Program-made: the position numbers and the translations under genes | In this document: piece by piece, positions 1-62,681 of the stretch | Position numbering within the stretch: the first letter of the stretch is position 1 | How the letters are laid out: every line of letters starts with the position of its first letter | The notes under the pieces: generated by a model | What the model saw: the letters and a program-made list of their open reading frames with translations, nothing else | Database searches by the model: none | Told to the model about the DNA's origin: nothing | Origin: Gammaproteobacteria bacterium | GTDB lineage: Bacteria; Pseudomonadota; Gammaproteobacteria; Arenicellales; UBA868 | Length of the DNA stretch: 62,681 nucleotides | Reading direction: 5' to 3' | Assembly (NCBI GenBank): GCA_014239255.1 | Contig: JAAZZE010000006.1 | Location: forward strand, 1-62,681

Positions 1-872
1 TCGTCTTTGTGGTCATCATTAACTCACGCTGGTGGTTCCTGATGCGAGCGAATGGCCTCGGTGTACGCTTCCTGGAAGCCCAGCAATTCGGCTGGATTGG
101 GCTTTTTTTCAGCAACGTCCTGCCCGGCGCAACCGGCGGTGACGTGATCAAGGCCGTCTATATTGTGCGCCGCTGCTCGGGGGATAAGGTCCGGGCAGTG
201 GTGTCGATTGTGGTTGACCGAATCCTTGGCGTACTGTCACTACTTTTTGTCGGCAGCCTGGCGAGCCTGCTCGCAATGGACCGCTTTCCGGTCTTTGCCA
301 GCACAATGTGGCTGACCGGCTTTGGCACCTTGTGCTTTTGCTTTCTATTAGTCAGCCCTGGCTTGCGGGCGCTACTGCGTTTTGATGCACTGGTGTCCCG
401 ACTACCACAACGGGTCGGTGGCATTGTCAGCGAGCTCGACCAAGCAGTGCTGCACTACCGCGGCCACCTTGTCGGTATTGGTGGATGGATTCTGGCCAGC
501 CCCGCTATCTATACCCTGTTTGTTGGCAGTTACTACTGTATGAGCCAGGCCTTGGGCATCGGAGTTGCGCTGACAGATCTTTTTTTCATCGTCCCAGTAG
601 CATCGGTTATCCAAGGTATCCCGATTGCCCCGGCGGGTTGGGGTATCGGTGAAGCCGCCTACGGGGCATTGATCGGCAAGTTTGGTGCGGCCACACTGCC
701 TGGGATTCCCGACGCAGAACAGGTAATGCGTACGCGCGGCGTCGCTTTGTCGGTGCTGCACCGTGTGCACGTCGCCGCCTGGTCTTTGTTGGGGGGGCTG
801 GCGATACTGGTAGACCGAAATACACACCCGGAAGATGATTCAACCGCAGACAATTCGGCCGACAGCGCCTGA
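1..872 (+). CDS. Flippase-like membrane protein (LPG_synthase_TM / UPF0104 family), 5' truncated
   Basis: The reading frame is already open at position 3, so the true start lies before the window; a GTG at 9 is only an internal codon. The protein is a string of hydrophobic segments with the family's signature loops: SNVLPGATGGDVIKA near the visible N-terminus and IPIAPAGWGIGEAAYG about two thirds along. These match the transmembrane domain of lysylphosphatidylglycerol synthases and the related AglD-like proteins, which handle lipid-linked substrates in the inner membrane. No MprF-type C-terminal aminoacyltransferase domain follows; the gene ends in a polar tail. The substrate cannot be told. 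The neighbour, an acetyltransferase, starts 15 bp downstream. Confidence 0.8.
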   Translation, partial: VFVVIINSRWWFLMRANGLGVRFLEAQQFGWIGLFFSNVLPGATGGDVIKAVYIVRRCSGDKVRAVVSIVVDRILGVLSLLFVGSLASLLAMDRFPVFASTMWLTGFGTLCFCFLLVSPGLRALLRFDALVSRLPQRVGGIVSELDQAVLHYRGHLVGIGGWILASPAIYTLFVGSYYCMSQALGIGVALTDLFFIVPVASVIQGIPIAPAGWGIGEAAYGALIGKFGAATLPGIPDAEQVMRTRGVALSVLHRVHVAAWSLLGGLAILVDRNTHPEDDSTADNSADSA

Positions 873-886
873 GTACGAGTACGCCT

Positions 887-1489
887 TTGAATTCACCTCA
901 ACAACCGTTTGCCACAATTCCGCAGCCGCGTCCTGACGGTACGTTGCAGGTCACCATCACCTACCTGCAGATGAACCGCGCACCCGCAGGCTCGCTATGT
1001 CGATCACGAGTGGATGACCTGGCTATATTACGTGTCCGCAAACCTACCGTGGCATTCTACCGGTTCCTTTACAACCAGGTCGGTGGGCCATGGCTCTGGT
1101 ACGAGCGGCGGGCACTTGGAGATAGTGCATTGGCCGCAATTCTCAATGACAGCAAAGTGCACGTCTACGTCCTTTATCGAGCCGGGGCGCCAGCGGGCTA
1201 TGTGGAACTGGACTACCGCGTCAGGGACGAGGTTGACCTGGCCTACTTCGGCTTGTTTCCTGAGCAGATTGGCATGGGTCTTGGGCCCTGGCTGCTGGGA
1301 TGGGCAGTAGAAACGGCCTGGGCAAGCGGTCCCTCTCGGTTAACAGTGAATACTTGTGATCTGGATCATCCCAAGGCCATTATTGTCTACCAGCGCGCGG
1401 GGTTTTCACCTTACCGACAGGAAACCTGCACCATTACTGACCCACGAAGCGCTCCGTTCTGGAATCAACCGCCCGCGGGCAGTCCCTGA
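887..1489 (+). CDS. GNAT-family N-acetyltransferase
   Basis: The protein has about 200 residues and a GNAT fold. The acetyl-CoA pyrophosphate-binding loop Q-I-G-M-G-L-G is at about residues 127-133, preceded by a beta strand (EVDLAYFGLFPE) and followed by a C-terminal half ending in VYQRAGFSPYRQET, the usual GNAT beta-strand/helix close. The frame opens with TTG at 887, just after the stop of the membrane protein gene; an in-frame ATG at 971 would remove 28 residues and still keep the domain, so the start is uncertain. The acceptor substrate is unknown. It is probably co-transcribed with the upstream membrane gene and converges on parE. Confidence 0.8.
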   Translation: MNSPQQPFATIPQPRPDGTLQVTITYLQMNRAPAGSLCRSRVDDLAILRVRKPTVAFYRFLYNQVGGPWLWYERRALGDSALAAILNDSKVHVYVLYRAGAPAGYVELDYRVRDEVDLAYFGLFPEQIGMGLGPWLLGWAVETAWASGPSRLTVNTCDLDHPKAIIVYQRAGFSPYRQETCTITDPRSAPFWNQPPAGSP

Positions 1490-1529
1490 GGCGAAAAACA
1501 CCATGCCTTGCAGAGGTGCCGAATATCGT

Positions 1530-3425
1530 TTATGCAACCTCGGCCTGGTCTCCAATCTTGCCTAGCCAGACCTTACGATCAGGAGCTCGCTTTCGCGCCA
1601 GCAGTAAATCCAGCATGTTGTCGGTCCTGTGGCCACTATCCAGAGTCAGTTCAATCAGGCGTCGTGATGCAGGATCCATGGTGGTCTCTCGAAGTTGCGA
1701 AGGATTCATTTCACCCAGGCCTTTGAAACGCTGAACATTGACCGATCCGCGCAGCTTTTCCTTACGGATACTTTCCAGCACAGCCTCCTTCTCTATATCG
1801 TCGACCGCATAAAAAATATGCTTGCCGACATCAACTCGATAAAGTGGTGGCAAAGAGACGCAGACCCGCCCAGCGCTCACCAAAGGGCGAAAGTGGCGCA
1901 CGAAGAGAGCGCAAAGCAAGGTTGCGATATGGGCACCATCAGAATCCGCATCCGCGAGTATGCAAACCCGTCCATAACGCAACCCTGAGCAGTCCGATGC
2001 GCCAGGGTCTACCCCCAACGCCACGGCAACATCGTGTACTGACTGCGACCCAAGTACCTCTGCCGGATCGACCTCCCAAGTGTTCAGAATCTTACCGCGC
2101 AACGGCAGGATGGCCTGGAAGTTCTTGTCACGTGCCTGCTTGGCTGAACCGCCAGCGGAGTCACCTTCTACCAAGAAGAGTTCAGTGTATTCAGTGTCCT
2201 GGCTAGTGCAATCGGCCAGTTTGCCCGGCAGGGTCGGGCCTGTGGCTACTTTCTTGCGCTCGACCTGACGAGCAGACTTAAGCCGAGACTGCGCACTATC
2301 AATGGCAAGACGGGCGATACGTTCACCCTGTTCCGCGTGTTGATTGAGCCACAAACTGAATGCATCTTTAGCTGCACCGCTGGTAAAGACCCCGGCGTCA
2401 CGTGACGACAAGCGATCTTTGGTCTGCCCGGTGAACTGGGGCTCTTTCATCCGTAACGAAAGAACAAAAGCACAGTATTGCCAGACGTCTTCTGGCGCCA
2501 GCTTGACGCCCCGCGGCAACAGTGCCCGGTAATCGCAGAACTCTCGCACTGCATCAGTCAAGCCACTGCGAAAACCACTGACGTGACTGCCGCCCTGTGT
2601 TGTCGGAATCAAGTTGACATAACTTTCGCCGATGCCTTCACCGCCGTCCTCGAGCCAGGTAACCGCCCAATGTACCTGCTGCTCTTTCGCGGCAATGTGA
2701 CCGACAAATGGCGGATCAGGTACCAGTTCATCTGCCCCAATTTCTCCTAACAAATAATCGGGCAAACCGTCTTCGTACTCCCAAGTTTCGTTATTTTTAC
2801 GATTCTCCTCATCGCGAAAATCGATCCTCAGTCCAGGGCACAGAACCGCCTTCGCCTTGAGTAATCGTTTCAGTCGGGATATTGAAACTGTGGGAGAATC
2901 AAAAAACTGGGGATCCGGCCAAAAGCGTACTGTGGTGCCGGTATTACGTATCCCAACCTTAGCGACGACTTTGAGTGGCGCTGTTGGCATGCCATCACGA
3001 AACTGCATTCGGTATTGCTGGCCACCTCGTTTGACGCTGACCTCGAGTTTCGAGGACAGCGCGTTAACCACCGAGACGCCTACTCCATGTAAACCCCCGG
3101 AATAAGCGTAGGATTTATCCGAAAATTTTCCACCGGCATGCAATCGCGTGAGAATGACCTCAACGCCGCTTACTTTTTCGCCCTTGTGACGATCAACGGG
3201 CATACCACGTCCATCATCACTGACGCTTACTGAAGAATCCTTATACAGGATCACTTCAATCCGATGCGCATACCCGGTGATAGCTTCATCGACACTGTTA
3301 TCCACCACCTCTTGGACAAGGTGATTAGGTCGATCAGTCTGGGTGTACATACCCGGACGTTTGCGGACCGGCTGAAGCCCGGTAAGGACTTCGATTGCTG
3401 AGGCGTCGTAACTTTCAACCATCAA
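1530..3425 (-). CDS. parE: DNA topoisomerase IV subunit B
   Basis: This is the ATPase subunit of topoisomerase IV, which with ParC decatenates daughter chromosomes. At 631 residues it matches the usual gammaproteobacterial ParE length and lacks the insert that makes GyrB about 800 residues. Visible motifs in order: GHKL N-box EVVDNSVDEAITGY near residue 40, DDGRGMP, the ATP lid GGLHGVGVSVVNAL near 110-125, TOPRIM EGDSAGGSAKQARD near 418 with the metal site DADSDGAHI, and the C-terminal QRFKGLGEMNP. The ORF opens with two ATG codons in a row (3425 or 3422); either is possible. parC is not in the window. It is transcribed alone, away from the xseB operon. Confidence 0.96.
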   Translation of the reverse strand: MMVESYDASAIEVLTGLQPVRKRPGMYTQTDRPNHLVQEVVDNSVDEAITGYAHRIEVILYKDSSVSVSDDGRGMPVDRHKGEKVSGVEVILTRLHAGGKFSDKSYAYSGGLHGVGVSVVNALSSKLEVSVKRGGQQYRMQFRDGMPTAPLKVVAKVGIRNTGTTVRFWPDPQFFDSPTVSISRLKRLLKAKAVLCPGLRIDFRDEENRKNNETWEYEDGLPDYLLGEIGADELVPDPPFVGHIAAKEQQVHWAVTWLEDGGEGIGESYVNLIPTTQGGSHVSGFRSGLTDAVREFCDYRALLPRGVKLAPEDVWQYCAFVLSLRMKEPQFTGQTKDRLSSRDAGVFTSGAAKDAFSLWLNQHAEQGERIARLAIDSAQSRLKSARQVERKKVATGPTLPGKLADCTSQDTEYTELFLVEGDSAGGSAKQARDKNFQAILPLRGKILNTWEVDPAEVLGSQSVHDVAVALGVDPGASDCSGLRYGRVCILADADSDGAHIATLLCALFVRHFRPLVSAGRVCVSLPPLYRVDVGKHIFYAVDDIEKEAVLESIRKEKLRGSVNVQRFKGLGEMNPSQLRETTMDPASRRLIELTLDSGHRTDNMLDLLLARKRAPDRKVWLGKIGDQAEVA

Positions 3426-3769
3426 TTACAGGTTTGCAGGTACCAAGGAATCAAATCGACGCGAATCATACACGAAGAACTAAAGCCATCCGACTGTCAG
3501 CCCAGATTTTCTTGATCATCTGGCTCAGTATTGACCCGACGAACAACCGTTGTTAATCACTAAAACACGCTTAAGCCACTGCTACGAGTTCCTGATCGAA
3601 GGCCTAACCGAAAAAGCCGACTGCCTTTCCCGGCAGCACCAAATCTGATCCCGGCTGATATGTCGAGTGGGCACGATTGTTGATTGTTCCGACGCTGGGA
3701 TAGAATCCATGAACATCGAGTGCTGCCCCACCCGGGGCGGCTGACGGCACCCACGATAGAGACAAGTTC
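3426..3769. other. Intergenic region between divergent parE and xseB
   Basis: This 344-bp stretch separates divergent genes and must hold the promoters of both. No credible coding sequence was seen. A plausible sigma70 promoter for xseB lies at 3677-3706 (listed separately). A short inverted repeat AACAAC-C-GTTGTT lies near 3542-3554. No RNA gene was recognised. Confidence 0.5.
3677..3706 (+). promoter_or_regulatory. Candidate sigma70 promoter for xseB-ispA-dxs
   Basis: A -35-like TTGTTG (3677-3682) is separated by 18 bp from a -10-like TAGAAT (3701-3706), giving a predicted transcript start about 55 bp before xseB. It is the best match found by eye in the intergenic region; no mapping data exist here. 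Confidence 0.4.
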
Positions 3770-4015
3770 ATGACCAAAAAATCCCGTTCCCGGGTCGGGG
3801 AGTTTGAAAAATCCCTCAAAGAACTGGAAACGATTGTTGAGAGAATGGAAAGCGGAGAGCAATCTCTGGAGGCATCGCTAAAGGACTTTGAGCACGGAAT
3901 GAGCTTGGTCCGCAATTGTCGCGACAGCCTGCAGGCAGCTGAGACCAGAGTGCAGCAATTGCTCGAAAAAGAGGGGGAACTGCAAAGCACCCCTTTCGAC
4001 CCGGATGAAGCGTGA
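3770..4015 (+). CDS. xseB: Exodeoxyribonuclease VII small subunit
   Basis: An 81-residue, highly charged helical protein of the XseB family. The family core is seen as VGEFEKSLKELETIVERMES followed by G-E-Q-S-L-E-ASLKDFEHG and a short acidic tail. XseB binds the large subunit XseA to form exonuclease VII, a cytoplasmic single-strand DNA exonuclease; xseA is not in the window. The gene heads the xseB-ispA-dxs run, an order also found in Escherichia coli. Its TGA stop overlaps the GTG start of ispA by four bases (GTGA), so the two are translationally coupled. Confidence 0.95.
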   Translation: MTKKSRSRVGEFEKSLKELETIVERMESGEQSLEASLKDFEHGMSLVRNCRDSLQAAETRVQQLLEKEGELQSTPFDPDEA

Positions 4016-4911
4016 CAAACAATCAAGCGCTTGCCCCCCTTTGGACACGGTGGCGGGAGCAAGTTGATCAGCGCCTGGAAATTCTGTTACCGGCATCGGA
4101 CTGCGAGCCTTGCGAGCTTCACCAGGCTATGCGCTATAGCAGTATCGGCGCGGGTAAGCGATACCGAGCGGCTTTGGTGTATGCCAGCGGCGAGGCTCTG
4201 GGTACCGATGAGAGAACTTTGGACATACCTGCGTGTGCGGTAGAGCTGATACATGCTTTCTCTTTGATCCATGACGATCTGCCAGCGATGGATGATGATG
4301 ATTTGCGCCGGGGCAAACCGTCCTGTCATCGGGCTTTTAGCGAAGCGACTGCCATTTTAGCTGGCGATGCGTTACAGACCCTCGCTTTCGAGGTGCTATG
4401 CACTTACCCGGCTACAGAACAGCCACCGAGACATCAACTACAGATGGTGCAGATTCTGGCACACGCTGTCGGTTCGCTAGGGCTGGCGGGTGGCCAGGCG
4501 ATTGACCTCGACCTGGTTGCCTGCGATGCCTCGGTCGACACCCTCGCCAATATGCATCGTAAAAAAACAGGGGCCCTTATTGAGGCAGCCGTACAACTAG
4601 GAGCACTTACCGCAACCCGTGATCCCGTTGTACTGCAACAGCTTACTGGCTACGCCCGACCACTTGGCCTCGCATTTCAGGTAGTAGACGATATCCTCGA
4701 TGGCACGGCCGATACGGCGACTCTTGGCAAACTCGCCGGTGCTGACCGTCAAAAAGGGAAGCCCACCTTCCTCAGCGCGCTGGGTGAATCATCATCACGA
4801 CACTATGCCCAGGCACTCGGTGATGAGGCAATAGCGGCGCTTGACCATGCCCCTTTTAACAGTACACTGCTGGTCGCTTTGGCCCGATTTACTATTGAAC
4901 GATCCCACTGA
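4012..4911 (+). CDS. ispA: (2E,6E)-farnesyl diphosphate synthase
   Basis: A 299-residue polyprenyl synthetase that condenses IPP with DMAPP and GPP to make farnesyl diphosphate, precursor of quinone side chains and undecaprenyl phosphate. The first aspartate-rich motif is HDDLPAMDDDD (DD at 88-89) followed by RRGKPSCH; the second is QVVDDILD (DD at 226-227). The insertion of two residues in the first Asp-rich motif (DDxxxxD) is typical of bacterial FPP synthases. The GTG start overlaps the xseB stop by 4 bp. The next gene, dxs, makes the first intermediate of the pathway that feeds this enzyme. Confidence 0.95.
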   Translation: MTNNQALAPLWTRWREQVDQRLEILLPASDCEPCELHQAMRYSSIGAGKRYRAALVYASGEALGTDERTLDIPACAVELIHAFSLIHDDLPAMDDDDLRRGKPSCHRAFSEATAILAGDALQTLAFEVLCTYPATEQPPRHQLQMVQILAHAVGSLGLAGGQAIDLDLVACDASVDTLANMHRKKTGALIEAAVQLGALTATRDPVVLQQLTGYARPLGLAFQVVDDILDGTADTATLGKLAGADRQKGKPTFLSALGESSSRHYAQALGDEAIAALDHAPFNSTLLVALARFTIERSH

Positions 4912-4999
4912 CTGCTGCCAACACGGTATGATCAATCTATTAGGCCTCAGATCTTTCCAGGCCAACCCATTATTCATTTAGCGTTGACAACCCCCGTTT

Positions 5000-6871
5000 A
5001 TGCCGTTTCTTCTTGATACTATTGACTCACCTGCGGATTTACGTCAGCTAGGTGAACACGAGCTGGTTGGGCTTGCAGAGGAGTTACGTCGGTTCCTGAT
5101 AGAGGTGACCTCAACCACCGGTGGGCATCTCGCGCCGGGCCTTGGAACGGTGGAACTGACGATTGCGCTGCACTACGTCTTTGATACCCCTAATGATCGG
5201 CTGGTATGGGATATCGGCCACCAGGCCTACCCCCATAAAATCCTCACTGGCCGGCGCCGGCAAATGTCCACTATCCGCAAAGCAGGCGGGCTCTCGGGAT
5301 TTTTGAAACGCGCCGAGAGTGAATACGATACCTTCGGCGCTGGCCATTCCAGCACCTCAATCAGTGCCGCGCTGGGCATGGCGGTTGCTGCCCAACTAGA
5401 CGATGTGCCACGACAGGTCACCGCCATCATCGGCGATGGCGCGCTCACTGCTGGTCAAGCCATGGAAGCGTTGTATAACGCTGGAGATATGGATGCCAAT
5501 CTGTTGGTAATCCTTAACGATAACGAGATGTCCATCTCGCGCAACGTCGGCGCCATGTCCAACTATCTTGCCCGTATTCTCTCAGGCCGGGCTTACACCA
5601 CGGTTAGAGAAGGCAGCAAAACTGTTCTAGGCACTGCGCCACCAGTGCAGGCATTCGCGCGGCGCTGGGAGGAGCACCTCAAAGGTATGGTCATGCCCAG
5701 CACGCTGTTTGAAGAACTTGGCTTTAACTATATTGGCCCAATCAACGGACACGACATGCCGACGCTGATCTCAACTTTGAGAAACATGAAAGCGATGGAA
5801 GGACCGCGCTTTTTGCATATCGCGACCCAAAAAGGCAAAGGCTTCAAACCCGCCGAAGGCGAACCGGTGGCATTTCATGGTATCGGACCCTTCGACCTGG
5901 ACACAGGCAAAGTCGAGAAAAAATCCAGTAAGCGAACCTATACCCAGGTATTCGGCGACTGGCTATGCGACATGGCTGGGGTCGATAAACGACTGGTTGG
6001 CATCACTCCGGCGATGCGGGAGGGTTCTGGACTCACCCGCTTTGCCGAGAATTACCCCAAACGCTACTTCGATGTCGGTATTGCGGAACAGCACGCCCTG
6101 ACTTTTGCCGCTGGTACCGCCTGCGAAGGGCTCAAGCCTGTGGTCGCCATCTATTCCACCTTTTTGCAACGCGCCTATGATCAGTTGATTCACGATATCA
6201 GCGTGCAGGGCCTGGATGTGACGTTTGCCATTGACCGCGCCGGCATTGTCGGCGCCGATGGCCCCACCCATCAGGGTGCATTCGACCTTAGTTTCCTGCG
6301 TTGCATTCCAGGGATGACAGTATTCGCGCCAACTGATGAAGCGGAGTGTCGGAATATGTTGTACACGGCTTTTTTGCATCCAGGCCCGACAGCGGTGCGT
6401 TACCCGCGAGGATCTGGACCAGGTGTTGCAGAAACTCAGCAGATGACCCAAGTGCCAATCGGCAAAGCCCAGGTGCGTCGTGAAGGGCGGGAGGTAGCAC
6501 TGCTGGCTTTTGGGTCGGTGCTGGCGGCAGCCCTTGAAGCTGGAGAAAACCTTGACGCTACTGTGGTCAATATGCGTAGTGTCAAGCCACTTGACACCGA
6601 GATGATCAAACAGCTGGCCGACACACACGAGCTTCTGGTCACCGTGGAGGAGAACAGTATTCGTGGTGGGGCAGGCTCAGGTGTTGCAGAAACCCTTGCT
6701 CAATATGAACGGGCTAGCGCCCTATTGATGCTGGGTCTGCCCGACCAGCATATTGAGCAAGGTGACCCGGCCGAGGTGCTTGCCCAATGCGGACTCGATG
6801 CAACTGGCATCGTGAGATCAGTACGCCATCGACAGCCCGGAAAACTTGCCGCTTCGCGCCATTCTGCTTAA
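5000..6871 (+). CDS. dxs: 1-deoxy-D-xylulose-5-phosphate synthase
   Basis: A 623-residue thiamine-diphosphate enzyme that joins pyruvate and glyceraldehyde 3-phosphate, the first step of the MEP isoprenoid route. The N-terminal region carries [19 protein letters not shown] and [17 protein letters not shown], the ThDP/Mg site is [20 protein letters not shown] with NDNEMSIS, and the C-terminal transketolase domain shows [15 protein letters not shown] and [15 protein letters not shown]. Length and motifs are normal. It lies 88 bp after ispA in the same direction and is followed 35 bp later by folE2. ispG, a later step, is also in this window (16.5-17.8 kb). Confidence 0.97.
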
Positions 6872-6906
6872 ACTTCCTTGCCCACAACCCAGTACCATCT
6901 TCTTTC

Positions 6907-7725
6907 ATGTATAAAGCCGAAACCGCCCTCAGTCAGAGTACGGATGATATAGCCGACGTTCAGAACAGCCCCGATAGCCGCAACCTGACTATTGACAAAG
7001 TTGGGGTCAAGGATGTGCGTCACCCCGTGCGTATTCAGGACCGTAGCGGCAACGAGCAACATACCGTTGCAACCTTCAATATGTATGTGGAATTACCACA
7101 TAACTTCAAGGGAACCCATATGTCCCGGTTCGTGGAGATACTAAGCAATCACGAACGTGAAATCTCGGTGCGTTCTTTTCGCGCGATGCTGCAAGAGACC
7201 CGCGAACATCTGGATGCCGGGACCGGCCATATCCAGATGACGTTCCCCTTCTTTTTAGAAAAAACAGCCCCCGTCACCGGGGTAAAGAGCTTAATGGATT
7301 ACCAGGTCACTCTGATCGGTGAAATCGTCGGAAACACGGTTTCAACCGAAGTGCGGGTTGTCGTCCCCGTGACCAGCCTGTGCCCGTGCTCCAAGCAAAT
7401 CTCTGAATACGGTGCCCATAATCAACGCTCTCATGTCACCGTCAGTATCAAAGCCAGCGCGTTTATCTGGATAGAAGAGATCATCGATATCGTTGAGAAA
7501 GAAGCCAGCTGCGAACTCTACGGTCTGTTGAAGCGACCAGACGAAAAATATGTGACTGAGAAGGCCTACGATAACCCTAAATTCGTTGAAGATCTGGTGC
7601 GTGACGTTGCGGGTCAGCTAAACCAAGATGAGCGTATCAACGGCTACATGGTAGAAGCCGAAAACTTTGAATCTATCCACAACCATTCAGCCTACGCCCA
7701 GATCACTTTCACTCGGGATAACTAA
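6907..7725 (+). CDS. folE2: GTP cyclohydrolase I type 2 (FolE2)
   Basis: A 272-residue type IB GTP cyclohydrolase, which makes 7,8-dihydroneopterin triphosphate for folate synthesis. The family's central signature is intact: [20 protein letters not shown], with the catalytic/metal cysteine in CPCSK. C-terminal [15 protein letters not shown] is also typical. ATG at 6907 was chosen over upstream in-frame ATG codons inside dxs because [10 protein letters not shown] begins the part that looks like the family. Unlike Zn-dependent FolE, this type can use other divalent metals, so organisms with only FolE2 tolerate zinc limitation (family knowledge). Whether a folE paralogue exists elsewhere is unknown. 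Confidence 0.95.
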
Positions 7726-7763
7726 TCTGCGAGCCATCCACAGCGGCACCCTCCCCAAGCCGG

Positions 7764-8645
7764 ATGGAAATCGGAATCGACCTAGGTGGCACCAAAACCG
7801 AGGGGGTTCTGCTCGATGCCACAGGCACAGAAATCGCACGACAACGTCGCCCGACCCCACAACAGCAGGGCTACCAGGCGATCCTTGAGACTATCGCCTC
7901 GCTGGTGATTGACCTTGAGGCGCGCAGTGAGACACGTTGCTCAGTTGGGGTCGCGGCCCCGGGTGCACTGGATAATACCGGCCGGGTAAAAAACTCGAAT
8001 ACCCAGTGTCTCATTGGTCAGCCGCTGCTCCAGGATCTTCAGACACTTTTGTCGCGACCCGTGCGACTTGAGAATGATGCCAACTGTTTTACGCTTGCTG
8101 AAGCAGTTGATGGCGCCGGACAAAATGCAGCCAGTGTCTTTGGGGTCATCATGGGAACAGGAGTCGGTGGAGGCATTGTGGTCAACGGAGAACTGTTGCC
8201 CGGACTGCAGCACATTGCCGGGGAATGGGGTCACAACTGTCTCGAACAAACTGGGCCTTTATGCTATTGCGGCCAACACGGTTGCATCGAAACCTTCCTT
8301 TCGGGCCCGGGCTTCAGGGCCGACTACCAGCGTCTCGGCGGTGACCCAACTCTATCACCCCAAGAGATCGTTGCCGACGCTGGACACCAGAATGCAACTG
8401 CACAACTTGCGCTCGAAAATCTGCTTGAACGCTTCGGCAAAGCTCTTGCCAGCGTGATCAACATATTGGACCCACATGTCGTGGTTCTGGGGGGTGGTCT
8501 TTCTAACATCGACTGTCTGTATACTGAGGGCGCTCAACGGGTTGCCGCCCATGTTTTTAATTCCTCACTAGACACCCCAATACGGCGCAATCAGCATGGT
8601 GATAGCGCGGGTGTACGTGGCGCCGCCCGCCTGTGGCATCGTTAA
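7764..8645 (+). CDS. ROK-family sugar kinase (fructokinase / N-acetylglucosamine kinase type)
   Basis: A 293-residue ROK kinase. The phosphate-1 motif [16 protein letters not shown] starts at residue 3, the catalytic region reads [13 protein letters not shown], followed by [17 protein letters not shown], and the structural zinc site is GEWGHN...[15 protein letters not shown], the ExGH/CxCGxxGCxE ROK signature. It should transfer phosphate from ATP to a hexose; the motif pattern resembles E. coli Mak and NagK, but the sugar cannot be assigned. It lies 38 bp after folE2 and its 3' end overlaps the convergent proline racemase-family gene by 4 bp. Confidence 0.88.
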
Positions 8646-9676
8646 TCGCCGCTTGGCCAAGTGTCCGATAGTCGGTATCCCGTTGGCCATGGATCATTTG
8701 GATCCAACATATGCTGATGTACGCCGGTTATCCAGGCTCTTCCAGCCAAAGACGGGACTACCGCGCTTCGACCGTCGCTCATGGTGATGGTCTCGTCGAT
8801 CTGGCAATTGAAACGCGAGCCAATCACTGATTCACCGATAAAGCGCTGCCCCGTCTGTAGCAGTTCACGTGCATGCAATACGGCCATCCGGGCACTGCAT
8901 CCGGTGCCACATGGTGAGCGATCCAATTTACCGGGTTGAATCACCACAGTGTGACGACCAACCAAAGCGTCATTTTCTGAAGTTAACGGACATGTCATCA
9001 TACAAAAAGATAAATGCGTCCACTGTGGATTGTCCGGATGAGTAAAGCCGAGCTGTTCGTTAGCTGCGACAGTAATCTTACGGCCACAATCGACCAACGC
9101 AGCCGCCTCATCGGCGCTAACAGCAAACCCAAGCTCCTTCGCATCTACCAGACAGAAGCTATCACCTCCATAAGCGGTATCAACCGTGAGTGAACCAATC
9201 CCTGCTACCTCAATTACGGCACCGAGCCGATCAACGAAAGACGGTACATTCCGGATACTCACCTGCTCAACAGTACCGTTGTGACAGGTCGCAGTGGCGC
9301 GCACCAGCCCACCTGGCGCTTCCAGGTGCAGCACTGTCTGAGGTTCCGTCATAGGCAATATGCCGGTTTCCAGAAGAACAGTTGTTACGCATATCGCGTT
9401 CGATCCAGACATCGGCGGAAAGAACGAAGGCTCCATAATAATAAAAGCTGCATCCGCACGGTTATCCATTGGAGGTACCAACAGGTTGGCATGTCGGAAT
9501 ACTCCGCCACGAGGCTCATTTAACAAGAAATCACGTAGTTCAGCGTCACTTTCCAAGGCCCGCGAACGTTCCCACAGATTTTCACCGGGCGGCGGCGTAA
9601 CCCCACCGACAATAACATCCCCAACCTCGCCTTCCGCATGGCAACTGACCACATGAATACAACGGCCACTTCTCAC
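8642..9676 (-). CDS. Proline racemase-family enzyme (hydroxyproline epimerase / trans-3-hydroxyproline dehydratase type)
   Basis: A 344-residue member of the proline racemase superfamily. The N-terminus has [15 protein letters not shown]. Of the two catalytic positions, the first is serine ([11 protein letters not shown]90) and the second is cysteine ([14 protein letters not shown]256). True proline racemases and 4-hydroxyproline epimerases usually have Cys/Cys and trans-3-hydroxyproline dehydratases Thr/Cys; Ser/Cys members are reported with dehydratase and/or epimerase activity, so the exact reaction is open. GTG at 9676 is supported by an AAGGAGG site 9 nt upstream. No hydroxyproline oxidase neighbours are present, so its pathway is not visible here. 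Confidence 0.85.
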
Positions 9677-9685
9677 AGTGTCTGA

Positions 9686-9692
9686 CCTCCTT
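9686..9692 (-). promoter_or_regulatory. Ribosome binding site for the proline racemase-family gene
   Basis: Read on the minus strand this is AAGGAGG, a near-perfect Shine-Dalgarno sequence, 9 nt before the GTG at 9676. It supports that GTG as the start although it is not an ATG. Confidence 0.7.
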
Positions 9693-9707
9693 GAGCTTTG
9701 TATATCA

Positions 9708-10079
9708 TTAATTATTCCAAGGTGTGGATATCAGCAAAGGCGGCTCCATGCCCTTTTCAATCCACCAACTGCCGTCTGGTCCCGACCACTGGAAAACTGC
9801 AAGACTCACTCGCCCAAAGATGTCGAACAATACGCCTTCTTCCTCGAGCCGGCGACGCTGCTCGGAGTCGGGTGCACCGATTGAGCGGATACTGACCGCA
9901 CCCCGGCTGTTAACCACTCGATGCCAGGGAATGTCTGGCGCTTTCACCGCAGCCATGGCATAACCCACCTGGCGTGCACCGCAACCTGCGAGCCCAGCGA
10001 TCTGACCGTAGGTCGCTACCTGCCCAAAAGGCACCGCTTGCACCAGCGTATAGATAACTTGGTAAATACCACTTCCCAT
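9708..10079 (-). CDS. Alkyltransferase-like protein (ATL; MGMT family without the catalytic cysteine)
   Basis: A 123-residue protein with the DNA-binding fold of O6-alkylguanine-DNA alkyltransferase: [24 protein letters not shown] gives the helix-turn-helix lead-in, [11 protein letters not shown] the arginine-finger region, and [10 protein letters not shown] the active-site loop. Methyltransferases read PCHRV; here the cysteine is tryptophan, the mark of ATL proteins, which bind alkylated guanine and hand the lesion to nucleotide excision repair rather than repairing it (family knowledge). It starts at ATG 10079 with GAGAGGTATC just upstream and lies 8 bp after xpt, so the two are probably co-transcribed. 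Confidence 0.88.
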
Positions 10080-10087
10080 GATACCTC

Positions 10088-10666
10088 TCAGGGTATCACC
10101 CGCAGGCCACCATCTTCAAACAGGATCTTAGCCAACGTAATCACCGGCGCGTCCACAATACCTAAGGCATCGCGCCCACCCTCGGCTGGTTTTTCGATCA
10201 CGCAACCAACACCACAAAGGCGTGCCCCGCTTTCTGAGACCAACTTGGCCAGTGCGCTGAGGGTTGCACCAGTGGCAAGGAAATCGTCAACGATCAACAC
10301 CTTGTCCTGCGAGCCCAGGAAACGGCGATCAACCATCAGGTCAGAGCTTGTGCCGCGGGTCCGACTGATCGCCTCGGCAACATAGTAGGTTCCAGTCATT
10401 ATGCGTGATTGGCTTTTGCGCGCATAAATCAGAAGCGCACCAAACTGCCCGGCGACCTCCAATGCAACAGGAATACCGCTGACTTCTGCGGTCAATACCC
10501 TGGTGATCCGGCCGACTCCCGCAGCGCGAAACCGTTCGCTCATTTCCTTGGCCATTCGCTGGGTCAGAGCGGGGTCGACCTGGTGATTAAGAAAACTATC
10601 GACTTTGACGATACCGCCGCCGACATGCTCACCCTCGTGCTCAATTTTCTCGATGAGTTCCTGCAT
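10088..10666 (-). CDS. xpt: Xanthine phosphoribosyltransferase
   Basis: A 192-residue purine salvage enzyme that converts xanthine and PRPP to XMP. The Bacillus-type Xpt signature is clear: MQELIEKIEHEGEHV, KVDSFLNHQVDP, and the PRPP loop KVLIVDDFLATGATLSALAKL. ATG 10666 was chosen because it begins the conserved sequence and is preceded by a strong ribosome site; the frame remains open 21 codons further upstream without homology. No purine riboswitch pattern was recognised in the leader. It lies upstream of the ATL gene on the same strand. Confidence 0.92.
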   Translation of the reverse strand: MQELIEKIEHEGEHVGGGIVKVDSFLNHQVDPALTQRMAKEMSERFRAAGVGRITRVLTAEVSGIPVALEVAGQFGALLIYARKSQSRIMTGTYYVAEAISRTRGTSSDLMVDRRFLGSQDKVLIVDDFLATGATLSALAKLVSESGARLCGVGCVIEKPAEGGRDALGIVDAPVITLAKILFEDGGLRVIP

Positions 10667-10670
10667 TACA

Positions 10671-10677
10671 CCTCCTT
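10671..10677 (-). promoter_or_regulatory. Ribosome binding site fixing the xpt start
   Basis: The minus-strand sequence AAGGAGG ends 4 nt before the ATG at 10666. It decides for this start over the upstream ATG at 10729. Confidence 0.75.
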
Positions 10678-10968
10678 CAGTTGTCCTGACAATCCTAGCA
10701 TGCAGGCAAACACTCACAATCAAACTCAAAACCCAATACCGCAGCTGACATAAGTCTATTTCCTGATCCGACCTAGCGGTGACTCAATTTCATAACCTTG
10801 AAAACCCACCGGGTTCCATTTTGTAGCATAGCGTTAAAAATAAACTCGATAGCGGATTTGTCATTCAGTTTTTATGAGCGCTAAAGGGGTCTCAATCTGG
10901 CAGGCCGTACCTGAAAGTTAAGGCACTCAAGTCGTCACAAGGGTCAAAAGTCCTCATTTCGAACCTTG

Positions 10969-11000
10969 GTGTGAGCAATCCACTAACGCCAGGCTCACAC
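10969..11000 (-). repeat. Inverted repeat (8-bp arms) downstream of the hydrolase gene
   Basis: GTGTGAGC (10969-10976) pairs with GCTCACAC (10993-11000) around a 16-nt loop. No T-run follows on either strand. It may be a transcript 3' structure or a protein site. Confidence 0.4.
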
Positions 11001-11034
11001 AGTTGAGAATCACGTGTGATACCTCGTTGAACAC

Positions 11035-11066
11035 CCACGTCGCTCCAGATGGAGCCGCTAACGTGG
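11035..11066 (-). terminator. Composite hairpin after the alpha/beta hydrolase gene
   Basis: CCACGT (11035-11040) pairs with ACGTGG (11061-11066), enclosing an inner perfect stem GCTCCA (11042-11047) with TGGAGC (11050-11055). It begins 28 nt beyond the hydrolase stop. There is no U-tract, so it is more likely a transcript-stabilising or factor-dependent 3' structure than an intrinsic terminator. Confidence 0.4.
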
Positions 11067-11094
11067 CCGGCGGTGATTCATCCTGATCAAGGCC

Positions 11095-11874
11095 TCAATC
11101 CTGCCTGACTGTCTCAAGAAGTTCGGCGAGCGTGCCACCCAGCAGATCCAATTGCGCAGGGCTCGACAGTCGATGATCGCCATCCTTGAGTAATTGCACA
11201 CGTACATCGTGCGCTTCCAGGGCCTTGGACAAGCGCAATGCCGTGCGCCAGGGCACCTCAGTATCAGCAAAGCCCTGCAGTAACCTAACCGGCGCGCTGA
11301 TCCTGACAGGCCCGTCCAATAGGCACTGTGTCTCGCCGTCACTGATCAGTGCCTCAGTGATCGGATACCCCTCGGGGTCATAATCACTTCTGAGGTGCAC
11401 GCGGCCCGTGGTTATAAGTTCCTCGCGCTGCGCATCGTCCATTTCCTGTGATACTAGGTCCCGGGTGAAATCAGGTGCTGCGGCAACACCCAGTAGACCT
11501 TTGACCTGCTGACCCAACGCTAACGCGACGTGCAGCATGATCCAACCACCCATGCTGGAGCCAACTAGAACGCAGGGGCCTGCTGCCTGGGCACGGATGA
11601 CATCCAGCGCATCGGTTGTCCAACGACTGATAGTGCCCTCCTCAAACTGCCCTTCGGACAACCCGTGGCCCGAATAGTCAAAACGTAAGAAGGCCTGGCT
11701 TCTTTTGGTACACCACTCAGACAGATACTGTGCCTTGGTACCGTCCATATCCGATCGAAAACCTCCTAGAAACACCACCCGGGGCAATTGACCCGCTAAA
11801 ACCCGGACTGCCAGAGATGCCCCTTGAGTGCCGCTGACCCATATTGTTTTCTCACTCAAACCTGCACTCCCCAT
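11095..11874 (-). CDS. Alpha/beta hydrolase (ABHD10-like thioesterase/esterase family)
   Basis: A 259-residue serine hydrolase. The nucleophile elbow is V-G-S-S-M-G-G-W with S107 as likely nucleophile; the oxyanion/His-Gly-type loop is FLGGFRSDMDGTKA, FDYSGHGLSEG follows, and the acid and histidine are probably in ADTEVPWR and KDGDHRLS. The layout (about 260 residues, GSSMGGW, small cap) resembles ABHD10-type acyl-protein thioesterases and related bacterial hydrolases. The substrate is unknown. It is transcribed divergently from the leucine-catabolism operon across a 273-bp region, which may allow shared control, but that is only inference. Confidence 0.82.
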   Translation of the reverse strand: MGSAGLSEKTIWVSGTQGASLAVRVLAGQLPRVVFLGGFRSDMDGTKAQYLSEWCTKRSQAFLRFDYSGHGLSEGQFEEGTISRWTTDALDVIRAQAAGPCVLVGSSMGGWIMLHVALALGQQVKGLLGVAAAPDFTRDLVSQEMDDAQREELITTGRVHLRSDYDPEGYPITEALISDGETQCLLDGPVRISAPVRLLQGFADTEVPWRTALRLSKALEAHDVRVQLLKDGDHRLSSPAQLDLLGGTLAELLETVRQD

Positions 11875-12078
11875 CTATCGTGTAATTCATTACTTATGTG
11901 ATTATCGGGCTTGTCATAAATTATGTAATTCAGTTGTCCTTAGCTTAGGTAAATCGGCCATTTCATGTTGTTCATGCATAGTATTGCTCGCCAGTTACTT
12001 AAAATCAGCCTCTTTTTAAAGCTCAAAATCTTTGCGTTAGGCCAATTCAGGCAATCCGGTTTCGGTCGAGTTAAACCT

Positions 12079-12108
12079 TAGGTTGACGTTTACGTAAACG
12101 TCAACCTA
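12079..12108. promoter_or_regulatory. Perfect 30-bp palindromic operator upstream of the leucine catabolism operon
   Basis: Bases 12079-12093 are the exact reverse complement of 12094-12108; the core reads GACGTTTACGTAAACGTC. It lies between and over the -35 and -10 elements of the liuA promoter. That placement is what MerR-family regulators need, and LiuR, the MerR-family regulator of leucine/isovalerate genes in proteobacteria, binds ACGT-rich palindromes of this kind (family knowledge). No liuR gene is in the window, so the protein that binds is inferred. Confidence 0.8.
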
Positions 12109-12112
12109 GAAT
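12083..12112 (+). promoter_or_regulatory. Promoter of the isovaleryl-CoA dehydrogenase operon
   Basis: TTGACG (-35, 12083-12088) and TAGAAT (-10, 12107-12112) are separated by 18 bp, longer than the optimum 17 as is usual for MerR-activated promoters. The predicted start is near 12119, giving a leader of about 29 nt before the ATG at 12148. Confidence 0.6.
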
Positions 12113-12147
12113 TACCCCTAAGCAGTCTGATAGCAACGGTTTCAAGC

Positions 12148-13326
12148 ATGACGATCTCATCCTATTCCACCCTCGGACTCAATTTTGATCTGGGGGAAAC
12201 AGCGCAACTGCTGCGCCAAACAGTCGCCGAGTTCGCTGCCCGTGAAATTGCGCCGCGCGCGCAAGCGATAGACCGCGATAACACTTTCCCCCCAGACCTT
12301 TGGGCTAAGTTCGGCGACCTGGGCTTACTCGGAATTACAGTTGACCCTGAGTTTGGCGGCGTCGGAATGGGCTATCTTGAGCACACCATAGCCATGGAAG
12401 AGATCAGTCGCGCTTGCGGTGCTGTTGGTCTGTCCTATGGCGCCCACTCCAACCTGTGCATCAACCAGATACACCGTAACGGGTCGCTAGACCAACAAGC
12501 ACGCTTCCTCCCTGACCTGATCAGCGGCAAATGTGTAGGCGCACTGGCTATGAGTGAGCATAGCGCAGGGTCCGACGTCGTCAGCATGCGTCTGCGGGCA
12601 GATAAGCATGGCGATCATTACGTGCTGAACGGCACCAAGATGTGGATCACGAACGGACCAGATGCTGACACGCTAGTGGTGTACGCCAAAACCAACCTTA
12701 AAGCAGGAGCTCACGGCATCACCGCATTCATTATCGAGCGCGGTTTTGCCGGTTTTTCGACCTCTCCCAAGCTGGACAAACTAGGAATGCGTGGCTCGAA
12801 CACCTGCGAGCTGATATTTCAGGACTGTGAGGTTCCTGGCGACAATATACTAGGGCTCGAAAATGCCGGAGTAGCTGTGCTGATGAGTGGGCTGGACTAT
12901 GAGCGTGTGGTTCTTTCCGGGGGGCCACTTGGCCTGATGCAAGCCTGCCTTGATATCGTTTTGCCGTACGTACACGAGCGTCATCAATTCGGCCAGCCTA
13001 TTGGTACATTTCAACTGGTACAAGCCAAACTGGCCGATATGTACACTACACTGGATGCCTGCCGTGCCTACGTCTACGCAGTGGCCCGCGCTTGTGACCG
13101 CAAAGAAACCACACGCAAAGATGCGGCCGGCGCAATCCTGTACAGTGCCGAGCGGGCGACTCAGATGGCCCTGGACGCGATCCAATTGCTTGGCGCTTCA
13201 GGCTATGTCAATGAACAGGCTGCCGGCCGCCTGCTGCGAGATGCAAAGCTTTATGAAATTGGTGCTGGTACCAGTGAAATGCGACGGATGTTGATTGGCC
13301 GCGAACTCTTTAACGAAAGTAACTGA
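12148..13326 (+). CDS. liuA: Isovaleryl-CoA dehydrogenase
   Basis: A 392-residue FAD-dependent acyl-CoA dehydrogenase that oxidises isovaleryl-CoA to 3-methylcrotonyl-CoA in leucine breakdown. Signatures are [54 protein letters not shown] and [13 protein letters not shown]. The catalytic base is probably E252 in [12 protein letters not shown], the position characteristic of isovaleryl-CoA dehydrogenases rather than the C-terminal position used by most short-chain family members. It is first in the operon, 13 bp before the thiolase gene, and behind the palindromic operator at 12079-12108. Confidence 0.94.
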
Positions 13327-13339
13327 AGGAAGACTCATC

Positions 13340-14527
13340 ATGCACGATGATCCAATTGTTATTACCGGTGCTGCCCGAACCCCAATGGGCAGTTTCCAGG
13401 GCAGTCTAACAGGGCTCAAAGCCCCCGAACTGGGCGCCGCAGCTATTACCGCAGCGATCGAACATTCAGGTAGTACACCGAATTCAGTGGATGAAGTGCT
13501 GATGGGATGCGTACTGCCGGCCGGACAACGTCAGGCCCCTGCCCGCCAGGCAGCACTCGGCGCTGGGCTGCCGCTGGCCATACCATGCACCACCATCAAC
13601 AAGATGTGTGGCTCAGGCATGAAAGCTGCCATGCTGGGCCACGATATCATTCGTGCCGGTTCCGGTCGCGTCACTGTGACCGGCGGACTGGAGAGCATGA
13701 GCAATGCCCCTTACTTACTGCCTAAAGCCCGGGCAGGTTACCGACTCGGTAATGGCGAACTGCTGGATCATATGTTTGTCGACGGACTTGAAGATGCCTA
13801 CGAACCCGGCAAACTGATGGGCCATTATGCGGAAGACTGCGCTGAACGTTATGGCTTTAGCCGTAAAGACCAGGACGACTTTGCTATCGAGTCGCTTACC
13901 CGGGCCAAGGAAGCAACAGACAGTGGTGCGTTTCGCGATGAAATCACCCCGGTCTCGATTGTTGGACGCAAAGAGACCGTGACAGTCGAATTCGATGAAC
14001 AACCGCTCAATGCCAATATCGAGAAGATTCCAAATCTGAAACCGGCCTTTCGTCAAGATGGCACCGTGACCCCTGCCAACTCAAGCTCAATCTCAGATGG
14101 CGGCGCCGCTCTGGTCATGATGCGGTTATCGGATGCCGAAAAAGGGGGCCACGTACCGCTGGCACGTGTGCTCGGGCACGCCAGTTTTGCGGATAAGCCT
14201 GGCTGGTTTACTACCGCACCTGTATTCGCCATGCGCAAACTACTCGATTCAATCGACTGGAGTGTCGATTCGGTTGACCTTTTTGAAGTGAATGAAGCTT
14301 TCGCCGTAGTAGCGATGGCAGCTATGCGTGACCTCGCCATACCGCACGAAAAGTTAAACATCCATGGTGGCGCCTGCGCGCTGGGACATCCAGTCGGCGC
14401 CTCGGGCGCTCGCATCATCGTGACCTTGCTTCATGCCATGGCGCGATACGACCTGCGTCGAGGTGTAGCTTCATTGTGTATCGGTGGTGGCGAAGCCACC
14501 GCGATGGCGTTCGAACGTATTAGCTGA
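13340..14527 (+). CDS. Acetyl-CoA acetyltransferase (thiolase)
   Basis: A 395-residue thiolase. The nucleophilic cysteine is C90 in INKMCGSGMKA; the other active-site parts are VNEAFAVVAMA, GGACALGHPVGASGARI and CIGGGEATAMAFE, all intact. In this setting it most likely cleaves acetoacetyl-CoA formed at the end of leucine degradation. ATG 13340 was chosen over an upstream in-frame start inside liuA because HDDPIVITGAARTP is the usual family N-terminus and GAAGG lies just upstream. It is followed by a broken isomerase gene, then liuB. Confidence 0.92.
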   Translation: MHDDPIVITGAARTPMGSFQGSLTGLKAPELGAAAITAAIEHSGSTPNSVDEVLMGCVLPAGQRQAPARQAALGAGLPLAIPCTTINKMCGSGMKAAMLGHDIIRAGSGRVTVTGGLESMSNAPYLLPKARAGYRLGNGELLDHMFVDGLEDAYEPGKLMGHYAEDCAERYGFSRKDQDDFAIESLTRAKEATDSGAFRDEITPVSIVGRKETVTVEFDEQPLNANIEKIPNLKPAFRQDGTVTPANSSSISDGGAALVMMRLSDAEKGGHVPLARVLGHASFADKPGWFTTAPVFAMRKLLDSIDWSVDSVDLFEVNEAFAVVAMAAMRDLAIPHEKLNIHGGACALGHPVGASGARIIVTLLHAMARYDLRRGVASLCIGGGEATAMAFERIS

Positions 14528-14552
14528 TCGACCTCCCAATAGTAAGATCGCC

Positions 14553-14825
14553 ATGACTACATCCATCGAGTTTTTCTTTCAGTCCTCATCGCCCTATGGC
14601 TCTGCTGCCAGTGAGCGGATTGACAAACTGGCTGGCTACATGCCAAAACATATTAAAGCTGGCATCCAACCCAAGAGCCTCAGCCGCCAATTGCGCGCGG
14701 TCAATAGCGAGGTGCGCGTCCAAGGCGTTTTTGTCTCGCCAGCCCTGTTCATAAACCAGGAGCCATCCTGGGGCGTCGATCACTCTGGGCATCTTGACCA
14801 GCAGCTATCGCGTGGCAGCTGGTAA
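14553..14825 (+). pseudogene. Internally deleted DsbA-like 2-hydroxychromene-2-carboxylate isomerase-type gene
   Basis: The 90-codon frame starts with TTSIEFFFQSSSPYGSAASE, which resembles the N-terminus of HCCA isomerase/kappa-class GST-like proteins (family pattern IEFYFDFSSPY). It closes with [18 protein letters not shown], which resembles their C-terminus (GVFGxPxFxVdGexFWGqDRl). Intact members have about 200 residues, so roughly 110 central residues are gone or unrecognisable, and the DF before SSPY is replaced by QS. It sits in the leucine operon between thiolase and liuB. I read it as a deletion remnant kept in frame; a shortened functional protein is possible but unlikely. Confidence 0.65.
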
Positions 14826-14844
14826 CACTAATTGGACTGATCAC

Positions 14845-16455
14845 ATGAGTGCGTTCGCCAGTCGGATAGATACCACTACAACTGACTTTGCTGCAAACCG
14901 AAAGGTGATGCTGCAAAAAACGGCAGCCCTTTGCAAAGTCACTGACCAGATTGCCCAGGGCGGAAGTAAAAAGGCACGCCAGCGTCACGCCGCTCGAGGC
15001 AAGTTACTCGCACGCGAGCGAATCGAAGGACTGCTCGACCCAGGCAGCACTTTTCTCGAATTCTCACAACTCGCCGGCTGGAAGTTATACGAAGACGAAG
15101 TGCCTTGTGGGGGCATTGTCACAGGTATCGGCCAGATTCACGGACGACCCTGCATAGTAGTCGTCAACGATGCCACAGTGAAGGGAGGCGCCTACTACCC
15201 GGTTACGGTCAAAAAACACCTTCGAGCCCAGGCTATCGCCGAACAAAATCGGCTGCCCTGCATTTATTTGGTCGACTCCGGCGGGGCCTACCTACCCCAT
15301 CAGGATGAGGTATTCCCCGACCGGGAACATTTTGGCCGAATATTCTTCAATCAGGCAAATATGTCTGCTGCAGGAATTCCCCAGATTTCAGTGGTCATGG
15401 GGTCATGCACCGCTGGGGGCGCTTATGTACCAGCCATGTCAGACCAGGCTATTATCGTTCGCCGGCAAGGAACTATTTTTCTCGGTGGGCCACCACTGGT
15501 AAAAGCGGCGACTGGCGAGGAAGTCAGTGCCGAGGCGCTCGGCGGCGCTGATGTGCATACTCGTATCTCGGGAGTAGCCGACTATCTCGCCAATGACGAC
15601 CGTCATGCGCTGGAGCTAACACGGGGTATCGTCTCTCATCTGAACCGCCCACCTCCCGCGGTCTTTCCCTGTGAGCCTAAGCCTGTCGACCCCATCCATG
15701 AGGTGGAAGAGCTTTACGGCATTATTCCAACTGATCCACGCCTACCATTTGATGCTCGTGAAATTATCTGTCGCATTGTCGACGCCGGCGAGTTCGACGA
15801 GTTCAAGGCGCGTTATGGCAAAACTCTGGTCTGCGGTTTTGCCCGGATTGGCGGCTACCCCATCGGCATTATTGCCAACAATGGGATTCTCTTTTCGGAA
15901 TCTGCACTCAAGGGCGCCCATTTCATCGAACTGTGCAGTCAACGCAAGATTCCACTGCTGTTTTTGCAAAATATTACCGGCTTCATGGTTGGTAGCCGCT
16001 ATGAGCATGGAGGCATCGCCCGCGATGGTGCCAAACTGGTAACGGCGGTTGCTTGTAGCCGTGTACCCAAACTCACAGTAATCATCGGCGGCAGTTTTGG
16101 CGCTGGCAATTACGGCATGTGCGGCCGTGCCTATGACCCCCGATTCTTGTGGATGTGGCCCAACGCACGTATCTCCGTGATGGGGGGAGATACCGCAGCA
16201 CAGGTATTGGCACAAGTGCGCCGCGATAGCGCCCAGCAGACTGGTCAGGACTGGTCCGCCGAGGCTGAGGCACAATTCCGTTCTGCCATCGCCAGTCAAT
16301 ATGAGCACCAAGGAAGCCCGTTTTATGCCAGTGCTCGCCTTTGGGATGACGGGATCATCGACCCAGCTGATACCCGCCGGGTACTATCCCTAGCACTGGC
16401 AACTGTTCATAATGCGCCGATCGAAGATAGTCATTTCGGCGTATTTCGAATGTAA
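14845..16455 (+). CDS. liuB: Methylcrotonyl-CoA carboxylase, carboxyltransferase (beta) subunit
   Basis: A 536-residue acyl-CoA carboxyltransferase that moves the carboxyl group from biotin to 3-methylcrotonyl-CoA in leucine breakdown. MCC-beta features include [60 protein letters not shown], and the C-terminal [20 protein letters not shown] and [21 protein letters not shown] 14845 gives the family N-terminus; in-frame upstream sequence overlaps the remnant gene. The biotin-carrying alpha subunit (liuD), the hydratase (liuC) and HMG-CoA lyase (liuE) that usually follow are absent; ispG comes next. Confidence 0.93.
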
Positions 16456-16495
16456 GCCCGCGAGCAGCACCCTCTCCTGCTCCCGGTAAATCAGT

Positions 16496-17761
16496 ATGGA
16501 CGAGATTCTCATTCCCAGAAAACTGAACCACACTGTCAACGTGGGCGGTATACGAATTGGCGGCAATGCCCCGGTGGTGGTGCAGTCGATGACCAACACC
16601 GATACTGCAAACGTCGACGCCACAACCTGTCAGATTTTGGAACTAGCCGAAGCAGGTTCCGAAATTGTACGCATTACAGTCGACACAGAGGCCGCTGCGC
16701 GGGCCGTGCCCAAGATCCACCATCGCTTACGCTCGACAGGATGCGACGTTCCACTGGTAGGTGATTTTCACTATAACGGTCACACCTTGCTGCGTGATGT
16801 TAGCGACTGTGCGGATGCGTTGGACAAATACCGAATCAACCCAGGCAATGTCGGTAAGGGTCAAAAACGGGATGTACGTTTTTGTCAGATGATTGAACAA
16901 GCCTGCCGTCGTAACAAACCAGTACGGATCGGTGTCAACTGGGGCTCACTCGACCAGCAACTCCTGGCACAAAAACTTGATGAGAACGCAGCGGCCAAGC
17001 AGCCGCGCTCCCTGGAGGCAATCACCCGGGAAGCGCTGATCGATTCGGCATTAAGCAGCGCGGCACTGGCGCAGCGGGAAGGCCTTGATTCAAACCAGAT
17101 TGTTCTCTCGGCCAAGGTCAGCCGCGTATCTGACCTTATTCAGGTTTATCGCGAACTGTCGCGCCGCTCCGACCTGGCACTGCATTTGGGTCTGACTGAG
17201 GCAGGCATGGGAGACAAGGGTATCGTTTCGTCAACCGCCGCCTTGGCAATTCTGATGCACGAAGGCATTGGCGACACGATCCGGGTATCGCTTACGCCAC
17301 AACCCGGCGAGAGTCGCACCCGGGAGGTTCGGGTTGCCCAGACGATACTGCAGTCCCTTGGGTTACGCAGTTTTTCGCCACAGGTGATTGCCTGTCCCGG
17401 CTGCGGTCGAACCACTAGCGATTTTTTTCAACACCTGGCAAGTGAGGTACAAGACCACTTGCAGGCACGCATGCCTCACTGGCGGGCGCGTTACCCCGGT
17501 GTAGAGTCATTATCTGTCGCAGTGATGGGCTGTATAGTCAATGGGCCCGGGGAGAGTCGTCATGCCGATATCGGCATTAGCCTGCCTGGCACCGGTGAAC
17601 AACCTACGGCACCAGTGTACCAGGATGGGAAAAAAGTACTTACTTTGCGAGGGAGCGATATCGCAGTACAGTTTATCGCTCTGGTCGAAAACTATGTCCA
17701 AGATCGATTTGACTCCCCTACTAGATCAACTCGGAAAGTCGACAAAATCACCAAAAGGTAA
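16496..17761 (+). CDS. ispG: 4-hydroxy-3-methylbut-2-en-1-yl diphosphate synthase
   Basis: A 421-residue 4Fe-4S enzyme of the MEP pathway that reduces methylerythritol cyclodiphosphate to HMBPP. The N-terminal TIM-barrel part shows [19 protein letters not shown] and [20 protein letters not shown] with [11 protein letters not shown]. The Fe-S cysteines are in [15 protein letters not shown] and [18 protein letters not shown]. The last roughly 20 residues are a weakly conserved basic tail. It lies 40 bp after liuB but belongs to another pathway, so it probably has its own expression signals. Confidence 0.95.
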
Positions 17762-17796
17762 TCAATCCCACAACGCAACTGGCAGTTAACAAAGAT

Positions 17797-19014
17797 TCAG
17801 CAGGTGAAGCGCTGAAAAACCAGAGTTGCGTTGGTGCCACCGAAGCCGAAACTGTTAGACATCACGGTATGTAGATTATCGACCTCTATGGCCTGTTGGA
17901 CAATCGGAAAACCCAGTGCTTGTGGATCCAGGTTTTCGATATTGATGGACGGAGCAAGAAAGCCCCCCTGTAGCATCAGCAGGGAATAAATGGCCTCGTT
18001 GACGCCCGCCGCACCAAGAGCATGTCCTGTCAGAGATTTGGTCGCACTCAATGGCGGGATCTTAGCGCCAAAAACCTCTCGGATTGCCTCCAGTTCTCGA
18101 ATATCCCCCACCGGCGTACTGGTGCCATGGGTATTGATGTAGTCCACAGACTCTGTTACATCCTGAAGTGCCAGATTCATGCAACGAACTGCGCCCTCTC
18201 CAGAGGGCTGGACCATGTCAACACCATCGCCGGTGGCGCCGTATCCCACCAGTTCGGCATAGATCGTTGCACCTCGGTGCTGTGCATGCTCAAGCGCCTC
18301 CAGCACCAGGACGCCACCACCTCCTGAGATAACAAAACCATCCCGATCAGCATCGTAGGCGCGAGATGCCGTCTGGGGTGACTCGTTGTAACGCGATGAC
18401 ATTGCCCCCATCGCATCAAACAGTACCGAGGTGGACCAATGCAGTTCCTCACCACCTCCCGCAAAAACAATATCCTGCTTGCCCATCTGGATCAGTTCCA
18501 TGCCATTGCCAATACAGTGGGCGCTGGTCGAGCAGGCGGAACTGATTGAATAGGAAACACCTTTGATACCAAACGCTGTACCAAGACATGCTGAGTTGGT
18601 ACTGCCCATGGTCCGGGTCACCATGTATGGTCCCACACGCTTGACCCCTTTCTCGCGAAGCAGGTCTGCAGCCACGACAATATTTTCTGGTGAGCCGCCC
18701 CCGCTACCAACTACCAATCCGGTGCGGGGGTTCGAAACATCGGCTTCGGTAAGTCCAGAGCCCTCGACCGCCTCGCGCATCGCAATATAATTATAGGCAG
18801 CCGAACCGCCCATAAAGCGTTTGAGCTTGCGCTCAATTAACTGATCCAGATCGATATCTATACTGCCATGCACCTGGGAGCGAAAATTCAGATCACGATA
18901 CTCATCGGCCAACACAATCCCTGAGCGCCCACAGCGCAGCGATGCGGCGACCTCACTACAATTGTTTCCAATACTACTGACGATACCCATGCCGGTGATG
19001 ACTACGCGTCTCAT
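17797..19014 (-). CDS. fabB: 3-oxoacyl-[acyl-carrier-protein] synthase I
   Basis: A 405-residue condensing enzyme that elongates acyl-ACP, including the unsaturated intermediates made by FabA. The catalytic triad is visible: cysteine in [16 protein letters not shown], histidine in [16 protein letters not shown] and histidine in [17 protein letters not shown]. The start [18 protein letters not shown] is typical. Its ATG overlaps the fabA stop by 4 bp (ATGA). It converges on ispG with 35 bp between stops. Confidence 0.96.
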
Positions 19015-19529
19015 TTTGCCGCCTGCTCACTGTTATCGGTAAACAACCCCACCCGAAGGTCTCGCCCGGTATAAATCGTACGATCATCGACTTCCACATG
19101 GCCATCGGCGATACCCATGTACAGTCGGCGCATCACTACGCGCTTAAGTGAAACCCGGTAACGGACCATTTTGCACTGCGGGGTAATCTGGCCGGTAAAC
19201 CGAATCGCGCCCGCGCCAAGCGCCCGCCCATGGCCCAAGCCCCCTTTCCAGCCTAAAAAGAATCCCACCAGTTGCCAAAGGGCGTCAAGACCCAAACAAC
19301 CAGGCATTACCGGGTCATTCTCAAAATGACAATCAAAAAACCACAGTTGTGGACTCAAGTCCAGTTCAGCCACTATCTCTCCCTTTCCGTATTCGCCACC
19401 TTCGTCACAAATCCGGACAATACGATCGAACATCAGCATCGGTGGCAGCGGCAATTGGGCATTCCCTGGCCCAAACATCCTACCGTGCCCACATTCCAAC
19501 AACTGTTCATGCGTGAAACTTGTCTGCAT
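19011..19529 (-). CDS. fabA: 3-hydroxydecanoyl-[acyl-carrier-protein] dehydratase/isomerase
   Basis: A 172-residue protein, the same length as E. coli FabA. It dehydrates 3-hydroxydecanoyl-ACP and isomerises the product to cis-3-decenoyl-ACP, opening anaerobic-type unsaturated fatty acid synthesis. The hotdog-fold active site is [20 protein letters not shown], with catalytic H in DCHF and D in GLDALWQ. ATG 19529 was chosen because [16 protein letters not shown] is where similarity begins. The fabA-fabB pair is found mainly in Gammaproteobacteria and some Alphaproteobacteria and helps place the organism. Confidence 0.96.
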
Positions 19530-19659
19530 TGATCGTGCCCTGTTGTTGACGCCACGTCGCCCAATCTCCATTGAACGCGCGCCAGGAATTGCCGGCTTAC
19601 CCGGTTATCCCAAAGGAATTATAGCGAGTACGTACGAACGCCACACAAGCGTCAAAACA

Positions 19660-20316
19660 CTAGGCAGACTCAACGATCAACAAGTGCAAGCGCCGCGGTC
19701 CGTGGGCGCCATACTGGATCGTCTGCTCGATATCACCGGTTTTCGAAGGGCCTGTAATAAGGTTGACCGCCCGGACGGCAGCACCCTTCCGATTGCGCAG
19801 AAGTGACCAGACATCCTCCTGGTGACGGACGATCCGGGTGCTGTCAACAACCACAATGTGGTCTTCAGGCAAAAAATTGTGTGAACTGGGCGTGCTGGCC
19901 CCAGAACAAAGCACAACCGTTCCCGTCTCAGCAATCGCAGCAAAGGCTTCACTGACCGCGACCTGAGTGTGCTGGTCCGCACTCTTGAAATAGGTAAATA
20001 CCTGATCTGACCACTGCACCGCATCAAGTAAGGGTCCAGTACCCAGATACAACTGCGGATCAACTTGATGAGCGCCGATGTGGCGGAGCACGGCACCTTC
20101 GAGATCTTGTGCTGCCACCCGCTCATAGGTTCCATGGACTGCGACATGCTTTTGACAAAAGCGGTTGAGCAGTTCGTCTTCAAACTGTGGCTGAGCCTTG
20201 GGAGTAGAGGACTCAATGCGTGCCTTTAGTTCATTCATACGCAAGGGTGTTCGCGGCTCACCGCCGCTCAGGGCGCTACGAATGTTTGCGAGAATCTGAG
20301 TGCGGGCCTCGGTCAT
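19660..20316 (-). CDS. lutC: LutC-type lactate utilisation protein (LUD domain)
   Basis: A 218-residue LUD-domain protein, third gene of lutABC, which encodes a non-flavin complex that oxidises L-lactate to pyruvate (family knowledge; substrates such as glycolate are not excluded). Features are TEARTQILANIRSALSGGEP at the N-terminus, the LUD-core AFAAIAETGTVVLCSGAST, and IVRHQEDVWSLL...NLITGPSKTGDIEQ, which carries the conserved GPSxTxDIE. Its ATG at 20316 overlaps the lutB stop by 4 bp; an upstream in-frame ATG at 20340 lies inside lutB and was rejected. Confidence 0.9.
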   Translation of the reverse strand: MTEARTQILANIRSALSGGEPRTPLRMNELKARIESSTPKAQPQFEDELLNRFCQKHVAVHGTYERVAAQDLEGAVLRHIGAHQVDPQLYLGTGPLLDAVQWSDQVFTYFKSADQHTQVAVSEAFAAIAETGTVVLCSGASTPSSHNFLPEDHIVVVDSTRIVRHQEDVWSLLRNRKGAAVRAVNLITGPSKTGDIEQTIQYGAHGPRRLHLLIVESA

Positions 20317-21743
20317 GACTTGCCCTTTCGCGAATACCACTGGCGGATAAAAGAACGGCCAGCGGGGGTTGGGAAATCACGACTGTCGGTCCAACCACCA
20401 GCAAAGGGAATGTGTTCGAGTGCGCCTCGACGGTGCCCACGCCAGTGCATCAGCCACAGCGGTAAAGCCATCAATCCCTGGTACAACCTCGGTCGAGTCG
20501 CAACCCAGGCCCAGGTCCGCACTAAAAACCGTCCAAACAATGGCGTCAGTCGACGTCGATACTGTTCAAGGCGATGTTTGAGCAACAGATCGGACAAAGG
20601 TATGCGTACCGGGCAAACCGCCTTGCACCGTCCGTTCAAAGTGCAGGCATTAGGCAAATCAACCGAATCGTCAAAACCATTAAGTAAAGGGGTAAGCACC
20701 GACCCCATAGGTCCGGAGTAGACCCAACCGTAAGCGTGTCCGCCGATCGCGCTATAGACCGGGCAATGGTTCAGGCAAGCCCCGCAGCGGATACAGCGCA
20801 ACATAGACCGATAGTCTCCACTTAGCATGGTAGAGCGGCCGTTATCCAACAAGACCACATGGTAGGCTTCAGGACCTTCGTTGTCGGTATCTTGGCGTGG
20901 CCCAGAATACAACGAGGTGTAGGCCGACATTTCTTGTCCGGTAGCGCTGCGCGCGAGTACTCGCAACAAAACCGATAAATCATCCAGCGAAGGAATTACT
21001 TTTTCGATCCCTGCTGTCACAATCTGTACCCGAGGCAGGGAACTGGTCAGATCCCCATTACCCTCGTTGGTCACGATAACATTTGCTCCAGTTTCTGCCA
21101 CCAGAAAGTTGGCTCCAGTGATCCCCACATCAGCCGTGACAAAAGTGCCCCTCAGCACACTGCGAGCTTCATTAACCAAAGCTTCGCGCTGCGTCACCCG
21201 GTCGGTGTAACCGAGCTTGCTATGGTGTTCATGAAAGAGCTCGGTAATCTGCTCGCGGGTCTTGTGTACCGCTGGGGCAATAATATGACTGGGCGTCTCC
21301 CCTGCCAGTTGGACGATGTATTCCCCCAAATCGGTTTCAACAACCTTCAAGCCGGCGGCCTCAAGCACCGAATTCAAGTGCATTTCCTCCGAAACCATCG
21401 ATTTGCCTTTGGTCACCACCTGCGCATTAGCTTCGCGGCAGATATCCGCAACGATCTCGCAGGCCTCTTCAGCAGTGCGGGCCCAGTGCACCTGGCCGCC
21501 ATTTTCAATCACCTTCTGTTCGTACAGCTCGAGGTATCCATCAAGATTTGCCAGCACATGGTCCTTAATGTCACGGGCTGCATCCCGAGTCTCATCAAAT
21601 TCTGGCAATGCGGCCATCGCTTCCAGGCGTTTATCAACAAAACCGCCGCGGGCTTTACCCATAGCCTGCTGTAGATTGCTGTCACGCAAGGCACGTGTTG
21701 TACGCTCACGAAATGCCACTTTCTGGCTGGCAGCAGCGCTCAT
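20313..21743 (-). CDS. lutB: LutB-type iron-sulfur lactate oxidation protein
   Basis: A 476-residue protein with an N-terminal LUD domain (FRERTTRALRDSNLQQAMGK ... TGANFLVAETGANVIVTNEG) and a ferredoxin-like module with two cysteine groups: CIRCGACLNHCPVYSAIGG and CTLNGRCKAVCPVRIPLSDL. Each supports a 4Fe-4S cluster. A hydrophobic, arginine-rich C-terminus follows, as in other LutB/YkgF proteins. It is the core electron-transfer subunit of the lactate oxidation complex. Both ends overlap neighbours by ATGA, so lutA, lutB and lutC are translationally coupled. Confidence 0.93.
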   Translation of the reverse strand: MSAAASQKVAFRERTTRALRDSNLQQAMGKARGGFVDKRLEAMAALPEFDETRDAARDIKDHVLANLDGYLELYEQKVIENGGQVHWARTAEEACEIVADICREANAQVVTKGKSMVSEEMHLNSVLEAAGLKVVETDLGEYIVQLAGETPSHIIAPAVHKTREQITELFHEHHSKLGYTDRVTQREALVNEARSVLRGTFVTADVGITGANFLVAETGANVIVTNEGNGDLTSSLPRVQIVTAGIEKVIPSLDDLSVLLRVLARSATGQEMSAYTSLYSGPRQDTDNEGPEAYHVVLLDNGRSTMLSGDYRSMLRCIRCGACLNHCPVYSAIGGHAYGWVYSGPMGSVLTPLLNGFDDSVDLPNACTLNGRCKAVCPVRIPLSDLLLKHRLEQYRRRLTPLFGRFLVRTWAWVATRPRLYQGLMALPLWLMHWRGHRRGALEHIPFAGGWTDSRDFPTPAGRSFIRQWYSRKGKS

Positions 21744-22525
21744 GAGTCAGATTCTCCTTCGCCGATCGCAGGTCCGTCGGTCATGCCAGCGAGCACCTCA
21801 GCCACATGAAAAACCCTGACCGGAGCGCCTTCACGGCGCAGGCGACCGGCGATATTGAGCAGACAGCCTAGATCTCCACCGAGCAAGGTATCAACCCCAC
21901 TGTGACCGACATTGGCGCATTTATCACTGACCATCCGGGTGGAAATATCAGGATACTTGACACTGAATAGCCCTCCGAAACCACAACAAACGTTGTTCTC
22001 GTTCATTTCCTTGAGTTCCAAGCCCACGACACTGGCCAGCAGTTGCCGCGGCTGATCGTGGATACCGAGTTCCCGTAACCCTGAACACGAATCATGGTAA
22101 CTGCAAACACCGTTGTAGGTCGCTTCCACCTGCTGCAACTCCATGACCTCGACCAGGAAGCTTGTCAGCTCCCAGGTTTTTGCCGCTAATGCGCGAGCTC
22201 GCCCCGCCCAAAGTGCATCATTACGGAAAAGCTCGGGGTACTTGTGGCATATAGTGTCAACACAGGAGCCTGAAGGGGCGATGACGTAATCATCCTGGGC
22301 AAAGGTTTTGATCACCGTTTTTGCGATTGCGATTGTGCTGGCACTGTCCCCACTGTTGAGCGCAGGCTGCCCGCAACAGGTCTGAGCACGTGGCACTCGG
22401 ACTGTGCAGCCAGCATGCTCCAGCAACGCCACTGCTGCAAAACCAATCTGGGGGCGAACAAGATCGGCCAGGCAGGTAACAAACAGTCCAACCTGGGCTG
22501 ATGTTTTTATTTGATCGGAATTCAT
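21740..22525 (-). CDS. lutA: LutA-type (Fe-S)-binding protein
   Basis: A 261-residue protein with two cysteine-rich CCG domains: QTCCGQPALNSGD in the first and NNVCCGFGGLFSVKYPDIST in the second, each paired with a downstream cysteine (SGSCVDTICHKYPE; YHDSCSGLREL). It matches LutA/YkgE, the first gene of the L-lactate oxidation operon; related domains occur in glycolate oxidase GlcF and heterodisulfide reductase. ATG 22525 gives MNSDQIKTSAQVGLFVTCL; an in-frame ATG at 22564 is less likely. The operon runs divergently from the MFS transporter. Confidence 0.92.
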   Translation of the reverse strand: MNSDQIKTSAQVGLFVTCLADLVRPQIGFAAVALLEHAGCTVRVPRAQTCCGQPALNSGDSASTIAIAKTVIKTFAQDDYVIAPSGSCVDTICHKYPELFRNDALWAGRARALAAKTWELTSFLVEVMELQQVEATYNGVCSYHDSCSGLRELGIHDQPRQLLASVVGLELKEMNENNVCCGFGGLFSVKYPDISTRMVSDKCANVGHSGVDTLLGGDLGCLLNIAGRLRREGAPVRVFHVAEVLAGMTDGPAIGEGESDS

Positions 22526-22595
22526 TGATAACTTATACCGTTGAGTCGGTCGGCACTGTACCATTCACATCATTCTTTCACCATCACTAGGATGT

Positions 22596-23876
22596 TTGAG
22601 CAACAATAATCAATACACAAAACCCCTGCTATCCGTTTTTGCGATGGACAGACCAACAAAACCCGTGAACCTAAAAAATATCAGAAACCATCCCGAGATC
22701 CTGCTGTTGCTGATGGCGGGTGCCGTGCCGCTGAGCTTCGCCACGTGGCAAGCACTATTAAACAACTTTGCAATCGAGCGTGCCGCATTCACCGGGATTG
22801 AGATCGGTGTGCTGCAAAGCCTTCGGGAGATACCCGGATTCCTGGCCTTTACCGTGGTTTTCCTGCTTTTTTTACTTCGAGAACAATCCATTGCGTTGAT
22901 CTCGTTGGCGCTGCTAGGGGTGGGCACTTTGATTACCGGATTTTTCCCAAATGTCATGGGTCTATACATCACTACGGTCATCATGTCTGTGGGGTTCCAC
23001 TACTATGAGACCATCCAGACCTCTTTGTCGCTACAGTGGTTGGATAAGGACAAAGCGCCTGAGGTGCTAGGGCGCATCATTGCGGTGGGCGCTTTAACCT
23101 CGATTGTAACCTTCGGCATGATCTGGCTGGCGTTTGATCTGGCTGACCTAGGCTTCACTGCAGTCTATGTGCTCGGTGGTGCTGCCACGGTACTGATCGC
23201 TCTAATCTGTGCTGTGTCTTTTCCACAGTTCCCCGTCAAGATTCGCCAGCACCGGCACATGGTGCTGCGCAAGAGATACTGGCTGTACTACGCCCTGACC
23301 TTCCTGTCTGGCGCGCGGAGGCAGATATTTATTGTCTTTGCCGGTTTTCTAATGGTCGAAAAGTTCGGCTACAATGTCGCCGCCATCTCTGTCCTGTTCC
23401 TGATCAACGCCATATTGAATATGCTGTTTGCCGCACGCATTGGGCGACTGATCGGCATTGTAGGGGAAAGAGCGGCATTGGTTTTTGAGTACACTGGCTT
23501 GGTGATCGTGTTCATCGCCTACGCTTTTGTCAACAATGCAGAACTGGCAGCCGGGTTGTATATCGTCGACCATTTCTTTTTTGCCTTGGCAATTGCTATC
23601 AAGACTTATTTTCAAAAAATTGCCGATCCGGCTGACTTTGCTTCGAGTGCCGGGGTCGCTTTCACGATCAACCATATCGCGGCGGTGGTCTTGCCGGCAG
23701 TACTGGGGATACTCTGGCTGAACTCACCGACAGCGGTATTTCTGGTCGGCGCTATCCTGGCCGGACTATCACTATCGTTGTCTCTAAATATCCCCCTGAA
23801 ACCCGCCTACGGCAATGAGGTCATCATCGGGCAATGGGGCATCACCGGCACATACCGGGCTTCGGTCGAGAAATAG
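22596..23876 (+). CDS. MFS transporter
   Basis: A 12-helix major facilitator protein of about 410-426 residues with two six-helix halves joined by a basic loop (KIRQHRHMVLRKRYW). It begins at TTG 22596 or, more likely given the N-terminal hydrophobicity pattern, ATG 22644 (MDRPTKPVNLKN). The substrate cannot be read from sequence. Its divergent placement 70 bp from lutA suggests uptake of a 2-hydroxy acid such as lactate or glycolate, though it does not look like the usual LctP permease. Its stop lies 9 bp from the end of the convergent RuBisCO operon. Confidence 0.82.
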   Translation: MSNNNQYTKPLLSVFAMDRPTKPVNLKNIRNHPEILLLLMAGAVPLSFATWQALLNNFAIERAAFTGIEIGVLQSLREIPGFLAFTVVFLLFLLREQSIALISLALLGVGTLITGFFPNVMGLYITTVIMSVGFHYYETIQTSLSLQWLDKDKAPEVLGRIIAVGALTSIVTFGMIWLAFDLADLGFTAVYVLGGAATVLIALICAVSFPQFPVKIRQHRHMVLRKRYWLYYALTFLSGARRQIFIVFAGFLMVEKFGYNVAAISVLFLINAILNMLFAARIGRLIGIVGERAALVFEYTGLVIVFIAYAFVNNAELAAGLYIVDHFFFALAIAIKTYFQKIADPADFASSAGVAFTINHIAAVVLPAVLGILWLNSPTAVFLVGAILAGLSLSLSLNIPLKPAYGNEVIIGQWGITGTYRASVEK

Positions 23877-23885
23877 CGAATTGGT

Positions 23886-23904
23886 TCAGGGAGTCGGTCC
23901 CTGA
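23886..23904. terminator. Hairpin between the convergent MFS and RuBisCO operons
   Basis: TCAGGGA (23886-23892) and TCCCTGA (23898-23904) form a 7-bp stem with a 5-nt loop. It overlaps the stop codon of the last cbb-operon gene. There is no clear T-run, so termination is a guess from its place between converging genes. Confidence 0.4.
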
Positions 23905-24593
23905 GCGCCTCCGGCCGAGCGCAAAGCCTGCAGGCGGGCATTTAGCTCGAGCAGTACCGGGCCCGCCAGCGTTCCGGCTGCGCTGTGGAGGAACTCCTGA
24001 CGGCAGGCCACAGGCCGATGCAGCGTGACTGGCTCGGCCCGAGCGAAGCCGGACCAAGTGACCAGCGCTGCACCCGACCGGATATCTATGCAGCGCCAAC
24101 GGTGACGGGCGAGTTCCATCCGAACTCCAGTCAATTTACTCCCCAGCGACACGATCAGCGGCTCATGACCTGAACGAAGCGCTTTTCTGACCGCGTTAAA
24201 GCAGTCGGACGGGATAGCCGTATTTGCCATTGTCGCTCGGGCCATGTGGCCTCGCGACCCGATGTCATCAGATCCTGGCGCCTGGACCAGCATGGTCAGG
24301 CGCACAGGTGCGTTCATTCTGTCACCTTCATAAGCAGTGCAGCGTACAAAGTGATCGGGGAAAGCTCGACAACAGTCGCTGAGGTCATTCAGGGCTTGCT
24401 CACCTTCGACTGTTTCGCACACCGGCGTCGCCCAGCGACCCCAGAAAGATTCCGCAAACCCCTCGCGTTGTACGTGCTCGATCAGTATCGTCCAACCAAG
24501 ACGGGCACAATGCTGCAGTTGAGCCTGGATACGTTCAGGATCGGAGACCACCCTGGGGTGAAAGACACCAGCTCGTGGCAGCGACGACTCCAT
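23886..24593 (-). CDS. RuBisCO small-subunit-like fusion protein at the end of the cbb operon
   Basis: A 235-residue protein with two parts. Residues 8-105 align end to end with CbbS of the same operon: ARLGWTILIEHV against [22 protein letters not shown] against [24 protein letters not shown] against [13 protein letters not shown], then RLTMLVQAP against AMVIFRGP. Residues 106-235 are an unrecognised domain with SDCFNAVRKALRSGHEPLIVSLGSK. Identity to CbbS is low, so it is probably not a structural subunit. It starts 5 nt after the cbbO stop and so is coupled to the activase gene. It may dock on RuBisCO or guide CbbQO. Nitrosomonas europaea has an extra gene (cbbN) at this position in its cbb operon; whether they match I cannot test. 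Confidence 0.8.
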   Translation of the reverse strand: MESSLPRAGVFHPRVVSDPERIQAQLQHCARLGWTILIEHVQREGFAESFWGRWATPVCETVEGEQALNDLSDCCRAFPDHFVRCTAYEGDRMNAPVRLTMLVQAPGSDDIGSRGHMARATMANTAIPSDCFNAVRKALRSGHEPLIVSLGSKLTGVRMELARHRWRCIDIRSGAALVTWSGFARAEPVTLHRPVACRQEFLHSAAGTLAGPVLLELNARLQALRSAGGAQGPTP

Positions 24594-24598
24594 TTACT

Positions 24599-26926
24599 TC
24601 AAGAGGTCAGCGTGGCGAACAAGATTGGCAGTTTTTCCGGAAGTCGCCCCACCTGATCAACAATGGTATAGCGGCTAGGGCCGAAAATCCGGCGTACATA
24701 ATCATCCGCATTCGGATCTAGGGTTAGACAGTAACTCTGGATCCCCGAACGATGCAATTCCTCCACGGCCTTGCGCGCATCGTGGCGAAGATGCTGTGGG
24801 TCACGCTCATCTATATCTGCTGGTTCGCCATCGGTGACCAGCAACAGTAGCTTGCGGGCCTGACTCTGTCGCAGCAGGTGCGTGGCCGCATGACGCATAG
24901 CAGCACCCATGCGGGTAGATAACCCTCCATGCATGCCTGCCAGCCGTGCCTTGACCCGGTCATCAAAGCGTTCGTGAAAATCCTTGAAGCGGAAATAACG
25001 TACGTCGTGTCGACCATCGGAGGCGAAGCCATGGATCGCAAAAGGGTCGCCTACACCGGTGATCGCTGTCGCGACCAGTGCGCAGGCTTCGCGCGTCAGA
25101 TCAAGGATGGTCTGTCCGGTGCCACTCACCAGGTCACCGGTAGACTTCGACAAGTCAAGCAGGACAACGACAGCAAGATCCCGGTTTTTCACAACATAAC
25201 GCATTGTGATCCGTGGGCTGGGAGCCTCACCCATGCGCATCGCAATCATTGCATCAACTGCGGCATTAAGGTCTATCTCGTCTCCATCTTCCATGTTCCG
25301 CTCACGGGTAATACCCTCGGGCTGGAGTAAGTCAATGATCTGCTGTATCCGTGCCGTGACCGGGCGGTGCTTAAGCAAGATCGCGTCGATCGCCTCCGCT
25401 GACCCTACTGGTTGGCGCCTTTCATAGACCGTGACCCAGTCGGGACGAGAAAGTTGCACGTGGTAATCCCACTCGGGGTAATGAAAGGGATCGGATATCG
25501 GCTCAGTGCCCTCCAGTTCATTGATAGTGCAAGCTTCCTGGTCCAACCAGAACGGTGTGCTGAGGCGCCATACCTCCTGCGCATCATCGCCGGCATTCTC
25601 ACAATCAAGCGTATTGACCATTTCCATCACCGATACATTCCGTTGTATCTGTACGGGCGCATGGTTGTACGGCGCCCCTGCTTCACTGAATGCCATATCT
25701 TCCGACGCCCAAACAACCCGGTTATCATCCCGATACGGGATACGGATATTCTCGAGGATACGCAGACTGGGAACCTCACGCCGGGCAGCGAACAAATTGA
25801 ATAGCTGTAACCCCAGATGCCAGGAAAACTGCGGGTTATCTCGGTTGTGGACAATCTGCAGGTGAAATTCCCGGATAATCGCGGCAAGCTCAGTATCGTT
25901 TGTGCCGACAGCAGGATCGCGCAGCATCAGCGCTGCATGCTCGAGAATGGCGAGTGTAAGATGCTCGGGCACACTGTTATGTTCCAGCGACAATAAGGTG
26001 CGCCACAAGCGTCCCAGCCCTGGGAATTCCGCCACAGCGCAGTATTCAACTCGCGCATCTTCTATCAGACCGATAAAAAACATCTGTGCTGGACTTAGTT
26101 CCTGGGAGTCAATCGCAACATGGCTGTACACCAGGTGCGCTGCGCAATGCGCGGCGGTCGCGCGGAACAGTTCCAGGCCGGTTATACCGCCCACATCGTC
26201 GACCGCATCGGGCAGGTGTAACACCCGGCTATCAACAAAAGGTCGGAAACCCGGAGTATCGGCCTCAGCTGGGCGCAAGTAGAAATCCCTTGCCCAGAAT
26301 GCCCGCAGGAACAAATTGAGCTTGCGCTGCACATCTATAAACAACGTGCCATGACGCTGCTGACGCAACATGGCAACACTGTCTGGCGTCGCAAGATCAA
26401 AATAAGCAGCCAGGTTGGTCAGATCCCGGCGATAAGCGCGGGCTCCGAAGTCAGCCCAGCGACGCAGGCCACCGAGGGTCAACTTGGACAGCAGTTCATC
26501 AATGTGCGTAAACATGGGTCGTAGGCCACGTGGCGCCTTGGCACAAAGTTGATGCACAAACTGCAAATAGCGCCGGACCAGATCAATATCACCCAGGCGC
26601 TGTGCCGCAATCGGCATACTGGCAAATAACAAACTGATGACTGTTCCAGACGTCATCGAAGAGAGCTTCATAGCCGCTTCGAGGGCATCGGGAATAATGT
26701 CCTCACCAATTTCCCGTGCTACCAGTGGCATTTCCTCCAGCCAAGTGGTCACCAACTCGGAACCCCGCCCTAATTCGGCCAGGCCGCGCGCGGCCTCAAG
26801 GTAGTTGTGCAGGCCAGCAGGTGACATCTGCCGTGCGGCCTCATGGAACATCCCCTCGAGGGTGTCGTGAAGTTGTGGTGCCACCCCCTCAAGCAGGGTC
26901 TGGTAATCATCAAGTTCGAGAGTCAT
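24599..26926 (-). CDS. cbbO: RuBisCO activase adaptor CbbO (VWA domain)
   Basis: A 775-residue protein of the CbbO/NorD family. The N-terminal two thirds are helical, including DYQTLLEGVAPQLHDTLEGM. The C-terminal von Willebrand A domain has the metal-dependent adhesion site VVLLDLSKSTGD (DxSxS), followed by TDGEPADIDERD. CbbO binds inhibited RuBisCO through this domain and, with the CbbQ hexamer, removes inhibitory sugar phosphates (family knowledge). It lies 105 bp after cbbQ and 5 bp before the small-subunit-like gene. Length and motifs look intact. Confidence 0.95.
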   Translation of the reverse strand: MTLELDDYQTLLEGVAPQLHDTLEGMFHEAARQMSPAGLHNYLEAARGLAELGRGSELVTTWLEEMPLVAREIGEDIIPDALEAAMKLSSMTSGTVISLLFASMPIAAQRLGDIDLVRRYLQFVHQLCAKAPRGLRPMFTHIDELLSKLTLGGLRRWADFGARAYRRDLTNLAAYFDLATPDSVAMLRQQRHGTLFIDVQRKLNLFLRAFWARDFYLRPAEADTPGFRPFVDSRVLHLPDAVDDVGGITGLELFRATAAHCAAHLVYSHVAIDSQELSPAQMFFIGLIEDARVEYCAVAEFPGLGRLWRTLLSLEHNSVPEHLTLAILEHAALMLRDPAVGTNDTELAAIIREFHLQIVHNRDNPQFSWHLGLQLFNLFAARREVPSLRILENIRIPYRDDNRVVWASEDMAFSEAGAPYNHAPVQIQRNVSVMEMVNTLDCENAGDDAQEVWRLSTPFWLDQEACTINELEGTEPISDPFHYPEWDYHVQLSRPDWVTVYERRQPVGSAEAIDAILLKHRPVTARIQQIIDLLQPEGITRERNMEDGDEIDLNAAVDAMIAMRMGEAPSPRITMRYVVKNRDLAVVVLLDLSKSTGDLVSGTGQTILDLTREACALVATAITGVGDPFAIHGFASDGRHDVRYFRFKDFHERFDDRVKARLAGMHGGLSTRMGAAMRHAATHLLRQSQARKLLLLVTDGEPADIDERDPQHLRHDARKAVEELHRSGIQSYCLTLDPNADDYVRRIFGPSRYTIVDQVGRLPEKLPILFATLTS

Positions 26927-27031
26927 GGAATCAAGTTCGCTGGATCAAGTTTCCCTGGGCAAAAAGGTCCAAGGCAACACTGGCGATGGGCGCTCGGCAA
27001 TCACAGCTTATTCTTGCGCCGGCGGGAGCGC

Positions 27032-27835
27032 TTACTCAAAGAAGGTATTTACCGCGGCATCCAGGGTATCGCGCATATCCGGGTCGTCCGTCAACGGGCA
27101 GACTAAACTCATACTACAAGCCGCAATGGGTTCCACACCCTTGGCAATCAGTTGCCCGGCATAAACCATTAGCCGCGTTGAGATTCCCTCATCCAGACCG
27201 TGGCCCTTCAGGTTACGGGCACGTTGTGCGACCTGCACCAGTTTGCCGGCAATACCAATGTCGACTCCGGCCTCACGCGCGACAATCTGGGCTTCAATAT
27301 CGGCTTTTGGGTAATCGAAATCTAAACCGGCGAAACGCTGCTTCGTGGACTGCTTAAGATCCTTCATTAAGCTCTGGTAACCGGGATTATAGGAAATGAC
27401 CAACTGGAAATCGGGATGCGCAGCTAACTGCTCCCCTTTTTTATCCAACGGCAAGATTCGACGATGATCCGTGAGGGGGTGAATGACAACGGTCGTGTCC
27501 TGACGGGCTTCAACTATCTCATCAAGATAGCAGATAGCACCTATACGTGCCGCCAGGGTAAGCGGGCCATCCTGCCAGCGTGTACCCTCTTTATCCAGCA
27601 GGAAACGGCCAATCAGGTCAGAAGCTGTCATGTCCTCGTTACAGGCCACCGTAATCAGTGGCCGGGACAGGCGAAATGCCATGTACTCGACGAACCGTGA
27701 TTTACCACAGCCAGTCGGTCCTTTAAGCATAACTGGCATACGTACGCCGTAGGCCGCCTCGTAGAGCTCTACCTCACGCCCTACACACTGGTAGTAAGGC
27801 TCCTCGGTAATTCGGTAAGGGTCACTATCAAGCAT
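27032..27835 (-). CDS. cbbQ: RuBisCO activase AAA+ motor CbbQ
   Basis: A 267-residue MoxR-class AAA+ ATPase. Walker A is [12 protein letters not shown] (residues 38-49), Walker B is [10 protein letters not shown], and the sensor region is [10 protein letters not shown]; the C-terminal lid has the CbbQ/NorQ pattern [17 protein letters not shown]. It forms the ring motor that drives CbbO remodelling of RuBisCO. It lies 53 bp after cbbS; a weak stem CCGGC/GCCGG (27869-27887) in that gap may lower expression relative to the structural subunits. Confidence 0.95.
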
Positions 27836-27888
27836 AGTTTACTTTGCCTAGATTGATCACCAGCAGGTCCGGCCCGGGCGAAGCCGGT

Positions 27889-28248
27889 TTAGACTGTAAT
27901 CGGGCCTCGGAAAATTACCATAGCGGTACCTTGCGATTGCGCATAGTTGTCATAACCAACCATCCGGACATGATGTCCTGGATTCGCTGTATGGCAGGCC
28001 TTCGCTTCGTCTAGGATGAAATCGACATCGGTCTCACCGAACATCGGCAATTTCCACATGTACCAGTAATGATCGAACGCATTTTCCGGTTCAGTATGCT
28101 CGATCGCTGGATTCCAGCCACGGGCTACAATGTACTCGACCTGTTTGCGAATTGCGGCATCATCCAGCGCAGGAAGGTACGAGAACGTTTCAAATTTTCG
28201 ACTTTCTGGATCAGAGAGGCGTGAGGCGTAATCTTGCATTTCACTCAT
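27889..28248 (-). CDS. cbbS: RuBisCO small subunit
   Basis: A 119-residue form I small subunit. Typical features are [19 protein letters not shown] near the N-terminus, [27 protein letters not shown] and [18 protein letters not shown]. It caps the large-subunit octamer of the L8S8 enzyme. It lies 33 bp after cbbL. Confidence 0.96.
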
Positions 28249-28281
28249 GATGTATTCCTGGATATTGAAGGGTTCAATCGA

Positions 28282-29712
28282 TCAACGATGTACGACGTCG
28301 AGCTTGTCGACGGTGTCGAATTCAAATTTAATCTCTTTCCAGGTCTCCATGGCCGCTGCCAGCTCTGGACTAGACTTGGCTGCATGGCGCAGCACGTCGC
28401 CTCCGCGTTTCTCGAGACCCTCGTTCCCGTTGCAATTGCGGTCCTCTACGCAGGCCTCCAACGCGACACGATTGGCCGCCGCACCTGCTGCGTTTCCCCA
28501 CGGGTGACCCAGGGTGCCGCCACCGAACTGAAGTACCGCATCATCTCCGAAGATACTTACCAAGGCAGGCATGTGCCAAACATGAATTCCGCCTGATGCC
28601 ACCGCGAACACGCCTGGCATAGAGCCCCAGTCCTGATCAAAAAAGATGCCCCGACTACGATCTTCTTTGATATATCTTTCGCGAAGCAAGTCGATCCAGC
28701 CTAAGGTCGCTTCACGATCACCCTCTAACTTACCTACTACAGTTCCGGTATGCAGATGATCTCCCCCAGATAGCCGCAAGATCTTTGCTAGCACCCGAAA
28801 ATGGATGCCGTGTTTTGGGTGACGATCCAACACCGCATGCATGGCGCGATGGATATGCAGCAACAAGCCATTATCACGACACCAATTTGCTAGCCCGGTG
28901 TTGGCACAGAATCCACCGGTTATGTAGTCATGCATGATGATCGGCGCGCCCAGTTCCTTGGCATACTCGGCCCGTTTATACATCTCCTCGGGTGTCGGCG
29001 CCGTAACGTTCAGGTAGTGGCCTTTACGTTCCCCGGTCTCACGCTCGGACTTATGGATCGCCTCCATAACGAAGTCGAATCTTTGGCGCCAGCGCATGAA
29101 CGGTTGCGAGTTGACGTTCTCGTCATCCTTAGTGAAATCCAGCCCGCCACGTAAACACTCATAGACGGCCCGACCGTAATTTTTTGCCGACAAACCCAAC
29201 TTGGGTTTAATGGTACAGCCAAGTAAAGGGCGGCCGTATTTGTTCATGATGTCGCGCTCTACCTGGATCCCATGTGGCGGTCCGCCACAGGTCTTGACAT
29301 AGGCGATTGGAAAACGGATATCTTCTAGCCGCAAGTGACGAAGCGCCTTGAAACCAAATACGTTGCCGACCAGTGAGGTAAATACATTCACCACAGACCC
29401 TTCCTCGAAAAGGTCAATCGGATAAGCGATAAAAGCATAGAATGACTCGTCATCGCCTGGCACGTCCTCAATCGCGTAGGCTCGCCCCTTGTAATAATCA
29501 AGGTCAGTCAATAGATCCGTCCAGACCGTAGTCCATGTACCTGTAGATGACTCAGCTGCGACCGCTGCAGCCGCTTCCTCGCGTGGTACCCCCGACTGCG
29601 CCGTAATCTTGAAACAGGCCAAAAGATCGGTGTCCGCGGGCGTGTAGTCGGGCATCCAATAGGTTTCCCGATACTCCTTAACTCCGGCCTGGTAATTCTT
29701 GGTTGACATCAA
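28282..29712 (-). CDS. cbbL: RuBisCO large subunit, form IA
   Basis: A 476-residue (or 475 from the second ATG) form I large subunit that carboxylates ribulose 1,5-bisphosphate in the Calvin cycle. Active-site parts are intact: [18 protein letters not shown] with the catalytic lysine (K169), [17 protein letters not shown] with the carbamylated lysine K195 and Mg ligands D197 and E198, [17 protein letters not shown] for loop 6, and [12 protein letters not shown]. The proteobacterial sequence type and the link to cbbQ/cbbO, with no carboxysome genes nearby, fit form IAq. It heads the operon; no cbbR gene is adjacent. Confidence 0.97.
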
Positions 29713-29811
29713 TAGCGCCCTCGCAGCGGTTCGGATGAGTTGTTTTCCCGATTAAACTCGGGTCGACAGACAGAATACTCCGACTAATACATAAGTACCA
29801 CTAATTTATAA

Positions 29812-29826
29812 TGATTCAATGAATCA
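29812..29826. promoter_or_regulatory. Inverted repeat in the cbbL upstream region
   Basis: TGATTCA and TGAATCA form a perfect 7-1-7 inverted repeat about 100 bp before the cbbL start, in AT-rich DNA where the promoter should be. LysR-type regulators such as CbbR bind T-N11-A dyads, and this repeat contains an ATTCATTGAAT core; a link to CbbR is inference only. Nothing else was recognised in the 128-bp gap between the DUF2797 gene and cbbL. Confidence 0.4.
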
Positions 29827-29840
29827 GATAAACCTGATGT

Positions 29841-30701
29841 CTAAATCGAGAGAACGATATCGTAACCACCGAACTTTCGGATATTCAGTACACCGCTGTC
29901 CAAAATCAAATACTGGCCCTTAATGCCGAGCAGACGTCCTGTAACTCGGGGCGTTTTATCAAGGTTAAGAGCGTTCACTTTTTCTGGATACTGGTTGACT
30001 GGATACTGAATCTCAACCGGAGAGACCTGCTTTATTACGCGAATATCACCTGGGTCAATAGCTTCGGTCACGGGACCTATGGCAGCAGCAGCCTGCGCGA
30101 GCAATCGTTCTCGCTCAGCCACCAGATCAAGTGGGTCAGGAGCCCCTTTAAGCATACGGCGCCAGTTGGTACGGTCGGATACAACAGTGCGTATTGCAAC
30201 CTCCAATAATCCGGCAATACGACGCTCGCTGACCTCAAAGATGGGTAGCGCCTGGGAGGCGCCCTGATCGATCCAGCGAGTGGGCACCTGGGTAGCCCGA
30301 GTGACGCCGACTTTCAACCCGGATGAATTAGCAAGGTACACGATATGGGATTGCAGGCAATGGGCCTGGCCCCACTCTGGCTCCCGGCAAGTTCCTTCAT
30401 GGAAATGGCACAACTCTGGCTTTATGATGCATTGGTCACAAGCCGCGAGTCGCTTCAAACAGGGGTAACAATACCCTTGATTAAAACTTTTATTGGTCTT
30501 GCGCCCACAGCTAAGACAAAATATTTCACCACGGAATTCGATTTCAAGTTCCCGACCCAATAACACATTGAGTCCTACCAGTGCTTCGCCGATAGGCAGT
30601 TGATATTCGACCGGTGAAGCGGTCTTGGTGTGCATTTTTTGAATCACACCGTCTGGCATATATACCTCCCTGGCCTCGTGACGAATAAACTGACCGCGCA
30701 T
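29841..30701 (-). CDS. DUF2797 family protein
   Basis: A 286-residue protein with a cysteine-rich N-terminal half: FCLSCGRKTNKSFNQGYCYPC, then CDQCIIKPELCHFHEGTC, which probably binds zinc. Next comes HIVYLANSSGLKVGVTRATQVPTRW, resembling a GIY-YIG-like strand pattern described for DUF2797 proteins, and a helical C-terminus. Its function is not known. Start ATG 30701 is the longest option; ATG 30659 (MPDGVIQK) is also possible. It lies between the Crp-family regulator and cbbL on the same strand; whether it shares a transcript with either is unclear. Confidence 0.75.
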   Translation of the reverse strand: MRGQFIRHEAREVYMPDGVIQKMHTKTASPVEYQLPIGEALVGLNVLLGRELEIEFRGEIFCLSCGRKTNKSFNQGYCYPCLKRLAACDQCIIKPELCHFHEGTCREPEWGQAHCLQSHIVYLANSSGLKVGVTRATQVPTRWIDQGASQALPIFEVSERRIAGLLEVAIRTVVSDRTNWRRMLKGAPDPLDLVAERERLLAQAAAAIGPVTEAIDPGDIRVIKQVSPVEIQYPVNQYPEKVNALNLDKTPRVTGRLLGIKGQYLILDSGVLNIRKFGGYDIVLSI

Positions 30702-30922
30702 CTCGAGTGGTTCATCGGATCTCCTCTACACTGAATTAACTGGGGTCAAAGGGGCGGCTATCCATAAGATCCTTCCCAGTGAGCTGAATCGTGAAATAAG
30801 GGCCGACTGCCCCCTCCTGAAGAGCCACTATAACGCCCAGTGGGACCATTGGGCGAAGGTATCGGTGAAGATTCCAAGTCTGCCGACCGACTAGATAGGC
30901 TCTAGTTGCTAACTGGCAACTA

Positions 30923-31579
30923 TCAATAGTCCGCGGGCAACTTGCGCTCGATAACCCACCGACCGGGCTCAATACGGATGTATCCACCCTTAACCAGATC
31001 GCTCATGATTCTGCTGACCATTTCCCGGGAGCAACCGATCATGTCGGCGAGCAACTGATGGGTCAGCCGTTCGGTAATTACCCACTCGCCGTTTTCCTCC
31101 ACAGCACATTCTTGTAGCCGGGCGGTCAGCCGCCGGTAAACACTATCTAACGCAAGCCCTTGAGCCCCCTGGGTTAGCTTTCGAATTCGACCGGCCAAGC
31201 TTTGGATCACCGAGCGGTTGAGTTCAGTATTACGCTCAAGTAACGCAAAAAAATCATCTGCACTTATCTTGAGTAACTCAGTTTGCTCCATAGCGGCTAT
31301 AGATGCCGAACGGACTGCTCCGTCAAGCACGGCAATTTCTCCAAATACTGCTGAGGGACCCTCCAATGCGAGCACCATCTCTTTGCCGTCTTTATCTGAC
31401 ACATAAACCCGGACACGACCACCTATAACGACATAAAGCGCGTCCCCAACCGAGCCCTGACTGATGATGATCTCACCACGTTGCGCTGTGATCGGCCTGG
31501 CCAGTACGGCCAGAGCCTGCAGTTCGTTGTCCCCCAAGGTAGAGAACAAAGTTACCTGTCTTAAGATATCGATGGTCAC
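30923..31579 (-). CDS. Crp/Fnr-family transcriptional regulator
   Basis: A 218-residue regulator. Residues about 10-120 are a cyclic-nucleotide-binding-type jelly roll (GDNELQALAVLARPITAQRG, VFGEIAVLDGAVRSASI), followed by a long dimer helix. A winged helix-turn-helix at about 160-205 reads RLTHQLLADMIGCSREMVSR, close to Crp recognition helices. The pattern GEIAVLDGAVRSAS resembles the Crp phosphate-binding cassette, so cAMP or another nucleotide could bind. There is no N-terminal cysteine set as in Fnr. It lies 76 bp beyond the C1 operon on the same strand and may control it or the cbb operon. Confidence 0.88.
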   Translation of the reverse strand: MTIDILRQVTLFSTLGDNELQALAVLARPITAQRGEIIISQGSVGDALYVVIGGRVRVYVSDKDGKEMVLALEGPSAVFGEIAVLDGAVRSASIAAMEQTELLKISADDFFALLERNTELNRSVIQSLAGRIRKLTQGAQGLALDSVYRRLTARLQECAVEENGEWVITERLTHQLLADMIGCSREMVSRIMSDLVKGGYIRIEPGRWVIERKLPADY

Positions 31580-31655
31580 AACGCCAGCCTCCCGAATAAG
31601 GTATCGCGAGAATCAAGAGTAGTCACACCACCGTGTCCGGGCAAGCGGGAAATAG

Positions 31656-33698
31656 TCAGCGCCTGCGGCGACGCCGGGTGCCCGTCAGCGCCTGGGTCTT
31701 TGCCCCGGTTATGCGGGTTGGCCATGTGACCGCCTTGGACAACTGGGCGAACTGGGCGCTTTTATGGGGAATAGCCATCGCCTCTACAAAATGCTCCTGG
31801 AACCTGGATTCGACGGCAGTTTCGATTTTCTCTATTTTGCGGATCTCCTTTTCGATCTCCCGGCGTGCGTTCACATCAACCAAAGCAATATGAGCACCGC
31901 TCCCAGCCGCGTTGCCTGCCGAGGTGACATTACCCAATTCACAGTCGGGAATCAGACCCAGCACCATAGCGTACTTAACATCAATATGGGAACCAAACGC
32001 TCCAGCCAGACGAATGCGGTCAATTTCTTCCACGCCAAGTTTATCCATTAACAATCGAATCCCAGCGTAAAGCGCTGCTTTAGCAAGCTGGATGGCGCGC
32101 ACATCGTTTTGGGTGACTGTGACCGTAATATCTCCCTTGTGAAGGACAAAAGCGAAAGTCCTGCCATCTGCGATCACCCTGGCTGAGTATTGAGACAAAT
32201 TGCCATCGATGACTCCATCGGAGCTGAGTATGCCAGCAAGGTACATCTCGGCCACCACTTCGATAATCCCCGAACCACAAATGCCTGAAATACCTACCGT
32301 GGCGACCGCCTGCTCAAACCCGGGGTCGTCAGACCACAAGTCACAGCCGATTACCCGGAACCGGGGTTCCAGGGTTTCGCGATCAATACGCACCCGCTCA
32401 ATCGCCCCAGGGGCGGCGCGCTGACCACCGCTGATCTGCGCCCCTTCAAAGGCTGGGCCCGTGGGGCTACTGGCTGCCAACAGGCGATCTCGGTTTCCTA
32501 GGACGATCTCTGCATTGGTACCTATATCAACCAGCAAAGTCATCTCCTTGCGCAGATACGGTGCCTCGGACAAAACCACAGCTGCACAGTCAGCGCCAAC
32601 GTGGCCTGCAATGCAAGGCAGTACGTAACAGCGTGCACCGCGATTGAGGCCAAGATTAAGTTCGTGTGCTGGCATCGTGATAGCGCTATCCGTTGCAAGC
32701 GCAAATGGCGCTCCGCCCAACTCAACTGGCGAGAACCCTAACAACAGGTGATGCATGATCGGGTTACCGACAAAAGCGCAGTCGAGTATGTCATCAACAT
32801 TACTGTCAGTTTCTTGGCAAACCTGCGCTACCAGTTCTGTCAGAGTCTGGCGTACTACGCGAGACATATCCTGTTCGCTGCCCGGGTGCATCATCACGTA
32901 AGAGACGCGGCTCATCAGATCTTCGCCAAACCGAATCTGCGGATTCATCCGACCAACCGAGGCAAGAGATTGGCCGCTGGTCAGTTCAATAAGATGCATG
33001 GCAATCGTGGTTGAGCCCACATCAACCGCAAGCCCCAGCGCCGTGTTGTGATAACCAGGCCAGATAGCGATAATCTCGCGTTGCTGAAATACGGCAACTG
33101 TGACCTGCCAATTACCCTCGCGCATCACGGCTTGCAGTTTTCCCAGTACCTGGGGGTCACAACTGAGCCCGGTCAAAGCCCACTCGAATTCTAATTCCTC
33201 TTCCAGGCGGCGAAGATCAGACACTGCCTCGTGCATATTGGGTGGACTGACTTCAACCACGTGCAAATGCACCAGAGGGTCAACTGCCAGATCGTGCACT
33301 TCGGTTCGCTTGCGGATCACCTGCCGATGAACCTGACTCTCAGGTGGTACATCGATCACAGCATCGCCAAGCAACCGGGCTGAGCACCCCAACCGCCGAC
33401 TTTGGGCCAGACCAGTTACCGCGTGGTAATCAACCTCATTCCCACCAAAGTCGGAAAGGTGCTCGGGCCGCGATTCAATACCGTGTTTGGGAAATGACCC
33501 CTCACTTAGAGTCACCTGACAGCGACCACAGATCGCCCGACCCCCACATACCGAATCCAAATCGACGCCAAGTTCGCGCGCTGCCTGCAACACGGTTGTC
33601 CCACGGGCAACACGCCCTCTGCGACCGGATGGGGTGAAGACCACCAGCACATCCCCACCTGCTGCGAGTGCAGTTTCAGTGGCGTCAGCAGTACTCAA
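31656..33698 (-). CDS. RACo-type corrinoid activator (2Fe-2S plus ASKHA/DUF4445)
   Basis: A 680-residue protein. The N-terminal plant-type ferredoxin domain has four cluster cysteines at 51, 57, 60 and 105 (SVCGGRAICGRCQVT; RRLGCSARL). The large C-terminal ASKHA ATPase domain begins with LAVDVGSTTIAMHLIEL and includes LLVDIGTNAEIVLGN and RIRLAGAFGSHIDVKYA. This is the architecture of RACo/RamA-like proteins, which spend ATP and an electron to bring inactive Co(II) corrinoid back to Co(I). The frame opens with TTG at 33698, overlapping the GFA-gene stop (TTGA). It is the last gene of the C1 operon. Confidence 0.9.
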   Translation of the reverse strand: MSTADATETALAAGGDVLVVFTPSGRRGRVARGTTVLQAARELGVDLDSVCGGRAICGRCQVTLSEGSFPKHGIESRPEHLSDFGGNEVDYHAVTGLAQSRRLGCSARLLGDAVIDVPPESQVHRQVIRKRTEVHDLAVDPLVHLHVVEVSPPNMHEAVSDLRRLEEELEFEWALTGLSCDPQVLGKLQAVMREGNWQVTVAVFQQREIIAIWPGYHNTALGLAVDVGSTTIAMHLIELTSGQSLASVGRMNPQIRFGEDLMSRVSYVMMHPGSEQDMSRVVRQTLTELVAQVCQETDSNVDDILDCAFVGNPIMHHLLLGFSPVELGGAPFALATDSAITMPAHELNLGLNRGARCYVLPCIAGHVGADCAAVVLSEAPYLRKEMTLLVDIGTNAEIVLGNRDRLLAASSPTGPAFEGAQISGGQRAAPGAIERVRIDRETLEPRFRVIGCDLWSDDPGFEQAVATVGISGICGSGIIEVVAEMYLAGILSSDGVIDGNLSQYSARVIADGRTFAFVLHKGDITVTVTQNDVRAIQLAKAALYAGIRLLMDKLGVEEIDRIRLAGAFGSHIDVKYAMVLGLIPDCELGNVTSAGNAAGSGAHIALVDVNARREIEKEIRKIEKIETAVESRFQEHFVEAMAIPHKSAQFAQLSKAVTWPTRITGAKTQALTGTRRRRRR

Positions 33699-34096
33699 CC
33701 GGCGCTGCCCCCAATCGTCGCCTCGTCGGGGTGTACAAGGTAGTAATCCGATGCGTCGGCAAAAAATATATGGGCCTGGGTGTGTAGGCCAGTCGGGCTA
33801 TCCAACGCGCCAGCCGCTATCGCCCAGGCATCGCGGGCCGCGTGACGCCAGAACAAGCTAGATCCACAACGACGGCAAAACCCTCTTTGCGCCTGAGCAG
33901 AGGATTTAAACCATTCCAGAGCGTCGTCATGCGTAAACTCAACACAGTCCGACGGCGCTGCTGTTGCCGCCCAGTAATGACCGCTGGTCTTGCGGCACTG
34001 TGAACAATGGCAGACCAACACCGGACGAAGCGGCCCACGGACCGTAAACGACACAGCTCCACATAGACAACTGCCTGGAGTGTATTGCTCAGCCAC
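33695..34096 (-). CDS. GFA-family (glutathione-dependent formaldehyde-activating type) zinc protein
   Basis: A 133-residue GFA/CENP-V-fold protein. Its zinc-site cysteines are CLCGAVSFTV, LVCHCSQCRKTSGHYW and GFCRRCGSSLFW. GTG 34096 was chosen because the fold begins at EQYTPGSCLCG; the open frame extends further into the methyltransferase gene without similarity. The gene overlaps its neighbours on both sides (8 bp with the methyltransferase, 4 bp with the activator gene), so it is truly part of the C1 operon. Some GFA members bind S-hydroxymethylglutathione, which would fit formaldehyde handling, but most have no proven activity. Confidence 0.82.
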   Translation of the reverse strand: MAEQYTPGSCLCGAVSFTVRGPLRPVLVCHCSQCRKTSGHYWAATAAPSDCVEFTHDDALEWFKSSAQAQRGFCRRCGSSLFWRHAARDAWAIAAGALDSPTGLHTQAHIFFADASDYYLVHPDEATIGGSAG

Positions 34097-35000
34097 CGGT
34101 TGCCCGACGCCGACCACGACGGCGACCCTCTCGAACACCGGACAGACCTTCGCCCGGTGGGTCGCGATAGCGTGCAATCCAGCGCAGACAATCTGGATCG
34201 TGCCCCATCATGACATCCGCCCCCATCACAGCTGCCATAACATCGCCGTGCAATGGGCTGGTAATAGCTGATGTCATCCCGGCGCCAATGGCCATGGTTA
34301 AGAACGCCGCATTCAAGCCATTACGGTTAGGTAAGCCGAAACTGACGTTCGATGCGCCGCAGGTGCTGTTGACCTTTAATTCATCGCGCAGTCGCTTCAG
34401 AATATGCATCACCTGTCGGCCCGAATCATTCAGGGCGCCGATCGGCATCACCAGTGGATCAACCACCACATCCTCAGCAGGAATACCGTAATCGGCTGCG
34501 CGCTCAACGATCTTTCGGGCCACATCGAAGCGCACGTTCGGATCCTCGGAGATCCCTGTTTCGTCATTCGATATAGCCACTACAGCTGCACCGTATTTCT
34601 TTACCAGCGGTAAGACCTGCTCCATTCTTTCTTCTTCACCCGTGACCGAATTAACCAGTGCCTTACCCTGGTAGACAGCTAGCCCCGACTCTAGTGCTGC
34701 AACAATAGAAGAATCGATAGACAGTGGTACATTAGTCAGTGACTGTACCAGTTGAATGCACTCGGCCAATATAGCCGGCTCATCGGCGAGCGGGATTCCA
34801 GCATTGACATCGAGCATATGAGCGCCTGCGGCCACCTGAGCCAGAGCATCCAACTCCACGCGAGCGTAATTCCCTAGTTTCATTTCAGCAGCCAGCACCT
34901 TGCGTCCGGTCGGATTAATCCTCTCTCCGATCATGCAAAATGGCTGATCAAACCCAATCTTCACTTCCTTTGTGGCTGAACTGACAACAGTTACCGTCAC
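34089..35000 (-). CDS. Methyltetrahydrofolate:corrinoid methyltransferase (AcsE/MeTr-like, pterin-binding)
   Basis: A 303-residue pterin-binding TIM barrel. Family marks are FCMIGERINPTGRKVLAAEM, AGAHMLDVNAGIPLADEP, PLSIDSSIVAALE, LVNSVTGEEERMEQVLPL and STCGASNVSFGLPNRNGLN; the asparagine in GASNVSFG is the pterin-contacting residue in MeTr proteins. It should move methyl groups between the corrinoid protein and tetrahydrofolate. Start is GTG 35000. The last 15 residues, VREGRRRGRRRATGG, are an arginine-rich tail not needed for the barrel. It lies 12 bp after the MetF-like gene. Confidence 0.9.
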   Translation of the reverse strand: MTVTVVSSATKEVKIGFDQPFCMIGERINPTGRKVLAAEMKLGNYARVELDALAQVAAGAHMLDVNAGIPLADEPAILAECIQLVQSLTNVPLSIDSSIVAALESGLAVYQGKALVNSVTGEEERMEQVLPLVKKYGAAVVAISNDETGISEDPNVRFDVARKIVERAADYGIPAEDVVVDPLVMPIGALNDSGRQVMHILKRLRDELKVNSTCGASNVSFGLPNRNGLNAAFLTMAIGAGMTSAITSPLHGDVMAAVMGADVMMGHDPDCLRWIARYRDPPGEGLSGVREGRRRGRRRATGG

Positions 35001-35012
35001 CTGCTTATCCTC

Positions 35013-36017
35013 TTAATGAATTAAACGTTGTGCCATACCAGGATGCCAAGGGACTCTCCCCTCAAGCACACCAGACTCCTTGACTATGTCGCTTACCCGT
35101 TCTTCCTGTCGATAAGCCATGATATGGACACCGTGCACGCCCTCAATCGTCCGGATCGCCTGGATCATCTCAGCGCATATGCGAATGCCTTCTTCTCTCG
35201 GATTGTGCGCTGCCAGCAGGCGGCGAATTATGTCATCTGGAATATGTACGCCAGGTACATTATCGCGAATCCAGACCGCGGTACGGGCCGAAGCAAGTGG
35301 GCCAACACCTACCAGGATGTAGCAACGCTCGGTCAGACCCATGTCATAAACCTCGGCCATGTACTGCTTGAGTCGTTGAATATCGAAACAGTATTGGGTC
35401 TGCACAAACTGCGCGCCGGCATCGATCTTCTTCTTCAGCCGCAAAGGGCGATAATCCAATGGTGGGGCAAAAGGATTAGCCGCAGCGCCGACAAAAACTC
35501 GTGGCGGGTTGCTGAGCATCCGCCCGCTGAGAAACTCACCCTGATCACGCATGGATGTAATCGTTCGCAACAAACTCATACAATCAAAATCAAACACCGG
35601 CTTAGCATTGGGTTGATCCCCAGCCTGCACCCCATCGCCTGTAAGGCAAAGGATGCTGGTTACGCCCATAGCCGCTGCTCCCAACACGTCGCCCTGGATC
35701 GCAATCCGGTTACGGTCCCGACAGGAGACCTGCATGACCATCGCATAGCCTCTGCGCGTCAGCAGAGCGCAAACTCCAACGCTCGACATGTGACAGTTCG
35801 CTCCTGATCCATCCGTCGCATTAATAGCATCGACCCAACCATCAAACACACTGGCGCGCTCAAAAACGGCCTGCGCATCCGCTGTATCGGGTGGCGCAAT
35901 CTCCGTGGTGACCGCAAACTGACCTGCACGTAATACCCTCTCGAGTCGGCCAGGCGAAGAATGCCCATCCAAAATTGGCAAGGGTTCGCCAGGTGCCAGC
36001 TCTTCAATTTCCACCAT
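35013..36017 (-). CDS. Methylenetetrahydrofolate reductase (MetF-like)
   Basis: A 334-residue flavoprotein barrel of the MTHFR family: AVTTEIAPPDTADAQAVFER at the N-terminus, AINATDGSGANCHMSSVGVC, ILCLTGDGVQAGDQPNAK and AGAQFVQTQYCFD. In this operon the likely direction is oxidation of methyl-THF to methylene-THF, coupled to the MetV-like partner. ATG 36017 overlaps the metV-like stop by 14 bp; an upstream in-frame ATG at 36167 reads through that gene and was rejected. Confidence 0.92.
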   Translation of the reverse strand: MVEIEELAPGEPLPILDGHSSPGRLERVLRAGQFAVTTEIAPPDTADAQAVFERASVFDGWVDAINATDGSGANCHMSSVGVCALLTRRGYAMVMQVSCRDRNRIAIQGDVLGAAAMGVTSILCLTGDGVQAGDQPNAKPVFDFDCMSLLRTITSMRDQGEFLSGRMLSNPPRVFVGAAANPFAPPLDYRPLRLKKKIDAGAQFVQTQYCFDIQRLKQYMAEVYDMGLTERCYILVGVGPLASARTAVWIRDNVPGVHIPDDIIRRLLAAHNPREEGIRICAEMIQAIRTIEGVHGVHIMAYRQEERVSDIVKESGVLEGRVPWHPGMAQRLIH

Positions 36018-36489
36018 GTTGGCCCGCTTTGGCGAAGAATCCCAGATCCCGTTTCTCACGCACTTCCCGCAACCACGCCGAGCGGCCGCGAAGACCCTGC
36101 GCCAACGGCGGCTGTACACACTGGATACCGGAGTCGTTACGCATGCGCACGGAGCCCTCCCAGGCATCTACCCAGACACAGCGCATCTGCGGCTTGACTT
36201 CGCAAAACCCGTTTTCCCGGACACCACCACAGGGGCCGTTACGTAATTCCTTAGGGCAGTTCATTGGACAGGACATGCCGGTTTGGCTGAGCACGCAGTG
36301 CCCACACATTTGGCAATCGAATAATGCTGCCTTGACCTGCCGTTCCATTGCGCAAATCGGCCCCTCGATACGGTCATACCCAATCAAAAGCCACAGTGGA
36401 TCCAAGGCAATCATGAACCCTTCAAAATATTCATACAGCCACTCCAGTACTCTCGCATTGCGGACAGACCATTGTCGCAGGGCATACAT
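36004..36489 (-). CDS. MetV-like zinc/iron-sulfur partner of MetF (MTHFR C-terminal family)
   Basis: A 161-residue cysteine-rich protein. The family signature is seen as FDCQMCGHCVLSQTGMSCPM, continuing to NCPKELRNGPCGGVRENGFC. Proteins of this family (methylene-THF reductase C-terminal domain) partner with MetF in acetogens and other anaerobes, where they act as a subunit for electron transfer or stability. Finding it next to a short MetF indicates a MetVF-type reductase rather than the NADH-dependent enzyme of E. coli. It starts 5 bp after the Virulence_fact-domain gene. Confidence 0.87.
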   Translation of the reverse strand: MYALRQWSVRNARVLEWLYEYFEGFMIALDPLWLLIGYDRIEGPICAMERQVKAALFDCQMCGHCVLSQTGMSCPMNCPKELRNGPCGGVRENGFCEVKPQMRCVWVDAWEGSVRMRNDSGIQCVQPPLAQGLRGRSAWLREVREKRDLGFFAKAGQHGGN

Positions 36490-36494
36490 CAGAT

Positions 36495-36815
36495 TCAGTC
36501 AGTCTGTGAAGTGTCAGCGCTGGCGCTGCCCTTAGCTCTAATCAGGGCCAAGAGGCTCTCATCCGTGTGTGCAGCCTCAAGGCGTTCTACTGCTTGCGCC
36601 GCCATCTGATCAAGATCGTCGTCACTACAGGTCACGCTCTCGCGACGCCATTCACTTAGGTAAGCATCTGACGAACCTTTACCGGCCCGCATAGCGGCAC
36701 GATCGATTGCGTCCTGAAAACGCTGCGTCAACATAAGCCTTACGGTCTGCCGGCCCTTGCGGGCCATGACCTGCGAAGGGATATCCCGCCAAAAAACAGT
36801 GATCAACTTTGCCAT
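36495..36815 (-). CDS. Virulence_fact-domain small protein (C1 operon)
   Basis: A 106-residue protein beginning AKLITVFWRDIPSQVMARKG, followed by RQTVRLMLTQRFQDAIDRAA, a pattern matching the small family labelled virulence factor (Virulence_fact) in domain databases. The C-terminus is acidic and low in complexity. No catalytic residues stand out. Its start overlaps the DUF1638 stop by 13 bp, and metV follows after 5 bp, so it is a regular member of the operon. The family name comes from annotation history; nothing here suggests virulence. Confidence 0.75.
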   Translation of the reverse strand: MAKLITVFWRDIPSQVMARKGRQTVRLMLTQRFQDAIDRAAMRAGKGSSDAYLSEWRRESVTCSDDDLDQMAAQAVERLEAAHTDESLLALIRAKGSASADTSQTD

Positions 36816-37441
36816 TGGATCTCCTTTGCTGCCGAACCCCGACAGAAGGCGGTCAAACTGGTCTCCAGCTCTCCGTAACCGGTTCTGATATGTTCGAATT
36901 CCAGTCCCAGGGATTGCGCTGCCGAGCGGGCACTTTCCAGAGTTTCCTTCGAGTCAGTCTGAGCAAGATATATCAGCTTGGTGTATGCCGAAAAGTAGGT
37001 TTCCAGAAGTTGTGGATGGCGTTTAATGCCAAGCTCCTCCATCACCAGTCGGTCAAAATGACGCGCCAGAAAATCAGTCAGATAGAAAATCCCAGGTTCA
37101 CGATCATGTCTGTCGAGAAAGGCTTGTGATCCCCAGAAAAACTCATAACAATGAGCACCAGGAAGCCTTTCTACCTGTTCTTCTGCGAGAACCGCATCCA
37201 GTGCACCTCCCGTACCACAGTCGGCATAAGCGACAAAAATAGAATCGAACGCATCTCGAAACTGCCGCACCCGTTCGCGCACCGCCGGGGCAATCAGGCG
37301 TGGGTGATTATGAAGACTTGCCGGAAGACACTGGATTTCAAGGTGGTGCCACTTGTTGAGTCGAACCAGCGCAGTGATCTCATGAGCCAACGCGCCACAG
37401 GCAATAACAAGACTCTTTCCTGACGACGACGTTGCGGGCAT
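36803..37441 (-). CDS. DUF1638 family protein (C1 operon)
   Basis: A 212-residue protein of unknown function. It shows conserved-looking cysteine and histidine sites: VIACGALAHEITALV, CLPASLHNHPRLIAPAV, VAYADCGTGGALDAVL and GAHCYEFFWGS. The spacing suggests a metal or cofactor site. DUF1638 genes occur near corrinoid methyltransferase systems in several phyla (family knowledge), and here it is flanked by the corrinoid protein gene (103 bp upstream) and the Virulence_fact gene (13-bp overlap). It could be a methyl donor-handling or corrinoid-loading protein; no activity can be assigned from sequence. Confidence 0.8.
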   Translation of the reverse strand: MPATSSSGKSLVIACGALAHEITALVRLNKWHHLEIQCLPASLHNHPRLIAPAVRERVRQFRDAFDSIFVAYADCGTGGALDAVLAEEQVERLPGAHCYEFFWGSQAFLDRHDREPGIFYLTDFLARHFDRLVMEELGIKRHPQLLETYFSAYTKLIYLAQTDSKETLESARSAAQSLGLEFEHIRTGYGELETSLTAFCRGSAAKEIQWQS

Positions 37442-37544
37442 AACCTTTCTCTCGCAAATAGGTGACGGCGTTCTTCACATCCAATATGGAAGATGGAATT
37501 TAGCGAGGAAACGCTAGGTCAAACCACTGCCAGCCGATGCTAAG

Positions 37545-38252
37545 TTATGCAGATTTTCGCCGCGCCCTGAGCTCAGCAATCATTTGCTTGGCAGTCTCCA
37601 CCGCGACCGCCGCATCGCGGCAGTACGCATCAGCCCCGATGGCCTGACTGAATTCCTCATTCAACGGAGCACCTCCCACCAGCACAACATAGTCATCGCG
37701 CATACCCTGTTCAACCAGGGTATCGATCACTACTTTCATGTACGGCATGGTGGTGGTAAGCAGTGCCGACATACCAACTATATCCGGTTTGTGTTCCTCA
37801 ATCGCGGCCAGGTAATTTTCCACCGGGTTGTTGATGCCGATATCAAAGACTTCAAAGCCTGCGCCCTCAAGCATCATTCCAACCAGGTTCTTGCCGATGT
37901 CGTGAATATCACCTTTGACCGTGCCGATAACGACAGTGCCAATCGATTCTGCACCCGTCTCTGCCAGTAGTGGCCGTAGGATCGCCATGCCGCCTTTCAT
38001 CGCATTCGCAGACATCAAGACTTCCGGTACGAAAAGAATTCCGTCACGAAAATCGATACCGACGATACGCATACCCTCGACCAGGGCATCAGCCAGAAGC
38101 TTGTCTGGCGCCCAACCCCTTTCCAGGAGAATATTAGTCCCCTCTTCAATCTCCTCTTTGAGGCCGTCATAGAGATCGTCATGCATCTGCTCGACGAGCT
38201 CTTCGTCAGACAGGCTTTTTAGATCCAGATCATCCTCTGACTCATCACTCAT
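37545..38252 (-). CDS. Corrinoid (B12-binding) protein of a methyltransferase system
   Basis: A 235-residue MtxC-type corrinoid protein. The N-terminal helical cap (SDEELVEQMHDDLYDGLKEE) is followed by the B12-binding Rossmann domain with GTVKGDIHDIGKNLVGMML, whose histidine is the lower cobalt ligand, then VGMSALLTTTMPYMK and VLVGGAPLNEEFS. It should carry the methyl group between an unknown methyl donor enzyme and the MeTr-like protein. ATG 38252 is preferred over ATG 38279. It is the first gene of the operon. An acidic linker SDESEDDLD opens the protein. Confidence 0.92.
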   Translation of the reverse strand: MSDESEDDLDLKSLSDEELVEQMHDDLYDGLKEEIEEGTNILLERGWAPDKLLADALVEGMRIVGIDFRDGILFVPEVLMSANAMKGGMAILRPLLAETGAESIGTVVIGTVKGDIHDIGKNLVGMMLEGAGFEVFDIGINNPVENYLAAIEEHKPDIVGMSALLTTTMPYMKVVIDTLVEQGMRDDYVVLVGGAPLNEEFSQAIGADAYCRDAAVAVETAKQMIAELRARRKSA

Positions 38253-38476
38253 CGCAGGGACCACCTTGGTTGGCATCAATACTGGACACAGGACGGCATT
38301 CTAGATAGGAAGCCGAACAGAGTTGTTTTTGTGGCGACATGTCACCATCACAGGGCGACACTGTAGACCAATGCACTAATATAAAGGCCCCAGTCATCCC
38401 GCCGGACCGGGTATGTGCTGTGCTCAGAGTCAAATTCCGGTCTTGAGTCTCAGCAATGGCCTAACAGACAAGATTG

Positions 38477-39709
38477 TCAGGACATCCGTACAAATATTCC
38501 GGAGCGAGGCTTAGGATCAAAACAAGTCGACTTGGGCGGCATAACCTCGCTCGCGTCGGCAACCGCCATCAGTTCTGTCAATGAAGTCGGAAAACAGGCG
38601 AATCCCAGCTGCCAGCCCTCGCTACAGCGAGCTCGCAGGCCTTCTAGCCCGCTGTCGCCGGTCACGTAATCCAGCCGTGGATCGCCACGCACGTCACTAA
38701 TCCCCAATAAAGGCTCTAGAATGCGCTCCTGCAAAATAGAGACATCTAGATTCCGCATGGGTGATTTGTCCAACACCGGGCGACGCAGGGTGAGCAGTAT
38801 GGTCTGCCCATCCAATAGCATCAGGAACTGGCCGCGCTGTGCGGGGAACTCGGCAGCATGATCGTCGCTTATAGGCTCAACAACGAAGTCTTTCGCCAGT
38901 TCGGTCAGTAGATTGGTTGTAGTTCTGCCGCCCAAATCCCGCACGCAACGATTAAAAGCCAAAACCCGCAGTTGATCCGCTGGAAACAATGCGACCAGCA
39001 GATAATCCCACGGACCATCAGTCTTGCCGGTAGCCCGGCGACTGGCAGCATGTCGCAATGTCGAAGCTGCACGATGATGCCCGTCAGTCAGGTAGGTTGC
39101 ACCCATACCAGAGAATGCCTGGCAAAGGCCATCGCACTGTGAAGCATCGGTGACCCGCCACAACCGCTGGCAAACGCCATCCGGCAACACAAAATCTAGC
39201 ACTGGGTCGCCCTGGGTTACAGACTCAACTATCGCATCGATTTCTGTAGATCCGGCATATGCGAGACAGATCGGACTAGAACTCGCACCAACGATATCAA
39301 GATAACGGCTAAGACGCTCCTCATGCTCCTTACGGGTCTCTTCATGCCTGCGGATAGATCCATTCTGATATTCACCGACCGGGATCTCAGCGACCACACC
39401 AGTCTGTGTATGGCCATCAATACTAAGCTGGTAAATAAAAACAGCATCGGTGTCCGAGTCCCGGTAAGAGCCGTTTTTCAACATTGCCTGTAATTGCCGG
39501 GCATTACCCTCTAGGACTTGCGCTTCTGTCGGCCGCTCACTGATGGGGAAATCATCCGCTGCCTGCATAGTATTGATGTAATTTTTCGGATGAGTTTCGC
39601 AAAATATGCGCCGCTGTGCCGGACTCATCGAATCATAGGCCGGGCTCACCACTGCAATGGCATGCTGTGGAGCCACTACATACGGCCTGAAAGCGCGAAT
39701 CTGCGTCAC
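38477..39709 (-). CDS. DUF1015 family protein (linked to serine biosynthesis)
   Basis: A 410-residue protein of the DUF1015/COG4198 family. Visible marks are IRAFRPYVVAPQHAIAVVSP at the N-terminus, GSIRRHEETRKEHEERLSRY in the middle and YLTDGHHRAASTLRHAA, a DGHHR element like that of ParB-related serine kinases. DUF1015 genes commonly sit beside serA and serC, as here (35 bp after serC), suggesting a role in phosphoserine or serine metabolism; no serB is in the window. The start is GTG 39709 with a purine-rich GGGGGGA just upstream. Confidence 0.85.
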   Translation of the reverse strand: MTQIRAFRPYVVAPQHAIAVVSPAYDSMSPAQRRIFCETHPKNYINTMQAADDFPISERPTEAQVLEGNARQLQAMLKNGSYRDSDTDAVFIYQLSIDGHTQTGVVAEIPVGEYQNGSIRRHEETRKEHEERLSRYLDIVGASSSPICLAYAGSTEIDAIVESVTQGDPVLDFVLPDGVCQRLWRVTDASQCDGLCQAFSGMGATYLTDGHHRAASTLRHAASRRATGKTDGPWDYLLVALFPADQLRVLAFNRCVRDLGGRTTTNLLTELAKDFVVEPISDDHAAEFPAQRGQFLMLLDGQTILLTLRRPVLDKSPMRNLDVSILQERILEPLLGISDVRGDPRLDYVTGDSGLEGLRARCSEGWQLGFACFPTSLTELMAVADASEVMPPKSTCFDPKPRSGIFVRMS

Positions 39710-39744
39710 TTATCCCCCCTCTGACCTAATACGCAACACGAAAC

Positions 39745-40833
39745 TCAACCGGGGTGCGCTAAACGAAAAGTCGTCATGAAATCCGCTAACGCCTGCACAC
39801 CCTCGCGTGGCATCGCGTTGTAAATACTCGCCCGGCAGCCCCCCACGCTGCGGTGGCCCTTGAGATTCAATAACTTTTCCTCACCCGCTTGCGTCAGAAA
39901 AGTCTTTTCAAGATCTTCACTGGGCAGGCGAAACACCACATTCATCACTGACCGGGATTCGACATCTACTGGGCAATGGTAATAGCCATCGCTGGTGTCA
40001 ATTACCTGGTAGAGAATGTCCGCCTTTGCTTCAGCCTCACGCGCTACAGCGTCTATGCCGCCCCTGCCCTGCATCCATTTCAGAACTTTACCTAAAATGT
40101 AAATCGGGAAAACCGGTGGCGTATTAAACATGGAGCCCTTATCTGAGTGTATGTCGTAGCGAAGATACCGAGCGATGTCGCGGTTGTTGTCCTCGATCGC
40201 CGTCTTGCGGACGATCACCATTGCCATACCCGCTGGCCCAAGGTTTTTCTGTACACCACCGTACACCAGGTCAAAGCTTTCCCAGGGAATCGGTCGGGAC
40301 ATATAGTCCGATGACATATCAGCGACCAACGGTACGTCCACTTGCGGCCAGTCTCTAAAGCGGACGCCGCCGATAGTCTCGTTGGAGGTGATGTGCAGAT
40401 AACGGGTGCCCGGCTGAATCTCCAACTCACCGGATTTGGGCATACGGGTATAGTTACACCCCGCCCCATCCCAGGCGGTGTAGATTTCACCGTAGGGTTT
40501 AGCATCAGTGATAGCCCCCTTGCCCCAACTGCCAGAGTTAACGTACCCCCCTTTGCGCCCTTCACCCAGCAGGTTCATTGGCACCATCGCAAACTGCAGC
40601 GTGGCGCCGCCCTGTAGAAAAAGCACCTCAAAGTCTCCGGGAACCCCAAACACACTGCGGACCAGTTCAACCGCCTCCTCGTGTACCGCGACAAATTGCT
40701 TCCCCCGATGACTCATCTCTATCAGAGACATGCCAGCTCCCTGGTAATCAACGAACTCAGCCTGGGCCTCCTCAAGTACTGAAAGCGGCAACGTACAAGG
40801 GCCTGCGCTGAAATTGTGCATCCGTTCACTCAT
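39745..40833 (-). CDS. serC: Phosphoserine aminotransferase
   Basis: A 362-residue PLP enzyme that converts 3-phosphohydroxypyruvate to phosphoserine. It starts RMHNFSAGPCTLPLSVLEEA and continues EMSHRGKQFVAVHEEAVELV. The PLP lysine is in LVYGGVQKNLGPAGMAMVIV. The C-terminus LKGHRSVGGCRASIYNAMP is typical. Length is normal. It follows serA by 27 bp and precedes DUF1015 by 35 bp, making a serine operon. Confidence 0.96.
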   Translation of the reverse strand: MSERMHNFSAGPCTLPLSVLEEAQAEFVDYQGAGMSLIEMSHRGKQFVAVHEEAVELVRSVFGVPGDFEVLFLQGGATLQFAMVPMNLLGEGRKGGYVNSGSWGKGAITDAKPYGEIYTAWDGAGCNYTRMPKSGELEIQPGTRYLHITSNETIGGVRFRDWPQVDVPLVADMSSDYMSRPIPWESFDLVYGGVQKNLGPAGMAMVIVRKTAIEDNNRDIARYLRYDIHSDKGSMFNTPPVFPIYILGKVLKWMQGRGGIDAVAREAEAKADILYQVIDTSDGYYHCPVDVESRSVMNVVFRLPSEDLEKTFLTQAGEEKLLNLKGHRSVGGCRASIYNAMPREGVQALADFMTTFRLAHPG

Positions 40834-40860
40834 AATTCTTGCTCCGCGAAAAAATCAACA

Positions 40861-41829
40861 CTATGCCTGGCCGTTGACACAGTGCAGAACCTGCCCTGCG
40901 CCAAAGGCTTCAATGATCTCCAATACACCATCAGCTACCGCTGCTTGGGCCTGATCGGTCGAGGCACCGATATGGTGTGTACCGTAGACGTTAGCATGCA
41001 TGGCCAATTGCGAATCAAAAGATGATTGGCCTGCTGCGGGCTCATCGGCGTACACGTCGAGTCCACCACGCACACCTTTTTCATCCATCGCTTTAAGCAA
41101 GGCGGCTTCGTCTATCACGTCGCTGCGCGATGCGTTCAGGATAATGGTTCCCGGCTGCACCGCCGCGAGAAAAGTGCTGTCCACTAAGTTCCGAGTTTCA
41201 GGTGCTGCTGGGACATTCAGGCTGAGAATATCGCAACATGCCAGCAGCGTTGACAAATCTGGCACTGTCTGTAGTTCGAGCTTGCTGATTTGCTCTTGCA
41301 TTTCCGGTTTACGATCGGGTTTATCTACAACGTATACATGAATACCAAAAGCACGGGCCCGCTGTGCAACAGCAAGGCCTATGGCACCCAGGCCCACGAT
41401 GCCCATATGGCGACCGTATAAGCCTTTCGCTGCAGCATACTTTTTCTTGTTCCATTGGCCCGCTCGCAAGTCAATTACGTTATCGGGAATATTGCGGTCG
41501 ATAGCTATCAGTAAGCCAATGACCAGTTCAGCGACCGCTATGGCATTTTTTCCTGGCACGTTACAGACCGGAATCTTACGAGTTGCAGCGGCTTCTTTAT
41601 CAATCGTGTTGGTTCCAGCACCTGCGCGAATCACAAGGCGCAATGCCGCCGCAGCGGCGATTGTCTCGCCGGTCACCCGGGTGCTTCTAACAACCAGCAC
41701 TTCGGCATCGCCAATTGCCTCTACCAGGGTGTTACCATCCAAGTCCGGTTGAGAAACACATTCGTGACCCTGCTGGCACAGTTGTGTCATTCCCGAATCT
41801 GGAAACTTATCAGCAAAAAGAATCTTCAA
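40861..41829 (-). CDS. serA: D-3-phosphoglycerate dehydrogenase (short form)
   Basis: A 322-residue D-2-hydroxyacid dehydrogenase. The nucleotide fold is HMGIVGLGAIGLAVAQRARA; the catalytic set includes INASRSDVIDEAALLKA and GTHHIGASTDQAQAAVADG with the histidine. It lacks the ACT/ASB regulatory domains of longer SerA enzymes, so feedback control by serine is not expected. The operon with serC supports 3-phosphoglycerate as substrate. The start is TTG 41829, directly after GGAGGT; the spacing is short but no better start was seen. Confidence 0.88.
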   Translation of the reverse strand: MKILFADKFPDSGMTQLCQQGHECVSQPDLDGNTLVEAIGDAEVLVVRSTRVTGETIAAAAALRLVIRAGAGTNTIDKEAAATRKIPVCNVPGKNAIAVAELVIGLLIAIDRNIPDNVIDLRAGQWNKKKYAAAKGLYGRHMGIVGLGAIGLAVAQRARAFGIHVYVVDKPDRKPEMQEQISKLELQTVPDLSTLLACCDILSLNVPAAPETRNLVDSTFLAAVQPGTIILNASRSDVIDEAALLKAMDEKGVRGGLDVYADEPAAGQSSFDSQLAMHANVYGTHHIGASTDQAQAAVADGVLEIIEAFGAGQVLHCVNGQA

Positions 41830-42047
41830 AATACCTCCGTGTCATAATTTGCATCACTACGCTTACTGTTTCCGCGTTATTCTACGTTCGCCTTCAAATA
41901 TTGAATACTCCCCCAGCGTACAATTTTGTGTGAAAGGCGGCAAATGTCACAGCTAAACAAAGAAAATTTGAACCACCCAAAATTTTTGTTATCGTCTACT
42001 GTGGTATGCGCTTATAAGTATGGGTCTAACCTTCCCATGTCTACAGT

Positions 42048-42896
42048 TTGGTGCTGATTGAAACTACCGTTTTGGTTCTTGGCGCAGCACTGCTGCATGC
42101 CGCATGGAATACCCTGGTTAAAACCGCCGCTGACCCTTTGGTGTCAGTGGGCGCCCTCAGCCTGGTCACCGCAGCCGCAGGGCTATTGCTGGTCTTGGCG
42201 GTCCCAATTCCAACACTTACTGCACTACCCTACATGGCAGGTTCGGTCGTCCTTCATTTCGGGTATTACCTGTTTCTGGTCAGCGCCTACCGGGTAGGTG
42301 ACTTAAGCCACGTCTACCCTATTTCACGAGGCAGCGCTCCGCTGCTGGTAGCCCTCGGCGGCATTGTAATTGCCCAGGAACAACTCCCGGTACTGACGCT
42401 GTTTGGTATCGTGATTACCAGCATCGGCATCATGTTACTGGCCATATCCGGCGCTAACTCGAAAACACGAAATCATCGATCAACATCGCGAGCCCTTATT
42501 ACTGGGGGCTTTATTGCCGCCTACACATTGGTCGATGGGTTGGGCGTACGTCAGGGCGAGGTTGCATTATCTTATATCGGTTGGCTGTTCCTCATGAACG
42601 GACTCGTCTTTGGTCTTTTTGTTTTTCTTCGACGTCCAGCCGAAATGCTGAGCTTGTGGCGCGAGGATACCGCGCGGGTCGTGGGCGGAGGAATAGCGAA
42701 AGCGATCGCCTACGGCACTGTTATATTTGTTATGTACTACAGCCCGATGGCTGTGGTAGCAACACTGCGCGAGACCAGCGTCATCATGGCAGCGTTGATT
42801 GGCGTTTACTTCCTGCGCGAGCCTGCTGGCAGGCTGCGTATTGCGGCTGCACTGCTGGTGGCGATCGGAGTAATCGCGATGAATCTACCTAGCTAA
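42048..42896 (+). CDS. EamA-family (DMT superfamily) transporter
   Basis: A 282-residue protein of ten predicted membrane helices in two EamA repeats. The first repeat shows GAALLHAAWNTLVKTAADPL and DLSHVYPISRGSAPLLVALG; the second shows GFIAAYTLVDGLGVRQGEV and the closing AALIGVYFLREPAGRLRIA. It probably exports or imports a small metabolite; the substrate is unknown. The start is TTG 42048 or the adjacent GTG 42051, with no strong ribosome site. It is divergent from serA and faces a decayed livF fragment. Confidence 0.82.
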   Translation: MVLIETTVLVLGAALLHAAWNTLVKTAADPLVSVGALSLVTAAAGLLLVLAVPIPTLTALPYMAGSVVLHFGYYLFLVSAYRVGDLSHVYPISRGSAPLLVALGGIVIAQEQLPVLTLFGIVITSIGIMLLAISGANSKTRNHRSTSRALITGGFIAAYTLVDGLGVRQGEVALSYIGWLFLMNGLVFGLFVFLRRPAEMLSLWREDTARVVGGGIAKAIAYGTVIFVMYYSPMAVVATLRETSVIMAALIGVYFLREPAGRLRIAAALLVAIGVIAMNLPS

Positions 42897-42915
42897 TCAA
42901 GGCCGGCAACACTGC

Positions 42916-43110
42916 CTAGCTTCCAAGAAACAGCTCTCCCACCTTTGAGTTCTGGAGTAAATCGTCATCCTTGCCGGCAATACAATCTGCCTCGATACCA
43001 TGACATATCCAATGTCGGCCAACTCCAGGTCTTTCTTGGATTTCTGCTCAACAGTAATGACGGCCTTACCTTCTTAATGTTGAAGATCGTGCATCAGAAA
43101 TCTCCTTGGC
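42916..43110 (-). pseudogene. Remnant of a LivF-type ABC ATPase gene (C-terminus)
   Basis: On the minus strand, one frame gives EGKAVITVEQKSKKDLELADIG then YVMVSRQIVL, which matches the region after the Walker B/H-loop of LivF (VEQnarkaLeiADrGYVl). The next frame continues AGKDDDLLQNSKVGELFLGS and a stop at 42916, the classic LivF ending (LLxxxxVxxxFLG). A frameshift near 42975 and an in-frame TAA near 43076 break it, and everything before the H-loop is missing. It fills the gap between the EamA and FKBP genes. The intact liv operon lies 15 kb away and has its own livF, so this is from a second, lost copy. Confidence 0.75.
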
Positions 43111-43131
43111 CGAGTGCCCGGCAGTCCCAAA

Positions 43132-43824
43132 CTACTTGATCTCGCGCAACTCGATCTCAAAAACCAGAGTCTCCTCAGGACCAATAGCTCCGCCAGCACC
43201 AACGCTGCCATAGGCAAGTTCCGGCGGGATCACCACCTCCCACCGTGATCCCTCAGACATCAGTTGAAGAATCTCCTGCCAGCCAGGAATAATGCCACCC
43301 AAGCTGAATGTCGCAGGCTGGTTACGTTTGAACGAGCTATCGAACTCGGTGCCGTCAATCAGCGTACCGCGGTAATGCACGACCACAGTGTCACTTGCCT
43401 GTGGCTGTTTTCCACCTCCTTCGACCAAGACGGTGTAAAGAATCCCGCTGTCTGTTGTACGCACGCCTTCGCGCTGTCCATATTCAGCCCGGAATGCAGC
43501 CCCGGCGCTGGCACTTCCCTGCGACTTTGCCATTGTCTCCTCCTGTGCGTGCTTTCGCGCTTCGGTGATCGCTGCTGCCATCTGCTGATCCGTCATTGCC
43601 GGGGCACGCCCTGCAAGTACGTCTTCAATTGCCTGCGCCAGTTGCACCGGATCCAAATCGAGATTATCGGCCTTCATCTGTTGTGCAATCTGACTGCCTA
43701 TCTGAAACCCTAGGGCATAACTGAACTGCTCGCGCGAGGTTTGTGGCACATCATCAGCCATAGCCAACGACCCAATCAGTAGGGCCACCGATAATGAGGT
43801 AACGGATAAAACGATCTTTGTCAT
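43132..43824 (-). CDS. FKBP-type peptidyl-prolyl cis-trans isomerase (FkpA/Mip-like)
   Basis: A 230-residue protein with a signal peptide of about 23 residues ending SLAMA, an FKBP N-terminal dimerisation segment (QFSYALGFQIGSQIAQQMKA) and a C-terminal FKBP domain (VVVHYRGTLIDGTEFDSS, GWQEILQLMSEGSRWEVVIP, ELAYGSVGAGGAIGPEETL). It should act as a periplasmic prolyl isomerase and folding helper. Its ATG overlaps the stop of the CDF transporter gene by 4 bp. Confidence 0.93.
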   Translation of the reverse strand: MTKIVLSVTSLSVALLIGSLAMADDVPQTSREQFSYALGFQIGSQIAQQMKADNLDLDPVQLAQAIEDVLAGRAPAMTDQQMAAAITEARKHAQEETMAKSQGSASAGAAFRAEYGQREGVRTTDSGILYTVLVEGGGKQPQASDTVVVHYRGTLIDGTEFDSSFKRNQPATFSLGGIIPGWQEILQLMSEGSRWEVVIPPELAYGSVGAGGAIGPEETLVFEIELREIK

Positions 43825-44945
43825 AGGTCTTCTAATTCTCTGGGGTTGGTTTCAGGCTGCAACGACTTATCTTCAACGATGCCCTGCACTTCAATAGTGA
43901 CATGCGACACCCGGGGGCAACGCTCACGAAGTTGGGCTTCGAGTTCATCAATTATACGTTCTATGCGCTCCAAGGTCGCCTGAACCGCAGCACGGTCGGC
44001 GACGTAGGACTGAAGCGCAGGGTCTGAGCGGCGTGACTCAGGCAATGCAGCCAGTAATGCTGTCTCGTGCTTATCAATTTGATCACGTAATCCCGCAAGA
44101 ACTGCCTCTTCGCGCATCTCGACTTCGGCAACCAGTACGGTGTGATCCTCGTCTACGACGATGCTACGTAGATCGTGGTATTCCTCGACTTCACGGTGCG
44201 CCTTGGCGATTGTCTCGAAAATTCTTTCCGCCTCGCGATCTCGCACATCCGACAGAAACCGCATATTGATGGCACCCAGTATAATTGCCGTAACTCCCAG
44301 CATTAGTGCAATAGCAATAGAAAACCCGACATCCCAACCTGCATTACCCGTCAGTCGGGATAAGGCAATGCCGCAACTCGCCAACATCAGTCCGGTAACC
44401 GCGATTGCATCCTCAAGCACCACTGCCAGCAGGGTCGGATCACTCGCCCGAAACAATTTTCGCCAAGGCGACAGCGATTGTAAGCGTGCACGACTGGAAA
44501 ATTCCGCCCAGGCGATACGCAACACGTAACCCTCAACAACGAACGCGATCGCCAATACTACAGCTGCCAGCCAGATCGAGTCGATATTGAAATCGCCGAT
44601 GGCAATAACAGAAACCCCAACGCCTTCATGCAACTGGTGCCAGGCATGCCAGGCATGCGCCAACCCAAGCCCGCAGCCGATTGAGAAAAGGCCGATGGCG
44701 CTCCAGAGATTCCAAAGGTATTTTTTCTGCCCGTGACCGAATGCGTAACGGGCATCGGCCTGCCGTTTGCCCTGGGCCAGGCCAATCAAAAGAAATACCT
44801 GATTCAAGGTATCCATTAAGCTATGCACTGCCTCGTTCATCATGGCAGCAGAGTGAGTCGGCAACGCAACAGCAAATTTGAGTATGGTTAAAAGTGCGTT
44901 ACCGAAAATTGCACTCAAGACGGCGCGCCGGGAGCCAGAAGTCAT
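43821..44945 (-). CDS. Cation diffusion facilitator (CDF) metal transporter
   Basis: A 374-residue inner-membrane protein. The CDF metal site residues are seen in MMNEAVHSLMDTLNQ (helix 2) and VVLEDAIAVTGLML (helix 5), preceded by FGHGQKKYLWNLWSAIG. The cytoplasmic C-terminal domain (VVDEDHTVLVAEVEM) is followed by a longer than usual helical region with QATLERIERIIDELEAQLRE. The overall type resembles ZnT9-like CDF proteins. Likely substrates are zinc, iron or manganese; not determinable here. It is coupled to the FKBP gene by an ATGA overlap. Confidence 0.88.
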   Translation of the reverse strand: MTSGSRRAVLSAIFGNALLTILKFAVALPTHSAAMMNEAVHSLMDTLNQVFLLIGLAQGKRQADARYAFGHGQKKYLWNLWSAIGLFSIGCGLGLAHAWHAWHQLHEGVGVSVIAIGDFNIDSIWLAAVVLAIAFVVEGYVLRIAWAEFSSRARLQSLSPWRKLFRASDPTLLAVVLEDAIAVTGLMLASCGIALSRLTGNAGWDVGFSIAIALMLGVTAIILGAINMRFLSDVRDREAERIFETIAKAHREVEEYHDLRSIVVDEDHTVLVAEVEMREEAVLAGLRDQIDKHETALLAALPESRRSDPALQSYVADRAAVQATLERIERIIDELEAQLRERCPRVSHVTIEVQGIVEDKSLQPETNPRELEDL

Positions 44946-44987
44946 AGTTGCTGAAATCCTGGTTACTTGTAATGGTCAGGCAATAGA

Positions 44988-45002
44988 TGCCTGTACCAGG
45001 CA
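44988..45002. repeat. Short inverted repeat in the CDF/Trm112 divergent region
   Basis: TGCCTG and CAGGCA form a perfect 6-3-6 dyad in the 130-bp region between divergent genes. It may be an operator; no regulator can be named. Confidence 0.35.
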
Positions 45003-45075
45003 CCCGGAGTATACTTAGTTAGATAATACAAGTTACAACCCATCCATGAGTATCCGGCAGACCCTCTGAGACTCT

Positions 45076-45342
45076 ATGCCTATAGACCGCAAACTTCTGG
45101 AAATCCTCTGCTGCCCGGTTAGCAAACAAGCACTGACCGTGCTCAGTCTTGAGCAACTGACTCTGATAAACAAACAGATCGCTGCGGGGAGTATCGCCAC
45201 TGCCGATGACAAGGTCGTAACCACGCCACTGAATGAGGGGTTAATCACTAACAACCAGCAGCGAATCTACCGGATAGATGACAACATACCGGTTATGCTG
45301 GAAAAAGAAAGCATCCCCGCAGACCAATTCGACGGACTATAA
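45076..45342 (+). CDS. Trm112/YcaR-like small protein
   Basis: An 88-residue protein starting PIDRKLLEILCCPVSKQALT and ending RIYRIDDNIPVMLEKESI, the two conserved stretches of the bacterial Trm112/YcaR family. Many homologues have CPxC at the first site; here it is CCPVSK, and no second cysteine pair exists, so zinc binding is unlikely. Bacterial members are small, often linked to lipid A genes or methyltransferases, with roles not firmly known. It stands alone, convergent with sat. Confidence 0.82.
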   Translation: MPIDRKLLEILCCPVSKQALTVLSLEQLTLINKQIAAGSIATADDKVVTTPLNEGLITNNQQRIYRIDDNIPVMLEKESIPADQFDGL

Positions 45343-45380
45343 CGACTGCTCCGGGCAACCTACTGGATAGCCCCGAAGTA

Positions 45381-46580
45381 TCAGGCGACTTGCGCAGTGC
45401 CCTGAGCATAATGATCCATCAGGATACGCGCCACTTCAGGGCGCGCAAATTCCAGCGGTAGATCCTCTCCCGCTGCAAGCATCTCCCGAACCCGGGTGCC
45501 GGATAGTAATACAAAGTCTTCTTTCTCGTGATCTGGTGCATCACGCATCATCACTACCCTGTTCAGCTTCTTTGAGTAGGCGGTGTGATCTGCTCGAAAA
45601 ATTTCAATATCAAGTGCATCTGACGGCACTTCTTCATCAAAAATCTCCTGCGCATCAAAAGCGCCGTAAAAATCACCAACCCCAGCATGATCACGCCCGA
45701 CAATCAGATGTGTGCAACCAGCATTCTGTCGGAACAGCGCATGCAACACTGCTTCTCGCGGTCCCGCGTAGAGCATGTCAAAGCCATAACCGCCGATCAT
45801 TACTGAATTAGAGGGAAAATACAGATCGACCATCTTGCGGATAGCGGCATCTCGTACCTCGGCAGGTATATCGCCGGGCTTGAGTTTGCCCAGCAGCATG
45901 TGGATCAGCACGCCATCAGCGCCTACCGTGTCACTGGCTATCTTGCACAGTTCTTCATGAGCACGGTGCATGGGGTTGCGCGTCTGAAACGCGACCACAG
46001 TCTCCCAACCGCGTTCGGCGATCTCCTCACGAATCTGGCCAGCCGTGCGGAATGTGTCAGGGAACTCACTTTCAAAATAACTGAGATTCAACACCTCGAT
46101 CGGCCCTGAGATTACAAAGTTTCCTAAAGAGGTAAAGGTCGCAACACCCGGATGCCCGGGATCTCCGGTGCGGTACACTTGTTGTGTGATGAGATCGATT
46201 TCTTCATCAGTCAGTTCCTCGACAGCTTCAACCTTCTGAATGGCAATCACCGGATCACCGGATACATTCGGATCACGCAATGCGATCTTTGAACCCACAA
46301 CAACCCCGTGACCATCGGCTACGAGGTTGAGCACCGGTACGGGCCAGAACAGCCCATCGCTGGTACGCATGTCAGCTGCCACACTAAGCGCGTCAGCCTT
46401 ATTCATAAACCCGGTTAGAGGCGTGAAATATCCGGCTCCCAGCATCACGGCATTGGCCGCAGCCGCAGAACTGATGATCAATTGTGGTAGTTTGACGGCT
46501 TGCGCTTCCAGCGCCGCGCGACGCGCCGAGTCCTCTACCAGCAGTGCAGTGAGGGAATCTGAACCATGAGGCCTGATCAT
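45381..46580 (-). CDS. sat: Sulfate adenylyltransferase (Sat-type ATP sulfurylase)
   Basis: A 399-residue homomeric ATP sulfurylase. The nucleotide sites are VVAFQTRNPMHRAHEEL and LIVGRDHAGVGDFYGAFDAQ, followed by FVLLSGTRVREMLAAGEDLP. This type differs from the CysDN enzyme used by E. coli for assimilation. In sulfur oxidisers it works with APS reductase AprAB to make ATP and sulfate from APS (family knowledge); aprAB are not in the window, so direction is inferred from the autotrophic context. It has its own upstream region of 209 bp. Confidence 0.94.
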   Translation of the reverse strand: MIRPHGSDSLTALLVEDSARRAALEAQAVKLPQLIISSAAAANAVMLGAGYFTPLTGFMNKADALSVAADMRTSDGLFWPVPVLNLVADGHGVVVGSKIALRDPNVSGDPVIAIQKVEAVEELTDEEIDLITQQVYRTGDPGHPGVATFTSLGNFVISGPIEVLNLSYFESEFPDTFRTAGQIREEIAERGWETVVAFQTRNPMHRAHEELCKIASDTVGADGVLIHMLLGKLKPGDIPAEVRDAAIRKMVDLYFPSNSVMIGGYGFDMLYAGPREAVLHALFRQNAGCTHLIVGRDHAGVGDFYGAFDAQEIFDEEVPSDALDIEIFRADHTAYSKKLNRVVMMRDAPDHEKEDFVLLSGTRVREMLAAGEDLPLEFARPEVARILMDHYAQGTAQVA

Positions 46581-46650
46581 TACTTAAAGTCTCCGGGAAT
46601 AGGGTCGAGCCATCGATGAACGTGTTGATAACAGCCGATTGCCTAAGCGC

Positions 46651-46664
46651 GCTTGGCACCAAGC
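46651..46664. repeat. Inverted repeat upstream of sat
   Basis: GCTTGG-CA-CCAAGC is a perfect dyad 71 bp before the sat start, in the region expected to hold its promoter. It may be a regulator site; unassigned. Confidence 0.35.
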
Positions 46665-46789
46665 ATTCATCGCTAACGCCAACATTAGCACCTTCGAACC
46701 CAGGCGCTGACTAAATTTTTTGATTAACCCATAAGGTTTAAGCACCCCAACAAAACCAAAGAACTCAGTAAGTCAGTGCTGGCTCAGTA

Positions 46790-47848
46790 TTATCCGCGGC
46801 GCCGGTTCCGGACCGCCTCAGCCAGGCACGACAACAGTGGCAGCGTGTCCTCCCAGCCAATGCAGGCGTCAGTAATACTCTGACCGTAAGTCAGAGTCTC
46901 GCCAGGGACAATATCCTGGCGACCCGATTGCAGATGACTCTCGATCATGACCCCCATCAGACGGCGTTCGCCAGCGGCCAGTTGATCGCAGACGGCCCCG
47001 ACTACCTGGGGCTGGCGCTGTGGATCCTTGTCGCTGTTAGCATGACTGCAGTCGACCATAAGGCGAACTGGAATACCGGCCTTGGACATCAGCGTTGCCG
47101 CTCGATCGAGACTTGGGGAGTCATAATTAGGCTCAATACCACCGCGAAGAATCACGTGACCATCATCATTGCCAGCAGTGGCATAAATAGCCGAGCGCCC
47201 TTCCTTGGTAAGGGTCAGAAAATGATGCGGATGTTGTGCCGCTCCAACAGCATCGACTGCAATCTTTAGATTACCGTCCGTGCCGTTTTTGAATCCTACT
47301 GGACAAGAGAGTCCAGATGCCATCTCGCGATGTAGCTGACTCTCGGTGGTCCGTGCACCAATAGCCCCCCAACTTACAAGGTCGGCCAAATATTGGGGGG
47401 TTAACAGATCCAAGTACTCGGTTCCCGCCGCGACACCCAGTTCATTGATATCAGCCAACAGTTTGCGTGCTTTGCGCAAGCCCCGGTTAATATCAAACGA
47501 CCCGTCGAGGCCCGGATCATTGATCAGCCCTTTCCAACCAACAGTAGTGCGCGGCTTCTCAAAGTAGACTCGCATGATCAACACCAGCTCGTCTGCATAC
47601 TGACTTACCAACGGCGACAGTCGACCAGCATATTCCAGTGCCGCCGAAGAATCATGAATCGAGCATGGCCCAACTACGACGATAAGACGGTCATCGTGGC
47701 CGTGCAGTATCTGGTGAATATCCTGGCGGGCCGCAAAAACTACTTCGGCCATCCGTTGATTCACGGGAAATTCGGCGACAACCGTTGCCGGATTGGCAAC
47801 ATCTCGGATGTCAACAATACGAAGATCGTCGGTTTTCGTTGCGTGCAC
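46790..47848 (-). CDS. 3-deoxy-7-phosphoheptulonate synthase (AroG/AroF/AroH type)
   Basis: A 352-residue class I DAHP synthase that joins phosphoenolpyruvate and erythrose 4-phosphate, the first step of aromatic amino acid synthesis. Motifs are VVVGPCSIHDSSAALEYAGR, MRVYFEKPRTTVGWKGLIND, SWGAIGARTTESQLHREMAS, FKNGTDGNLKIAVDAV and LMVDCSHANSDKDPQRQ. The feedback type (Phe, Tyr or Trp) cannot be read safely, so no isozyme symbol is given. It lies between fusA-like and sat genes on the same strand with independent spacing. Confidence 0.94.
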   Translation of the reverse strand: MHATKTDDLRIVDIRDVANPATVVAEFPVNQRMAEVVFAARQDIHQILHGHDDRLIVVVGPCSIHDSSAALEYAGRLSPLVSQYADELVLIMRVYFEKPRTTVGWKGLINDPGLDGSFDINRGLRKARKLLADINELGVAAGTEYLDLLTPQYLADLVSWGAIGARTTESQLHREMASGLSCPVGFKNGTDGNLKIAVDAVGAAQHPHHFLTLTKEGRSAIYATAGNDDGHVILRGGIEPNYDSPSLDRAATLMSKAGIPVRLMVDCSHANSDKDPQRQPQVVGAVCDQLAAGERRLMGVMIESHLQSGRQDIVPGETLTYGQSITDACIGWEDTLPLLSCLAEAVRNRRRG

Positions 47849-47939
47849 TGTGATAACCCAGGAACTTTGCTTGCGTCACCCCCCTGGCGGCGCAAAACGG
47901 CGCGAATTATATCACCGCATGAACGCAAGCCGTAGTTCG

Positions 47940-49988
47940 TCAATCCTCCTCGGGGTGTTCGAAAGTCGACATCAGTTGTTTCTGTATCGCGGCTGGCGCG
48001 GGTTCATAGTTGGCAAACCCCATGCTGTAGCTACCCTCCCCACCCGTCACCGACTTTAGCCGAGACTGGTAATCAGTCATTTCCGCCAGAGGCACCTGGC
48101 CGCAGATCATCATGCGTCCTGCACTGACCACATCGGTACTAACTACCCGACCACGCCTTGATGAAAGATCGCCTGCAATGTCTCCCATATTGTCAGCTGG
48201 AACCATCGCCTCAATATTGACTACCGGTTCCAGAATCAGCGGTTTGGCGTTGGCAATAGCGTCCAGAAATGCCTTGCGCCCAGCGTTCACAAAGGCCACT
48301 TCCTTAGAATCGACCGGGTGATGCTTTCCGTCATAGACCTTGACCCGAACGTCCTGCATGGGAAATCCGGCTATCGCACCTCCATTAAGAACGCTGCGTA
48401 CCCCCTTTTCCACCGCAGGAATAAATTGAGCTGGAATCACCCCGCCGACGATTTTATTGGCGAACTCGAAACCCGAACCACGAGGTAACGGCTCAATTTC
48501 CAAGAACACTTCGCCAAATTGGCCTGCGCCGCCGGTCTGTTTCTTGTGCCGGCAATGACCTTTGGCCGTTTTGCCAATGGTTTCCCGGTAGGGAATAGAC
48601 GGCACCCCGGTCGTGACCTTGAGGTCATACTGGTCGGACATACGTTCAATAGCCAGGCGTAGATGCAGTTCACCAGTTCCGCGCAGAACCGTCTCGTTGG
48701 CGACCGGATCCTGCTCTACCCGCAGGCAGGGATCAGACGCGGTGAGGCGCAACAACACGTCCGCTATCTTTTGTTCATCGCCTCGACTACTCGCTGTAAT
48801 CGATACACCAGCCATCGGCGCGGGAAGATTCAACGGCTCGAGGTGAATGAGATCTTCATCATGCGAGTCATGCAGTACATCATCGTAGGACAGACCATCA
48901 ACTTTGGACACCAGCGCAAGGTCACCGGGAACTGCGACGCGCAACTCGCTGCTTTCCTTGCCCAATGGAATTGACAAGTTGCTGATTTTTAGAGGCTTAC
49001 GGGCATCGCCCACGAATAACTGCATATCCTTGCGGACCCGGCCCTGGTGTACACGAAGCAGGGTCTGGCGCCCGACAAATGAATCAAAAGAGACTTTGAA
49101 CACATGGGCCAGTACATGTTTTTCCGGGTCGGGGCTGACTTCAACCTTTTGGGCATCATCACCGAAGCCATTTTTAAAATGAGGAGGGTTTCCTTCGGCA
49201 GGACTGGGCAACAGGCGAACAATAAAATCCAGTAGTTCAGGAATCCCAATTCCGGTATGGGCAGATACGAAACACACCGGGACAAGGTGCCCCTCGCGCA
49301 TCGCCTGTTCAAACGCATCATGCAACTGTTCCGCCGAGACCTCGCCCTGATCAAGGTAAATCTCCATGAGCTCCTCATCCACTTCAACCGCCTGATCTAC
49401 AATCGCTGTGTGGGAACTTTCCGCTGAGGAAAACGCTGGCTCTCCGTCAGCTTTGAAGAAACAGTCTATGACCTCCTTACTGTCACTGGACGGCAGGTTA
49501 ACCGCAAGACATTCGTCGCCAAAAGCTTCGCGTACCTCCTGGTAGATTGCCTCGAGATCAGCCTGATCATTGTCGATATGGTTAATCACCACCATACGGC
49601 ACTGATCCTGACTCTGGGCCCAACTCATCATTCGGCGACTGGCGCTCTCAACACCTCGCTGGGCATTGATCACCACAGCCACTGTTTCAACGGCGGGCAA
49701 GACGCTGAGCGCTGCACCAATAAAGTCCGGGTAACCGGGGGTATCCAGCAGGTTGATATGGATGTTACGGTAATCGAACCCAGCGAGTGAAGACGAAAGC
49801 GAGTGACCGTGCTTTTTCTCAAGTTCATCCCAGTCACTAACCGTGGTACCTTTCTCGATTGCGCCCGGAGCCTTAATCGCACCAGCTTGAGCCAGAATCT
49901 GCTCTACTAACATCGTCTTGCCCGCGCCAGCGTGGCCGGCAAAAGCCACATTTCGAATATCCTCTGTCTGGTAATCCATTATCTTCAC
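47940..49988 (-). CDS. EF-G-like GTPase (paralogue of elongation factor G)
   Basis: A 682-residue translation-type GTPase with all EF-G domains, including domain IV (GHCRHKKQTGGAGQFGEVFL, VGGVIPAQFIPAVEKGVRS) and domain V (GRVVSTDVVSAGRMMICGQV). It starts with DYQTEDIRNVAFAGHAGAGK. It departs from EF-G in the GTPase core: the switch II site is DTPGYPDF rather than DTPGHVDF, so the catalytic histidine is tyrosine, and the specificity motif is NHID rather than NKxD. It therefore belongs to the EF-G2-like group of unclear role, not the housekeeping fusA. The gene stands alone. Confidence 0.9.
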   Translation of the reverse strand: MKIMDYQTEDIRNVAFAGHAGAGKTMLVEQILAQAGAIKAPGAIEKGTTVSDWDELEKKHGHSLSSSLAGFDYRNIHINLLDTPGYPDFIGAALSVLPAVETVAVVINAQRGVESASRRMMSWAQSQDQCRMVVINHIDNDQADLEAIYQEVREAFGDECLAVNLPSSDSKEVIDCFFKADGEPAFSSAESSHTAIVDQAVEVDEELMEIYLDQGEVSAEQLHDAFEQAMREGHLVPVCFVSAHTGIGIPELLDFIVRLLPSPAEGNPPHFKNGFGDDAQKVEVSPDPEKHVLAHVFKVSFDSFVGRQTLLRVHQGRVRKDMQLFVGDARKPLKISNLSIPLGKESSELRVAVPGDLALVSKVDGLSYDDVLHDSHDEDLIHLEPLNLPAPMAGVSITASSRGDEQKIADVLLRLTASDPCLRVEQDPVANETVLRGTGELHLRLAIERMSDQYDLKVTTGVPSIPYRETIGKTAKGHCRHKKQTGGAGQFGEVFLEIEPLPRGSGFEFANKIVGGVIPAQFIPAVEKGVRSVLNGGAIAGFPMQDVRVKVYDGKHHPVDSKEVAFVNAGRKAFLDAIANAKPLILEPVVNIEAMVPADNMGDIAGDLSSRRGRVVSTDVVSAGRMMICGQVPLAEMTDYQSRLKSVTGGEGSYSMGFANYEPAPAAIQKQLMSTFEHPEED

Positions 49989-50092
49989 CCTCCTCGGTTA
50001 TCCTTGCGTTTTATGCTTGCGTGCCAATTCCTATAATGATTGGTTTTTGAATTTGGCCTTCAATGTGCCGTTTTCTGTCTAATAACATAGTT

Positions 50093-50707
50093 ATGACTAT
50101 CACGTTCACCGAGCCAAATCAACAAGATGTTTGGGAAAATCGCTACCAGGATAGGAAAACCGCATGGGATCGGGGGCAATCCAGTCCAGCACTCAGTCAC
50201 TGGTTTCCCTCGATGTGCCCGCCCCCGGCCCGGATACTGGTGCCCGCCTGTGGTTGCGGCCACGAGGTCGTGACACTTTGTGAACAGGGCTATGCCGTCA
50301 CCGCTATTGATTTCGCACCAAGTGCGATCGAGACACTCAATACAAAACTCCATCAAAAGGGGTTGCGGGCTGATGTCATCCAAGCTGATCTGCTTGCCTG
50401 GGAGTCAACACAGGCATTTGATATCATTTATGAGCAAACGGCTCTTTGTGCGCTGGAGCCAGCCTTGTGGCACAACTATGCCGACCGTCTGTACCGGTGG
50501 TTAACTGCCAAAGGGCTGCTATTGGGCCTGTTCATGCAGACTGACCACGAAGGCGGACCGCCCTGGCACTGTGCCATTGAATCGCTGGAAGAGATTTTCC
50601 CAGCGACCCGATGGCACTGGCCACCCCAACAAGACCAGAGAGTTACGCACCCGAGTGGTTTTAACGAGTTAGCATTAGTTCTAAAACGTCGAAACTCGGT
50701 CAGATAA
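50093..50707 (+). CDS. TPMT-family SAM-dependent methyltransferase
   Basis: A 204-residue protein with an N-terminal FTEPNQQDVWENRYQDRKTA and WDRGQSSPALSHWF, the entry pattern of the thiopurine S-methyltransferase family. The SAM-binding motif I is RILVPACGCGHEVVTLCEQG, then VTAIDFAPSAIETL, and YEQTALCALEPALW. Bacterial members methylate thiols, selenium or tellurium compounds; the substrate here is unknown. ATG 50093 was chosen because similarity starts there; ATG 50063 adds ten unrelated residues. Confidence 0.85.
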   Translation: MTITFTEPNQQDVWENRYQDRKTAWDRGQSSPALSHWFPSMCPPPARILVPACGCGHEVVTLCEQGYAVTAIDFAPSAIETLNTKLHQKGLRADVIQADLLAWESTQAFDIIYEQTALCALEPALWHNYADRLYRWLTAKGLLLGLFMQTDHEGGPPWHCAIESLEEIFPATRWHWPPQQDQRVTHPSGFNELALVLKRRNSVR

Positions 50708-50889
50708 AACTATTTTCTGCCTTAAAATTGTTGCAACCTCAACAGCGGTTGCCTAAAGTTGCGCCATCTAAACCCACGGCGTAGCACGCTCAACGTAACG
50801 GTTCATATTGAGATCAACTGAATATTCCGGCCCGAACCCGGACGCGCAACCACACATACGCTGGATCCGCGTGGCATACTGACAAACTG

Positions 50890-52575
50890 ATGCGCGAAAA
50901 CAATAACACCGTAACCCCTACCCACTTTATCCGTCAGAAGATCACCGCGGATCTAGCGGCTGGCAAGTATCCTGAGGGTATAACGACTCGTTTTCCGCCC
51001 GAGCCCAACGGCTATCTGCATATCGGTCATGCAAAATCAATATGTCTGAATTTTGGATTAGCAAATGAATTCAGCGGGCGTTGTTTTTTACGCTTCGACG
51101 ACACCAACCCCGACCGCGAGAGTCCGGAGTTTGTCAAAGCCATTAAGGAAGACGTGCAATGGCTAGGCTTTGACTGGGGTGACCGACTACGGCATGCGTC
51201 GGACTACTTTGAGCAGTTATACCAATGGGCAGTCGAGTTGGTTGAGAATGGTCATGCTTATGTCTGCGACCTGAGCGCTGAGGAAGTTCGTGCTACCCGA
51301 GGCACGCTCACCCTTCCCGGCAGCAACAGCCCGTACCGGGGTCGCAGTGCTGAAGAAAGCCTTGAACTTCTAGGGCGGATGCGCGCTGGAGAATTTGCCG
51401 ACGGTAGCCGCGTTCTACGGGCGCGGATAGACATGACGTCACCCAATCTACACCTGCGGGATCCCGCTCTATACCGGATTCGCCACCAGACGCACCATAA
51501 TACTGGGGATACCTGGTGTATTTACCCGATGTACGACTTTACCCATCCCCTGTCAGACGCTATCGAAGGGGTGACCCATTCGCTGTGTACTCTCGAATTT
51601 GAGGACAACCGGGCTTTGTATGATTGGGTACTTGAACACGTATCGATCCCGTCACGTCCTTACCAGACCGAGTTCTCCCGTCTGTCACTGGAATACACAG
51701 TAGTCAGCAAGCGGCTTTTGACCACCTTGGTCAGCGAGCGTGTGGTCGATGGCTGGGATGATCCACGTATGCCGACCCTCTCCGGACTGCGGCGGCGAGG
51801 TTATTCGCCCGCTTCAATTCGGGACTTTTGCAACCGAATCGGTGTCACACGCAATCAGCAGCACGTTGAACTCAGCGTGCTGGAAAACTGTGTCCGTGAG
51901 GATCTTGATCGGACTGCGGCGCGGGCTTTTGCAGTCACTCGTCCTCTCAAACTGGTGATCGATAACTATCCACAAGACCAGGAAGAATTCTTTGAGGCCG
52001 CCAACCATCCGGCGGACCCCTCTCGTGGCTCAAGGGCTGTGGGTTTCTGCCGCGAACTCTATATCGAACATGACGACTTCATCGAAGATCCACCGCGGAA
52101 ATTCTTTCGCCTGTCTCCTGGCCGCGAAGTGCGACTACGCTATGCCTACCTGGTTACATGTACCAAGGTAATCCACGATGAGCAGGGCAACGTCACACAA
52201 GTGCACTGCACCTATGACCCTCAAAGCCGTGGTGGTAATCCATCTGACGGCCGCAAGGTCAAGGGTACCATTCATTGGACCTCAGCCCGACATAGCAAAA
52301 AAGCGCAGATTCGGCTGTATCAGCCGCTGTTCAAAGATTCACAGCCGCGCTTCTCTTCTAAGGAAGATCTTCACGATAGTCTTAATGAAAATTCACTAGT
52401 CACGATAGATGATGCACAAATTGAGCCAAGCCTGGTAGAAGCCACTGTCGGCACTGCCTTCCAGTTCGAACGCCTTGGTTACTTTTGTGTTGATCGTGAT
52501 AGCGCACCAGAACAAATGATATTTAACCGAACTGTTCCTTTGCGCGATACCTGGGCACGGGTAAAGGCACGCTGA
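50890..52575 (+). CDS. glnS: Glutaminyl-tRNA synthetase
   Basis: A 561-residue class I tRNA synthetase that charges tRNA-Gln directly. The HIGH signature is FPPEPNGYLHIGHAKSICL and the KMSKS counterpart is YTVVSKRLLTTLV. GlnRS-specific parts include DDTNPDRESPEFVKAIKEDV and WCIYPMYDFTHPLSDAIEG. Length fits the bacterial enzyme. A GlnRS means this tRNA need not go through the GatCAB transamidation route, usual for Gammaproteobacteria. It converges on the RND pump gene. Confidence 0.96.
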   Translation: MRENNNTVTPTHFIRQKITADLAAGKYPEGITTRFPPEPNGYLHIGHAKSICLNFGLANEFSGRCFLRFDDTNPDRESPEFVKAIKEDVQWLGFDWGDRLRHASDYFEQLYQWAVELVENGHAYVCDLSAEEVRATRGTLTLPGSNSPYRGRSAEESLELLGRMRAGEFADGSRVLRARIDMTSPNLHLRDPALYRIRHQTHHNTGDTWCIYPMYDFTHPLSDAIEGVTHSLCTLEFEDNRALYDWVLEHVSIPSRPYQTEFSRLSLEYTVVSKRLLTTLVSERVVDGWDDPRMPTLSGLRRRGYSPASIRDFCNRIGVTRNQQHVELSVLENCVREDLDRTAARAFAVTRPLKLVIDNYPQDQEEFFEAANHPADPSRGSRAVGFCRELYIEHDDFIEDPPRKFFRLSPGREVRLRYAYLVTCTKVIHDEQGNVTQVHCTYDPQSRGGNPSDGRKVKGTIHWTSARHSKKAQIRLYQPLFKDSQPRFSSKEDLHDSLNENSLVTIDDAQIEPSLVEATVGTAFQFERLGYFCVDRDSAPEQMIFNRTVPLRDTWARVKAR

Positions 52576-52614
52576 ACGAAAACTATTCGAATCCGGTTCA
52601 ATCTGGAGTTCGGA

Positions 52615-55600
52615 TCAGACCCCACCCGGCGATACCCGGCTAAGCCGACGGGCTGTCCACCAGGAACCTACATTCTCTTGTAGTACCAGAGCGCTTGGCG
52701 TCACCACCAGAGTGAGCACCGTAGCAAAACTCAGACCAAAAACGATCGAGGTGGCTAACTGTGTCCACCACTGTGTAGAAGGCGCACCCTGGGTCACCTC
52801 TCGCGAAAGGAAATCTATATTAATACCAAGCATCATCGGCAACAGTCCCAGTATGGTCGTCACTGTAGTTAACATCACCGGACGCAGGCGCTGAGCCCCG
52901 GTACGCAGCACCGCCTCTACTGGATCTGCGATGGTCTGACGAAGTCGCGCATAGGTATCAATGAGGACAATATTATTGTTGACCACAATACCGGCGAGAG
53001 CAATCACACCAATGCCGTTCATAACGATGCCAAAAGGTGATCCGGTAGCCATTAAACCAATCAGCACTCCGACCGTAGACATCACTACAGCGAAAAGTAT
53101 CAATAAGGCTTGATAGAAACTGTTGAACTGCGTTACCAGTATCAGCCCCATCACGAACAATGCCACCAAGAAAGCCTTGCCCAGGAATGCCTTGGCCTTG
53201 GCCTGCTCTTCATCCTCGCCCTTAAATGTCACCTGGATCCGAGGATCAAGAGGAGACTTTGCCAGCCACGACTCTAGTTCTTGCAATTTGGCGTCGGCCA
53301 GCACCCCGTCATCAACATCGGCTTTGACCGTGATTACCCTGAACCCGTCGACCCGTTTCAGCATCCCAGTTTTTTGGCGGGCCTCACGTGCCACAAAGTT
53401 CGATACCGGTATCGAACCTGCTGACGTGCTAACCCGGACCTCACTCAAGCCCGTGACAGTCCTGTCGGACTCAGGAAAGCGTACCCGGATTTCGATCTCG
53501 TCTGCACTGTCGTCAGGACGATATTCGCCAATTTTGTAACCGCCAGTGGTCATCTGGATCATATTGCCGACCTTCCCAATATCGACCCCGTACTTGGCGG
53601 CCTGGGCGCGGTCGACCTGCAGGGTCCAATCGATACCAGGCAATGGCCGGGAGTCTTCGATACTATTAAGCCCAGTCATACCGTCGAACTGGGCCCGAAC
53701 TATTGCAGCGGCTGGTACCAGCAGTTCCGGATAATAGGAAGAAAGTTGTAGTTGGAGCGGCTTGCCGACCGGTGGTCCACCTTCTTCCTTGCGCAGGTCA
53801 ATAATCACCCCGGAAAAATCAGCCAAGCGCTCACGCAATGTCTGAAAAATCTGGTTGACGCGGGGGCGGTGGCGCCAGTCAGCAAACTCCAGCGATATCG
53901 AGCCGACGATATCCTCGGCTTCTTCGCTGTTGGCATCACCACCCACTCGCGTATAAAAAGTACGTACGCCACGAATATCCAAAACCCTTTGCTCCACCGC
54001 CCGCATGATCTCATCCTGTTCATCTACTGACAGGTTGCCACGCGCACGGACCTGAATCTGAGCATTATCAGGCTCAACATCGGGGAAAAATTCGACCCCG
54101 GGGCCGACGCGTCCGTAAAGGAGGAGTACGCCGATAAGCAATCCTATTGCCAAAGCCATCACTTGGCCAGGTCGTTTCACAGCCTGGGCCAAGAGCCTGA
54201 GATATCGACCGGTAAATCCGCTGATACTGAAAAGATCACCACTTTCCCCTGCATTCAGGGTGCGCAAGGCTCGGCTACTGATGTCAGCCGGTTTACCAAT
54301 TAAGGCCCCTACAGTGGGTACGAAAATAAGCGCCATCAATAATGAGGCGCTCAGGGTCATCAGCACTGTCATTGGCAGAAACTTCATGAACTCACCAACG
54401 ATCCCAGGCCAGAACACCAACGGCAAAAAGGCCGCAAGTGTGGTCGCAGTCGAGGCAATGATTGGGGCGGCCATGCGCTGAGAAGCCTGCAGATAAGCCT
54501 GCCGGCGGAAAACCCCTTCACTCAACTTGCGGTCGGCAAACTCGGTTACGACGATAGCACCATCAACGAGCATTCCGACTGCAAGAATAAGGCTGAACAA
54601 CACTACGATGTTAAGTGACACCTCCAGCAGATAAAGCAACAGCAAGGCAGTTAGAAAAGAACCAGGAATCGCCATTCCGACTAAGGCGCCACTACGTACG
54701 CCAAGCGCGGCAATAACAACCACCATCACCAGAATGACGGCACTGAGGACACTGTTCTGCAAGTCACTCAGCATCGTGCGAATCTGGTTGGAGCGATCCT
54801 GCGAGTAGCTGACCTTTACCGACTCGCGCAGTGTCGTTGGCCACTTGAGCTGTTCACCTTTGACCACCGCTCGGATTTTCTCAATCGTGGCGATGACATT
54901 TTCTCCCGAACGTTTCGATACTTCCAAGGCCACAGCAGGTCTACCGTTGACTCGGGCGTAAGTTGAAGGATCCCGGAAGGTGCGCCGGACCTGTGCAATG
55001 TCACCGACAGTGACCACTGAATCCCCGTCAGTTAAAACCGGCAAGCCAACGATATCCAGCACACTTTCGAACAGGCCCGGCACCTTGATCGAAAAGCGTC
55101 CCTGCCCGGTATCCTGTACCCCGGCGGCCACCAAAAGATTCGAGCCACTTACAGTAGCGGCGGCGAGGGCGGGATCAAGCCCGTAACTCTCCAAGCGCAA
55201 AGGATCAACGATAACCTCCACGACCTCATCTCGATTACCGGCGAGTTTTGCCTCAAGCACCTCTCCAATTCCCTCGACCGCATCCTTTAGATCCCGCGCG
55301 AGATCATAAAGAGCACGATCCGGCACATCTCCCGAAAGGATGACGACGAGAACCGGAAACAGACTGAAGTTAACCTCGTGTACTTCGGGGTCATCGGACG
55401 CTGCCGGGAGTTGGGTTTTCGCCAGATCGACTGCTTCTCGGACATCTTGCAGCGCGGTATCCGCATCGAACCCCGCCTCAAACTCCAGCAACACGTTGGC
55501 ACCGCCCTCGTAACCGGACGAACGCATCTCCTTAACCCCTTCTATCGTCTTCAACTCCTGCTCCAGGGGTCGAATCAGCAGTCGCTCGGCATCTTCCGGA

Positions 55601-55764
55601 GATATGCCGTCATGGTTCATCGTGACATAAATGATCGGAATATCAATATCCGGCTCAGATTCTTTAGGAATATCCCGGTAGGCAAATGAGCCCGCTATTA
55701 GAATGAACACCAGAACGGAAAGCACTGTCCGCGAATAATTGAACGCTGTGCCAACAAAAGACAT
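52615..55764 (-). CDS. RND-family efflux pump permease
   Basis: A 1049-residue inner-membrane protein with the AcrB-type layout: twelve helices with two large periplasmic loops (FNYSRTVLSVLVFILIAG at the start, GGTGG-type Pro/Gly-rich helices, and a C-terminal VLTLVVTPSALVLQ). Proton-relay positions are unusual: helix 4 reads GMLVDGAIVVTE, so the second aspartate of the AcrB DD pair (D407-D408) is glycine, and helix 10 reads IVVNNNIVLID where AcrB has a lysine. It probably pumps an amphiphilic or metal substrate with the adjacent adaptor; no outer-membrane channel gene is nearby. Confidence 0.9.
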   Translation of the reverse strand: MSFVGTAFNYSRTVLSVLVFILIAGSFAYRDIPKESEPDIDIPIIYVTMNHDGISPEDAERLLIRPLEQELKTIEGVKEMRSSGYEGGANVLLEFEAGFDADTALQDVREAVDLAKTQLPAASDDPEVHEVNFSLFPVLVVILSGDVPDRALYDLARDLKDAVEGIGEVLEAKLAGNRDEVVEVIVDPLRLESYGLDPALAAATVSGSNLLVAAGVQDTGQGRFSIKVPGLFESVLDIVGLPVLTDGDSVVTVGDIAQVRRTFRDPSTYARVNGRPAVALEVSKRSGENVIATIEKIRAVVKGEQLKWPTTLRESVKVSYSQDRSNQIRTMLSDLQNSVLSAVILVMVVVIAALGVRSGALVGMAIPGSFLTALLLLYLLEVSLNIVVLFSLILAVGMLVDGAIVVTEFADRKLSEGVFRRQAYLQASQRMAAPIIASTATTLAAFLPLVFWPGIVGEFMKFLPMTVLMTLSASLLMALIFVPTVGALIGKPADISSRALRTLNAGESGDLFSISGFTGRYLRLLAQAVKRPGQVMALAIGLLIGVLLLYGRVGPGVEFFPDVEPDNAQIQVRARGNLSVDEQDEIMRAVEQRVLDIRGVRTFYTRVGGDANSEEAEDIVGSISLEFADWRHRPRVNQIFQTLRERLADFSGVIIDLRKEEGGPPVGKPLQLQLSSYYPELLVPAAAIVRAQFDGMTGLNSIEDSRPLPGIDWTLQVDRAQAAKYGVDIGKVGNMIQMTTGGYKIGEYRPDDSADEIEIRVRFPESDRTVTGLSEVRVSTSAGSIPVSNFVAREARQKTGMLKRVDGFRVITVKADVDDGVLADAKLQELESWLAKSPLDPRIQVTFKGEDEEQAKAKAFLGKAFLVALFVMGLILVTQFNSFYQALLILFAVVMSTVGVLIGLMATGSPFGIVMNGIGVIALAGIVVNNNIVLIDTYARLRQTIADPVEAVLRTGAQRLRPVMLTTVTTILGLLPMMLGINIDFLSREVTQGAPSTQWWTQLATSIVFGLSFATVLTLVVTPSALVLQENVGSWWTARRLSRVSPGGV

Positions 55765-55780
55765 AAAACTAAGTCGTGAT

Positions 55781-56866
55781 CTATTGCAGGTTACGGCTGA
55801 CCGTCACCTGCTGACCCGCCGAGACAAATTCGTGCCCCACCGTGATCAGTTCGATCGTATCCGGCAATCCACCCAGCCACATACCATCAGGAGTGTCCGA
55901 GATCAGATCTACCGGTAGGAAACGTACCCGGCTACTGCTATCAATAATCTTGACTCCAACCCGACCTTCGTCATTCAGTGTAAGTACCGCAGGGGTGAGG
56001 CGATGCCCTGGAGTAGTGCCCAGATTCAAACTGATCTTGGCCGTCATCCCACTGGCCACAACAAGATCCTGATTGGACGCGGTGACTTCAACTTGGAAAG
56101 TCCGGGTTGCGGTATCACTCGCGTGAGCAATAAAGGTCACCGTACCGGTCAGTTGTTGACCGCCAGACAAAGTCAACCGAGCCGGCATACCGGTGTGCAG
56201 TTGTCCGATATCCCGCTCTGAGGCCTGACCACTGATAACGACCTCCGACAAATCCAACAGGTCCGCGACTGGGTCCCCCACATCGAGGTAGCCGCCAATC
56301 TCGACGAAACGCCGCTCAATGATCCCTGCGAAAGGTGCTGTTACCCTGGTATGACGCATATCAAGCTCAATACCTTGCAACGAGGCCTTGGCCGCTTCCA
56401 GCAGCGCCTGAGCCTCGGCCACCGTGGTCTTAGAGCTGAGTTTCTTTTTGGAAAGCTCAGACGCTGCGCGGTACTCGGCCTGGCGCTGGGCTACCAACGC
56501 CTTGGCCTGGCCCTGGCGGGCTTTGCGGTCACGGATATCAATCCGTATCACCAGATCGCCGGCCTTTAGCATCTCGCCTTTATCAGCCTGGACCACGACA
56601 ACAGCACCGGCTGTCTGCGCCCGCAACTGTACGGAGCGCTTCGGCTGCGTTACTCCCATCAAGTGAAGTTCTCGTGAAACGGGAGCCGCAGCCAGGATAC
56701 GTACCTGGACAGCGGGTGGCAGTACAGATTGAGAACCCGTGTTATCCGCAGAACCCGCCGATACATCCGGCGCCGACGTGGGCTTTGGGTCAACCAGCAA
56801 GCCCGAGCCAATCCAGACGCTGACAGCCAACAGCAGTGTGGCCGCAAGAAGAACAGATTTTCTCAT
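55781..56866 (-). CDS. RND efflux periplasmic adaptor (membrane fusion protein)
   Basis: A 361-residue HlyD/AcrA-like adaptor. It has an N-terminal membrane anchor (RKSVLLAATLLLAVSVW), lipoyl-like halves (VQLRAQTAGAVVVVQADKG and TRVTAPFAGIIERRFVEIGG), a coiled-coil hairpin (KALVAQRQAEYRAASELSKK to EAAKASLQGIEL), and a beta-barrel domain with GMPARLTLSGGQQL. No lipoprotein cysteine is seen. It lies 16 bp upstream of the permease gene and with it makes two parts of a tripartite pump. Confidence 0.9.
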   Translation of the reverse strand: MRKSVLLAATLLLAVSVWIGSGLLVDPKPTSAPDVSAGSADNTGSQSVLPPAVQVRILAAAPVSRELHLMGVTQPKRSVQLRAQTAGAVVVVQADKGEMLKAGDLVIRIDIRDRKARQGQAKALVAQRQAEYRAASELSKKKLSSKTTVAEAQALLEAAKASLQGIELDMRHTRVTAPFAGIIERRFVEIGGYLDVGDPVADLLDLSEVVISGQASERDIGQLHTGMPARLTLSGGQQLTGTVTFIAHASDTATRTFQVEVTASNQDLVVASGMTAKISLNLGTTPGHRLTPAVLTLNDEGRVGVKIIDSSSRVRFLPVDLISDTPDGMWLGGLPDTIELITVGHEFVSAGQQVTVSRNLQ

Positions 56867-57235
56867 CCTGGTATATTCCTTAGCGTCTATCGACCTGAGC
56901 GCAAACTTGTCGAAACTTAAATTGCGTAATAGTTACTCAATCGGAGCCGGCTCAAGAACCTGCGATTAGCCGACTGGCGCGGGGTCAGTCCCAGACCTTG
57001 CGCCACAAATTGTGGTTAAAACCGTCAGGTACCACAACCATCGTTACTCTCAGTCGCGGATCCTTTTAGCGACGAGATTCGAAAACATTATAACCTTGCG
57101 CCTTGTGAAGGCACTGGCATTACTCTCACTTGTGACATAAGTCAGTCCTGGGCTGACTCTGGAGATACATTTGGAAACATCAATTCAAATACTGGTCGGC
57201 TTCGTCTTATGTATATACGTGTTATCCAAGAATCC
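56867..57235. other. Intergenic region upstream of the RND adaptor and hemN remnant
   Basis: This 369-bp stretch holds the RND promoter region. Two small stems are visible: GCCTT/AAGGC at 57100-57112 and AGTCAG/CTGACT at 57140-57158. No coding sequence, FNR-type TTGAT-N4-ATCAA box, or RNA gene was recognised. Confidence 0.45.
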
Positions 57236-57483
57236 ATGTCACCTAACCTCGTATTTAATCCAGCCTTGATCCGGCACTGCGATGATGCCAGGCCACGCTA
57301 CACCTCCTACCCTACCGCTATGCCGTTTGCTGATCAGCGAGGGAGGTGATCTGAATGATTGAAAAGGGCGTCACCACAGCCGCTGATCTTGGCAGCGCCA
57401 TCGTCCGCAGCTACCGACATTCAGTCGATCCATTGCACCTGAGTGACAGAGTCGGACTGAGAAGGCAACTGGTGATCGAATAA
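57236..57483 (+). pseudogene. hemN: Remnant of hemN (oxygen-independent coproporphyrinogen III oxidase)
   Basis: The frame from ATG 57236 reads SPNLVFNPALIRHCDDARPR then YTSYPTAMPFADQ, the conserved N-terminus of HemN (LIRKYDxxGPRYTSYPTA), and hits TGA at 57349. A second frame from 57355 has ADLGSAIVRSYRHSVDPLHL, resembling the next HemN part (DYRxAIxRSN...PLSLYVHIPFC), and stops at 57483. The radical-SAM cysteine motif CxxxCxxC and everything after are missing. The loss of at least 400 codons rules out activity. The nearby GGGAGGTGA at 57341 followed by ATG 57355 looks like a start signal but is probably chance. Confidence 0.75.
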
Positions 57484-57855
57484 TACCTTCACCAGACTGA
57501 CAGGTGTGCCTCAATTTGAACGGCTCGAAATGCCTTCAATCTATGGTCCGGAACGATCTTTTCGATAAGAAAAGTAGGCGCGGCTTTCTCTGCTGGGATG
57601 ACTCAGCAAGCCTGGTGGTACGCTGGGCGGACCAACCTCCATTGCCGGCGGACCTTAATACTTGGTAATAGTGAAGTTGCGTTGACCCGAGCAACCCACT
57701 AAAGTTGAGGCAGGGTCGTATAAACACGCTTGCTCTTATAAAGTATGGTGTATTTGGTTTTCCCAAGAAGCGTGATAATCGCAACCGGGTCGGCCTTTAC
57801 GTCATGACCGAAAACCCTGCTCTATGACGGAGCAGACAAAAAGTGAGGATGAGAT
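57484..57855. other. Region between the hemN remnant and the liv operon
   Basis: These 372 bp are expected to hold the liv promoter and perhaps more decayed hemN sequence. A run near 57600-57650 can be read as PGGTLGGPTS, vaguely like HemN GGGTPTxL, but the match is too weak to claim. A hairpin lies at 57817-57835. Nothing else was recognised. Confidence 0.4.
57817..57835 (+). promoter_or_regulatory. Hairpin in the leader of the liv substrate-binding protein gene
   Basis: CTGCTC (57817-57822) pairs with GAGCAG (57830-57835) with a 7-nt loop, ending 20 nt before the ATG at 57856 and just before the ribosome site GTGAGGATG. It might protect the mRNA or affect translation. Confidence 0.35.
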
Positions 57856-59040
57856 ATGAAACTTCGAATTGCTCTACTTTCAGTAGTCGCTACTCTAACT
57901 GCCCTGCCAGCCGCTGCAGCGGATACGGTCAAGATTGGTTTTGTTACCACCTTGACGACTCCGGCCGGCGCCATGGGGCGAGACATGGTTGAAGCCGCCA
58001 ATATAGCGCTCGACCACATCGGCCATAAAATGGGCGGCAAGGACGTTGAATTTATCGTTGAAGACGATGGTTTCAAGCCGGAGATCGGAAAACAGAAAAC
58101 TGACAAACTGGTGAAACAGGACGATGTAGATTTCATCACCGGCTTTATCTGGTCACACGTCCTTTTGGCCTCGAAGAAATCAGCGCTGGACGGAGGGAAA
58201 TTCCTTATCAGCGCCAATGCTGGCCCTTCACCGTTGGCGGGTAAAGCGTGCCACAAGAACTTCTTCTCTTCTTCCTGGCAAAACGACCAGAACCCCATGG
58301 CAACCGGCGAAGTACTTAACAGCAAAGGGGTCAAAAAACTTTATATCATGTCACCGAACTATGCTGCAGGGAAAAACATGGTTGCAGGCGTTGAACGCAC
58401 TTTCAAGGGGGAAATCGTCGGCAAAGATATGACCAAGTGGGGCAAAGACATGCAGCTCGACTTCTCTGCCGAGCTGGCTAAGGCAAAAGCATCAGGCGCT
58501 GATGCGATCTTTGTATTTTATCCAGGCCCGGCAGGACCGGCATTCATTAAGCAATATGAGCAGGCAGGCCTACGCGGTTCGATCCCCCTTTACACCGTGT
58601 TCACGGTCGACGCCTTGTCACTGGCGCGCCTGCAAAAAGCCGGGCTCGGGGGTGTTCTGGGCTCATGGAATACGATGTTCTGGGCGCCAGATCTGGATAA
58701 CGCCACCAATAAGCGTTTTGTTGCGGATTTCAAGGCCAAAACCGGACGTTACCCGACCCACTACGCCGCTCAGTCCTATGACGCGATCATGCTGATCAAG
58801 AGTGGTGTGGATGCTGTTAATGGCAATACGGACGATCAGGACGGAATTCGCGCAGCCATGAGCAAAGCTGATTTCCCAAGTGTCCGCGGGAAATATCGCT
58901 ATGGGCCAAACCACTTCCCGATCCAGAATTTCTACCTTCGCACGGTTAAAGCCGATGCCAATGGGGACTGGTTTGTGTCATATGTATCTACCGTTCTTAC
59001 AGATCACCAGGATAGTTACCACGATCAGTGCCATTTGTAG
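57856..59040 (+). CDS. ABC transporter substrate-binding protein (branched-chain amino acid/amide type)
   Basis: A 394-residue periplasmic protein. A signal peptide (KLRIALLSVVATLTALPAAA) precedes ADTVKIGFVTTLTTPAGAMG, the standard opening of LivK/AmiC-like receptors. Two lobes follow with FIVEDDGFKPEIGKQKTDKL and AQSYDAIMLIKSGVDAV. Ligands of this family include branched-chain amino acids, amides, urea and aromatic acids, so the substrate is uncertain. The conserved C-terminus is reached in full. A long hairpin 24 bp after the stop separates it from the membrane genes. Confidence 0.9.
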   Translation: MKLRIALLSVVATLTALPAAAADTVKIGFVTTLTTPAGAMGRDMVEAANIALDHIGHKMGGKDVEFIVEDDGFKPEIGKQKTDKLVKQDDVDFITGFIWSHVLLASKKSALDGGKFLISANAGPSPLAGKACHKNFFSSSWQNDQNPMATGEVLNSKGVKKLYIMSPNYAAGKNMVAGVERTFKGEIVGKDMTKWGKDMQLDFSAELAKAKASGADAIFVFYPGPAGPAFIKQYEQAGLRGSIPLYTVFTVDALSLARLQKAGLGGVLGSWNTMFWAPDLDNATNKRFVADFKAKTGRYPTHYAAQSYDAIMLIKSGVDAVNGNTDDQDGIRAAMSKADFPSVRGKYRYGPNHFPIQNFYLRTVKADANGDWFVSYVSTVLTDHQDSYHDQCHL

Positions 59041-59063
59041 CGTTGTTTTCTCGTTTCTGATAG

Positions 59064-59098
59064 ACGCCCGGCAGGTTGATTTAAAACCTGCCGGGCGT
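59064..59098 (+). terminator. 14-bp stem hairpin between the SBP and permease genes
   Basis: ACGCCCGGCAGGTT (59064-59077) and its exact complement AACCTGCCGGGCGT (59085-59098) form a very stable stem with a 7-nt loop. No T-run follows, so it probably acts as partial terminator or as a 3' mRNA stabiliser that lets the binding protein be made in excess over the membrane parts, as in other binding-protein operons. Confidence 0.7.
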
Positions 59099-59151
59099 AT
59101 TCCGACGCCTTCATTTGATCTTCTTCGCATCTCGGCGATTCAGAGATAACC

Positions 59152-60075
59152 ATGGACTGGACACTGCTGACCGTACAACTGCTGAACGGTCTGCAACTGG
59201 GAATCCTGTTGTTTTTACTGGCGTCGGGACTGACGCTGATCTTCGGCATTATGGACGTGGTGAACCTGGCGCACGGCTCACTGTACATGACTGGTGCTTT
59301 CCTGTGTGCCACCTTCACGCAATGGTTTGACTCGTTTCTTCTAGGCCTTCTTGCAGCATTGCCGGCTATCGCGATTATTGGCCTGCTGGTGGAACTGATT
59401 GTGATCCGCCGTCTTTATCAACGTGACCACCTCGATCATGTCCTGGCAACGTTTGGCTTGATTTTGGCATTTGATACTTTGACACAAATGATCTGGGGAC
59501 CGGATGGGCAGGTGATTCCACTGCCGGCCTGGCTCGATGGCCAAGTCATGCTAACCGCCGATATCGTGTTACCGACCTATCGACTTGCAATCATTACAAC
59601 GGGTTTGCTCGTCGCCGTTGGCCTTTTTGTGTTGGTTACCCGAACGCGACTGGGGATGCGCATCCGTGCCGGCGCGACTAATCGAACTATGATCGGCGCG
59701 TTGGGAATCAATATCGGCATGTTATTTTCCATTGTCTTTGGAATGGGTGCGGTGCTGGCTGGGCTTGCCGGGATGATGATTGCCCCGATTACTGAAGCAT
59801 CGATTGGCATGGGCAATCAAATTATCATTGTTGCGTTTGTGGTGATCGTCATTGGTGGGATCGGCTCAATCAAGGGTGCTTTCATCGCTGCAATTCTGGT
59901 CGGATTAATCGACACTATGGGACGCTCATATCTCGACGTACTATTCAAACTATTTATGTCCGTTCAGAACGCCGAAACCTCGGCGCCCGCGATATCGGCA
60001 ATGCTGATCTACATTCTGATGGCTGTGATACTGGCGGTTCGACCAACGGGTCTGTTTGGGCCGCGCGGCCGTTGA
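59152..60075 (+). CDS. livH: ABC transporter permease, LivH type
   Basis: A 307-residue permease with eight or so helices. Family features are LLNGLQLGILLFLLASGLTL, IFGIMDVVNLAHGSLYMTGA (the LivH signature region) and VIVIGGIGSIKGAFIAAILV with the EAA-like coupling loop. It pairs with LivM in the membrane. It lies 14 bp before livM. Confidence 0.93.
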   Translation: MDWTLLTVQLLNGLQLGILLFLLASGLTLIFGIMDVVNLAHGSLYMTGAFLCATFTQWFDSFLLGLLAALPAIAIIGLLVELIVIRRLYQRDHLDHVLATFGLILAFDTLTQMIWGPDGQVIPLPAWLDGQVMLTADIVLPTYRLAIITTGLLVAVGLFVLVTRTRLGMRIRAGATNRTMIGALGINIGMLFSIVFGMGAVLAGLAGMMIAPITEASIGMGNQIIIVAFVVIVIGGIGSIKGAFIAAILVGLIDTMGRSYLDVLFKLFMSVQNAETSAPAISAMLIYILMAVILAVRPTGLFGPRGR

Positions 60076-60088
60076 GCCCAAGTAGCCT

Positions 60089-61051
60089 ATGAGTTTGACT
60101 ACCCTAACCCTGCGGGGCTTTGTCACAGCACTGACGCTTGTGATCCTGGCTTTAGTCCCCCCATTGGTGAATCTTACCGGTAACCCCTTTCTTATTGACC
60201 TGGCAACGCGTTGTGTCATTCTTGCGATCGCTGCTGTTAGCCTCAATTTGATTCTCGGTTACGGCCGGATGATCAGTTTTGGTCACGCCGCCTACATAGG
60301 TATTGGTGCCTATGCGGTCGGAATACCAGCCTACTATGAAATTTACAATGGGTATCTTCATATTCTAGTGGCGATGGCTGTATCGGCCGTATTCGCGCTC
60401 GCCACTGGTCTGGTCTGCCTGCGGACCCGGGGCGTGAACTTCATTATGATCACGATGGCTTTCGCCCAGATGGTATTTTTTACTTTCGTTTCGATAGAGG
60501 AATACGGCGGTGATGATGGACTGGTGATTGAAGTGAGGAGCGAGTTCAGCAGATTCATAAACCTTGAGGATGCGACAGTTCTCTACTATGTCTGTTTTGC
60601 TTCACTACTGGTGGTGCTTTATCTGGTTAAACGTATCGTTAACTCACGCTTTGGCATGGTGATCAGGGGTACTCGGGGCAATGAGCTACGGATGCAATCC
60701 TTGGGTTTTGATACTTTCAGATACAAATTGATCTGCTATGTGATCGCCGGCACGATTTGCGGGTTTGCTGGGGCATTGCTTGGCAATTTCACCAATTTCA
60801 TCAGCCCTGAAATGATGGACTGGACCCGTTCGGGCGAATTAATCTTTATGGTTGTGCTCGGCGGCGCAGGCAGTCTATTCGGGCCGGTGCTTGGCGTAAG
60901 CGTATTTATACTGTTAGAAGAGTTTTTATCAGGGCTTTGGCTTTACTGGCAGTTAGTTTTTGGAATATTTCTTATCCTCGTGGTGTTATTTGCCAACGGC
61001 GGTATCGACAGTTGGCTTTCCGGGCGCAGCAAACGATCCCATGACAGCTAA
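60089..61051 (+). CDS. livM: ABC transporter permease, LivM type
   Basis: A 320-residue permease. It shows LNLILGYGRMISFGHAAYIG and IGAYAVGIPAY, the LivM signature, and MVVLGGAGSLFGPVLGVSVF near the C-terminus. With LivH it forms the membrane channel. The livG start lies inside its last codons (11-bp overlap). Confidence 0.93.
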   Translation: MSLTTLTLRGFVTALTLVILALVPPLVNLTGNPFLIDLATRCVILAIAAVSLNLILGYGRMISFGHAAYIGIGAYAVGIPAYYEIYNGYLHILVAMAVSAVFALATGLVCLRTRGVNFIMITMAFAQMVFFTFVSIEEYGGDDGLVIEVRSEFSRFINLEDATVLYYVCFASLLVVLYLVKRIVNSRFGMVIRGTRGNELRMQSLGFDTFRYKLICYVIAGTICGFAGALLGNFTNFISPEMMDWTRSGELIFMVVLGGAGSLFGPVLGVSVFILLEEFLSGLWLYWQLVFGIFLILVVLFANGGIDSWLSGRSKRSHDS

Positions 61052-61853
61052 CGCTCTGCTCAGCATAGTCAACCTGCACAAATCCTTTGGTGGAGTTGCT
61101 GCAACCAAGCAGGTTTCATTAGATGTAGCAAAAGGAGAGATTCACGCGATCATCGGTCCCAACGGTGCAGGGAAAACTACGTTGGTCTCCCAGTTGGCCG
61201 GGGTACTACTGCCGGATTCAGGCCAGATCCTATTTCAGGGAAATGATATCACCCGGATGCCAGCCCACCGGCGCCCTCATCTGGGAATCGCACGGTCTTT
61301 CCAGATCACCAGCATTATCCACGACATGACCGTTCTCGAAAATGTTTTGCTGGCAGTTCAGGCCAAAGCAGGTCATTCCTACCGTTTCTGGTCCAGCAGT
61401 AGCAGTGACGCATCTCTGGTAGAGCCGGCTAGGGCATCGTTAGAGCAGGTTGGACTCCAGCACCAGGCCTCACAGATGGCGGGCCCGCTGTCGCACGGTG
61501 AGCATCGACAGCTGGAAATGGCCATGGTGCTGGCAACTAATCCCGCACTAATACTGCTGGACGAACCGACAGCTGGTATGGGGCAGGAGGATTCCAGTCG
61601 GATGGTCAGAACACTCCAGGCACTGAAGGGGTCACGCACAATTATTCTGGTGGAACATGACATGAACACGGTGTTCACACTGGCCGACCGGATTACCGTA
61701 TTAGTAGAAGGACAGGTCATCGCTACCGCAGACCCGGATGCAATTCGCTCTAACCCAAGGGTACGTCAGGCCTATCTGGGTGAAGAGCTGAATTCGATTC
61801 CCGGTAAGCCGCACTCTGAGAACTCAATTACCGAATCACCGTCAGCATGTTAA
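61041..61853 (+). CDS. livG: ABC transporter ATP-binding protein, LivG type
   Basis: A 270-residue ATPase. Walker A is IIGPNGAGKTTLVSQLAGVL, the signature is GPLSHGEHRQLEMAMVLATN (LSHGE in place of LSGGQ, usual in LivG), Walker B is ALILLDEPTAGMG, and the switch histidine is in ILVEHDMNTVF. The ATG at 61041 was chosen over an upstream frame inside livM; NLHKSFGGVAATKQVSLDV is the usual LivG start. It overlaps livF by 7 bp. Confidence 0.94.
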   Translation: MTANALLSIVNLHKSFGGVAATKQVSLDVAKGEIHAIIGPNGAGKTTLVSQLAGVLLPDSGQILFQGNDITRMPAHRRPHLGIARSFQITSIIHDMTVLENVLLAVQAKAGHSYRFWSSSSSDASLVEPARASLEQVGLQHQASQMAGPLSHGEHRQLEMAMVLATNPALILLDEPTAGMGQEDSSRMVRTLQALKGSRTIILVEHDMNTVFTLADRITVLVEGQVIATADPDAIRSNPRVRQAYLGEELNSIPGKPHSENSITESPSAC

Positions 61854-62548
61854 TTATCGAAAGCCTTCAGGCTCATTACGGCGCAAGCCAGGCCCTGTTC
61901 GGAGTCGACCTACAGGTCAATGCTGGAGAGGTTGTCACCCTGATGGGCCGTAATGGCATGGGGAAAACGACGTCCATCAACTGCATCATGGGGATTATTC
62001 CAACCAGTGCCGGCCAGATCACTTGGGAAGATCAAGTGATTACAAACCGACCCAGTTATTATATTGCACAGGCGGGGATCGGACTGGTTCCCGAAGGTCG
62101 GCAAATTTTCCCGAATCTCTCGGTCATCGAAAACCTGATTGTCGCTGCCCGGGCAGGATCCAGCGACAGCGATCCCTGGGACAGTACGAGGGTGTTTCAC
62201 ATGTTTCCCGCTCTGGCCGCACGCCGGCATGGGCTTGGCAATCTTCTTTCGGGCGGTGAGCAACAGATGCTCGCCATCGGCAGAGCGCTGATGACTAACC
62301 CACGTCTTCTCATTCTGGACGAGGCAACTGAAGGACTGGCGCCTCTGGTACGCCAGGAGATCTGGTCCTGCCTTTCTCGCCTCAAAGGAGATGGTCTTTC
62401 GATTCTGGTGATCGATAAGAACGTTGCCGACCTGGCTCGAATCGCCGACCGGCATTTTATTATCGAAAAAGGGGAAACGGTCTGGTCCGGCCGGTCGGAA
62501 GCGTTGCTTGCCAGTGAGGATATCAAACGCCGCTATCTGGGTATTTGA
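61847..62548 (+). CDS. livF: ABC transporter ATP-binding protein, LivF type
   Basis: A 233-residue ATPase. It begins LIIESLQAHYGASQALFGVD; Walker A is LMGRNGMGKTTSINCIMGI, then GLVPEGRQIFPNLSVIENL (the LivF mark), the signature LLSGGEQQMLAIGRALMTNP, Walker B RLLILDEATEGLAP and a late IDKNVADLARIADRHFII, where the H-loop position reads K instead of the usual Q/H. It closes with IKRRYLGI. All motifs needed for ATP hydrolysis look intact. It is the last gene of the operon. Confidence 0.93.
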   Translation: MLIIESLQAHYGASQALFGVDLQVNAGEVVTLMGRNGMGKTTSINCIMGIIPTSAGQITWEDQVITNRPSYYIAQAGIGLVPEGRQIFPNLSVIENLIVAARAGSSDSDPWDSTRVFHMFPALAARRHGLGNLLSGGEQQMLAIGRALMTNPRLLILDEATEGLAPLVRQEIWSCLSRLKGDGLSILVIDKNVADLARIADRHFIIEKGETVWSGRSEALLASEDIKRRYLGI

Positions 62549-62558
62549 TCGAGTGTTG

Positions 62559-62681
62559 ATGTGGCGGTATTACCATCCACGCCGAGTTGTCGTCACCCAA
62601 CTCGAATTAATCCTGATCTCCGTTGAGACTATGAAGAACTATCTAAGTCGTCATCATTGCCGAAGCTGCAATCATGTGGTA
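62559..62681 (+). other. Open frame running off the window end
   Basis: An ATG at 62559 opens a frame that stays open for 41 codons to the end (WRYYHPRRVVVTQLELILIS...). No family resemblance was seen, no ribosome site is clear, and it overlaps the hairpin at 62583-62604. It may be the start of a gene or chance. Confidence 0.15.
62583..62604 (+). terminator. Hairpin after the liv operon
   Basis: CGAGTTG (62583-62589) pairs with CAACTCG (62598-62604) around an 8-nt loop, 34 nt after the livF stop. The following AATTAATCC is not a clean U-tract, so terminator function is tentative. Confidence 0.4.

Follow-up and report, generated by a model that had tools for sequence, protein, structure and literature searches.

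A perfect palindrome at the liuA promoter of an uncultured gammaproteobacterium is a predicted LiuR operator with a second copy between liuR and icmF

In the 62,681-nt stretch of DNA analysed here (the window), a perfect palindrome overlaps the promoter of liuA. Judged by its sequence, it is an operator of the MerR-family regulator LiuR, an already known kind of switch for the leucine-breakdown operon. Very probably, LiuR blocks this promoter until it is relieved by a product of the leucine pathway, and a second site between liuR and icmF would work likewise. Blocking of the promoter, rather than twisting it open, is the most likely mode of action.

The palindrome comprises 30 bp (12079-12108; TAGGTTGACGTTTAC/GTAAACGTCAACCTA) and consists of two 15-base arms with zero mismatches and no loop, as an earlier note on this DNA had described it. 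An arm of 15 bases is the longest in the window, whereas the longest arms measured 7-11 in 200 first-order Markov sequences simulated to match the window in length and composition, which places the palindrome far beyond chance. A second genomic copy and the conservation within the family delimit an inner operator core of 22 bp (12083-12104) with the conserved sequence TTGACGTTTACGTAAACGTCAA; the outer 4 bp on each side are not conserved in the family. The palindrome is located about 40 bp upstream of liuA, the start codon of which lies at 12148. A promoter scan detected 2 promoter-like sites in 11850-12300 with 0.6 expected, and assigned to liuA a forward-strand promoter (12083-12112) with a -35 hexamer TTGACG (12083-12088), a spacer of 18 bp, and a -10 hexamer TAGAAT (12107-12112), sharing 10 of 12 letters with the consensus. 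The -10 hexamer recurs as TA....T in relatives. The 18-bp-spaced promoter proposed earlier is therefore present, but its hexamers do not straddle the palindrome as had been stated: the -35 hexamer lies within the left arm and the -10 hexamer begins on the final two bases of the right arm. Read directly, the dyad centre (12093.5) precedes the midpoint of the two hexamers (12097.5) by 4 bp.

A perfect inverted repeat might also be read as an RNA hairpin or a terminator, but the chance of this is negligible here. The repeat leaves no room for a loop, its position upstream of the -10 hexamer puts it outside the liuA transcript, and the absence of terminator-like sites from 11850-12300 led us to reject this identity.

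A LiuR-type regulator encoded elsewhere had been predicted, and a genome scan for further copies of the palindrome had been proposed; the genome, available as an 89% complete assembly of 2.68 Mb in 235 contigs, holds both. At up to 3 mismatches, the 22-bp core has one further match, with 2 mismatches, on contig C66 (22953-22974), while the reversed pattern, used as a control at the same threshold, has zero matches in this genome. Three more places in the genome match a 16-bp core with 3 mismatches; they are treated as chance matches because 15 per strand turned up with the reversed control. The C66 operator sits between a MerR-family gene on the minus strand (22517-22933), coding for a protein of 138 aa, and the divergent gene icmF. 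In this protein (P0001), the domains PF13411 and PF09278 both score over their cut-offs, and it is 47-67% identical to the LiuR-type proteins of nine loci with liuA and/or icmF; among the NCBIfam models, none named LiuR was matched. On the basis of sequence and of the gene order in relatives, the gene is classified as a liuR orthologue. The product of the neighbouring gene is a fused isobutyryl-CoA mutase (IcmF; NF045497, 1817.6 bits with a cut-off of 1500). In an alignment with 4xc6, a fused isobutyryl-CoA mutase of known structure, it (L010 7986-11282) shows the Phe and Gln residues which we take to set the specificity for isobutyryl-CoA.

Three MerR_1 matches were found in the genome, and one paralogue deserves consideration as the chief ligand of the site, in which case liuA would be coupled to fatty-acid activation. 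This LiuR-like protein of contig C171 shows 46% identity to the C66 LiuR over 120 aa with a similar DNA-binding region, is 41-50% identical to the LiuR orthologues compared, and is encoded (L005 1474-1882) directly behind a fadD-like acyl-CoA ligase gene. This protein could bind the site as well, but we regard a leading role for it as highly improbable, since the best motif match in its 1,882-base locus has 9 mismatches in 22 positions, and since the motif goes together with liuR, whose orthologues adjoin liuA in relatives.

The association of the motif with both genes extends through the family. Of 61 genomes searched, our own among them, 54 contain the 22-bp core at a tolerance of 3 mismatches. 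None of the 7 others belongs to the family, every member of which (33/33, own genome included) has at least one match. In 29 of the 33 family genomes, the core precedes liuA by about 11-87 bp; no site adjacent to liuA was seen in G008, G014, G016, and G025. Before liuR, mostly with a divergent icmF, it is present in at least 27 of the 33, a count which comprises the loci read, with G001, G004, and G018 carrying a further match of the same type; G012, G026, and G031 have the liuA site only. In other families, liuR is located between the operator and liuA, and icmF is divergent (L025, L027, L028, L029, L030), for example with 64% identity for LiuR and 74% for LiuA in L028. By this gene order, the C66 gene is connected to liuA.

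A third copy of the core was observed in three genus members, and not in our own genome, before a gene for another acyl-CoA dehydrogenase (L191 1501-1522, L195, L196). The encoded protein has 27% identity to LiuA, and a -10 hexamer TATAAT follows at 18 bp.

The arrangement at liuA had been interpreted as the geometry of MerR-family activation, and several features are in keeping with this interpretation. In such a scheme, LiuR would be a classical MerR activator that, with its ligand bound, untwists the spacer and so opens to polymerase a promoter that is poor by itself. In the regulator, an N-terminal DNA-binding domain of the MerR type is present; CueR and MerR are its closest relatives of solved structure, and the operator overlaps the core promoter, as is also the case in MerR/CueR/SoxR-type activation by members of the same protein family. 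MerR-type activation, however, uses an overlong spacer of 19-20 bp, with the operator between the hexamers. A set of 22 different liuA promoters, of which 21 come from the family and one from another family, has TA....T at a distance of 18 bp in 21 cases and of 17 bp in the remaining one; in the 20 distinct icmF promoters of the family, the distance is always 17 bp. Of 9 icmF promoters from other families, 4 show the pattern at 17 bp, 2 at 18 bp, and 3 at neither distance; at 19 or 20 bp, it was found in none of the liuA and icmF promoters compared. The -35 hexamer inside the core and the dyad centre off the midpoint likewise differ from an activator promoter, and hexamers that share 10 of 12 letters with the consensus do not appear to need an activator. 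At mer, a spacer of 19 bp is given as the length under MerR control, and derivatives with 17-18 bp are described as constitutive and almost unaffected by MerR in the part of PMC11049809 available to us. The accessible sections of two further papers characterize LiuR as a MerR-family repressor (PMC3223726) and ascribe repression to the LiuR of Pseudomonas aeruginosa (PMC8871633), the latter also naming a putative protein that antagonises LiuR. Taken together, the spacers of 17-18 bp, the mer spacer data, and the published role of LiuR favour steric repression. On the spacer statistics, the activator geometry was rejected as first choice, and we consider it unlikely, while a spacer 1 bp above the optimum may allow for some distortion-based activation.

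Repression would then proceed as follows. LiuR dimers would occupy the 22-bp core together with the liuA -35 hexamer inside it, and would keep RNA polymerase off the normally spaced sigma-70 promoter of liuA, the thiolase gene, and liuB. When an intermediate of leucine breakdown builds up, LiuR would be released and the promoter would fire unaided. At the C66 site, the promoter scan identified TTGACG-17-TAAAAT towards icmF and TTTACG-17-TATACT towards liuR, and the -35 hexamers of both divergent promoters fall within the operator. LiuR bound to this common operator would cover both -35 hexamers and in this way repress its own gene together with isobutyryl-CoA mutase. As a side observation, only about 6 bases separate the end of the predicted liuR -10 hexamer TATACT (L002 1481-1493, C66) from the listed ATG. 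The liuR message may therefore lack a leader, or an internal Met may serve as the start of translation.

Control of the whole block by LiuR had been predicted, and this prediction holds in part: the LiuR-type gene on C66 carries the motif in its own promoter and the liuA site is conserved, but the block is confined to liuA, the thiolase gene, and liuB, perhaps with ispG, and leaves liuC and liuD outside. The genes from liuA to ispG are located on the plus strand. The liuA product (12148-13326) is an isovaleryl-CoA dehydrogenase (best PDB match 4o5m, 8.2e-187). It is followed by a gene for an acetyl-CoA acetyltransferase-type thiolase (PRK06954, 641.5 bits, under the cut-off of 687), the coordinates of which (13295-14527) are those of the listed open reading frame, with a true start that may be further in. 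The next gene (14794-16455) encodes the carboxyltransferase subunit of an acyl-CoA carboxylase (PF01039, 528.8 bits) and is by position liuB, the beta subunit of 3-methylcrotonyl-CoA carboxylase. In genome G010, a DsbA-like gene (L079 5968-6570) was noticed between the thiolase gene and liuB, and other members of the genus have gaps of comparable size.

Behind liuB, at a distance of 40 bp, lies ispG (16496-17761), the sole copy found in the genome. The promoter scan found no promoter-like site in 16200-16560, around the liuB-ispG junction, and ispG is perhaps part of the liu transcript. In genera g1, g2, and g5, it likewise comes after the liu genes where the loci are long enough (L078, L079, L087, L085, L090).

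Neither liuC nor liuD is present in the operon, including its gaps 14528-14793 and 16456-16495. Two other genera of the family, g5 (L085) and g6 (L084), have both genes after liuB; in g6 the pair was identified as such, and in g5 it was assigned by position and a LiuD match. A gene for hydroxymethylglutaryl-CoA lyase is found elsewhere in our genome, at the edge of contig C153. The best match of a LiuD search in the genome is an alpha subunit of the propionyl-CoA-carboxylase type (PCC_BT domain). The BT_MCC_alpha domain was not found in this genome, which counts for little because it was detected in only 2 of 14 controls and over the cut-off in none.

On the other side of the operator, a divergent alpha/beta hydrolase gene (11095-11874, minus strand) is a candidate for operator control only. 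The palindrome might be an operator common to liuA and the divergent hydrolase and xanthine phosphoribosyltransferase-like genes, a reading which would not conflict with control of liuA by LiuR. In most family genomes, the hydrolase gene keeps its divergent place beside the operator, and TTGACG occurs on both strands of the palindrome, yet an opposite-strand -10 pattern at 17 or 18 bp exists in only 9 of the 22 promoters, so that promoter signals do not support joint control of the hydrolase. In genus g5 (L090), moreover, the hydrolase gene is more than 5 kb away and the operator still precedes liuA. We hence consider a shared operator rather improbable and bidirectional control of the hydrolase weakly supported.

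The link between site and regulator is also visible in named genomes. Recurrence of the core itself served here as a stand-in for the published LiuR motif (ILV box). Of 80 liuA loci from the named collection, 47 have an upstream site with 5 mismatches or fewer, compared with none of the 80 for the reversed pattern. A site with up to 6 mismatches occurs in 36 of 38 loci with a LiuR gene versus 14 of 42 without, an association whose p-value is too favourable since the 6-mismatch cut was picked after the distribution had been seen and the loci are not independent, many being from related Pseudomonas. The closest named locus belongs to a metagenome-assembled genome labelled Acidiferrobacteraceae (LiuA 97%).

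These features agree with the LiuR regulon for branched-chain amino acid utilization in Proteobacteria (Kazakov et al. 2009, RegPrecise), for which the available portions of PMC3223726 and PMC5343134 likewise report a MerR-family regulator, control of leucine degradation, and a palindromic site at the liuA promoter as well as at the regulator's own promoter. In our genome, an orthologous MerR regulator, a site at its promoter, and a site at a leucine/isovalerate catabolism operon were all found. Differences concern the size of the regulon, with two strong sites only, one of them common to liuR and icmF, and the absence of liuC and liuD from the liu operon; the average regulon given in the accessible text of PMC5343134 is larger, at 13.7 target genes per genome. 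Pseudomonas species carry orthologues of LiuA and LiuR (P. aeruginosa liuR/liuABCDE, PA2016 and PA2015), with about 53-58% identity for LiuR, and their sites upstream of liuA mostly have 3-6 mismatches to our core. As far as PMC8871633 was available, repression is described for P. aeruginosa as well, with liuR as the first gene of the liu cluster, whereas here it is located on another contig beside icmF. Among the papers found by our searches, we saw no description of a LiuR regulon in this lineage, and one search of the library at our disposal for LiuR together with icmF found no paper.

The two operators differ in symmetry. The liuA operators have perfect arms of 11-18 bases (n=29), while every liuR/icmF operator of the family is lopsided with a perfect arm of only 7 bases (27/27), its icmF-side half reading TTTCCG or similar on its own strand instead of TTGACG. 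A more far-reaching proposal, which we put forward tentatively and hold to be possible rather than probable, is that the LiuR regulon of this family has shrunk to two main switches which jointly set the traffic of branched acyl-CoA, the perfect operator of the leucine operon and the lopsided one that liuR shares with the gene of the B12-dependent isobutyryl-CoA mutase. The operator kept broken on its icmF half in 27 of 27 sequences would then release icmF and liuR first, and the sole ispG behind liuB would let leucine catabolism drive an isoprenoid step.

Our results extend the known LiuR regulon to an uncultured gammaproteobacterial family and tie icmF to LiuR. Further features of the system are icmF at the second site, the conserved lopsided operator, an operon without liuC and liuD, and the sole ispG behind liuB. 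The conserved promoter spacing indicates that the MerR-family protein most probably represses here, and it advises caution against taking every MerR site for an activator site.

Follow-up and report, generated by a model that had tools for sequence, protein, structure and literature searches.

RuBisCO requires repair and assembly factors, and the assembled L8S8 enzyme is bound by the SSUL domains of CcmM and of cyanobacterial Rca. Docking domains of the small-subunit (SSU)-like kind are known from two proteins of cyanobacteria, and they have no RbcS N-terminal loop (PMC7059596). The SSUL of Rca is fused to an AAA+ activase and is used in β-carboxysomes (PMC7059596, PMC8580825), and CcmM, which carries several SSULs in a row, serves as a scaffold of the carboxysome.

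The stretch of DNA analyzed here (62,681 nucleotides, to be referred to as the window) carries an operon on the minus strand with the order cbbL-cbbS-cbbQ-cbbO-X, based on Pfam content. The last gene, X (23886..24593, an ATG-start ORF of 235 aa), was located in the initial annotation with no strand given; it is on the minus strand as well. It is a fusion gene, with an RbcS-like (SSUL) domain at residues 19-104 (24282..24539, minus) and a C-terminal accessory domain of an undescribed family (23904..24245, minus). The operon begins with cbbL (28282..29712, minus), an ORF for the form IA RuBisCO large subunit, which is the single CbbL found in a search of the window assembly. This gene is followed by cbbS (27889..28248, minus), encoding a green-type (form IA) small subunit of 119 aa (PF00101, E=1.8e-37), with 204.6 bits for the IA profile as compared to 92.5 bits for the IC profile. 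The motor of the RuBisCO activase, a MoxR-type AAA+ protein of 267 aa, is encoded by cbbQ (27032..27835, minus; PF07728 and PF08406 CbbQ_C), and its adaptor subunit of 775 aa by cbbO (24599..26926, minus; PF00092 VWA, with full-length relatives behind cbbQ). The gap between the stop codon of cbbO and the start of X is 5 nt, and the close coupling of the two genes that was pointed out at the outset is thereby confirmed.

No bacterial-microcompartment shell protein was found in the window genome, which is 89% complete, so the earlier statement that there is no carboxysome here holds as far as visible. CbbX was not found in the window assembly either. Upstream of cbbL, the region 29841-33698 encodes a DUF2797 protein, a Crp/FNR-like regulator and a RACo-like ASKHA protein, in an order that is conserved in two congeners (L034 and L035). 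This stretch is possibly a regulatory neighbourhood of the cbb operon.

X differs from the SSUL of Rca in its position beside CbbQO, its unrelated partner domain, the absence of carboxysome genes and its red-type RbcS ancestry (see below). In comparison with CcmM (6hbb, 6hbc), X has a single SSU-like domain. Unlike CbbQO and CbbX, it has no AAA+ or VWA domain, and would be an accessory protein and not an activase.

X may be a RuBisCO-docking accessory protein, a reading to which we assign a probability of roughly 0.4. The SSU-like half would no longer be a structural subunit. It would bind the assembled form IA L8S8 in the manner of the SSUL of CcmM or Rca and tether the second half at RuBisCO, and the second half, held at the enzyme, would aid its repair or maintenance (or assembly). 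A site of action at RuBisCO is suggested for the second half because its fusion partner is of the RbcS type. In the open-access literature searched, no paper described an SSU-like protein encoded within a CbbQO operon, nor an SSUL beside CbbQO that is of red-type descent and in a setting free of carboxysome genes. X would be a helper of RuBisCO not described before, one that probably docks on the enzyme. If so, it would represent a third, independent SSU-like module, from a carboxysome-free proteobacterial operon, and small subunits would have been re-used as tethers more generally. The fusion partner would then be a missing component of RuBisCO maintenance, which is testable in vitro.

Fold and ancestry of the RbcS-like half

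Judged from sequence profiles and a predicted structure, the first half of X is a true RbcS homologue with an RbcS fold, as the initial annotation had proposed. The Pfam profile PF00101 (RuBisCO_small) matches residues 19-104 with E=2.1e-14 (53.7 bits, curated cut-off 27), and a search of PDB sequences with X finds RbcS chains, the best being 5nv3 (E 1.9e-10). The two halves of X were modelled separately, and a combined alignment of them, which was misaligned, was discarded. For the first half, AlphaFold modelling that included relatives gave a pLDDT of 76 and a pTM of 0.70. With this model, Foldseek finds 74 PDB matches below 1e-3 (E down to 5e-7), and nearly all of the best 50 of the 74 are RbcS or SSUL chains.

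A relation to SSUL-type docking domains, also suggested earlier, agrees with the target-normalised fits. Among the matches listed, the highest target-normalised score (TMt 0.82) is that of 6has, the SSUL of Nostoc Rca, and the SSUL of CcmM (6hbb) reaches 0.78. The similarity in sequence between X and the CcmM SSUL is negligible (E 0.08). As in X, the SSUL of Rca (ALC) is an RbcS-like domain without the N-terminal segment of RbcS, and is functionally tied to an activase.

The first half of X is also similar to the red-type (form IC/ID) small subunits, in sequence family, fold and top database matches. There are two differences, however, between the red-type small subunits and the SSU-like proteins. 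The N-terminal segment that contacts RbcL, with its FSFLP/FSYLP motif, is replaced in all SSU-like members. The C-terminal βE-βF hairpin of red-type small subunits is absent from the SSU-like proteins: the free-standing relatives have only 103-111 aa, as compared to 144-145 aa in red-type CbbS, and hence no room for it, and in X a linker and another domain are found in its place from residue 105 on. Assembly of red-type RuBisCO depends on this hairpin (PMC9833052). The first half of X combines an RbcS fold with the loss of the N-terminal RbcL-binding segment, as an SSUL does. X would act like an SSUL at most, and is not classed as a member of the CcmM or Rca family.

The RbcS fold would also allow X to replace some of the CbbS in L8S8, as an alternative small subunit that alters the kinetics or adds a peripheral domain. 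The loss of both the FSFLP-type motif and the red-type hairpin (PMC9833052) argues against such a role, as does a red-type ancestry beside a green-type large subunit, and we consider it very improbable.

The initial annotation had aligned the first half of X with CbbS of the same operon. This match is well past chance (27% identity, E=8e-11), but there is no special kinship between the two proteins. In a tree of 91 RbcS domains, X, its congeners, the proteins of a sister family and one Candidatus Competibacteraceae protein form one clade (98/98), which is separate from the 45 form IA subunits (100/100) and lies closer to form IC. Branch lengths are large, and the SSU-like clade is not rooted by the tree alone, so three further tests of ancestry were applied. 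For an SSU-like member from the sister family, red-type small subunits make up the whole of the top 12 PDB matches (90-65 bits), and every green-type match ranks below them. Red-type small subunits are likewise the top PDB matches of the Competibacteraceae member, above the green-type ones. In nine free-standing SSU-like relatives, the IC profile scores 23-41 bits above the IA profile; in X itself the margin is 6 bits, a weak red-type leaning. By these comparisons the SSU-like half is of red-type (form IC/ID) ancestry, weakly so by X alone. An origin of the first half as a duplicate of its own CbbS was considered and rejected, since both the tree and the profiles separate the clade from form IA and place it closer to the red type.

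The X-bearing genomes have no red-type enzyme for the SSU-like half, bar assembly gaps. Only form IA CbbL was found in the eleven relatives searched and in one further genome (G276; see below), with at least 89% identity where the sequences are long. CbbX was not found in any of these genomes, and a control genome was positive. The assemblies searched are 74-99% complete, and the absence of red-type CbbL and of CbbX carries that caveat.

Fused, two-gene and deleted versions of X

Both halves are fused in one gene in three genomes of the window genus (including G001 and G013), although the gene in G013 is divided between two contig ends. In eight genomes of the sister family, which belongs to the same taxonomic order, the two halves are encoded separately behind cbbO, by an SSU-like gene and then an accessory gene, which adjoin or overlap by a few nt. 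The order of cbbO, SSU-like gene and accessory gene is the same at the Competibacteraceae locus. In the sister family, the products of the two adjacent genes would work together in trans; in the window genus they are fused.

The SSU-like half is rare: it was found in a single order, in one genome of Competibacteraceae and in an orphan case apart from these, and the majority of cbbQO operons do not have it. The orphan case, in G276 (L098:8648-9375), is a less changed red-type RbcS-like gene of 106 aa that adjoins an accessory gene. There is no CbbL beside this pair, which is located about 17 kb from a form IA operon. In one congener, G015, a remnant is found between cbbO and an MFS gene (L034:12439-12645), with the first ~30 codons of X joined out of frame to the last ~30 and the middle deleted. 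X has thus been lost from this congener.

X is fast-evolving within the window genus. The identity between the window and G001 is 67% for X, as compared to 92.5% for CbbO and 98% for CbbS, and the dN/dS of X for this pair is about 0.3, several-fold above those of cbbS, cbbQ and cbbO. In the two-gene version, dN/dS is about 0.06-0.4, indicating purifying selection.

The main rival to docking is that X is a captured relic. An SSU and an accessory protein would be left over from a lost red-type operon (cbbL-cbbS-cbbX-accessory), or would have been captured behind a green-type operon, with the accessory part still useful and the SSU-like half drifting and of little function. The red-type ancestry in genomes with neither a red-type large subunit nor CbbX is what such a history would leave behind. 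The same can be said of the orphan IC-type pair in G276, where the only CbbL is of form IA, and of the strong divergence of X within its genus together with the deletion in G015. On the other hand, the two-gene version has dN/dS values well below 1, and the pair of SSU-like and accessory genes is intact and adjacent in the eight sister-family genomes and in Competibacteraceae. The in-frame upkeep of a dead domain within a fusion is also unlikely. On balance we regard an origin of X as a relic as rather unlikely. The preferred reading, in which X docks on RuBisCO, has points against it as well: the patchy distribution of X, which is missing from most cbbQO operons and reduced to a remnant in G015, its fast evolution in the window genus, and its own red-type leaning of just 6 bits.

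The accessory family of the second half

The second half of X (about residues 118-230) had not been recognized initially, and it gives no match in Pfam, NCBIfam or PDB sequences. Ten diverse members of its family have no significant Pfam or NCBIfam match either. A second-half profile finds members in 81 of 369 gammaproteobacterial genomes, and nearly all of these relatives are standalone genes. The C-terminal half of X matches this profile with E=5e-45, being itself part of it, and relatives of the second half are also recovered independently with the whole X protein as the query. The conserved columns of the family are N/W/W/C/H. The second half thus belongs to a separate family of small proteins, which appears to be undescribed as judged from the libraries searched. 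The possibility of another RbcS copy was also considered for the second half, and is unsupported (profile-profile probability 0.1%).

The model of the second half (pLDDT 84.9, pTM 0.77) is a compact α/β domain. Its best match in the PDB, the F1-ATPase assembly chaperone Atp11, has a VIA-align Z score of 6.3, which is under the noise level of 7-8 stated for the tool, and the best Foldseek E value is 0.02. PTB/PH, START-like and Atp11 folds were considered for this domain. The matches to them are all weak, and the fold is therefore not assigned.

The accessory family is linked to RuBisCO: RbcS is encoded in 75 of the 81 genomes with the family and in 69 of the 288 without it (Fisher P 2e-30); conversely, the family is missing from 69 of 144 RbcS-bearing genomes, about half. 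Another possibility is that X is an assembly factor, with the SSU-like half as a placeholder that occupies or shields the small-subunit sites and the accessory half as an L8S8 chaperone, a proteobacterial counterpart of Raf1 or RbcX. An RbcS-like fold without the elements that anchor a true RbcS would suit a placeholder, and the sub-threshold similarity to Atp11 would suit a chaperone. However, the Atp11 score lies below the noise level, and so many RbcS-bearing genomes have no accessory family that we consider an assembly factor improbable.

The accessory family is also linked to the activases, and its genes are often encoded directly downstream of CbbQO or CbbX. Among the genomes whose CbbO scores 700 bits or more, 64 of 98 have the family, as compared to 17 of 271 without such a CbbO. 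For 47 of 74 CbbO genes of the form I type, an accessory gene is located within 6 kb downstream, and the same holds for only 1 of 25 more divergent ones. In the 50 contig loci with an accessory gene, it is at most 600 nt from cbbX in 21 and at most 600 nt from cbbO in 15. Behind cbbX, the median gap is about 50-60 nt. Examples are Thiocystis violacea DSM 207 and Nitrosomonas sp. Nm34, with the gene beside cbbX, and Methylophaga sp. OBS4, with the gene beside cbbO. About one quarter to one third of the accessory genes are behind neither cbbO nor cbbX.

A role for X in guiding CbbQO to RuBisCO, raised in the initial annotation, would be in keeping with the 5-nt distance from cbbO and with the accessory genes behind 47 of the 74 form I-type CbbO. 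What stands of this link is that the accessory half is often found behind cbbO; it is found equally closely behind cbbX in red-type operons, and sometimes behind neither. The co-occurrence with cbbQO shows the same division, the second half being widespread beside activase genes and the SSU-like half being rare, missing from the majority of CbbQO operons and lost by deletion in one congener. We therefore think it quite improbable that X recruits CbbQO specifically. As the accessory family goes with either type of activase, its function is more likely aimed at RuBisCO than at CbbQO, and since some of its genes are located behind neither activase, a role in repair is not specific. From its genomic distribution, the second-half family would be a general RuBisCO or Calvin-cycle accessory rather than a CbbQO guide.

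A broader version of the docking proposal is more tentative. A widespread accessory protein would serve CbbX or CbbQO, and a captured red-type SSU would deliver it to green-type RuBisCO, as a non-carboxysomal tether of the SSUL type that arose independently of cyanobacteria. The accessory family itself has no name or function, and is present in about one fifth of the sampled gammaproteobacterial genomes and about one half of the RuBisCO-bearing ones. It is found in 9 of 249 in a wider sample of the phylum, which adds few more, and a search of plasmid records gave no match.

Nitrosomonas europaea has an extra gene, cbbN, after cbbO, to which X may correspond according to the initial annotation. 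If cbbN belongs here, it would more likely match the second half of X. No relevant paper on cbbN or cbbLSQON was found in the open-access literature. At the locus seen in Nitrosomonas sp. Nm34 (L163), only the second-half family is present, behind cbbX in a red-type operon, with no SSU-like gene.

In the tree of the accessory family, the SSU-linked accessory genes fall outside the main CbbO-linked clade, and the tree does not settle an origin from a red-type operon. The SSU-linked labels of L149 and L183 in this tree are artefacts of truncated CbbS.

Several accessory genes are located away from RuBisCO. In Acidiferrobacter (L179:6774-8411), the accessory gene is behind an aldolase-like gene, identified by reading the sequence, and a pyruvate-kinase-like gene is located upstream. 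The family may therefore be one of the Calvin cycle rather than specific to activases. Other such genes are found at L166, L169-L172, L175 and L182. Tandem accessory genes are located behind cbbO at L109:1173-2235 and L125:4011-4733. In two genomes, G365 (L120) and G254 (L126), red-type and green-type RuBisCO operons are divergent, with an accessory gene behind the red-type genes in both, and the profile search lists a second accessory copy behind cbbO in each of them.
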